Assembly: GCA_021203775.1 (NCBI GenBank)
Contig: JAJQAO010000032.1
Coordinates: 1 to 38,716 of the forward strand
Origin: Phascolarctobacterium sp.
GTDB taxonomy: Bacteria > Bacillota > Negativicutes > Acidaminococcales > Acidaminococcaceae
Length of the DNA stretch: 38,716 nucleotides
Direction of reading: 5' to 3'
This document shows, piece after piece, positions 1 to 38,716 of this stretch (its first letter is position 1; each line of letters begins with the position of its first letter). Under the pieces are notes generated by a model. The model saw only the letters and a program-made list of their open reading frames with translations, was not told the origin of the DNA and ran no database searches. The position numbers and the translations under genes were made by a program.

Positions 1-24
1 GAAGCATAAAACGGAGGCAGAATC

Positions 25-645
25 TTGTTTACCATAGTTAAGGATTACAGGAATGAAATAGTTATAGAAAAATCGCGTTTTATCTGTAGCCTGAAAAAGG
101 TGGCTTCGGAAACGGAAGCCCAGGAATTCATTAAAGGCATAAAAAAAGAGTTCTGGGACGCTACCCATAACTGTTCGGCCTATGTAATAGATGAAATGCA
201 GCAGCGTTCGAGTGATGACGGTGAGCCGGCAGGAACGGCAGGCGTCCCCATGCTGGAAGTGCTGAAGAAAAATAGCCTTTTCTATACGGCAGCGGTTGTT
301 ACGAGATATTTTGGCGGCATAAAACTTGGAGCAGGTGGACTGGTGCGTGCTTACACGATAAGCGTCGCGGAGGCGGTGCGCGGAAGCGGTATTGCGGAAA
401 GGGTCCTTTTGGGACGCTACAGTTTCCAATATGATATAGACGGTGTCGGGAAAATATTAAACAGTCTTTACGGTCAGCAGCTTTTTGAAGTGGCTGATGT
501 CGAATATACCGAACAGGCCAGGGTGGTTTTAAGAATGAGGGATTCCTCCCTTACCCAGGTGGAAAGCTGGCTGGGAGAAAGGCTGAATTCCAAGGCAAAG
601 CTGAAAAGGGAAAGTGATGAAGTCATAGAAGTGCCGCTAGGCTGA
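25..645 (+). CDS. yigZ: YigZ/IMPACT family protein (UPF0029)
   Basis: ORF begins at TTG with RBS-like ggaggc upstream; protein has the EKSRFI...ATHNCSAYVI..SSDDGEPAGTAG..TRYFGGIKLGAGGLVRAY motifs typical of YigZ/IMPACT proteins. Confidence 0.9.
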   Translation: MFTIVKDYRNEIVIEKSRFICSLKKVASETEAQEFIKGIKKEFWDATHNCSAYVIDEMQQRSSDDGEPAGTAGVPMLEVLKKNSLFYTAAVVTRYFGGIKLGAGGLVRAYTISVAEAVRGSGIAERVLLGRYSFQYDIDGVGKILNSLYGQQLFEVADVEYTEQARVVLRMRDSSLTQVESWLGERLNSKAKLKRESDEVIEVPLG

Positions 646-657
646 GGTCTTCCGGCA

Positions 658-2067
658 CTATTTTTCTGCATAAGGGGCAAGCGCCTCGAAGAGCAGATCA
701 AATGCAGTAAGTAGCTTTTCAGCGGGAATCCCGGCGTAGTTTATAAGAAGCACATGAGAATTATCCGAAGGTCTCTCGTGATAATACTGGGAAAGGAACC
801 TGACATTGATGTTTTTCCTTTTTGCAGCAAGGGAAAGTTCTTCATCGGACGCACGGGTTGCAAAGTGGAGCAGAAAATGCAGTCCTGAATCCTCCCCTGC
901 AATTTTAAAATAAGAGGCAAGAAAGCTTTTTGTAATATAAGATAAAATCATGTCGCGCTTGTTGCGGTAGTGGGTGCGCATTCTGTTAATGTGGCGCTCC
1001 AGATGTCCGTCTGTTATGAATTTGGCCAGGGTAAACTGTTCGAAATTGGAAACCGTGCAGGAATAAAAACCAAGTTTTTGGTAAAAAAACTGGGTCAGAT
1101 GGCGCGGCAGAACCATGTAGCTTATACGAAACGTAGGCGCGAGTGTCTGAGAGAAAGTGTTGATATAGAGGACTTTTTCTGCCGTGTCAATACCTTGCAG
1201 CGGCGGGATAGGGCGGCCTGACAGGCGGAATTCACAGTCGTAATCGTCTTCAATGATATAGCGGTCAGCTTTTTCTAATGCCCATCGTAAGATTTCCTGC
1301 CGGCGGCTGATTGGCATAACGATTCCCGTGGGGAACTGGTGGGACGGGGTAATATGCAGGATATCTGCCCGGCTCTTTTTTAGAGAATCCATGGAAATGC
1401 CGGCTGAATCCATGGGCAGCCAGCGGCAGGATATACTGTTTGCAAGATAAATCTGTGCCAGGCGCGGATAACCAGGATCTTCCAGGGCGTAGACTTTATT
1501 GCGCCCTAAAAGTTGTACGATAAGATTATAAAGAATCTGGGTGCCGGCGCCTATAATGATCTGACTCGGGTCAACAGTGACCCCGCGGAATTCATATAAA
1601 TGTCCCGCAATAGCATGCCTGAGTTTAAGGACACCGCCCGCTGATGTGTCAGAGAGCAAATCGTGTTCATTAGCCGTTGTCAGGGTATGACGCAGTAGCC
1701 TTGCCCATATATTATAGGGGAAGGTTTCTTCAGGTACGCTGCTTTGGGAAAAAGAGGCAAAATAGTCTTCTTTTTCTGGCTGTTCGTCTGTTATTTCGGG
1801 CAATATGCTGGGGGTTGGCTGTTTAATGAGTGGGGCCACAAAATAGCCGCTTTTGGGGCGGGAAAATATATATCCTTCGAGAAGCAGCTGGGCGTATGCA
1901 TTTTCAACCGTAATAAGACTTATGCCGAGATTTTTTGCCAGGGTGCGCTTTGAAGGGAGTTTTTCGCTGGCGGACAATTTCCCGTTTGTTATATCATTTT
2001 TTATGCAGCGGTAGAGATGCTCATACATGCTCATACCGTGACGGTTATCAAAAGTATAAGTCAGCAT
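658..2067 (-). CDS. pdxR: MocR/PdxR-type regulator (GntR wHTH fused to aminotransferase-like domain)
   Basis: N-terminal GntR wHTH (LPSKRTLAKNLGISLITVENAYAQLLLEGYI) and C-terminal fold-type I PLP domain (YIIEDDYDCEFR); divergent from pdxST. Confidence 0.88.
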   Translation of the reverse strand: MLTYTFDNRHGMSMYEHLYRCIKNDITNGKLSASEKLPSKRTLAKNLGISLITVENAYAQLLLEGYIFSRPKSGYFVAPLIKQPTPSILPEITDEQPEKEDYFASFSQSSVPEETFPYNIWARLLRHTLTTANEHDLLSDTSAGGVLKLRHAIAGHLYEFRGVTVDPSQIIIGAGTQILYNLIVQLLGRNKVYALEDPGYPRLAQIYLANSISCRWLPMDSAGISMDSLKKSRADILHITPSHQFPTGIVMPISRRQEILRWALEKADRYIIEDDYDCEFRLSGRPIPPLQGIDTAEKVLYINTFSQTLAPTFRISYMVLPRHLTQFFYQKLGFYSCTVSNFEQFTLAKFITDGHLERHINRMRTHYRNKRDMILSYITKSFLASYFKIAGEDSGLHFLLHFATRASDEELSLAAKRKNINVRFLSQYYHERPSDNSHVLLINYAGIPAEKLLTAFDLLFEALAPYAEK

Positions 2068-2189
2068 AGGGGATCCTTTCGTGATAATCTATCTGGCTAT
2101 AATAAAAAATAATAAAATGGCTATATAAAAATATCCAGATATAAGTATACTATGATATGTATTCTTTTGTAAAGAACGGAGGAACATGT

Positions 2190-3062
2190 ATGAACGAGCG
2201 CTATAAATTAAATGCCCAGCTGGCTCAGATGTTAAAGGGAGGCGTAATTATGGACGTTACGACTCCGGAGCAGGCTAAAATAGCGGAGGAAGCCGGTGCC
2301 TGTGCTGTAATGGCACTGGAACGGATTCCTGCAGATATCCGTGCAGCCGGTGGAGTTTCCAGGATGAGCGATCCCAAAATGATTAAAGGAATCCAGGAAG
2401 CAGTTTCTATTCCCGTTATGGCTAAATGCCGTATAGGTCATTTTGCTGAGGCACAGATTTTGGAAGCCATCGAAATTGATTATATTGACGAAAGCGAAGT
2501 ACTCTCCCCTGCTGATGATGTCTATCACATTGATAAGACCCAGTTCAAGGTTCCTTTTGTCTGCGGGGCAAAGGATCTAGGCGAGGCACTGAGGCGCATA
2601 AACGAAGGCGCGGCCATGATCCGTACCAAAGGGGAACCCGGCACAGGAGACGTCGTGCAGGCCGTGCGCCATATGCGCAAAATGAACCAGCAGATTGCCT
2701 GGCTGGTTTCTATGCGGGAGGATGAAATTTTTAATGCGGCAAAAGAACTGCAGGTTCCTTATGAACTGGCCCTCTATGTGCATGAGCATAAACGCCTGCC
2801 AGTGGTAAATTTTGCTGCAGGCGGCATTGCAACCCCTGCTGATGCAGCACTTATGATGCAGCTCGGAGCCGAGGGAGTCTTCGTGGGCTCTGGAATTTTT
2901 AAATCAGGAAATCCCAGAAAACGTGCCCAGGCTATCGTAAAAGCCGTTACCAATTATACTGATTTCAAAATGCTGGCAGAACTTTCGGAAGATTTAGGAG
3001 AAGCCATGGTCGGTATTAATGAGCAGGAAATAGAACTTTTAATGGCGGAGCGCGGTAAATGA
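2190..3062 (+). CDS. pdxS: Pyridoxal 5'-phosphate synthase lyase subunit PdxS
   Basis: PdxS motifs ([46 protein letters not shown]). The ORF is open from 2157, but the ATG at 2190 follows the RBS ggagga. Confidence 0.97.
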
Positions 3063-3631
3063 AAATAGGAGTTCTTGCCGTACAGGGAGCATTTATAGAG
3101 CATATTACCGTCTTGAGGGACCTTGGAGCGGAATGCGTTGAGTTGCGTCAGAAAAAGGACGTTCTGCAGGATCTGGACGGTCTTGTACTGCCGGGAGGTG
3201 AAAGCACGGTTCAGGGAAAACTTCTGCGTGACCTTGATATGTTCAGTCCTTTGAAGGACATGATTGAAAACGGCACGCCGGTACTTGCTACCTGTGCGGG
3301 TTTGATTTTACTGGCAGCCAAGATATCAAACGATGCAAAAATTTACTTTGCCACCATGCCCATGACGGTAAGGCGCAATGCCTATGGCAGGCAGTTAGGC
3401 AGCTTCCATGCGGAAGCAGAGCTTTCCGGCATGGGAAAGATTCCCATGACTTTCATTAGGGCCCCATATATTGAAAGCGTGGAAGACGGAGTCGATGTTT
3501 TGGCACAGGTGGATGGGAAAATAGTTGCCGCCCGCTATAAAAACCAGCTCGCTTTATCATTTCATCCTGAGCTAGATGAAAGCAGAAAAATCCACAAATA
3601 TTTCATTAAAATGTGCAATGATAATAAATAA
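3059..3631 (+). CDS. pdxT: Pyridoxal 5'-phosphate synthase glutaminase subunit PdxT
   Basis: Class I glutaminase ([32 protein letters not shown]); overlaps the end of pdxS by 4 nt. Confidence 0.96.
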
Positions 3632-3633
3632 AG

Positions 3634-3682
3634 AAAAATACCGCAAAAGCATGAAAAAAATTTATGCTTTTGCGGTATTTTT
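3634..3682. terminator. Bidirectional intrinsic terminator between convergent pdxT and sbcC
   Basis: Perfect 19-bp inverted repeat AAAAATACCGCAAAAGCAT / ATGCTTTTGCGGTATTTTT with A/T tracts on both sides. Confidence 0.92.
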
Positions 3683-3702
3683 ATGTACGGAAATTTATTG
3701 TG

Positions 3703-6018
3703 CTAAATATGGATCCTAATGCTGCTGCCCCTCTGTCCCGGGGTAACTTCAATACGGGTCGGAATTCGTTCGCGCAGTTCTGCAACGTGGGAAATGATAC
3801 CCACCATGCGCCCGCCTTTCTGCAAATCAATAAGGGTATTTATTGCTTTATCAAGGGATTCGCTATCAAGGGAGCCAAAGCCTTCGTCAATGAGGACGGT
3901 ATCAAGTCTTATACCGCCGGCGTAGGACTGGACTACATCTGAAAGCCCGAGGGCCAGCGCCAGAGAAGCCAGAAATATTTCGCCGCCGCTTAAGGTCTTT
4001 ACTGGACGGGGCACTCCTGTAAAAGTATCGGTTGCCTCAATGTCAAGCCCGCTTTTTCTGCGTCCGTCCTGGACGGTGATGCTGCGGGAGAGACTGTAGC
4101 GTCCGCGGCTCATTTCTTTTAAGCGTTCGTTAGCTGCACTTAGAATATCATCTAATATAGCCTGGAGCACAAAACTGGAAAAGGTAAGATTGGCGGGATT
4201 GCCGCCGCCTGCAGTTTCAGAAAGACTCACGGCGGTCTTATAAGTTTCGTCAAGGATAGAGATTTTTTCTTCAATGTCGTTTAGGCGCTTAAGCACATGT
4301 TCCAGGTTTTCTTTCTGCTCTTTTTTTCTGCCGGTTTCTGCAGCTAGCTTGGAAAAAAGGTCTTCCTTCTCTCCTGCTGCATCCTGTAAAGCTTTAAGGT
4401 TCGGCCGTTCGTAATTTTTAATATTATCTGCAGCCCGGTCCAGAATTGTTTTTGCAGCTTTAAGGTGTCCGTTGTATTGATTGAGTTTTTCCTGCAGAGC
4501 TTTCTTTTCACATATATGGGTCTTGGCCGAAAGAAAAGCGTTTTGGTCTCCCTGGAAAACCGAAACGGTCAGGTTTTCTTTAAATTTTACTGCTGCATCG
4601 TTAAATGATTTTTCCGCCCCTTCTCCATGTTCTTCTGCTGATTTCACTGCGGTCTCCAACTTTGTAAGTTCCAGGGCTTTTTCCTGATATTGATCATACA
4701 GTTTCTGTAGGCGGGACAGTTTGCTTTTTAAACCGGCAGTTTGCCGGTTTAAAGCATCTTTTTCCTGAGCCGTGAGATTTGCGGGGCTGGGATGATGAAT
4801 ACTGCCGCATACCGGACAAGGCAGCCCTTCTTTGAGGTTTTGGGCCAGGTCAATAATATGATTGCTTATACTTTTCATACTTTCGTTTTTGGCTGCCAGA
4901 TCTATAATTTTCTGCCTTAAGTTATTTAAAATGTCCTTTATATCTTCGGAGCCGTCAAAGTCCTCTAGTTCTTTTTTTAATTCAGCACCTAGTTCCGACA
5001 TGTCTTGTCTGCCAGACGTCAAGTTTTCCTTGGCTGCCGTGACAGCTTTATTGGCGGCTATTTTTGCCTCGTGGGCTGCAAGCGCCATATTGTACATTCC
5101 TTCCAGTGAGGATGCATGTTCTGCAGAAGTAATGTCCTGCTTCCACTGTGCCACATCTTCCCGCATTCCGCGCAGTCTTTTTAATTCAGTTTCGGCATTT
5201 TCGTATTCATCAAAGGCATCTGCTACGCGCTGTGCCTGTGCTATTTCAAAACGGTTTTTTTCGAGCTCCAGGCTTTGCTGGGCAGCCTGCTGTTCGGCTT
5301 TTATAATTTGATCAGACAAGGCGGTAATTTTATTATCAAGGATTTCAGCATCTTCACAGTCCGATGTTTCCAAAAGCTGCCGCCTCTGCTTTTCGCAGCT
5401 TTCATATTCATTTTTGAGCTGTTTACTATGTTCCTTAAGGAAATTTTCAATGTCACTGTATAATTGGGTCTTAAAAATTGTTTCGAGGATTGCTTTGCGG
5501 TCTTTGGATTCTGCAATGAGGAAACGGCGGAATTCTCCTTGAGGCAGAAGCACAATCTGACGGAACTGTTCGCTTTTAAAACCAATTATTTCAATAACTG
5601 CACGGGTTACATCTTCCGTTTTCTCGGCAAGGACTTTAGTTCTGCCGTTTTCATCAGTACATGAAAGTCTGGCGCCTGACGGCAGGATACGTGTCCCTTC
5701 ACCGCGTTTTCTGGCTACTTCCTGCTCCGGGCTGCGTAGAATATTATAAGTTATATCCCCGTTTTTGAAAGTGAAATCAACTTCCGTCCTGCAGTCCGGA
5801 GTAGCATAGTCGCTCCGGAGATTTTTCCCGTCACGTAAATCGCCGCTGGCGGAGCCATAAAGGGCAAACGAGATGGCATCCAGGATAGAAGTTTTGCCGG
5901 CTCCCGTTGGGCCGTGAATCAGGAAAAAGTTACTGCTGCCAAGCAGGGAAAAATCAATGGTCTGCTCATCAGCGTAAGGGCCAAAAGCGCGCATTGTAAG
6001 TTTAAGAGGTTTCATCAT
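3703..6018 (-). CDS. sbcC: Exonuclease subunit SbcC (SMC-like ATPase)
   Basis: Walker A GPTGAGKTSILDAI, zinc-hook CPVCGS, long coiled coil, TLSGGEIFLASLALALGLS and VLIDEGFGSLD. Confidence 0.95.
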   Translation of the reverse strand: MMKPLKLTMRAFGPYADEQTIDFSLLGSSNFFLIHGPTGAGKTSILDAISFALYGSASGDLRDGKNLRSDYATPDCRTEVDFTFKNGDITYNILRSPEQEVARKRGEGTRILPSGARLSCTDENGRTKVLAEKTEDVTRAVIEIIGFKSEQFRQIVLLPQGEFRRFLIAESKDRKAILETIFKTQLYSDIENFLKEHSKQLKNEYESCEKQRRQLLETSDCEDAEILDNKITALSDQIIKAEQQAAQQSLELEKNRFEIAQAQRVADAFDEYENAETELKRLRGMREDVAQWKQDITSAEHASSLEGMYNMALAAHEAKIAANKAVTAAKENLTSGRQDMSELGAELKKELEDFDGSEDIKDILNNLRQKIIDLAAKNESMKSISNHIIDLAQNLKEGLPCPVCGSIHHPSPANLTAQEKDALNRQTAGLKSKLSRLQKLYDQYQEKALELTKLETAVKSAEEHGEGAEKSFNDAAVKFKENLTVSVFQGDQNAFLSAKTHICEKKALQEKLNQYNGHLKAAKTILDRAADNIKNYERPNLKALQDAAGEKEDLFSKLAAETGRKKEQKENLEHVLKRLNDIEEKISILDETYKTAVSLSETAGGGNPANLTFSSFVLQAILDDILSAANERLKEMSRGRYSLSRSITVQDGRRKSGLDIEATDTFTGVPRPVKTLSGGEIFLASLALALGLSDVVQSYAGGIRLDTVLIDEGFGSLDSESLDKAINTLIDLQKGGRMVGIISHVAELRERIPTRIEVTPGQRGSSIRIHI

Positions 6019-7145
6019 TCAGCCTCTCTTTCCGCATTTTTTATGGCTTCAAAAAGCAGTTGCTTTTCAGATTCATTTAAAGGCCTGTTTTTCATCTTCT
6101 TAAAAAAGTCTTCAAAAAGATCTTCCGGACTGCGCTGCGTATGATTGACTGCAGTTACAGTATCTGTCGACTGCTGGAGTCTTTGATATTGCAGGTGCAG
6201 TATATACGGATATATCTTTTCCAGCCGGTTTTTGGCGTCAAGGACTGGCTGTTCATCGGTTAAGACAATCTGCAGGTAATTTCCAGCATATTCCGTTTTG
6301 GGAATTTTGCATAAATCATCAAAGCTGCCCGTGAGACAGGTAAGATCACGGCGGGGGTTAAGATATACGGTTTCTGCATTTATATTGCCATCCCCGTTAA
6401 GATCAATAATGTGAACACCTTTTTTTTGGGATGCTTCGTTAAATGAATATTTCATTAAGGATCCGCTGTAACGTATTTTACCTTTTCCTTGGCAGGCATG
6501 CAGGTGACCTAGGGCAGCATAATTAAAAGGCAGAAAACACTCAGGGGGCACAGTTGATGCGCCACCTATTGAAAGAGGCCGTTCACTGTCGGGACTATCC
6601 TCAGCTCCGCTGAGGAAGACATGAGCCAAAGCTACTTTGCGTGCCTCCTGCGGAATCTGTTCCAACTGCTGCCTTACCTGCTCTTTAATAACTTCTTCGT
6701 GATTTTTCAGCTGGCAGCTTAAAATTTCACTTGCACCGTAGGGTTCGGCATAAGTAAGGGGAGCAAAATAAACTGGCCCGTATGTATCTTCTAAGACTAT
6801 CGGAGCTGTATTTTCCATGAGTGGCCCTGTAATAAAAAGTTTATGCTGGGCCAGAAGATTTTGGGCAAAGCCCAGTCTGGGGCCGCTGTCGTGGTTGCCG
6901 GCAATAAGGATGACGTTCTGTCCTGCTTCATAAATAAGGCGTGACAAAATTTCGTTCAGCAGATTTACCGCTTCCGTCGGCGGCACTCCGCGGTCATAAA
7001 CATCACCTGAGATAAGTATGGCGTCAGTTTTGGCATCTTTTGCCAGGGAAACCAGGGCATCAAGGACATATGCTTGGTCGTTCGTTAAATGGAGACCGTG
7101 GAAAATACGTCCTAAATGCCAGTCTGCAGTATGTAAGAAACGCAT
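6015..7145 (-). CDS. sbcD: Exonuclease subunit SbcD (Mre11-like nuclease)
   Basis: MRFLHTADWHLGR, GDVYDRG, GNHDS, AHVFLSG, LGHLHACQ motifs; overlaps sbcC by 4 nt. The ORF is open to 7181; the likely ATG is 7145. Confidence 0.95.
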   Translation of the reverse strand: MRFLHTADWHLGRIFHGLHLTNDQAYVLDALVSLAKDAKTDAILISGDVYDRGVPPTEAVNLLNEILSRLIYEAGQNVILIAGNHDSGPRLGFAQNLLAQHKLFITGPLMENTAPIVLEDTYGPVYFAPLTYAEPYGASEILSCQLKNHEEVIKEQVRQQLEQIPQEARKVALAHVFLSGAEDSPDSERPLSIGGASTVPPECFLPFNYAALGHLHACQGKGKIRYSGSLMKYSFNEASQKKGVHIIDLNGDGNINAETVYLNPRRDLTCLTGSFDDLCKIPKTEYAGNYLQIVLTDEQPVLDAKNRLEKIYPYILHLQYQRLQQSTDTVTAVNHTQRSPEDLFEDFFKKMKNRPLNESEKQLLFEAIKNAEREAE

Positions 7146-7353
7146 AAAAGCTCCTTTAAAATTTAATGAAATTAAGGGCATTTGAATATCGGGATGCTTA
7201 CCCCTTCCTGAAATAATTATACACTATAAGAAGGGGATAAAGGAGCATTTAGGAAAAATTCACTCTGCTTTCCGCTCTATCCTTGTTTTTTAAAATAGCG
7301 TTTCCTGTTTTTCGTGTTATAATAATAAAGTAATGAAAGAAAGGCAGACAGTA

Positions 7354-8376
7354 ATGCGCAAACTGATATTAGTGCTGGTAGCGCTGACGCTTATCTGCAG
7401 CGGCTGTACCAGACAGTACGGACAGAAGGAACAACAGGCTGAGGCTGCAGAGAAAAAAGAAATCAGCTTATGCAGCAGTCTTGGAGAAAATATAACGACA
7501 CTTTTGGCAGAAGGATTCGCCGCAAAAAGCGGTACGGAGGTAAATATTCAATATTTGCCGTCAGGAACCTTTAGCGAAAGAATGGATTTTCTCAGACAAA
7601 ACAAATTTGACTGCTGGCTGGGCGGTACGGCAGAAGAGTACTATCTGGCCACCAGACAGGAACTATTATACCCATATCTTGCCAGGGAAGCCTACAAAGT
7701 GCCGGCGGAACTGCGGAATAAACAGGGATTCTGGACCAGTCTTTACCTGCGCTATATCGCACTCATAAGCAATAAGGACAATCTTGATTATTTCAGCATC
7801 TATGCGCCGGATACATGGGATGAACTCCTGCAGCCGGTGTTAAAAGGAGAAATAGTAATGCCTGATCCGGCCCAGGGCGGCGTAAGCTATGGCATGCTCA
7901 CCTCCATATGGCAGATGCGCGGTCGCGAAGAGGCTTTGTCTTTTGCCGCTAAACTTAATAAACAACAGGTGGTATATACACCTGCAATAGTTGATGCGGT
8001 GGATATGGTCTACAGAGGAGATAAAACCGTGGCCGTGGTGCCGCTGGATTATGCCCTGATCCTAGAAGGCAAGCACAGGCATCTTTTTGCAACGGTCATA
8101 AAAGATGCCAACAGAAATCTGCTGACAGGAGCTGCCGTTATGGCAGGCAGCAATAATATTGCCCAAGCTGAAGAATTTCTGGATTACCTTATGAGTGATG
8201 ACAGTGAAAAGCTTTTAAACGAAAACGGATATAATTATATGTGGCATGTCAAGAATTACCCTTATAATGACGGTAGAAGGGAACTTATCGGTGACGTGCG
8301 GGTCCCTGTGGATGATCTAAGCTGGACAGCCGTAGATAAAAACGAAATAATCAGGGAATGGCTGAAAGCAAGATAA
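7354..8376 (+). CDS. ABC transporter substrate-binding lipoprotein (FbpA/AfuA-like), orphan
   Basis: Lipoprotein signal with lipobox ICSGC; type II periplasmic-binding fold with PDPAQGGVSYGML and AVVPLDYAL. ORF open from 7333; internal ATG at 7354 precedes MRKLILVLVAL. Confidence 0.82.
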   Translation: MRKLILVLVALTLICSGCTRQYGQKEQQAEAAEKKEISLCSSLGENITTLLAEGFAAKSGTEVNIQYLPSGTFSERMDFLRQNKFDCWLGGTAEEYYLATRQELLYPYLAREAYKVPAELRNKQGFWTSLYLRYIALISNKDNLDYFSIYAPDTWDELLQPVLKGEIVMPDPAQGGVSYGMLTSIWQMRGREEALSFAAKLNKQQVVYTPAIVDAVDMVYRGDKTVAVVPLDYALILEGKHRHLFATVIKDANRNLLTGAAVMAGSNNIAQAEEFLDYLMSDDSEKLLNENGYNYMWHVKNYPYNDGRRELIGDVRVPVDDLSWTAVDKNEIIREWLKAR

Positions 8377-8388
8377 ATATTGATAAAT

Positions 8389-8422
8389 AAAAATGGTGCA
8401 GAAATTAATCTGCACCATTTTT
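8389..8422. terminator. Bidirectional intrinsic terminator
   Basis: Perfect 14-bp inverted repeat AAAAATGGTGCAGA / TCTGCACCATTTTT between convergent genes. Confidence 0.9.
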
Positions 8423-8447
8423 ATTTTCAGAATAATTTGGACTTTAT

Positions 8448-8783
8448 TTAAATTTTGTGTTTTACGTGGTCCAGGGTCTGGTCAAAAAGAAGCAGGACAT
8501 GATCATCGTCTAAGGAATAGACAACTTCCTTACCTTCTTTGACGAATTTAACCAGGTTGGCTGCCCTGAGCAGGCGCAGCTGATGGGAAATTGCCGAATG
8601 GGTCATCTCAAGCGTGCTCGCGATACAGCCGACACAAAGTTCTCCGCGTGCCAGAAGGGAAAGAATACGGATACGGGTAGGATCGCTTAAAATTTTAAAA
8701 GTATCAGCCATGGGCTGGATATACTTTTCCATATCTTCTCCAGGCAGCGAAAGATTATATAGATGGGAATGTAATTTAGGCAT
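8448..8783 (-). CDS. ArsR/SmtB-family metal-responsive repressor, predicted Zn/Co-type alpha5 site
   Basis: wHTH ELCVGCIASTLEMTHSAISHQLRLLRAANLV; C-terminal D-x-H-(x10)-H-x-x-H (DDHVLLLFDQTLDHVKH), matching CzrA/SmtB alpha5 ligand spacing. Confidence 0.9.
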   Translation of the reverse strand: MPKLHSHLYNLSLPGEDMEKYIQPMADTFKILSDPTRIRILSLLARGELCVGCIASTLEMTHSAISHQLRLLRAANLVKFVKEGKEVVYSLDDDHVLLLFDQTLDHVKHKI

Positions 8784-8789
8784 GATATT

Positions 8790-9083
8790 TTACCCCTTCT
8801 TAATATATTTATTGTAGCCTTTGGAAAAAAAGTAAATCAGTATTGCATAGTAGATAAAGCCGCCAGTGGTCGTTTTAGCAATAAACCAGACAGGAAAAAG
8901 GAAAAAAGCGACGACAAGGAAAAGCAGCTGCGGTATGCAGGAAAGAAATCCTGCTGCTCCCTCTCTTTCCCACACGGAGGCAATTTTTGATGCGGCAAAA
9001 ACACTGTAGCGCGATGCAAAAATACCGAAACAGAAACCGCTGATGCCGTATAAAATATAATTTATAATTTCGTCAAAAGTCAT
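8790..9083 (-). CDS. Small hydrophobic membrane protein of unknown function
   Basis: 97-aa protein with hydrophobic segments; tightly packed between thiW (stop 9085) and arsR (start 8783). ORF open to 9161; the likely ATG is 9083. Confidence 0.65.
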   Translation of the reverse strand: MTFDEIINYILYGISGFCFGIFASRYSVFAASKIASVWEREGAAGFLSCIPQLLFLVVAFFLFPVWFIAKTTTGGFIYYAILIYFFSKGYNKYIKKG

Positions 9084-9084
9084 A

Positions 9085-9576
9085 TTATTTAATCCTGCCG
9101 ATAAGAACTTGTTGCAGCAGGCGGCTTTTAAGCAGAAGTCCTGCCATAATACTACCGCCAATGGTGCTTATTAAAAATGGCGGAATGAAAAACCAGGCCG
9201 TTAGATTACTTTGCAGGAGGCTGGAAGCAAGAACCCAGGCAATCAAGCCGCCAAAGAAACCAGTACCGATTATTTCACCTGCCATTGCGGCAAGAATGAT
9301 ATTCATTTGCCGATAGGCAACTCCTGCAAGAAATGCTCCGACCATGCTGCCCGGAAAAGCTAAAATTGATCCTGTGCCCATCAGATTGCGAATCCAGGAT
9401 ATGGAAAAAGCAATGGCAACGCCATGCCATGGTCCTAGAAGAACTGCTGCAAGTACATTAATTGTATGTTGGACGGGAAAGCATTTTGACGCGCCGATAG
9501 GTATATATATTAAATGGGTACTTAAGATCCCGATTGATATCAGGACGGCCGATGCAGTGAGTTTCTGTAGTTTCAT
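9085..9576 (-). CDS. thiW: ThiW-like ECF transporter S component
   Basis: KLTASAVLISIGILSTHLIYIPIGASKCFPVQHTINVLAAVLLGPWHGVAIAF...NLMGTGSILAFPGSMVGAFLAG is characteristic of ThiW. Confidence 0.88.
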   Translation of the reverse strand: MKLQKLTASAVLISIGILSTHLIYIPIGASKCFPVQHTINVLAAVLLGPWHGVAIAFSISWIRNLMGTGSILAFPGSMVGAFLAGVAYRQMNIILAAMAGEIIGTGFFGGLIAWVLASSLLQSNLTAWFFIPPFLISTIGGSIMAGLLLKSRLLQQVLIGRIK

Positions 9577-9586
9577 GTCTTATCCC

Positions 9587-9598
9587 GTTCATGTGAAC
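9587..9598. promoter_or_regulatory. Candidate ArsR-family operator upstream of thiW operon
   Basis: Inverted repeat GTTCA-TG-TGAAC immediately upstream of the thiW start; contains the TGAAC(A) element common in SmtB/CzrA-type operators. Confidence 0.45.
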
Positions 9599-9723
9599 AG
9601 TAGAGTATATTTTCCTTCATACTATAATTATACGCATTGCCGTGATTTGGCGCAAGAAATAAATGCAGGTAAACCCTCTTTTTTGTAGAATAATTATATT
9701 ATCCTGACGATTGGAGTGGAAAA

Positions 9724-10866
9724 ATGCAGGCTTTGCAGGGAATTAAAGTAACAGATTTTTCTAAATGGCTGCCGGGGCAGTACTGTGGTATGCTGCTTGG
9801 CGATTACGGAGCTGATGTAATAAAGGTGGAAGATTTAAATGGTGACGCTACACGCAAATTTTTCCCTGAAAAAATAAAGGGAATGAGTTACTGGCATCTT
9901 ATGATGAACCGTAACAAGCGTGGTTTCGCAGTCGACATAAAAAAGCCAGACGGGCGTAATGCGCTGCTGCGGCTCTTAAAGGATACCGACATTTTCCTTG
10001 AAGGGTTCCGCCCCGGATATTTAGCAGGGTACGGTCTTGATTACGCAGCCGTACGGAAAGTAAATCCGAAGATAATCTACTGCTCCATAACTGGGTTCGG
10101 GCAGGAAAGCCACAAACCAGCCCATGATCTTAATGTAGTGGGGCTTGCAGGACTGAACTTTCTTGATGATACGGGAGCAGCTTGTGTGCCTACTGTGCAG
10201 GTTTCCGCTCTTGGCAGTTCGCTGCATGCCTTAAGCGCCATAATGATGGCACTGCTTTTTCGTGAAAAGACAGGAGAGGGACAGTATCTTGATGTAAGCC
10301 TTTATTCTTCTGCACTCAGCATGCAGGTTACGGAAGCAAGCGGTTTTTGGGGTTGCATGGAAACGGGTACCAAGGGATTTGGCCGTGCCAGCCACTACTA
10401 TGATATTTACCGGACCAGAGACGGGCGCTATTTAACCATTGGCACTATAGAGCCAAAATTCTGGGAAAAAATGTGCACTCTGCTGGAATTAAAAGACCTT
10501 ATTCCCCGACAGTTCGATTTTGCGAATACAGATGAAATTAAGAAAAAAATAGCGGAAAAAATAGGAGAAAAGACTCTGGCTGAATGGCTTGACCTTATTG
10601 GAAATGAAGAATTCTGCGTAACGCCCGTATGTACGATAAAGGAAGCCCTTGAGAGCAGTCTTACAGATAAGGCGGGACTGAAGGCTGAAGAGAAAAGCGA
10701 TCTTGGTGTGATAAAATATCTAAAGGCACCGGTTAAATTTTCCCGTATGGAATGTAAAATTTCGCGGCGAGCACCGAAACTTGGTGAGCACACACCTGAA
10801 ATTTTGAGTGAATTGGGCTATAGCGGGGAAGAAATAGAAAAGCTCCGTGATCAGGGAGCCATTTAA
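9724..10866 (+). CDS. CaiB/BaiF family class III CoA-transferase
   Basis: MQALQGIKVTDFSKWLPGQYCGMLLGDYGADVIKVED, NRNKRGFAVDIKKPDGR, ITGFGQ. Confidence 0.92.
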   Translation: MQALQGIKVTDFSKWLPGQYCGMLLGDYGADVIKVEDLNGDATRKFFPEKIKGMSYWHLMMNRNKRGFAVDIKKPDGRNALLRLLKDTDIFLEGFRPGYLAGYGLDYAAVRKVNPKIIYCSITGFGQESHKPAHDLNVVGLAGLNFLDDTGAACVPTVQVSALGSSLHALSAIMMALLFREKTGEGQYLDVSLYSSALSMQVTEASGFWGCMETGTKGFGRASHYYDIYRTRDGRYLTIGTIEPKFWEKMCTLLELKDLIPRQFDFANTDEIKKKIAEKIGEKTLAEWLDLIGNEEFCVTPVCTIKEALESSLTDKAGLKAEEKSDLGVIKYLKAPVKFSRMECKISRRAPKLGEHTPEILSELGYSGEEIEKLRDQGAI

Positions 10867-10877
10867 GGAGATTAATT

Positions 10878-11960
10878 ATGAAAAAACTTTTTCTTGCAAT
10901 AATATGCTGTTTCTGTCTGGCGGTGGGAATTGCTCCGCCTGCGGAAGCAGGAATGATCAGTAAGGATCAGGAAATTTCCATGGGGCGCGAAACAGGTAAG
11001 CAGCTGGAAGCCCAGTACGGCATTGTGCAGGATTCCGCCATGCAGGCACGTGTTAATCGTATAGGTCAGAGCATTGTCAAGGTATGCGGCAGGCAGGATC
11101 TTGACTACTCTTTTACGGTTTTAAACAGCAATGAGGTCAACGCAATGGCGTGTCCGGGCGGGTTTGTTTATGTGTTCAAAGGACTTCTTGACTACATGCC
11201 TAGCGATATGGAACTTGCAGGAGTTTTAGGACATGAAGTCGGGCACGTTGTGAAAAAACATACGGTGCACCAGATAGAAAAGCAGCTGTGGACAACGCTT
11301 CTTCTTATTGCTGCCACACAAGGAGAGGCCATGGGGCTTGTTTCCGTAGCCCAGCAGGCGCTTATGGCAGGTTATTCCAGGGCGGATGAACGTGCTGCGG
11401 ATAAGGAGGGATTTTATAATTCACTGAATGCAGGCTATAATCCTTACAGCATGCTGATAGCCGTCTATAAGCTGGAAGATTTGTCAGCACAACAGGGGAA
11501 TCCCGGGTACGGAGTATTTTCCAGTCATCCGGAACCTGAGGCGCGTGTCAGGAATGTGACCAAGCTCACCGATAAGCTGAACATATACCCTAGAGTATCG
11601 GTTACTGAAGATGAAAAAACTGCAACGGTAAAAGAAGGGGACTGGACTTTTAATATCAGCCACAGCATCGGCAATACTAAAGCCAGGTACAGGGCCTATA
11701 TGCTTGCAGGGTCCTTATGGGTCGCGCGCCAGCGCGGGAAAATAAATCCCAATCATTTCGTGGTTTATGATCATGGTAACACCGCCGATATCTATTATGA
11801 CGATATCCAGCTGCTGACACTCTATAATCAGGATGCCGCAGGGTTTGGCAGCGCAGGAAATTATGCTGCAGCATGCGCCAATATGTTGCGCGACTGGGCG
11901 GAAATAGCAAATGCTGAGCCGTCCGACAAAAGTTCAAAAAAAATAGATAAAAATAGATAA
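10878..11960 (+). CDS. M48 family metalloprotease, exported
   Basis: Signal peptide; HExxH (LGHEVGHVVKKH) and downstream AGYSRADERAAD; 11 nt after the CoA-transferase stop. Confidence 0.92.
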   Translation: MKKLFLAIICCFCLAVGIAPPAEAGMISKDQEISMGRETGKQLEAQYGIVQDSAMQARVNRIGQSIVKVCGRQDLDYSFTVLNSNEVNAMACPGGFVYVFKGLLDYMPSDMELAGVLGHEVGHVVKKHTVHQIEKQLWTTLLLIAATQGEAMGLVSVAQQALMAGYSRADERAADKEGFYNSLNAGYNPYSMLIAVYKLEDLSAQQGNPGYGVFSSHPEPEARVRNVTKLTDKLNIYPRVSVTEDEKTATVKEGDWTFNISHSIGNTKARYRAYMLAGSLWVARQRGKINPNHFVVYDHGNTADIYYDDIQLLTLYNQDAAGFGSAGNYAAACANMLRDWAEIANAEPSDKSSKKIDKNR

Positions 11961-11976
11961 TAAATAAAGAAAAATA

Positions 11977-12014
11977 AAAAGCATCCCGTTACTTTTTTGT
12001 AACGGGATGCTTTT
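11977..12014. terminator. Bidirectional intrinsic terminator
   Basis: Perfect 16-bp inverted repeat AAAAGCATCCCGTTAC / GTAACGGGATGCTTTT between convergent genes. Confidence 0.93.
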
Positions 12015-12023
12015 GCTGTCCAA

Positions 12024-13094
12024 TTATTCGTCGGCTTTGTACCAGAAAGGTCGTTTAAAGCAGAGATAGCAGTTTTCTCCAGTTTCGGGACCTGGATCCC
12101 TGCGACCTATTTGTACACGGACTTCCTGATCCCCTATTTTTATCAGATAATCGACAATTTCTCCGAGGAAAGCCTTACGGAGTACCGTTCCGTGAACTCC
12201 GGCAGGATCATCCGCACTGGTGAATTTTATTTCCTTAGGACGGCTGGCTAAGCTGAAAACAGCTTCACCTTTCATCCTGTCAGGAATTTTAATACCGGCC
12301 GGCAGAGGATGTTCCGAGCCTTTAATAAATGCCTTACCGTCACTCCAGACAACATCAGTAAAGCTTGAAACGCCGATGAAGCTGAAGACGAACTTATTGG
12401 CCGGGTTGTTATAAACATCAAGCGGACTATCAATCTGCTGCACTACGCCAAGCTTCATGACCAGAATGCGGTCGGAAAGGGCCATAGCTTCAGCTTGGTC
12501 ATGAGTTACGTAAATAATGGAAAAACCGTATTTCTTTTGCAGGTCCTTAATTTCAAAACGCATTTCCTCACGCAGGTGCGGATCAAGACTGGAGAGTGGC
12601 TCATCAAGAAGCATTACGTCAGGATTTATTGCCAGGGCGCGGGCCAGGGCAACACGTTGCTTGCCGCCGCCGGAAAGATCGGCCGGACTGCCGTCAGCTG
12701 CTTTTAAAAGATTAGTAGCTGTCAGAGCATCTTTGGTGCGCTGATCAATTTCTGTTTTCGACAGGCCGCGGAGGCGCAGCGGAAAGGCAACGTTTTCGTA
12801 AACGGACATATGGGGCCATACGGCGAAAGCCTGGAAAACCATGCCAAAGTTACGGTTTTCAGGAGGGGTATAATGGTGTTTTTTAGGTGATGAGAGAAGC
12901 TTGTCACCTACCCATACTTCGCCGTCCGTCAAATCCTCGAAGCCTGCTACCATGCGCAGCGTAGTGGTTTTGCCGCAGCCGGATGGTCCGAGCATGGAAA
13001 AGCATTCGCCTTTGCCTACTTCAAGGTTTAAATTATTTACGGCAGTAACATCGCCAAACTGTTTGGTAACATTTATTAAACGAATGTATGACAT
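12024..13094 (-). CDS. ABC transporter ATP-binding protein (FbpC/PotA-like), second ATPase of operon
   Basis: Walker A GPSGCGKTTTLRMVAG, variant signature LSGGGKQRVALARAL, Walker B VMLLDEPLSSLD, C-terminal TOBE-like region. Confidence 0.93.
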   Translation of the reverse strand: MSYIRLINVTKQFGDVTAVNNLNLEVGKGECFSMLGPSGCGKTTTLRMVAGFEDLTDGEVWVGDKLLSSPKKHHYTPPENRNFGMVFQAFAVWPHMSVYENVAFPLRLRGLSKTEIDQRTKDALTATNLLKAADGSPADLSGGGKQRVALARALAINPDVMLLDEPLSSLDPHLREEMRFEIKDLQKKYGFSIIYVTHDQAEAMALSDRILVMKLGVVQQIDSPLDVYNNPANKFVFSFIGVSSFTDVVWSDGKAFIKGSEHPLPAGIKIPDRMKGEAVFSLASRPKEIKFTSADDPAGVHGTVLRKAFLGEIVDYLIKIGDQEVRVQIGRRDPGPETGENCYLCFKRPFWYKADE

Positions 13095-13099
13095 GACGA

Positions 13100-14797
13100 T
13101 TATTCACCTGCCTTCTTGGTAAAATGATTGATGAGGCTCTGGCCTACAACGATTATAACAAGTGCCACGCCTGCAAGGGCAGTGGACATAACTGTTTCGC
13201 CGTCTTCATTAAGAGTGTATATGGCAACACCGATGGTCCTTGTAGTAGGAGCATACAGCATAATGGAAACAGTCAGTTCGCGCAGGGCTGGCAGGAAGAT
13301 AAGGAAAAAGGCGGAAATCATGCCTGGGCGTACCAAGGGGACAACGATATCCTTTAAGGACTGCCACATGGTTGCACCGCAGGAGCGGGATGCTTCCATT
13401 AAGGAGTCATGCACCTGTTCTAAAGCTGCCGAGTTTGCCTTTAGTGAAAAAGCCATATAGCGCGCTATGTAGGATACGAGAATGATCCAGATCGTATTGT
13501 AAATATTGATACCGAATTGACCGCTCCAGGCAAGAATTACACCAAGGGCGATAACGGAGCCTGGTACGGAGAAGGGAAGCATGCCGAGAAATTCCAGGAT
13601 GCCTTTGCCTCTAACCTTCATCTTTACAATTACGTAGGAAATCATAACGCCGGCAAACATTGTGATAAGTGCTGCCGCAAGACCTAAGGTTACACTGTTA
13701 AAGATGGCGTCTTTAGTTACCTCATATTCGAAAAGAACGTATTTATAATTATTCAAAGAAAGGTTTTCCCAAGTGAGCGGCAAGCCGTATGTGGCAACGC
13801 CGCCGACAAGGAAAATAACTATTGTCGGAAGCACAATGGTAAAACCGATATATGCCAGGCAGAAAATAAGGAGCGGGTAGCGCAGACCGCGCAGTTTAAG
13901 TTCCATAGGACGGAAACTCTTGCCGCCGATGATCTGGTAATGGCCGCGGCTCAGTATTTTCTGCTGCCCCCAGATAATTATAGCGGCGGAAACGATAAGT
14001 ACCGTGGAAAGTACCGTACCCGTACGAATGGATTCAAAACTGCCGGCACTCTGGTGGATCTTTTCGTAGATAAGGGTCGGGATATTATAAATACCCTGTT
14101 CAATACCTAAAACCGCAACTGTACCAAAATGTGCCATGGAATAAAGCATTATAAGGAGTGCACCGGACATAATGGACGGAAGTACTAGGGGAATTGTAAT
14201 TTTTCTTGTAATAGTCAGAAGACCGGCTCCTGAAATACGCGCAGATTCCTCAAGAGTCGGGTCCATACGTTCCAGAGCACCGCAAACCTGAATAAAGACG
14301 AAGGGAAAGAGGTACATTACCTCAACCGCGCTGATGCCTACATAGCTATAGATGTTAAAGACTGGTTCCGTCAAACCGAAAGTATCCATGAAGAAGCGGT
14401 TGATATAACCGGAATATGGTGAAAGCAGCATCTTCCAGGCCAAGGCACCGATAAATGATGGTAGCATGAAAGGTACGAGGAACAGGCTCTTCATAAATGT
14501 TTTGTACGGCAGGTCTGTTCTTGTAACCAGCCAGGCAAAGAATGTGCCGACTATGGTACTGCCAATGGTAGTCATACTGGCAATCAAAACCGAGTTTGTA
14601 AGCGCTTTAAAAGTTTCAGAATCCGTCAGCACCCTGTAGAAATCAAGGCTGTTGAATTCACCGTTAACAAAGAAGGCATTGAACAAAATGAGGATTACCG
14701 GCCAGGCTACGAAAATAACCAGTACCGCGATAGAGATGAGAAGAATAAGCTGGGCTACGCCAAAGCCGCTGTCTTTTTTAATAGTGCCAGAGCTCAT
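13100..14797 (-). CDS. ABC transporter permease, double-length FbpB-like
   Basis: 565 aa with two permease repeats, each with an EAA-like loop (EESARISGAGLLTITRKITIPLVLPSI; MEASRSCGATMWQSLKDIVVPLVRPGM). Confidence 0.93.
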   Translation of the reverse strand: MSSGTIKKDSGFGVAQLILLISIAVLVIFVAWPVILILFNAFFVNGEFNSLDFYRVLTDSETFKALTNSVLIASMTTIGSTIVGTFFAWLVTRTDLPYKTFMKSLFLVPFMLPSFIGALAWKMLLSPYSGYINRFFMDTFGLTEPVFNIYSYVGISAVEVMYLFPFVFIQVCGALERMDPTLEESARISGAGLLTITRKITIPLVLPSIMSGALLIMLYSMAHFGTVAVLGIEQGIYNIPTLIYEKIHQSAGSFESIRTGTVLSTVLIVSAAIIIWGQQKILSRGHYQIIGGKSFRPMELKLRGLRYPLLIFCLAYIGFTIVLPTIVIFLVGGVATYGLPLTWENLSLNNYKYVLFEYEVTKDAIFNSVTLGLAAALITMFAGVMISYVIVKMKVRGKGILEFLGMLPFSVPGSVIALGVILAWSGQFGINIYNTIWIILVSYIARYMAFSLKANSAALEQVHDSLMEASRSCGATMWQSLKDIVVPLVRPGMISAFFLIFLPALRELTVSIMLYAPTTRTIGVAIYTLNEDGETVMSTALAGVALVIIVVGQSLINHFTKKAGE

Positions 14798-15888
14798 ATG
14801 CTTTCCACCTCCTTCAGCTGTGCGGCATCAAACCAGAGCAGGTTGCGGAAGCTTATATAACATTCCTCACCTTCCGTGAACATGAGGTTCTCATTAATGG
14901 CCTGTTGCGTTTCAAGTTCGGTGCGCATGTTTTCACCGTCTATTTCAATCATATAGTCCATGGTATCGCCGAGGAAATTGGCACGTTTGATAATGCCTTT
15001 AAGGCCAGGACCACTGCGGCTTATCTGAGCATCTGATGGGCGGAAGCCCACTACCCAGTTTTCTGCTGTGCCCGAAGGACCATCCCATGGAAGCTGCTGA
15101 GTGCCAGTGCCTACGAAGTATTTCCCCTGCTCCTTCCGAATATGAAGGAAATTGGCAATACCCATGAATTTAAAAATAAACAGATCCTTAGGCTGTTCAA
15201 AAATTTCATAAGGAGTACCAATCTGGCGGATATAGCCTTTGTCATCCATAATGGCTATTCTGTCCGAGATGGCAAGGGCAACTTCCTGGTCATGGGTCAC
15301 ATAAAGGACGGTAATGCCAAATTCCCGTTGCAGTGCTTTAATTTCAAAACGCATTTCTTCGCGCAGATTTGCATCAAGATTTGAAAGCGGTTCATCAAGC
15401 AGCATTACGGAAGGGTCGGCTACCAGGGCACGGGCCAGGGCAACACGCTGCTGCTGCCCACCTGAAAGTTCAGACGGAAGACGTTTGTCGAGTCCTTTCA
15501 TGCCCACCACTTCAATCATCCTCATAACGAGCTTATTAATTTCTTCTTTGGGACGCTTTTCCATTTTTAAAGGGTAAGCGATGTTTTCGTAAACCGTCAT
15601 GTGTGGCCATACGGCATAATCCTGGAAAACAATACCCAGACCGCGGCGTTCGGGAGGAATATATTCACCGCTGGAGCTGTCGGTAACAACGGTATTATCA
15701 ATGCATATTTTACCGGCTTCCGGCACTTCATGTCCTGCCAGCAGGCGGATAAGGGTAGTCTTACCGCATCCGGAAGGACCCAAAAGGGTGAAACACTCGC
15801 CTTTTTGAATACCCAAGTCAAGGTTCTGCAGAACATGATGGTCAGCATAACTTTTGGCTACGCCTTCAATCGTGATGATATTTTCCAT
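14794..15888 (-). CDS. ABC transporter ATP-binding protein (FbpC/PotA-like), first ATPase of operon
   Basis: Walker A GPSGCGKTTLIRLLAG, LSGGQQQRVALARAL, VMLLDEPLSNLD. ORF open to 15948, but MENIITIEG at 15888 has RBS ggaggt. Confidence 0.93.
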   Translation of the reverse strand: MENIITIEGVAKSYADHHVLQNLDLGIQKGECFTLLGPSGCGKTTLIRLLAGHEVPEAGKICIDNTVVTDSSSGEYIPPERRGLGIVFQDYAVWPHMTVYENIAYPLKMEKRPKEEINKLVMRMIEVVGMKGLDKRLPSELSGGQQQRVALARALVADPSVMLLDEPLSNLDANLREEMRFEIKALQREFGITVLYVTHDQEVALAISDRIAIMDDKGYIRQIGTPYEIFEQPKDLFIFKFMGIANFLHIRKEQGKYFVGTGTQQLPWDGPSGTAENWVVGFRPSDAQISRSGPGLKGIIKRANFLGDTMDYMIEIDGENMRTELETQQAINENLMFTEGEECYISFRNLLWFDAAQLKEVESI

Positions 15889-15916
15889 AAATAACCTCCT
15901 GAAAGCTGTTATTGCA

Positions 15917-15951
15917 AAAATGGCAGAACAGGTTTTCTGTTCTGCCATTTT
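15917..15951 (-). terminator. Intra-operon hairpin / attenuator after the substrate-binding protein gene
   Basis: Perfect 15-bp inverted repeat AAAATGGCAGAACAG-gtttt-CTGTTCTGCCATTTT with U-tract on the minus strand, between SBP stop and ATPase RBS. Confidence 0.8.
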
Positions 15952-15996
15952 GTAAGCATGTATTGCTAACAGCTTAAAGTAATACCTGTCGACAGA

Positions 15997-17070
15997 TTAT
16001 TTCTTGGTCTGCATAATCTCGGAGAATTTCTTAACGATGGCTTCTTTGCTGTCCACAACCTCAAGATAGTTAATCTTGATGGATTTTTCCAGAGCTGCTT
16101 TCGGAGCAGGGAGCTGGAACTCTTTTGGAATTTCTACGTCCTCACGAACGGGGATGGTGCCTTCCAAAGCGATCTTGGCCTGAGCTTCTTTGCCAAGCAA
16201 GTAGTCAACGAATTTCTTGGCTGCATCAAGTTTGGCAGTACCTTTGAAGATAGCTACTGGACTCGGAACTACAAGGAGTTCGGGCGGATAGGACATCTTA
16301 ATATGGGCACCTTTTTTAATCTTATCATTTGTAATATAGTCAACGGCAAGGGAGGAGCAGAGCTCTCCTGATGCAGTATCGTCGATAACCTGACCGGAAC
16401 CCTTACCGATTCTGCCGCCGTTAGCTTTAATCTTTTCAAAGAATTCCCAGCCGAACTGTTTTTCCAGCAGGGCGATGCTCATGTAAGCGGTGCCGGACAG
16501 AGCGGGATCAGCTACGCCGAAGCCGTTTTTATATTCGGGCTTCAACAGGTCCGACCACTGGGTTGGCAGTTCTTTAATTTTATCGGTATTAACGATAATA
16601 CCGAGGGTACCAAGACGCGCTGCGTGGAAAGAACCATCATAATCTGGGAACGGGTTAACGATTTCGGAAAGTACTGGGCTCTTATAAACTTCGAGAATAC
16701 CTTCGGATTTCATCTTGTAGAAGTCGGGCACTTCACTAGTCCAGATGATGTCGGCCAAAATTTTGCCGCTCTGGCGTTCTGCGGCAATTTTAGCCATCAG
16801 TTTGCCTGCACCGGCGCTCTGATAGTCAACATCAATACCAGGATTCTTTGCTTTAAAACCTTCTACGATACCCTTAATTAGGGATTCCTTCATGGAAGTG
16901 TAAACGATGAGTTTTTTAGAATCACCGCCTTTGGCATCAGCTTTTGCTTCGGTCTTGGCAGGTTCTTTGGCAGCTTCCTTCTTCTCGCCGCCACCACCGC
17001 CGCAACCGGCCATAAGCATGGTTACCAGGAGAACCAGTAACAATGCCCATAAACTAGTTTTCTTTGACAT
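15997..17070 (-). CDS. ABC transporter substrate-binding lipoprotein (FbpA/AfuA-like)
   Basis: Lipobox LMAGC; KKLIVYTSMKESLIKGIVEGFKAKNPGIDVDYQSAGAGKLMAKIAAERQSGKILADIIWTSE; first gene of the SBP-ATPase-permease-ATPase operon. Confidence 0.92.
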   Translation of the reverse strand: MSKKTSLWALLLVLLVTMLMAGCGGGGGEKKEAAKEPAKTEAKADAKGGDSKKLIVYTSMKESLIKGIVEGFKAKNPGIDVDYQSAGAGKLMAKIAAERQSGKILADIIWTSEVPDFYKMKSEGILEVYKSPVLSEIVNPFPDYDGSFHAARLGTLGIIVNTDKIKELPTQWSDLLKPEYKNGFGVADPALSGTAYMSIALLEKQFGWEFFEKIKANGGRIGKGSGQVIDDTASGELCSSLAVDYITNDKIKKGAHIKMSYPPELLVVPSPVAIFKGTAKLDAAKKFVDYLLGKEAQAKIALEGTIPVREDVEIPKEFQLPAPKAALEKSIKINYLEVVDSKEAIVKKFSEIMQTKK

Positions 17071-17203
17071 TGATAAAACCTCCTTGAAATTAAAATAACC
17101 CCTCTTTAAATTTCAGTCATATTGTAAGCTGTCTGTAAAATTTGCCATCTTATCTTAGGGATGAGTTTTATCGATGTCAGTAAATTTTACATTGCTTTAA
17201 CAC

Positions 17204-17275
17204 AGCGCTTACAATGGTGACATACTTTGATTATAGGGTATCATAATATTGTGAAAATTACAAGTAAAAAGCGCT
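17204..17275. promoter_or_regulatory. Candidate promoter region of the ABC operon with two AGCGCT-centred cre-like palindromes
   Basis: TATAAT -10 on minus strand (17230-17235) flanked by minus-strand TGTAAGCGCTGTG (AGCGCT 17204-17209) and AAAAGCGCTTTT (AGCGCT 17270-17275). Confidence 0.4.
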
Positions 17276-17341
17276 TTTACGGGCATTTACAGGCTAGAGA
17301 AAATAAAAAAACGGCTGCCTTCTGAAAGGACCGCAATTATT

Positions 17342-18595
17342 TTAAAGCAGCCAGTGGTAAAGACCGAAATAAGCAAGTATGCTGAGATAAGTCACACCAA
17401 GGGCTGAAATAAGGAACATTTTCACAAAAAGACGATGTTGTTCCTGATATGTTGTGCCTGCCGCCGAAGAATAAGCCGCAAGGGCAAGTGCACCACCTGT
17501 AGAAAGGGGGCTTATTCCTGCTGTATTTGATACCATGGTGATAGCTGTTGCCATCTCGAGGGGCATGGTATTGTTGCCTCCGACTTCTGCCACGATTTCA
17601 GGAATTGTGGGAATAAGTGTTGGCATGACAACACCTGATGTGGAACTGAACCAGCTCATTACACCAGAACAGATGGTCATAATGGAAACCGCCGTATTCT
17701 CTGTCATTACGCTTGCGAGTGCGGCACTAAGCATTTTTATGCCGCCAAGATCAATAATAAGGTGCATGAGTACGCCGACACCTGTAATAAGAAGGAGCGT
17801 GCCCCAGGGAATGCGCTTCAAGGCTTCGCCTTCATCAGAAACGTGGAAGAATGATAGTACCGCCGCAATAGCAAACCCTACAAGACCTACATTAATGTGA
17901 AGAACCATGACTAGAAATACCATTACAACAATTCCTGCTAGGGTAGCTTTTTGTTTAGCGTTAAATCCAGATATTTTTTCGTGGCCCACATTAGGATCCG
18001 CATGAAGTTTATAACCACCTAAAAGGAAATAGACAACAATTGCATAAGCCGTTGATGATAAAACTCCATTTGCCAGAAACTGGCTTTCAATGCCAGTGAG
18101 GCCGAATTCTGCACAAAGGTTTATACCGATAATTCCAGTGGCCGCGAGGGGTGAAACACCACCGCCAGAAGCGCCCAGTACAGTAAGCGCTGAAAGCATT
18201 GCAGGCTGTATACCCATCTCGGAGGCAAGGGCCATGGAAAAAACCATCATGATTGCCATAGTGGGAACTGTTCCTGGCCCAAGAGCTGATAGGATTGTAG
18301 AAAAAACATAAATTATAATGGGTACGAGATATGTTCTCTGGCCAGCAAGAGCTACAACTTTCTTTGCCAGAAGATCAAGGGTACCATTAATTTGTGCCAG
18401 GCTGAACAGATAGGAAACGCCAAGCAACATAATAAAAAGTGATGAATTAAAACCGCGTATTATTTCCAGGTCCTGAACACCAGCTAAGTGCCCCAGTACT
18501 AATGCAAATGCAATGGCAACGAGGCCTGTATTCATATGTCGGAAAAATCCTAGGAAAATTGCTATCAGAAGCAGGCATAAAGACAAGAGAGCCAT
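17342..18595 (-). CDS. MatC-N/SLC13-like dicarboxylate transporter
   Basis: Polytopic protein beginning LLSLCLLLIAIFLGFFRHMNTGLVAIAFALVLGHLAG; conserved GPGTVPTMAIMMVFSMALASEMG and GASGGGVSPLAATGIIG. Confidence 0.75.
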   Translation of the reverse strand: MALLSLCLLLIAIFLGFFRHMNTGLVAIAFALVLGHLAGVQDLEIIRGFNSSLFIMLLGVSYLFSLAQINGTLDLLAKKVVALAGQRTYLVPIIIYVFSTILSALGPGTVPTMAIMMVFSMALASEMGIQPAMLSALTVLGASGGGVSPLAATGIIGINLCAEFGLTGIESQFLANGVLSSTAYAIVVYFLLGGYKLHADPNVGHEKISGFNAKQKATLAGIVVMVFLVMVLHINVGLVGFAIAAVLSFFHVSDEGEALKRIPWGTLLLITGVGVLMHLIIDLGGIKMLSAALASVMTENTAVSIMTICSGVMSWFSSTSGVVMPTLIPTIPEIVAEVGGNNTMPLEMATAITMVSNTAGISPLSTGGALALAAYSSAAGTTYQEQHRLFVKMFLISALGVTYLSILAYFGLYHWLL

Positions 18596-18658
18596 TTAAG
18601 AAACCACTTCCTTAAAGATATTTTCGCCTTTTATTTTATTTTTTATGCAAATATAATT

Positions 18659-19096
18659 TTACCATTTTTCGGGAATGCCGGGTAATTTATCAACAATGAA
18701 CATACAGCTCATACCAGTAGCAAAGATAGTCTTAGTATCCCTATTATATAAATTGGTTACCATATTTATAATACTGTCTTCTATACTGCGGATTTCTGCA
18801 GTTGCCAATACAAATTCCCCAGGCTTTGCCCCTTTGATGAAATCAATTGTAGCGGAAAGTGTTACCACGCTTTTACCAATGCTGGCGCCTGTAATGCCAG
18901 TAGCATTATCTATGAGAGTCATAACAAGTCCGCCGTGCATCGTGCCGTGGAGATTGGTATGCTTCGTAAGTTTGAGGTCAAGTCCGACACTGGCTTTGCC
19001 GCAATTTATATCTATAATCTGTATACCGCAGGATTGAGTGAAATAACTTTTTTTATAACGGGTTTCTATAAATTTTTTAATTTCAGCTGGCTGCAT
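18659..19096 (-). CDS. PaaI-like hotdog-fold acyl-CoA thioesterase
   Basis: LTKHTNLHGTMHGGLVMTLIDNATGITGAS hotdog thioesterase motif. Confidence 0.88.
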   Translation of the reverse strand: MQPAEIKKFIETRYKKSYFTQSCGIQIIDINCGKASVGLDLKLTKHTNLHGTMHGGLVMTLIDNATGITGASIGKSVVTLSATIDFIKGAKPGEFVLATAEIRSIEDSIINMVTNLYNRDTKTIFATGMSCMFIVDKLPGIPEKW

Positions 19097-19285
19097 TTAG
19101 TCCTCCTGAAATCAGTATTGGAATATGGTGTATACCAACTATAAGAATACTCCAACAGCATCTTTCAGTCAAATTCCCATATAATTGTATTGCCTAATAA
19201 AAAAACCTTGACTAAAATTCCGTTTCAAGTGTTAAAATAAAATTAAAAGGGAAAGGTGATTTAAAATTCAGGAGGTGCTCGAAAT

Positions 19286-20419
19286 ATGGAAAAAGCAAAA
19301 GTATATTTTACTGATTTCCGTACGTCTGCCTGGGGAGCTAGCATGCCTCAGAAACTTCAGAAACTTATAAAAAAAGCAGGCATTGGGAATATTGATTTTA
19401 AGAACCAGTTTGTAGCCATCAAAATGCATTTTGGTGAGCCGGGGAATGTTTCCTACCTGCGTCCTAATTATGCAAAGGCCGTAGTGGACACGGTAAAGGA
19501 ACTTGGCGGTCGTCCTTTTTTAACTGACTGTAATACTCTTTATGTGGGCGGACGCAAACATGCACTGGAGCATATTGATACTGCCTACGTAAACGGGTTT
19601 AATCCTTTTACTACAGACTGCCATGTAATTATTGCGGACGGGCTGAAAGGAACAGATGAAGCATATGTGGATGTTCCCGGAGGTGAACTGGTAAAAGAAG
19701 CTAAAATCGGTCGAGCGCTGATGGATGCTGACATAGTTATTTCCCTGACCCACTTTAAAGGTCATGAAATGGCGGGTTTCGGTGGTGCGCTAAAAAATAT
19801 CGGTATGGGGGGCGGATCCCGTGCAGGGAAAATGGAGATGCATAACGACGGCAAACCGCGCGTATCCCAGGAAAAATGTATCGGTTGCGGCAGGTGCGTA
19901 AAAATTTGTGCGCATGATGCACCATCGGTGGTCAATGGTAAGTCAAGTATTGATGTCAATAAGTGCGTTGGTTGCGGCAGATGTCTGGGACTGTGTCCTG
20001 CAGATGCCATCCATTCCATCCTAGATGCCAGTGCTGAAAACCTGAATAAACGTATGGCTGAGTATGCCTGGGCCATTTTGCATGACCGTCCGGCATTCCA
20101 TATCAGCCTTATCGTGGATGTTTCTCCATACTGTGACTGCCATGCGCAAAGCGACGCGCCAGTGGTAAACAATATAGGCATGCTTGCCTCATTTGATCCC
20201 GTGGCACTTGATCAGGCCTGTGCAGATTTGGTAAATGCGGCACCTCCAGTGGAAAATTCTGTTTTGGGAGAACATCTTGCAAAAAATCCGGAAGATTGTA
20301 AAGGACATGACCATTTCCACAATATCTCGCCCGACTCGTCTGATTGGAGAATCTGTCTGGAACATGCGGAAAAACTTGGTATGGGGACAAGGAAATACGA
20401 ACTTATTACAGTAAAATAA
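19286..20419 (+). CDS. DUF362 domain protein with two 4Fe-4S clusters
   Basis: DUF362-like N-terminus (VAIKMHFGEPGNVSYLRP, VISLTHFKGHEMAGFGGALKNIGMG) plus CIGCGRCVKICAHDAP and CVGCGRCLGLCPADAI. Confidence 0.92.
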   Translation: MEKAKVYFTDFRTSAWGASMPQKLQKLIKKAGIGNIDFKNQFVAIKMHFGEPGNVSYLRPNYAKAVVDTVKELGGRPFLTDCNTLYVGGRKHALEHIDTAYVNGFNPFTTDCHVIIADGLKGTDEAYVDVPGGELVKEAKIGRALMDADIVISLTHFKGHEMAGFGGALKNIGMGGGSRAGKMEMHNDGKPRVSQEKCIGCGRCVKICAHDAPSVVNGKSSIDVNKCVGCGRCLGLCPADAIHSILDASAENLNKRMAEYAWAILHDRPAFHISLIVDVSPYCDCHAQSDAPVVNNIGMLASFDPVALDQACADLVNAAPPVENSVLGEHLAKNPEDCKGHDHFHNISPDSSDWRICLEHAEKLGMGTRKYELITVK

Positions 20420-20430
20420 GGTATAAAAAA

Positions 20431-20475
20431 ACAGGACCGGTTCAGTTTGCTTTGAAACGGTCCTGTAATTTTTTA
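20431..20475. terminator. Bidirectional intrinsic terminator between DUF362 gene and purC
   Basis: Inverted repeat ACAGGACCG..TTCA / TGAA..CGGTCCTGT with T tract. Confidence 0.88.
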
Positions 20476-21174
20476 TTTAGTCAGGCGGCGGATAATTTCC
20501 TGGTAGGCTTCCTCCACATTGCCAAGGTCACGGCGAAAACGGTCTTTGTCTAGTTTTTCATTAGTATCTGCATCCCACAGCCTTGCGGTATCGGGAGTGA
20601 TTTCATCAGCGAGAATAACCTTGCCGTCCGCATCAACGCCAAACTCCAGCTTGAAATCTATAAGACGGACCTTGCGGTCTGCCAGAAATTTTTTCAGAAC
20701 ATCATTAATTTTTAATGCCATTGATTTAATTTCTGTGACCTGCTCATCGGTAGCGATACCGAAAGCCTCCGCATAATCATCGTTAACCATGGGATCACCG
20801 AGTTCATCATTTTTATAGCATAATTCAATGATGGGTTTTTTAAGCGGAAGGCCTTCTTCAACGCCCATTTTTTTTGCCAGGCTGCCTGCCGCAATATTGC
20901 GGATTATAACTTCAAGGGGGATAATTCTTACTTTCTTGCACAAGACTTCCCTGTCGCTCAATTTTTTCAGCTGATGGTGAGGAATGCCGTTGCTGGCAAG
21001 CAGATCGAAAAAGAAAGTGGTAATGGTGTTATTCATAACGCCTTTATCAATGATGGTCCCTTTTTTCAGGCCATTAAAGGCGGTTGCATCGTCTTTATAG
21101 TAAATTACTACTTCATTGGGATTTTCCGTAGCAAAAACTTTTTTTGCTTTGCCTTCATACAACATTTCTGCCAT
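20473..21174 (-). CDS. purC: Phosphoribosylaminoimidazole-succinocarboxamide synthase
   Basis: MLYEGKAKKVFATENPNEVVIYYKDDATAFNGLKKG and the full SAICAR synthase pattern. ORF open to 21216; ATG 21174 follows an RBS. Confidence 0.96.
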   Translation of the reverse strand: MAEMLYEGKAKKVFATENPNEVVIYYKDDATAFNGLKKGTIIDKGVMNNTITTFFFDLLASNGIPHHQLKKLSDREVLCKKVRIIPLEVIIRNIAAGSLAKKMGVEEGLPLKKPIIELCYKNDELGDPMVNDDYAEAFGIATDEQVTEIKSMALKINDVLKKFLADRKVRLIDFKLEFGVDADGKVILADEITPDTARLWDADTNEKLDKDRFRRDLGNVEEAYQEIIRRLTK

Positions 21175-21231
21175 GATTATACCTCTTTCGTATATATTTT
21201 TGTGCAGCAGATGCACTCTCCGTATGATTGT

Positions 21232-21260
21232 AGTTTAAATTTTTCCCTGACTGTTGTCAA
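21232..21260 (-). promoter_or_regulatory. Predicted sigma70 promoter for purC
   Basis: Minus-strand TTGACA (21255-21260), 17-nt spacer, TAAACT (21232-21237). Confidence 0.55.
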
Positions 21261-21367
21261 GGTTTCCAAACTGTATATTGCATAACAGGTATGCAGAAAA
21301 ATTTCCAAAAAAAGATAAAAATGAGGAATTTATTAAAAAAGTGTAAAATATAATACGAAAAAAAATC

Positions 21368-21397
21368 TTTACAAAAGTTATTTTCAAGTATTATAAT
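21368..21397 (+). promoter_or_regulatory. Predicted sigma70 promoter of orphan ncRNA
   Basis: TTTACA (21368-21373), 18-nt spacer, TATAAT (21392-21397). Confidence 0.65.
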
Positions 21398-21403
21398 CAT
21401 GAC

Positions 21404-21603
21404 ATAAACAACAACGGCGTTGTAAAACACAGAGTTTTATTGCCGTTGTTGTTTTTATCTGCAACATGCAGATGTGCGTGACTATCTGCCGTGAAAAAGA
21501 TAATAGGCAGTCGCCGAAGCGGCCAAATGTGGGGATGTACTGATTAAATAATTAGATACCGGTCACGCAAAGCTTAAATGCCCGTGTAAACGGGTATTTT
21601 TTT
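21404..21603 (+). ncRNA. Candidate stand-alone structured RNA, family not recognised
   Basis: Follows the promoter above; hairpin 21406-21454 (perfect 13 bp plus 6 bp), hairpin 21457-21473 (perfect 7 bp), domain closed by GCGTGAC/GTCACGC (21476-21568), terminator CCCGT-GTAA-ACGGG then T7. No sense-strand coding gene downstream. Confidence 0.6.
21579..21603 (+). terminator. Intrinsic terminator of ncRNA
   Basis: TGCCCGT-GTAA-ACGGGTA followed by TTTTTTTG on the + strand. Confidence 0.75.
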
Positions 21604-21610
21604 GTTTATT

Positions 21611-22138
21611 TCACACAAGATCTCTGCCGACCTGAAGGGCACGCCTGTTAGCATCTTCCGTCCCTTTGGGAACGCGGTTCAGGACGGCTTTTTCCAGTGA
21701 TGCTTCAGAAACAATGCCGGTAATCTTTACCAAAGCGCCAAGGGCGATAATATTTGCAAAGAGGGATTTACCCAATACATCCTTTGCGCTGTGGGTAATG
21801 GGCAGTTCGTATGTTTTACCTGTGTGTTTCGCAGGCAGTTCCGTGACAAACAGTTTGTCCGTTACGAGAATACTGTCAGGTTTTAAGTCGTTGCTGTATT
21901 TATTAGCAGCTTCCTGACTCATGGCAAGCAGCAGGTCAGGTTCCGTAACCTTGCTGAAATGTATAACGTTGTCACTTATGATTACCTCTGATTTTGAAGA
22001 GCCTCCGCGGGCTTCAGGACCATAAGATTGGGACTGGATGGCTAGTTTTCCGTCAAGAAGTGCTGCCTCGGCAAGGATAATACCGGCAAGTATTAAACCC
22101 TGTCCGCCGGTGCCGGATAAGCGTAATTCCTGTTTCAT
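21611..22138 (-). CDS. korC: 2-oxoacid:acceptor oxidoreductase gamma subunit
   Basis: ELRLSGTGGQGLILAGIILAEAA..SQSYGPEARGGSSKSEVIIS. Confidence 0.92.
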   Translation of the reverse strand: MKQELRLSGTGGQGLILAGIILAEAALLDGKLAIQSQSYGPEARGGSSKSEVIISDNVIHFSKVTEPDLLLAMSQEAANKYSNDLKPDSILVTDKLFVTELPAKHTGKTYELPITHSAKDVLGKSLFANIIALGALVKITGIVSEASLEKAVLNRVPKGTEDANRRALQVGRDLV

Positions 22139-22968
22139 TATTTCTTACCTCCCTGCGCTTTGGCGATAAGCTGATCATAGGCTTCCGTATATTCCATACG
22201 GCTGGTATCTTCATATAAGATGCCGATAGGAAATTTCCCCTGGCGCTGCTCATCATTAAGTTTTTCCCAGGCGGCCAGTGGAACTGCATGATCGCGCTGC
22301 CACATCATCATTGCGTCCGGTCCGCCCATTTTGTTCTGACGGCCGAAGGAAATGGGACACGCGGATACAGCCTCAATGAAGCTGAAACCTTTGTGTTGGA
22401 TGCCTTTGGCAATAAGATCGATTAAAATCTGGGTGTGGAAAGTAGTGGCACGTGCTACGAAGGTAGCCCCGGCAGCCTTTACCAGTTCCGTTACATTAAA
22501 ATCATGTTCTATAGTGGCATAAGGCGCAGTGGTAGCCTTGCTTCCCAAAGGAGTCATAGGAGAATACTGTCCGCCAGTCATGCCGTAAATACTGTTGTTA
22601 TATAAAACAACGGTCATATCAATATTGCGCCTTGCAGCATGGATAAGGTGGTTGCCTCCGATAGCGGTAGCGTCGCCGTCACCTGTTATAACGACTACAT
22701 TAAGGGACGGATCGGCAAGCTTTACACCAGTAGCTACGGGTATCGCTCTGCCATGTGCGGAATGTACGGTGTTGAAATCAAGATAACCGGAAGCACGGCT
22801 GCTGCAGCCTATGCCGGAAATGACAGCCACGGCATTTTGATCAAGGCCGACCTTATCAATGGCTTTAACAATGGCACCGGTGATTACACCGTTGCCACAA
22901 CCGGGGCACCAGATATGAGGAAGGCGGCCCGGGCGGAAATATTTATCAATAATCTGTTCCATGCTCAT
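22138..22968 (-). CDS. korB: 2-oxoacid:acceptor oxidoreductase beta (TPP-binding) subunit
   Basis: WCPGCGNGVITGAIVKAID, GIGCSSR, HGRAIPVATGVKLA, GDGDATAIGGNHLIHAARRN. Confidence 0.94.
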   Translation of the reverse strand: MSMEQIIDKYFRPGRLPHIWCPGCGNGVITGAIVKAIDKVGLDQNAVAVISGIGCSSRASGYLDFNTVHSAHGRAIPVATGVKLADPSLNVVVITGDGDATAIGGNHLIHAARRNIDMTVVLYNNSIYGMTGGQYSPMTPLGSKATTAPYATIEHDFNVTELVKAAGATFVARATTFHTQILIDLIAKGIQHKGFSFIEAVSACPISFGRQNKMGGPDAMMMWQRDHAVPLAAWEKLNDEQRQGKFPIGILYEDTSRMEYTEAYDQLIAKAQGGKK

Positions 22969-22983
22969 AATTTTTCTCCTCTC

Positions 22984-24123
22984 TTACAGCCCCATGGCTT
23001 TTTTAATTTCTGCCAGCAGCTGGGCAGGAGTAGCCGGTTCATTATCATACTTGCAATAGGAAGCTACGGGAATCTTACCGGCAACAGTGCGCTCCACTTC
23101 AAGGACGTATTGCCCACGGTTAAGTTCGTGGACCATAATACCTTTTACTTTACTTGCAAGCTCTTTAATCTGTTTATCTGCAAAGGGCCAGATTGTTATG
23201 GGACGCAGGAGCCCGACCTTAAGGCCTTCCGCACGTGCTCTGTCAATGGAGTCATAAGCCGTACGGGCGGCGCCGCCAAAAGCTATGACGGCATATTCAG
23301 CATCGTCAAGTTTGTAATTTTCTACCTGCACGATGTCATCAAGATTGTCATAAAGTTTATGGTACTGACGGTCAGTTGAAGCAACGGTCGCAGTGCCGGT
23401 ACCTTTCGGGAACCCTGTTTCATCGTGGACAAGTCCCGTTACATGCCAGCGGTAACCACTGCCAAAAGGCGGCATTGGTGGTACGAGACTTTCGTCCGTG
23501 GCATAGGCATTAAATTTTTCCGGAGGACAGGTAGGCAGTTTGCGTTCCGGCTGCGGAATGTTATCATAGTTATCCGGCAGTTCGATTTTTTCACGCATAT
23601 GACCGATAACTTCATCCATAAGGAGAATAACGGGGACACGGTATTTTTCACTCAAGGCATAGGCGCGCATTGTAACTTCGAAGCACTCAGGAACGCTTGC
23701 AGGAGTCAAAGCAATCAGCCAGTGATCACCGTGAGTACCCCAGCGGGCCTGCATTACATCACCTTGGGATGGTGAGGTAGGCTGTCCGGTGGACGGGCCT
23801 ACGCGCTGTACGTTTACAATAACGAGAGGGATTTCAGCCATGCAGGCATAGCCGATAAATTCCTGTTTCAGGGAAAACCCTGGGCCACTGGTTGCGGTCA
23901 TGACTTTTTTGCCGGTCAGAGACGCACCGATAACGGCGCCCATTGAAGCAATCTCATCTTCCATTTGGATAAATTTACCGCCAACAAGCGGCAGACGTTC
24001 TGCTAACAGTTCAGCTACCTCGGTAGAGGGCGTGATGGGGTAGCCGCCGAAAAATTTACATCCTGCGGCAATGGCCCCTTCTACAACTGCCTGGTTACCT
24101 TGGAGTAATAAGATTTTAGACAT
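22984..24123 (-). CDS. korA: 2-oxoacid:acceptor oxidoreductase alpha subunit
   Basis: LLQGNQAVVEGAIAAGCKFFGGYPITPSTEVAELLA; ATSGPGFSLKQEFIGYACMAEIPLVIVNVQRVGPSTGQPTSPSQGD. ATG at 24123 has better RBS spacing than the GTG at 24132. Confidence 0.94.
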   Translation of the reverse strand: MSKILLLQGNQAVVEGAIAAGCKFFGGYPITPSTEVAELLAERLPLVGGKFIQMEDEIASMGAVIGASLTGKKVMTATSGPGFSLKQEFIGYACMAEIPLVIVNVQRVGPSTGQPTSPSQGDVMQARWGTHGDHWLIALTPASVPECFEVTMRAYALSEKYRVPVILLMDEVIGHMREKIELPDNYDNIPQPERKLPTCPPEKFNAYATDESLVPPMPPFGSGYRWHVTGLVHDETGFPKGTGTATVASTDRQYHKLYDNLDDIVQVENYKLDDAEYAVIAFGGAARTAYDSIDRARAEGLKVGLLRPITIWPFADKQIKELASKVKGIMVHELNRGQYVLEVERTVAGKIPVASYCKYDNEPATPAQLLAEIKKAMGL

Positions 24124-24137
24124 TTTGTTCACTCCTT

Positions 24138-24320
24138 TTACTTTTCAACAAAAATAGCGTAATCTGGGCAGCGAAGTTCGCATTGTCCGCATTTAATGCA
24201 GTTTTCTTCAGCTACGGCTTCAATCTTTTCGATTTCATTGACTGCCAGGACCTTTTTCGGACAGAAAGCAGCGCATACGCCGCAGCCCTTGCAACGTTTG
24301 GTAATAATTTTCAAGCTCAT
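24138..24320 (-). CDS. korD: 2-oxoacid:acceptor oxidoreductase ferredoxin-like delta subunit (2x4Fe-4S)
   Basis: CKGCGVCAAFCP and CIKCGQCELRCP in a 60-aa protein directly upstream of korA. Confidence 0.93.
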   Translation of the reverse strand: MSLKIITKRCKGCGVCAAFCPKKVLAVNEIEKIEAVAEENCIKCGQCELRCPDYAIFVEK

Positions 24321-24358
24321 TATATTACTCCTCCTTAATATAAAAGAACCTTATACTA

Positions 24359-24435
24359 ACCTTTTAAATGTAAAGGTCTACCCTATAACTATATATATAA
24401 TAGCATAAAAGGTATTTTTCTGAAAATCCTTTTAT
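24359..24435. promoter_or_regulatory. Candidate operator array upstream of korDABC
   Basis: Two inverted repeats of a TaAAAGGt element: ACCTTT-n7-AAAGGT (24359-24377) and ATAAAAGG-n15-CCTTTTAT (24405-24435), centres about 52 bp apart. Confidence 0.4.
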
Positions 24436-24638
24436 ACTATTATAGTTAATATTCGAGGCATTAAACCAGCCCCAGCCAGGTATCAGCTTTGATGGACAGA
24501 ATGGCGTCATAAATAGAGAAATATTTAAGAAAGTATCATTCAAGGCTGTTTCAAAACTGGAAATAGTTTTAGATTATAGTTATAATAATTATATAATAAA
24601 TAATTAATTGAAAGGTAGTTTTACAAGGAGGGTCAGAA

Positions 24639-25322
24639 TTGAAAGCAAATGGCGGAATGCCTAAAGACCAGCGAATTTTACTGGCTGCGGAGGAAGTGTT
24701 TTCCAAAAACGGGTACGAAAAATCTACCTTAGATGACATTATATCTTTGGCCGCTGTTGGTAAAGGAACCGTGTATAAATATTTCGGCAGCAAAGAGGGA
24801 CTTTTTTATAAGCTGGTTAATGATAAAAATATAGCTTTCGTGGAACGCTTAAAACAGGCCATTGCAGCCCATGACAACCTAAGGGACAAACTGCAGGCAT
24901 ATTTTACAGAAATGGTTAAGTTTTACCGCACATACCCTAATCTTTGGCAGATCATCTGTTTTGAAATGGTCGGGACCAGGCAAGGTTGCATGGTAAACAT
25001 CAAAAATGGTGTGGAAGAGGTAGTACCTCTTTACAATAATATAATTTCTGAAGAAACCAAGGAGCGAGTGTTACGCTACCATAGGATTCTAATGAGTGAA
25101 TATTCCCTGATACATAATTTACTGAAGGAAAATGTGGAAAAAGGAGTCCTTAAAAAAGATAATGTTGATTTTTCCACAATAAATCTTTTTTTCGGTGTCG
25201 TTATGTGCGTATTTAATCCTACCGATTATACCCGTGGACAGACTAACGAGGAAGCAGCTACCAATATCGTTGACAGTTTCCTGTACGGGGCGCTTGGGCG
25301 TCTGGAAAAATCAGATAAATAA
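24639..25322 (+). CDS. TetR/AcrR family transcriptional regulator
   Basis: N-terminal HTH RILLAAEEVFSKNGYEKSTLDDIISLAAVGKGTVYKYFGSKEGLFYKL; RBS aaggagg; TTG start. Confidence 0.92.
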   Translation: MKANGGMPKDQRILLAAEEVFSKNGYEKSTLDDIISLAAVGKGTVYKYFGSKEGLFYKLVNDKNIAFVERLKQAIAAHDNLRDKLQAYFTEMVKFYRTYPNLWQIICFEMVGTRQGCMVNIKNGVEEVVPLYNNIISEETKERVLRYHRILMSEYSLIHNLLKENVEKGVLKKDNVDFSTINLFFGVVMCVFNPTDYTRGQTNEEAATNIVDSFLYGALGRLEKSDK

Positions 25323-25332
25323 CTTTGCAAAT

Positions 25333-25366
25333 AAAAACTGCAGGATTTTAAAATCCTGCAGTTTTT
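25333..25366. terminator. Bidirectional intrinsic terminator
   Basis: Perfect palindrome AAAAACTGCAGGATTTTAAAATCCTGCAGTTTTT between tetR and metQ. Confidence 0.92.
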
Positions 25367-25383
25367 TATTATCACTAAAATCA

Positions 25384-26205
25384 TTACCAACTAGGAATCA
25401 TAGTTCCTTTAAAATGATCTATGATAAATTTCTTGTTTTCATCAGACTGATAAGCCTTTTTCAGCTGGGTAATACGCGGATCATCCTTGTTGCCCTTTCT
25501 GGTTACGAAAATATTCACATAAGGATTATCAGGATTTTCTATCATCAGGGAATCATTAGTCGGATTTAATCCTGCCGGTATGGCGTAGTTAGCATTAATA
25601 ACGGCAACGGTCAGATCAGGAAGGCTGTTTGGGATGATTGCCGCATCAAGTTCCTTAATCTGGAAATTATGAGGATTGGAAGTAATATCTTTTACCGTGG
25701 TATTAATGTCTTTTTTATCTTTAACTTCAATAAGTCCTTTATCAGCAAGAAGGAGCAGCGCTCTGCCCCCATTAGAGGGATCATTCGGGATACCGATGAT
25801 GGCGCCGTCAGGAATGGATTCGCCTTTTTTTACCTTTTTGGAATAAATAGCCATTGGCATATTTATGGTTTTAAAAACCTCAACCAGATCGAATTTAGGT
25901 TCTTTGGCGAGGGTAGCTTTCAAATAAGGAGCGTGCTGCATGCTGTCGGCAAAAAGTTCATTCTGGAAAAGGGCGATATTCGGGGAAACGAAGTCGGAAA
26001 ACTCAACAACCTGCACTTTAAGGCCGTCCTTGGCGGCAATTTTTGCCACATTATCCATTATTTCGGCATGAGGACCTGCGGTGACACCGACTTTAACGGC
26101 AGCATTATCGTCAGCCTTTTTTTCTTCTTTTTTCTCGCCGCCGCAGCCTGAGAGTGCCAGTACACATAAAGCACTGATGACTAAAATTTTAAATAATTTC
26201 TTCAT
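25384..26205 (-). CDS. metQ: MetQ/NlpA family D-methionine-binding lipoprotein
   Basis: Lipobox LALSGC; KVGVTAGPHAEIMDNVAKIAAKDGLKVQVVEFSDFVSPNIAL. Confidence 0.95.
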   Translation of the reverse strand: MKKLFKILVISALCVLALSGCGGEKKEEKKADDNAAVKVGVTAGPHAEIMDNVAKIAAKDGLKVQVVEFSDFVSPNIALFQNELFADSMQHAPYLKATLAKEPKFDLVEVFKTINMPMAIYSKKVKKGESIPDGAIIGIPNDPSNGGRALLLLADKGLIEVKDKKDINTTVKDITSNPHNFQIKELDAAIIPNSLPDLTVAVINANYAIPAGLNPTNDSLMIENPDNPYVNIFVTRKGNKDDPRITQLKKAYQSDENKKFIIDHFKGTMIPSW

Positions 26206-26227
26206 TATATTAAACCTCCTAATATTA

Positions 26228-26887
26228 TCACAGTTTATTTTTATTCAGCTTTTTGGAAAGCATATTGCCAAAAGACTGCATGCATTGGACCATGACGATT
26301 AAAACAATAACGGTTGTTATCATGACATCTATCTGAAACCTTTGGTAACCGTAGCGAATGGCAAGATCACCGAGCCCGCCGCCGCCAAGGGCCCCTGCCA
26401 TGGCGGAGTAGCCAATCAGGCTTATGATGGCAAGCGTGATGCCAAGAACTATAGAATGAAGTGATTCTGGTAATAGTACTTTAGTGATAATCTGCAGGGG
26501 GCGGGCCCCCATAGATTGTGCCGCCTCGATTACACCGTGATCAATCTCAAGCAGAGAAGATTCGATAATACGGGCAATAAAAGGCGCCGCACTGATGGTG
26601 AGGGGCACGATTGCCGCCGTAGTACCGATGGATGATCCTACGATAAAGCGGGTAAGAGGAATGATTGCCACCATTAATATAATGAAAGGAGTTGACCGGG
26701 TGGCATTAACTATGGCTCCGAGTACGGAATTAATGCCGGCATTTGGCAGGATATGATCCTTACGCGTTACGGTAAGGACTACGCCAAGGGGTATGCCTAT
26801 GATGGTTGCAAGCACAGTAGATGCAAAAACCATGTAACAGGTTTCAAAAAAAGATTTTATTAAAAGATCTATCATATCAGCATTCAT
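26228..26887 (-). CDS. metI: Methionine ABC transporter permease MetI
   Basis: ETCYMVFASTVLATIIGIPLGVVLTVTR...AIVNATRSTPFIILMVAIIPLTRFIVG; start ambiguous (26893/26887/26881). Confidence 0.94.
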   Translation of the reverse strand: MNADMIDLLIKSFFETCYMVFASTVLATIIGIPLGVVLTVTRKDHILPNAGINSVLGAIVNATRSTPFIILMVAIIPLTRFIVGSSIGTTAAIVPLTISAAPFIARIIESSLLEIDHGVIEAAQSMGARPLQIITKVLLPESLHSIVLGITLAIISLIGYSAMAGALGGGGLGDLAIRYGYQRFQIDVMITTVIVLIVMVQCMQSFGNMLSKKLNKNKL

Positions 26888-27914
26888 AGCCAATTACCTC
26901 CGTTTTCAATTTCTGCGCCTGCAGATATTCAATTGCTTTCTTAATGCCTTCTTCGCTGCCTGAGATTTGGACAATCAGCGTGCCGTAAGGGGTGTCCTTG
27001 AGCTGTTCGGTATTGCCGTACATGATGCTGACATCAACATCAAAGCGCTTAACCATACCAGAAACGATGGGTTCGCTTACAGAATCGCCGAAAAATGACA
27101 GACGTACGATGGGTTTGCTGCCTTCTTTATATGTATTGCTGAGATTGAGGCTTCTGACGAGTTCAATAAGATCAGCGCTGGCAGTGCTTCTGGCAAATTC
27201 CTTAGTGGTCGCATGCTGCGGGTTGGTGAAGATATCAACAATGGACCCCTCTTCAACTATAACTCCGTTTTCGATAACTGCTACCCGATCGCAGATAACT
27301 TTGACCACTTCCATTTGGTGCGTTATAAGCACGATGGTAAGGTTCATTTTTTTATTGATATCCTTTAAGAGATCCAGAATTGATCTGGTGGTCTGCGGGT
27401 CAAGCGCGGATGTTGCCTCATCACAAAGAAGCACCTTAGGATTAGATGCGAGTGCCCTAGCAATGCCTACCCGCTGTTTCTGTCCGCCGGACAGCTGGCT
27501 TGGGTAATATTTTGCGCGGTCTTCAAGCTGAACGAGTTCAAGCAGAGGCCGTACCCGTTTTTCGATTTCAGATTTACTCATGCCCTGGATTTCAAGGGGA
27601 AAAGCTATATTATCGTAAACGGTCCTGGAAGCAAGAAGATTAAAATGCTGGAAAATCATACCAATATTCTGCCTTACCTGCCGCAGTTCGTTATCGGTCA
27701 TAGCCGTAAGTTCTGCACCGTCCACAAAAACATGTCCGCCAGTAGGCTTTTCAAGCATATTAATGCAGCGGACTAAAGTGGATTTACCTGCTCCGGACAG
27801 ACCAATAACACCAAAAATCTCACCAGGATTAATGGTAAGGGTAGTTGGTTTTAAAGCATTAATGTCCCCGGCGTCACTATAATAAGTTTTTTCTACATTG
27901 ATAAGTTTTATCAT
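26877..27914 (-). CDS. metN: Methionine ABC transporter ATP-binding protein MetN with C-terminal NIL domain
   Basis: GLSGAGKSTLVRCINMLEKPTGG, LSGGQKQRVGIARALASNPKVLLCDEATSALDP; C-terminal NIL-like domain. Confidence 0.96.
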   Translation of the reverse strand: MIKLINVEKTYYSDAGDINALKPTTLTINPGEIFGVIGLSGAGKSTLVRCINMLEKPTGGHVFVDGAELTAMTDNELRQVRQNIGMIFQHFNLLASRTVYDNIAFPLEIQGMSKSEIEKRVRPLLELVQLEDRAKYYPSQLSGGQKQRVGIARALASNPKVLLCDEATSALDPQTTRSILDLLKDINKKMNLTIVLITHQMEVVKVICDRVAVIENGVIVEEGSIVDIFTNPQHATTKEFARSTASADLIELVRSLNLSNTYKEGSKPIVRLSFFGDSVSEPIVSGMVKRFDVDVSIMYGNTEQLKDTPYGTLIVQISGSEEGIKKAIEYLQAQKLKTEVIGYEC

Positions 27915-27934
27915 ATCTGTCCTTCCTCTGGTAC

Positions 27935-28076
27935 TAAAAAACCCTTCACAGACTAGTGAAGGGTGCTGTACGCTCTCACTTCATCTGCCGGAATTATCTC
28001 CGTTGGAATTGGCACCGTTCACTTTCGTGTGGTTGCCGTAGCGTCATAGGGCCAGTCCCTCAACTACTCTTGATGA
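27935..28076 (-). ncRNA. SAM-I (S-box) riboswitch with downstream terminator, controlling metNIQ
   Basis: Minus-strand TTTCATCAAGAGTAGTTGAGGGACTGGCCCTATGACGCTACGGCAACC...GGTGCCAATTCC...GATGAAG (aptamer ~27978-28076), then ACCCTTCAC-tagtct-GTGAAGGGTTTTTT (27935-27964). Confidence 0.97.
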
Positions 28077-28251
28077 AACTACTGTTAAGTTAGTGAGTTA
28101 ATAATACAATGGTTTCCGGTAATTGTCAATAAAAATATTGCAAAATGTCGAAAAAATAAAAAATAAATAAAAAAATGCTTGCCTTTTGCTAGATAAAGTG
28201 TTAAAGTATAAAAGAATTCGGCGAAATGAAAGCAGAAACGGGAGGAATGTT

Positions 28252-28557
28252 ATGTCTGATAAATTTAGGGATACATTAACGGATCAACTTGTGGAAGCTG
28301 TGCTAAGCCTGAAGGATAAAGAGCAGTGCTATAACTTTTTCGAGGATATTTGTACTGTCGGTGAAATAAAATCCATGGCGCAGCGGCTGGAAGTGGCGCG
28401 AATGCTTGACGCGGGCTGTATTTATGAAGCCATCGTGGAAAAAACAGGGGCCAGTACGGCAACTATTTCCAGGGTTAAGAGATGTCTGGTTTACGGTGCT
28501 GACGGATATAATTCTGTAATGCCGCTCTTAAGAAAGGGGCCTGGCAAAGATGAATAA
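28252..28557 (+). CDS. yerC: YerC/TrpR-superfamily transcriptional regulator, likely his-operon regulator
   Basis: Trp repressor-like HTH ICTVGEIKSMAQRLEVARMLDAGCIYEAIVEKTGASTATISRVKRCLVYGADGY; ATG 28252 with RBS ggagg; overlaps hisZ. Confidence 0.9.
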   Translation: MSDKFRDTLTDQLVEAVLSLKDKEQCYNFFEDICTVGEIKSMAQRLEVARMLDAGCIYEAIVEKTGASTATISRVKRCLVYGADGYNSVMPLLRKGPGKDE

Positions 28558-29713
28558 AACTTATCAGGTACCTTACGGTACCAAAGATATTCTGCCCGGC
28601 GAAATGAAAATGCGCCGTCGTATTGAAGATGCAATCATACGTGTTTTCGATATGTGGGGTTACGACGAAGTAAAAACGCCTGATTTTGAATATGCCGAGC
28701 TTTTTGAGGCGGCAGGCAAAAGTGGAGATTTTCGCTTTTTTGACCGCCGCAATCACCTTCTTGTACTCAGAAATGATATGACGGCCCCAATAGCGAGGCT
28801 TACGGCAACCAGACTGCAGGGCGGGGAAAAGGTTAAAAGACTGTGCTATCTGGCAAACCTTTACCGGTATGAAGAAATTCAGGAAGGACGCCAATGCGAA
28901 TTTGAGCAGGCAGGGGTAGAGATGTTGGGTGCATCTGGCGCTGCTGCAGATGCTGAGATTATAGTACTGGCTGCAGAAGCGTTTCGTGCCGCGGGACTGG
29001 AAAACTTCTCCTTCAGTTTAGGGCACGTAGGATTTATTGACGGGTTGGCAGAAGAAGCAGGGCTCAGCAACAGAAAAACAGTACAGATAAAAGAATGTCT
29101 GCGCTGTCATGATGCTGTAAAGATACAAGATATTGTTTCCTCCGCGAAGGATATAAAACCGGAAATAAGACAGCTGTTTTCTGATTTCCTTTTTCTGCAG
29201 GGAGGAATCGAACTATTGGAAAAGGTCGGTAGAGTTGTGACCGGTAAAAAATGTCTGGAGGCACTTGATAATCTGAAGCAGATTTACAAACTGGTTGAGG
29301 CTTATGGTACAGCCGACTTTTTGAGATTTGATCTGGGACTGAACAGGTCTCTTGATTATTATACCGGTATGCTTTTTGAAGTATATTTGCCGGAAATGGG
29401 CTTTCCTGCAGCTGGCGGAGGGCGCTATGACAAGATGATGGATAAATTCGGCGTCAGCTGTCCGGCAACGGGATTTGCCATTGGCATTGAAAGACTGATT
29501 CTGTCGCTGGCCCGGCAGGGTAATGCCGTATCAAACAGGAGTTGGGATATATTCGTAGCCTGGCAGGAAGGTAATTTAAAAAAGGCAATAACTGCGGCCT
29601 CAAATTTACGCAAAGAAGGGCACAGCGTAAAACTTGCAGCTGAGGCCATGGGGCAGAAAGAAGCGCTGGAAGCACTAAATGAGAACGGTTGCGCCACACT
29701 CTTTTATGTATGA
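28550..29713 (+). CDS. hisZ: ATP phosphoribosyltransferase regulatory subunit
   Basis: Class II HisRS-like (VPYGTKDILPGEMKMRRRIED, LRNDMTAPIARL, YYTGMLFEVY) but adjacent to a short hisG and lacking the tRNA-binding C-terminus. Confidence 0.93.
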   Translation: MNKTYQVPYGTKDILPGEMKMRRRIEDAIIRVFDMWGYDEVKTPDFEYAELFEAAGKSGDFRFFDRRNHLLVLRNDMTAPIARLTATRLQGGEKVKRLCYLANLYRYEEIQEGRQCEFEQAGVEMLGASGAAADAEIIVLAAEAFRAAGLENFSFSLGHVGFIDGLAEEAGLSNRKTVQIKECLRCHDAVKIQDIVSSAKDIKPEIRQLFSDFLFLQGGIELLEKVGRVVTGKKCLEALDNLKQIYKLVEAYGTADFLRFDLGLNRSLDYYTGMLFEVYLPEMGFPAAGGGRYDKMMDKFGVSCPATGFAIGIERLILSLARQGNAVSNRSWDIFVAWQEGNLKKAITAASNLRKEGHSVKLAAEAMGQKEALEALNENGCATLFYV

Positions 29714-29723
29714 GGATGATATT

Positions 29724-30371
29724 ATGGAGAATTATATTACAATAGCCCTGCCAAAGGGCAAATTATTTAAAACATCTGTGGATATGCTGGCAAAGATAGG
29801 TTATAGCGCCGAAAATGTTACTGAAGATTCACGTAAGCTGGTAATCACAAACGATAAAACCAAAGTGCGCTTCATCATAGCAAAGACCGTGGATGTACCT
29901 ACATATGTTGAATACGGTGCAGCGGATATCGGAATTATCGGTAAGGATGTATTATTGGAAGAAAAAAAGGATGTAGTTGAACTTCTGGATCTGGGCTTCG
30001 GCCGATGCCGATTGATGCTGGCGGTACCTGAGCATATGCAGAAGCCACGTCTTACGGATTATGCACATCTGCGCGTAGCTACAAAATATCCGAACTGCGC
30101 CAAAGGTTATTTCAACAATCTAGGCATACAGACGGAGATCGTGAAACTCAACGGTTCTATCGAACTAGGACCCATCGTCGGACTCAGTGAACTGATTGTC
30201 GATATCGTGGAAACTGGACGCACGCTGAAGGAAAACCACCTAGTGGAAGTGGATTCCATTTTTACAGCTACGGCGAGGTTAATTGCTAACCGTGCAAGCT
30301 TTAAGCTGAAATTTGAACGCCTGCATAAACTTACTGAAGACCTGCGGGCAATACTGGATAAGGGAGAATGA
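29724..30371 (+). CDS. hisG: ATP phosphoribosyltransferase catalytic subunit, short form
   Basis: ITIALPKGKLFKTSVDMLAKIGY..YGAADIGIIGKDVLLEE..VDIVETGRTLKENHL; ATG 29724. Confidence 0.96.
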   Translation: MENYITIALPKGKLFKTSVDMLAKIGYSAENVTEDSRKLVITNDKTKVRFIIAKTVDVPTYVEYGAADIGIIGKDVLLEEKKDVVELLDLGFGRCRLMLAVPEHMQKPRLTDYAHLRVATKYPNCAKGYFNNLGIQTEIVKLNGSIELGPIVGLSELIVDIVETGRTLKENHLVEVDSIFTATARLIANRASFKLKFERLHKLTEDLRAILDKGE

Positions 30372-31717
30372 AAATGCAAATTATTGATGCCAGAGGAATG
30401 GATGCTTGTGAGATAGCATCTTTAATGAAGAAAAAAGCTTTTGATGAATGTGAATTATCCCCGGGCGTGCAGGAAGCCGTTACTGAAATGTTCGGAGAGC
30501 CTCTTACTGCCGCGCAGGTTGTGGATAAAATCGTAAGCGACGTGCGTAAAGACGGAGACAAATTATTTTATTATACAAAACTCATTGACGGGGCAGAACT
30601 GACGGCAGATAATATCCGCGTGGAAGACGAGGAATTTGAAGAGGCTGAAAGGCTGACAGATCCTGAAGTAGTGAAGGCTATAAAACGCGCTATTGCCAAT
30701 GTGACAAGATTTCATGAGGAGCAAATGCCTAAGACCTGGATTACGGAGAGGGACCATGGTGCCCTTCTGGGACAGAAGATTACACCCGTGGATTCTGTAG
30801 GTATTTATGTGCCGGGCGGTACGGCAGCGTATCCGTCGTCAGTAATCATGAATGCATGTCCTGCAAAAGTTGCCGGAGTACCGAAGATCGTAATGGCAGT
30901 TCCGCCAGGAAAAGACGGCAAGATAAACCCATACGTCCTGGTAACGGCAAAACTTATCGGGGTTACGGAAATATATAAAATGGGTGGAGCCCAGGCAGTT
31001 GCCGCTCTGGCATTCGGAACATCCGTAGTGCCGAAGGTGGAAAAAATTACAGGACCCGGAAATATTTTCGTAACTTTGGCAAAGAAGGCAGTTTACGGAC
31101 ACTGTGATATAGATATGCTGGCAGGCCCAAGTGAAATTTTAATAATTGCGGATAACAGTGCAGATCCTGGATATCTGGCGGCGGATCTTTTAAGTCAGGC
31201 AGAACATGATCCCCTTGCTAGTGCCATTTTAGTGACAGACAGTGAGCGGGTTGCAGATTCCGTTGCAAGAGAGATTGAGACACAGCTTGATATGCTGCCG
31301 AGAAAGGAAATTGCATCTGCATCCCTTAAGAATCAGGGCAAGATTATTTTAGCCAAAGATATGGAAACGGTAATTGAAATGGCGAATATTTCGGCACCTG
31401 AACATTTGGAACTCATGACAAAGGAGCAATTCAGTCTGTTGCCATACATAAGAAACGCGGGGGCAATCTTCATGGGAGCATATTCCCCGGAACCTCTGGG
31501 CGATTATTATGCGGGAACGAACCACATTCTGCCTACTGGCGGTACGGCAAGATTCTATTCTGTGCTGAACGTGGAAACATTTATGAAAAAAACGAGTATT
31601 ATCGCCTATACGGCTCCGGCACTTATTGCCGTGGCAAAGGATGTTATAGCCATGGCGGAAGCGGAAGGACTCAGGGCTCACGCCAATGCAATCCTCAAGC
31701 GCATAGAAGGGAAGTGA
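30368..31717 (+). CDS. hisD: Histidinol dehydrogenase
   Basis: VDSVGIYVPGGTAAYPSSVIMNACPAKVAGV, KITGPGNIFV, DMLAGPSEILI, QAEHDP. Confidence 0.97.
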   Translation: MKMQIIDARGMDACEIASLMKKKAFDECELSPGVQEAVTEMFGEPLTAAQVVDKIVSDVRKDGDKLFYYTKLIDGAELTADNIRVEDEEFEEAERLTDPEVVKAIKRAIANVTRFHEEQMPKTWITERDHGALLGQKITPVDSVGIYVPGGTAAYPSSVIMNACPAKVAGVPKIVMAVPPGKDGKINPYVLVTAKLIGVTEIYKMGGAQAVAALAFGTSVVPKVEKITGPGNIFVTLAKKAVYGHCDIDMLAGPSEILIIADNSADPGYLAADLLSQAEHDPLASAILVTDSERVADSVAREIETQLDMLPRKEIASASLKNQGKIILAKDMETVIEMANISAPEHLELMTKEQFSLLPYIRNAGAIFMGAYSPEPLGDYYAGTNHILPTGGTARFYSVLNVETFMKKTSIIAYTAPALIAVAKDVIAMAEAEGLRAHANAILKRIEGK

Positions 31718-31721
31718 TGCG

Positions 31722-32915
31722 ATGGATTTTGTTGCACGGCAAAGTCTCAAAGACATTGAAGAATATAGTGTGGAGCATGTAGCCGCAGATATTATCGTAA
31801 ATGCCAATGAGAACAATTTCCCGATGCCTGAGAAAGTGGCAGCGAAAATAGAAAAGATTACTAAGGATTTTCCTTTCAACAGATATCCGCCAATCAAAGC
31901 TGAGAACCTATGTAAAACTATTGCGGAAGGTCTGGAACTTGATATCGAAAATATCAAGATTGGCAACGGATCCAGTGAACTTCTGCAGACGGCCTGCTAT
32001 GTATTCGGCGGTTTTGGGAAAAAAATTGCCATACCATATCCTTCATTTTCCATGTATGGGGTATATGTCCAGATGTCTGACAGCACTGCAGTACAGTATC
32101 CCTTATCTGATGACGGTTTTCTGGACGCGGACAAACTTATAGCATTCTGCCGGAAAGAGAGACCGGATCTGCTGATTATCTGCAACCCCAATAACCCGAC
32201 CGGTAATTATAATGAGCTTCCAGTAGTCGAAAAAATTATCGGTGCCGTACAATGTCCCGTAATAGTTGATGAAGCATATATGGAATTTGCGGACGGCAAG
32301 GATGTGCCGCCCCTTGACATGAGACCTTTAAGCAAAGTGTGGCTGATAGCAGGATCCACATTAAGTCTGGTAGGCAGCTACAGCAATTTAATGTGTTTCC
32401 GTACTTTTTCCAAAGCCTATGGTCTTGCCGGGCTGCGCTGCGGTTATGCCGCAGGTGCCGCACAGCTTATAAAACTTTTGGGCAAGGCACTGCTGCCATA
32501 TAACGTAAATGCATATTCACTGATGGCGGCAAAAGTGGTTTATGAAAATAAAGCGCTGTATAAGACCATGGTTAAAACCATCAGAAAAGAGCGCGATAAG
32601 ATGGCAGGTTTTTTGCGTAAACTTGGTTTTCGCGTCTGGCCGTCAGCTACTAATTTTCTTATGTTCTGTGCACATGGGTTCTTAAGGGAAAAACTGGCAG
32701 CCGCCTACGGCAAAAAATATGGGGAACATCTCCCCGATGCAGTGGCCAGCGGAAAAATGTTGTACAGATATTTTCTGGAGAACGGTATCCTGACGCGTGA
32801 TTATACCACACATCCTTATCTGACGGGCTGCCTGAGGGTTACCGTAGGAAGGCCTGAAGAAAATAAAATCATTCTGGAGAAACTTGCCGCATTAAATACG
32901 GAGGTGCGATCATGA
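31722..32915 (+). CDS. hisC: Histidinol-phosphate aminotransferase
   Basis: NANENNFPMP, ICNPNNPTGNY, DEAYMEF, FRTFSKAYGLAGLRCGY. Confidence 0.95.
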   Translation: MDFVARQSLKDIEEYSVEHVAADIIVNANENNFPMPEKVAAKIEKITKDFPFNRYPPIKAENLCKTIAEGLELDIENIKIGNGSSELLQTACYVFGGFGKKIAIPYPSFSMYGVYVQMSDSTAVQYPLSDDGFLDADKLIAFCRKERPDLLIICNPNNPTGNYNELPVVEKIIGAVQCPVIVDEAYMEFADGKDVPPLDMRPLSKVWLIAGSTLSLVGSYSNLMCFRTFSKAYGLAGLRCGYAAGAAQLIKLLGKALLPYNVNAYSLMAAKVVYENKALYKTMVKTIRKERDKMAGFLRKLGFRVWPSATNFLMFCAHGFLREKLAAAYGKKYGEHLPDAVASGKMLYRYFLENGILTRDYTTHPYLTGCLRVTVGRPEENKIILEKLAALNTEVRS

Positions 32916-33496
32916 GAAACGGTGTATGTGAAAGAGAAACCCTGGAAACAAAAATAAGTGTTACATGGGAGCTTGATGGGAGCGGTAATGCCGATATAAA
33001 AACGGGTATTGGCTACTTCGATCACATGCTCACCCTTTTAACCAAGCACAGCTTTACTGATCTTAAACTTAAAGCAACGGGGGATTTGGAGGTGGACGGT
33101 CACCACACGGTGGAAGACTGCGGGCTTGTGTTGGGCAGGGCGCTGAAAGACGCTTTAGGCGATAAAGCGGGGATTCACCGCTACGGAACATGCTTTATGC
33201 CGATGGACGAGACCCTGGTGCAGGTGGTTATGGATTTTTCAGGGCGCCCCCTCTTGGTATTTGAAGGCGATGTGCCCAAGGTACAGCTTGGAATGTATGA
33301 TGCAGAACTGACGGAGGAATTTTTCCGTGCTCTGGCAGCAGAAGCTGGACTCACTCTGCACATCAGGATAATATACGGTAAAAATACGCACCATATTATA
33401 GAAGCAATTTTTAAAGGTTTTGCCCGTGCCCTTTCTGAAGCAGTTGCCATTGACGGGCGTGTGAAAGGCATTATGAGCAGCAAAGGTGTATTATGA
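32912..33496 (+). CDS. hisB: Imidazoleglycerol-phosphate dehydratase
   Basis: TGIGYFDHMLTLLTKHSFTDLKLKATGDLEVDGHHTVEDCGLVLGRAL; monofunctional. Confidence 0.97.
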   Translation: MRNGVCERETLETKISVTWELDGSGNADIKTGIGYFDHMLTLLTKHSFTDLKLKATGDLEVDGHHTVEDCGLVLGRALKDALGDKAGIHRYGTCFMPMDETLVQVVMDFSGRPLLVFEGDVPKVQLGMYDAELTEEFFRALAAEAGLTLHIRIIYGKNTHHIIEAIFKGFARALSEAVAIDGRVKGIMSSKGVL

Positions 33497-34104
33497 GCGA
33501 CAAGATAGTAATAGTTGATTACGGCATGGGCAATCTCCACAGCGTCAATAAGGCAGTTTCTGCCGTTGGTGGAGAACCTGTGGTTACAAGTGATAAAAAG
33601 ATAATTGCTGCCGCGGGAAAAATCATTTTACCGGGAGTTGGTGCATTCGGTGACTGTATGGCAAATATGGAACGCTTTGACCTGGTATCCGTAATTAAGG
33701 ATGTTATGGACAGTGGGCGGCCTTTTCTGGGGATCTGCCTTGGACTCCAGATGCTGTTTGAAGGCAGTGATGAAGCCCCAGGGGTAAAGGGACTCGGCTA
33801 TTTTAAAGGATACGTAAAATATATTGCGGTTAATGACAAAATACCCCATATGGGCTGGAATCAGCTGATATTAAAAAGCCCGTCACCGATTATGAAGAAT
33901 GCTGGAGGGGAGTATGTCTATTTCGTCCATAGTTACCATGCTGAGCCTGAAGACAAATCCATCATTACATCCGTATGCAATTACGGTAAAGAACTGACTG
34001 CATCCATAGGACGTAATAATGTACAGGCAGTCCAGTTTCATCCGGAAAAATCCAGCAGGACGGGACTAGCGATTTTAAAATCGTTTAAGGAGTGGCGGTT
34101 ATGA
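33493..34104 (+). CDS. hisH: Imidazole glycerol phosphate synthase glutaminase subunit
   Basis: IVDYGMGNLHSV, LPGVGAFGDCM, LGICLGLQMLFEGS, QFHPEKS. Confidence 0.97.
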   Translation: MSDKIVIVDYGMGNLHSVNKAVSAVGGEPVVTSDKKIIAAAGKIILPGVGAFGDCMANMERFDLVSVIKDVMDSGRPFLGICLGLQMLFEGSDEAPGVKGLGYFKGYVKYIAVNDKIPHMGWNQLILKSPSPIMKNAGGEYVYFVHSYHAEPEDKSIITSVCNYGKELTASIGRNNVQAVQFHPEKSSRTGLAILKSFKEWRL

Positions 34105-34835
34105 TTATATATCCAGCAATAGATATAAGGGGCGGACGCTGCGTGCGGCTGACTGAAGGAAGATTTGACAAGGAAACGGTCTTTGCTGATGATCCGGCCG
34201 AAATGGCCGTAAAATGGGCTGAATGCGGCGCGAGATATCTGCATCTTGTCGATCTTGACGGTGCACTTGCCGGCGAAAGCAGGAACCTTGAAGTCATAAA
34301 AAGGATTCTTGCGGCTACGGCGATACCGGTGCAGCTTGGCGGAGGAATCCGCACGATGGAAAACATTTCCCGGTTACTGGAGATAGGAGTAAGCCGCGTT
34401 ATTTTAGGCAGCGCGGCAGTAAAAAATCCATCACTTATAGAAGAGGCATGTAAAAAATATCCTTACCAGATAGCCGTTGGCATTGATGCAAAAAACGGTG
34501 ACGTGGCCATTGAAGGCTGGGAAAAGGGCAGCGGCATGGGCGCCATAGAGCTGGCAAAAAAAATGGCATGTTACGGCGTTGATAAAATTATTTTTACCGA
34601 TATCAGCCGTGATGGCATGCTGACCGGGGTCAATGCTGAAGCAACGGCGGAACTGGCTGAAGCCGCAAAGGTGGATGTGATAGCATCAGGCGGGATAGCA
34701 TCCCTTGATGACATAAAAAAACTCCTTAAATACAAAGGTATTTCAGGATGTATTATTGGAAAAGCCATTTATACGGGGGCTATTGATTTAAAAGCGGCAC
34801 TCAGACTGGCTGAGGAGGAAGATAATGCACACTAA
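34101..34835 (+). CDS. hisA: Phosphoribosylformimino-AICAR ribotide isomerase
   Basis: [44 protein letters not shown]. Confidence 0.97.
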
Positions 34836-35583
34836 AAGAATCATTCCCTGCCTTGACGTAAAAGAAGGACGTGTAGTAAAGGGAACCAATTTTGTGGGAC
34901 TGCGTGATGCGGGGGACCCTGTAGAACGGGCGGCAGCTTACGACGTAGAAGGTGCGGATGAACTGGTATTTCTGGACATTAACGCTTCATATGAAGGACG
35001 CAAGGCGATGCTGGATGTCATAAGAAGGACAGCAGGCGAAGTTTTTATGCCGCTTACTGTCGGCGGCGGCATAAGCACCGTGGATGATATAAGGAACGCC
35101 CTGCGGGCAGGGGCCGATAAGACATCGGTTAATTCGGCAGCGGTGAAAAACCCGAATTTAATTGCAGAAGGGGCCCGGTTATTCGGAAGCCAATGTATCG
35201 TGCTGGCACTGGATGCCCATATCTGCGGTGATAATAAATGGGAAGTATATGTGGAAGGCGGGCGCAAACCTACCGGGATAGACGCTGTGGAATGGGCAAA
35301 GCGCGCAGTGGATTTGGGAGCCGGGGAAATACTTTTAACAAGCATGGATGCTGACGGCACCAAAGCAGGATATGACATTCCCCTGACAAAAGCCATAAGC
35401 AGTGTGGTAAATGTCCCCGTTATCGCATCAGGCGGAGCGGGAAAACTGGAAGATTTTTATGAAGTCTTGGCAGAAGGCGGTGCCGATGCGGTACTTGCGG
35501 CATCCGTTTTTCACTATAAAACTTTTACCATAAAACAGGTGAAGGAATATCTGAAAGGGAAAGGCATTGAGGTGAGGTTATAA
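34825..35583 (+). CDS. hisF: Imidazole glycerol phosphate synthase cyclase subunit
   Basis: [50 protein letters not shown]. Confidence 0.98.
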
Positions 35584-36242
35584 TGCAGATAGATTTTGCA
35601 AAGATTAAATTTGATGAAAAAGGACTGGTTCCCGCAATAGTGCAGGATATCAGGACGGGTGCCGTACTGATGCTGGCCTATATGAACGGGGAATCTTTAG
35701 CCCGCACGGCGGAAACAGGCTATACATGGTTTTGGAGCCGCAGCCGGAAGGAGCTGTGGAATAAAGGTGCCACCAGCGGCAATGTGCAGAAAGTCGTAAG
35801 CATTACATATGACTGTGACGGGGATGCCCTTCTGGTTGAAGTTGAACAGACAGGCAATGCCTGTCATACGGGTGCGTATTCATGTTTCCAGAATCCCCTG
35901 TGGCGGAGGGATAATACTCCTGTTCCAGAAATGGACGGAATTCCGGGCATTTTAGCCGAGCTTTACAGGGTTATTCAGGAAAAACGTGAAAACGGCGGCG
36001 AAAAATCCTACACTAAATATCTTTTTATGTCAGGACAGGATAAGATTCTGAAAAAAGTGGGCGAAGAAGCGGCGGAGACTATCATAGCATCAAAAAATAA
36101 CAGCAAGGATGAAGTGCTTTATGAAATGTCAGATCTCTGGTATCACTGTCTGGTGCTTTTGGCTTACCATAATATCACTCCAGGAGAATTGCTCTATGAA
36201 TTAGGCGGACGCAGGGGAAAAGAAAACAATAGCAAATATTGA
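35583..36242 (+). CDS. hisI: Bifunctional phosphoribosyl-AMP cyclohydrolase / phosphoribosyl-ATP pyrophosphatase
   Basis: [59 protein letters not shown] and C-terminal His[17 protein letters not shown]. Confidence 0.96.
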
Positions 36243-36298
36243 ACACTAAAATAAAATACCCTTAAAGCTGTTACTTTAAGGGTATTTTTATTAGTGTT
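36242..36298. terminator. Intrinsic terminator at end of his operon (bidirectional)
   Basis: AAAATACCCTTAAAG / CTTTAAGGGTATTTT, extended by outer arms AACACTAA / TTAGTGTT. Confidence 0.93.
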
Positions 36299-36305
36299 AT
36301 TTTAT

Positions 36306-36854
36306 TTAGATAACTTTTAAAGTACAATGAGGAGTACTTAATGGATTCCAATCTTCAAAATAATTAGCTGCTGTCGATACCATGTCGATTAAATCGTATC
36401 CGCGCCTGATAACTATTTCTTCGGAAAATGGGACAGATTCTTTTTCAAATGAAATTTGCCGTTCTCCTAAATTAAAAATGATAGCTCTAGTAAGCCAGAC
36501 ATCGTACGTCAAGATATCATTCTTAATTAATTGTTGGTTTTCGTTCACTAACAAAATGCTTTTAATAGGTTCCATGACTGGCGTATCAATTTGTTCTACG
36601 TCTACAAAAGCAGATACGATGTCTGAATCTTTTGCATGAGAAAATTTACATACGGCATAATCATCCCAATCGCCAAAGTAGTCTATCGGTTCCTGAATAT
36701 TCGTAATGGAATATACTTTCCCCCCTATATATAATCCAACAATCTGCGTAACAGATGGCTTAAATTTAAAGTAATCTGCACGATATTTTTCAAAAGTAGC
36801 ATTTATCATTCCTTTGAAGATTTTTTCATCGAATCTCATATCAATTTTTTTCAT
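36306..36854 (-). CDS. Hypothetical protein, family not recognised
   Basis: Complete 182-aa ORF with ATG after minus-strand RBS aaaggagaaaa; acidic and aromatic-rich; own terminator. Confidence 0.75.
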   Translation of the reverse strand: MKKIDMRFDEKIFKGMINATFEKYRADYFKFKPSVTQIVGLYIGGKVYSITNIQEPIDYFGDWDDYAVCKFSHAKDSDIVSAFVDVEQIDTPVMEPIKSILLVNENQQLIKNDILTYDVWLTRAIIFNLGERQISFEKESVPFSEEIVIRRGYDLIDMVSTAANYFEDWNPLSTPHCTLKVI

Positions 36855-37079
36855 TATTTTCTCCTTTAATAAAATGGATTTTATTGTTTATTTCGTTATT
36901 ACCCTGATTATAAAAGCAATCTTAACAAATATCAATACGGGTAAAGTCTATAAATACGTGAGTTAGACTAATTATGACCATTTTCAAAAAAGATTATATT
37001 TATTGTGACATACATAATAAAAGAGTGTTATAATAAAAAAGTACGTTATTTCAGTATAATCAATTATGGAGGGAATATA

Positions 37080-38639
37080 ATGGCACTTACGAAATTACGC
37101 AAGGAAATCGATGAGGCCGTAAAGACCCCGATATTTAACCTTTCAAGTGAAGAATTGGTTAAGGAAGCCCTGAAGAATGAAGAGGGAATACTTTCAAACA
37201 CTGGTGCATTGTGCGTTTTTACAGGAAAACACACGGGACGTTCGCCTCAAGACAAATTTTTTGTCGACGATGAAGTTACCCATGACGAAATCTGCTGGGC
37301 GAATAATCAGGCCTGCACCCATGAGACCTTTGAAAAACTCTATAAAAAGATGCTGGCTTACGCCGGGGAACATAAGATGTATGTTACGGACGTTTATGCC
37401 GGTGCTGACAAAGAGTACCGCATACCGGTGCGTTTTGTTAACGAACTTGCCTGGCAGCAGCTGTTTGTAAAAAATCTCCTGATCAGCGATGAAGAAGTAC
37501 CTGCCGATGCGGAAGGGTTTACGGTTCTCTCCATGCCTTCTGTGCTGGCCGATCCCAAAGAAGACGGGACAAATTCCGAGACATTCATTATTTTGAATTT
37601 AACGGAAAAAGTCATATTGGTTGGCGGCGGCCGTTATGCAGGTGAACTGAAAAAAGGCATTTTTACCGTAATGAATTACCTTCTGCCAAAACGCGGGGTT
37701 TTTTCCATGCACTGTTCCGCAAATATTGGTAAAAACGGGGATTCGGCACTGTTCTTCGGACTTTCTGGTACGGGAAAGACCACACTGTCTGCTGATGAAA
37801 GACGCTATCTTGTGGGCGATGATGAACACGGCTGGAGCGATAAAGGCATTTTTAATATCGAAGGAGGATGCTATGCCAAGTGCATAGGTCTGATGGAAAA
37901 AGCGGAACCCCAGATTTATCGCGCTATTAGAGAAAATGCGGTTTTGGAAAACGTGGTTCTGGATGATAACGGCAATCCTGATTATGCTGATTCATCAATA
38001 ACTGAAAATACCCGTGCGGGATATTCCCTTAGTCATATTGATAACGCTGCTTTTCCCAGTGTTGCAGGACATCCGAAAACTATTATTTTCCTGACTGCAG
38101 ATGCATTTGGTGTTCTGCCTCCGGTGGCAAAACTGTCAACGGAACAGGCCATGTATCATTACCTGGCAGGTTACACCAGTAAACTTGCCGGGACGGAAAG
38201 AGGAATAACAGAACCTCAGGCTACGTTTTCCATTGGTTTTGGAGAGCCGTTTCTGCCTCTGCCACCACTGACCTATGCGAAAATGCTGGGAGCAAATATT
38301 GATAAACATGCAGTGGATGTTTACCTGGTGAACACCGGCTGGTGCGGCGGGCCTTACGGTACTGGCAGTCGCATAAAACTTAAATACACCCGGGCAATTG
38401 TAGATGCCATTCTTGACGGAAGTTTGAAGAAACAGGATATGAAGAAATTTCCAATTTTTGAATTCCAGGTCCCCGTCCATTGCGCAGACGTGCCGGATGA
38501 ACTCTTTGACCCCACCTGGAGCGATAAGGAAGCGTATGATAGGCAGCTGCATAAACTGGCAGGATTGTTTAACGAGAACAATAAAAAATTTGCTGGATTG
38601 ATGGAAAAAGACATTTTAGATGCCGGACCCAATCTTTAA
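37080..38639 (+). CDS. pckA: Phosphoenolpyruvate carboxykinase (ATP)
   Basis: TGRSPQDKFFVDD, GLSGTGKTTLSAD, DDEHGW, NTGWCGGPYGTGSRIKLKYTRAI; ATG 37080 after RBS ggaggg. Confidence 0.97.
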   Translation: MALTKLRKEIDEAVKTPIFNLSSEELVKEALKNEEGILSNTGALCVFTGKHTGRSPQDKFFVDDEVTHDEICWANNQACTHETFEKLYKKMLAYAGEHKMYVTDVYAGADKEYRIPVRFVNELAWQQLFVKNLLISDEEVPADAEGFTVLSMPSVLADPKEDGTNSETFIILNLTEKVILVGGGRYAGELKKGIFTVMNYLLPKRGVFSMHCSANIGKNGDSALFFGLSGTGKTTLSADERRYLVGDDEHGWSDKGIFNIEGGCYAKCIGLMEKAEPQIYRAIRENAVLENVVLDDNGNPDYADSSITENTRAGYSLSHIDNAAFPSVAGHPKTIIFLTADAFGVLPPVAKLSTEQAMYHYLAGYTSKLAGTERGITEPQATFSIGFGEPFLPLPPLTYAKMLGANIDKHAVDVYLVNTGWCGGPYGTGSRIKLKYTRAIVDAILDGSLKKQDMKKFPIFEFQVPVHCADVPDELFDPTWSDKEAYDRQLHKLAGLFNENNKKFAGLMEKDILDAGPNL

Positions 38640-38646
38640 CAATTAC

Positions 38647-38684
38647 AAAATAGCCCTTCTGATATTTCAGAAGGGCTGTTTTAT
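38647..38684 (+). terminator. Intrinsic terminator after pckA
   Basis: AGCCCTTCTG-atattt-CAGAAGGGCT followed by a T-rich tract. Confidence 0.9.
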
Positions 38685-38716
38685 ACCATAAAAATCTTTA
38701 CAAACATATTTATAGC

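Follow-up and report, generated by a model that had tools for sequence, protein, structure and literature searches.

The region between korC and purC in the window (the whole stretch of 38,716 nt analysed, from a Phascolarctobacterium sp. contig) harbours a real small-RNA gene, the representative of a new sRNA family whose control is a variation on a known principle; it is not a new category. The 5' part of its product is an attenuator shared with leaders of type III glutamine synthetase (GS III) genes, and full-length RNA should therefore arise only when the first of its two terminators is read through. On the reading that we consider probable, the gene would belong to a nitrogen (glutamine) regulon, and its 3' domain would be made only on antitermination, probably mediated by an ANTAR protein. 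Transcription itself, the ANTAR protein as binder, nitrogen as signal and the 3' domain as effector are the parts of this scheme that we infer.

Transcription signals and fold of the locus

The promoter (Table 1) matches the consensus at 11 of 12 positions in a sequence scan of the locus, with a spacer of 18 nt. All nine sRNA loci listed retain the pair TTTACA/TATAAT (TTTATA in congener G001), as do the five GS III promoters that were checked. The plus strand between 21400 and 21605 has a minimum free energy of -77.8 kcal/mol; shuffles average -49.3 (z = -6.09), and none of 200 was as low. Scan and fold bear out the promoter, hairpins, ~93-nt closed domain and final terminator that the initial annotation had placed here, including the GCGTGAC/GTCACGC closing stem and the inner CTGCC/GGCAG stem. 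The flanking genes, purC (PF01259) and korC (PF01558), are both on the minus strand, as had been described. In the relatives read, the position of terminator 2 is occupied by a terminator of different sequence.

Table 1. Features of the small-RNA locus, in window coordinates
Feature	Position	Strand	Remarks
Sigma-70-type promoter TTTACA-N18-TATAAT	21368-21397	+	-35 TTTACA 21368-21373; -10 TATAAT 21392-21397
Intrinsic terminator 1 (CAACAACGGC...GCCGUUGUUG UUUUU)	21406-21456	+	Mutually exclusive with hairpin 21408-21423
Antiterminator-type hairpin ACAAC[AACGGC]GUUGU	21408-21423	+	Hexaloop A1, G4; closing pairs AC/GU
Inner hairpin AAAAC[ACAGA]GUUUU	21424-21438	+	Compatible with both folds; loop varies among relatives
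Spacer hairpin ATCTGCA-ACA-TGCAGAT	21457-21473	+	Sequence not conserved between genera
3' structured domain, ~93 nt	21476-21568	+	Closed by GCGTGAC/GTCACGC (21476-21482/21562-21568)
Stem A of 3' domain	21486-21490/21506-21510	+	A-rich loop
Stem B of 3' domain	21511-21514/21519-21522	+	
Conserved core CCAAAUGUGGGGA of 3' domain	21523-21535	+	
Intrinsic terminator 2 (sRNA end)	21576-21605	+	Terminator-like site 21576-21599, T-rich tail

Terminators are common between genes, and the korC-purC interval might in principle contain no more than hairpins arisen by chance or a bidirectional terminator. This can hardly be entertained in view of the folding energy (z = -6.1), the presence of two terminators, the covariation described below and the conservation at further loci where the adjoining genes differ.

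The failure to recognise a family by eye is matched by the database search. Against Rfam 15 at the gathering threshold, the sole match in the whole window was a SAM riboswitch elsewhere, with none at the locus; at E up to 10, nothing credible covered the locus, the best sub-threshold match scoring 22.6 bits against 60. 6S RNA, already doubted, is rejected on the same search and on the predicted fold, which has no long closing rod with a central bubble. The SAM-I riboswitch (RF00162, 88.3 bits) lies at 27978-28079 on the minus strand and precedes a cluster of three ORFs on that strand (27914 down to 25384).

An attenuator shared with glutamine synthetase III leaders

The first hairpin had been described as a perfect stem of 13 plus 6 bp; it is located where described, with 14 plus 7 pairs around a 2-nt bulge in the predicted fold. 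Since GUUGUUGUUUUU lies directly 3' of the stem, the hairpin at 21406-21456 is an intrinsic terminator in its own right; the 5' arm has an alternative fold, a small hexaloop hairpin. Both properties had been overlooked by the initial annotation. The two competing folds are evident from the sequence. GUUGU is invariant among sRNA members despite being on the loop side of the terminator stem and dispensable for it, and the hexaloop letters vary in step with the 3' arm of terminator 1 when modules are compared.

The same type of hairpin is found in GS III, glmS and dapL leaders. A protein search identified a GS III gene in 41 of 59 genomes of the family, and a module comprising the same promoter, CAAC[RRNGNN]GUUG, an inner hairpin and a competing terminator precedes it in 23 of the 30 upstream regions examined. 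The other seven regions (genera g13 and g16) do not have the module directly ahead of GS III: in g13, modules stand ahead of dapL and glmS, upstream of GS III, and in g16 the GS III leader is of a related type. A degenerate pattern of the module matched 32 of 101 genomes and gave no match in the reversed control. The family matches that were read are GS III leaders, the sRNA, or glmS/dapL leaders; in the single match outside the family (G094) the gap is much shorter. Both GS III and sRNA copies of the module occur in seven genomes. GS III was not found in the window's own genome, an assembly 73% complete, and is present in the congener G001. An Rfam search of the GS III leaders returned nothing relevant.

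The GS III (glnN) leaders thus carry the same 5' module as the sRNA, promoter included, but have a coding gene in place of the 3' domain. The initial proposal of an independent transcript rather than a leader therefore holds for an independent structured RNA; it does not hold for one continuous ~200-nt RNA unrelated to leaders, since the 5' part is the GS III-leader attenuator.

Several further observations concern these leaders. The g13 attenuator modules ahead of the LL-diaminopimelate aminotransferase gene and glmS lie at L150 about 1500-1550, G024:C21:65349-65400 and L159 1501-1543; the G024 module belongs to a cluster that includes glutamine synthetase III, with an ANTAR gene about 6 kb away. 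Four g17 GS III leaders (L122, L123, L124 and L125) have, past the terminator and before the start codon, an additional segment that appears structured: GUGCAACGAAGCACCG...GGUGCUUUC followed by UUUACAGA...UCUGUAAA or a variant. Rfam gave no match to it in the leaders searched. In leaders L120-L129, the motif G[AU]GGGG recurs 40-110 nt before the start codon, with a small hairpin (often UUAC/GUAA) after it; this element resembles the conserved sRNA core and may be only RBS-like.

The candidate antitermination protein

ANTAR-type antitermination proteins control enzymes and, in one system, are sponged by an sRNA. The genome of the window encodes one ANTAR protein (PF03861, G000:C8), with a receiver and an ANTAR domain, whose gene adjoins a HisKA_2 kinase gene and groES/groEL. 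ANTAR, GS III and module are absent together from genera g12 and g15, which could reflect an ANTAR link, with shared ancestry as an alternative. In G032 (g16), an ANTAR gene and GS III-amtB are divergently oriented, and the GS III leader (L136 about 1355-1445) contains two hexaloop hairpins, aagc[AATGGA]gttt and aaaggc[AATGGC]gtcttt, the second of which is overlapped by a terminator. This is a canonical-looking ANTAR leader, to judge from its sequence, and the only one in which two hexaloops were seen; the hairpin of the window corresponds to its second, terminator-overlapping hairpin. No ANTAR gene was found in G008, a fragmented draft, despite a module-like hairpin in its GS III leader.

Known ANTAR targets require two hexaloops with A1 and G4, and EutV target hairpins need A1 and G4 in the loop together with AC/GU closing pairs (PMC3369931). 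The hexaloop of the window (AACGGC, 21413-21418) has A1 and G4, and an intrinsic terminator overlaps its hairpin as in ANTAR leaders. Among 40 module loops, part of them collected with a pattern demanding R1 and G4, G4 is present in all and A1 in 34, the remaining six beginning with G; G4 is also kept in all the GS III leaders located via protein homology. A second A1/G4 hexaloop at a short linker is absent in the window, where the inner loop is ACAGA (5 nt), and the inner loops compared outside the window are unrelated, of 3-7 nt and without A1/G4. Having one hexaloop only, the locus is not filed under the dual-hairpin ANTAR family, although it would work like a member.

The single hexaloop and the variable inner loop would also suit an antitermination switch responding to another protein or signal, with a merely coincidental ANTAR association. 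We regard this as distinctly unlikely: the loop and its closing pairs fit the ANTAR rule, and the g16 ANTAR gene adjoins a GS III gene whose leader has two hexaloops.

Under the ANTAR scheme, transcription would start just before 21408 and, by default, the nascent RNA would fold into terminator 1 and stop at about 21456. An active antiterminator protein, most likely the single ANTAR response regulator of the genome, would hold the hexaloop hairpin 21408-21423, leaving terminator 1 unable to form. The polymerase would then proceed through the 3' domain to terminator 2 and release an sRNA of ~200 nt. Because the first hairpin is the same type of switch as that ahead of GS III (and, in one genus, glmS and dapL), the same nitrogen control is probable; the sRNA would be made alongside nitrogen-assimilation enzymes, with the 3' domain as a trans-acting product.

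The locus resembles the ANTAR-target leaders of the eut genes of E. faecalis (EutV), nasF (NasR) and amiE (AmiR) in its A1/G4 hexaloop, its AC/GU closing pairs, the overlapping terminator and the ANTAR protein encoded in the genome. It differs in having a single conforming hexaloop, at the very 5' end, and a non-coding RNA as downstream unit. Glutamine synthetase leaders are among the matches of a published survey of ANTAR targets (PMC3369936).

The EutX/Rli55 sRNA is likewise a separate non-coding RNA, with a candidate ANTAR site used by mRNA leaders. By this analogy the RNA might act mainly by binding and sequestering the ANTAR protein, in the way that EutX/Rli55 acts on EutV, damping glutamine synthetase expression. 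The same candidate protein site as in the GS III leader is indeed present on a distinct transcript, driven by a strong promoter, and the full-length RNA, if bound, would retain the protein. However, the EutV site of EutX has no associated terminator and is preceded by an AdoCbl aptamer (PMC5821096), whereas here the locus has no aptamer or riboswitch match in Rfam and the site is at the 5' end. Its location inside a terminator and ahead of a conserved domain, which a plain sponge would not need, makes this reading an unlikely one.

A looser parallel is NsiR4, the cyanobacterial nitrogen-stress sRNA. NsiR4 is an RNA produced under nitrogen limitation (PMC9196836), and the likeness is one of analogy only. 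It is not known to have an attenuator of the present kind.

The 3' domain and distribution of the family

Covariation supports the 3' domain: in nine members, 7 of 18 pairs show changes on both sides. The count was made on hand-placed stem arms checked in the sequences, because MAFFT alignments misplace some arms. With these arms, 93% of the pair cells in the nine members are standard, and none of 2000 shuffles was as well paired; the shuffles ignore relatedness, so this result is support and not a probability. Stem B, with one-sided variation only, and core hairpin C, poorly formed in g1, the genus of the window, say little.

The 3' domain could alternatively be a gene for a leader peptide or small protein, with AUGAGGGG... 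as start codon, since AUG, GUG or UUG occurs at that position in all members. Such a product is highly improbable: the lengths would range from 6 to about 70 residues with differing sequences, a consistent ribosome-binding site is lacking and the stems of the domain covary. Moreover, codon positions 1-2 vary while position 3 is kept, and the small-protein reading was rejected on this codon pattern.

The 3' domain showed no more base-pairing with the GS III leader than shuffles did. A GAGGGG motif is shared by sRNA and GS III leader, beyond chance in G033 only. It is conceivable, though doubtful, that the RNA represents a new class of riboregulator in the nitrogen regulon, in which the 3' domain either copies part of the GS III leader regulation (shared UGAGGGG motif) or is an aptamer, one antitermination protein governing both the enzyme and a tuning trans-acting RNA.

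The full sRNA (module, 3' domain and own terminator) occurs in ten genomes including that of the window, from genera g1, g10 and g17, and at loci in at least three gene neighbourhoods; it is thus conserved in relatives, also where neighbouring genes differ. The named matches are Phascolarctobacterium. BLASTN in 100 relatives identified true homologues in G001, G010, G017, G022, G027 and G038, and many weak matches (such as L012 and L015-L020) were judged to be chance. G033 came from a hairpin pattern; its copy is at a different locus, beside a metal-type ABC transporter gene, and has CUUGCGCU/AGGGCGCAAG in place of the outer stem. G042 came from a core pattern. Three g17 sequences served to build a covariance model of the 3' core, which recovered the other members and one new locus, after purC in G046, where promoter, 5' module and second terminator were shown independently.

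This model scored the window weakly (1.6e-5), below a false positive in the rimO coding sequence of the same genome, and given that similar score it is not decisive for the window alone. Membership of the window rests instead on its 84% identity to G001 along the full gene, on BLASTN similarity to G017 (E 7e-15) and on the position beside purC and a DUF362 gene that it has in common with its relatives. In some g17 genomes (L069, L081 and L084, compared with L079), the window-type purC beside DUF362 has been replaced and the sRNA remains; the replacing purC is distant (about 27% identical) and in the opposite orientation.

In 301 genomes of the class, the covariance model gave no match beyond the family. 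Scanning 84,980 species with the core pattern yielded five Phascolarctobacterium contigs, one Devosia and one Deltaproteobacteria match; the last two have no 5' module, their number is about that expected by chance, and they were rejected.

The locus is thus a gene for a small RNA, belonging to gut bacteria that are relatives of Phascolarctobacterium. The occurrence of a one-hexaloop module here and a two-hexaloop leader in g16 makes the ANTAR recognition rule directly testable. If the proposed scheme is true, an attenuator-gated sRNA that has its switch in common with glutamine synthetase would give nitrogen control a non-coding arm in a widespread group of gut bacteria.
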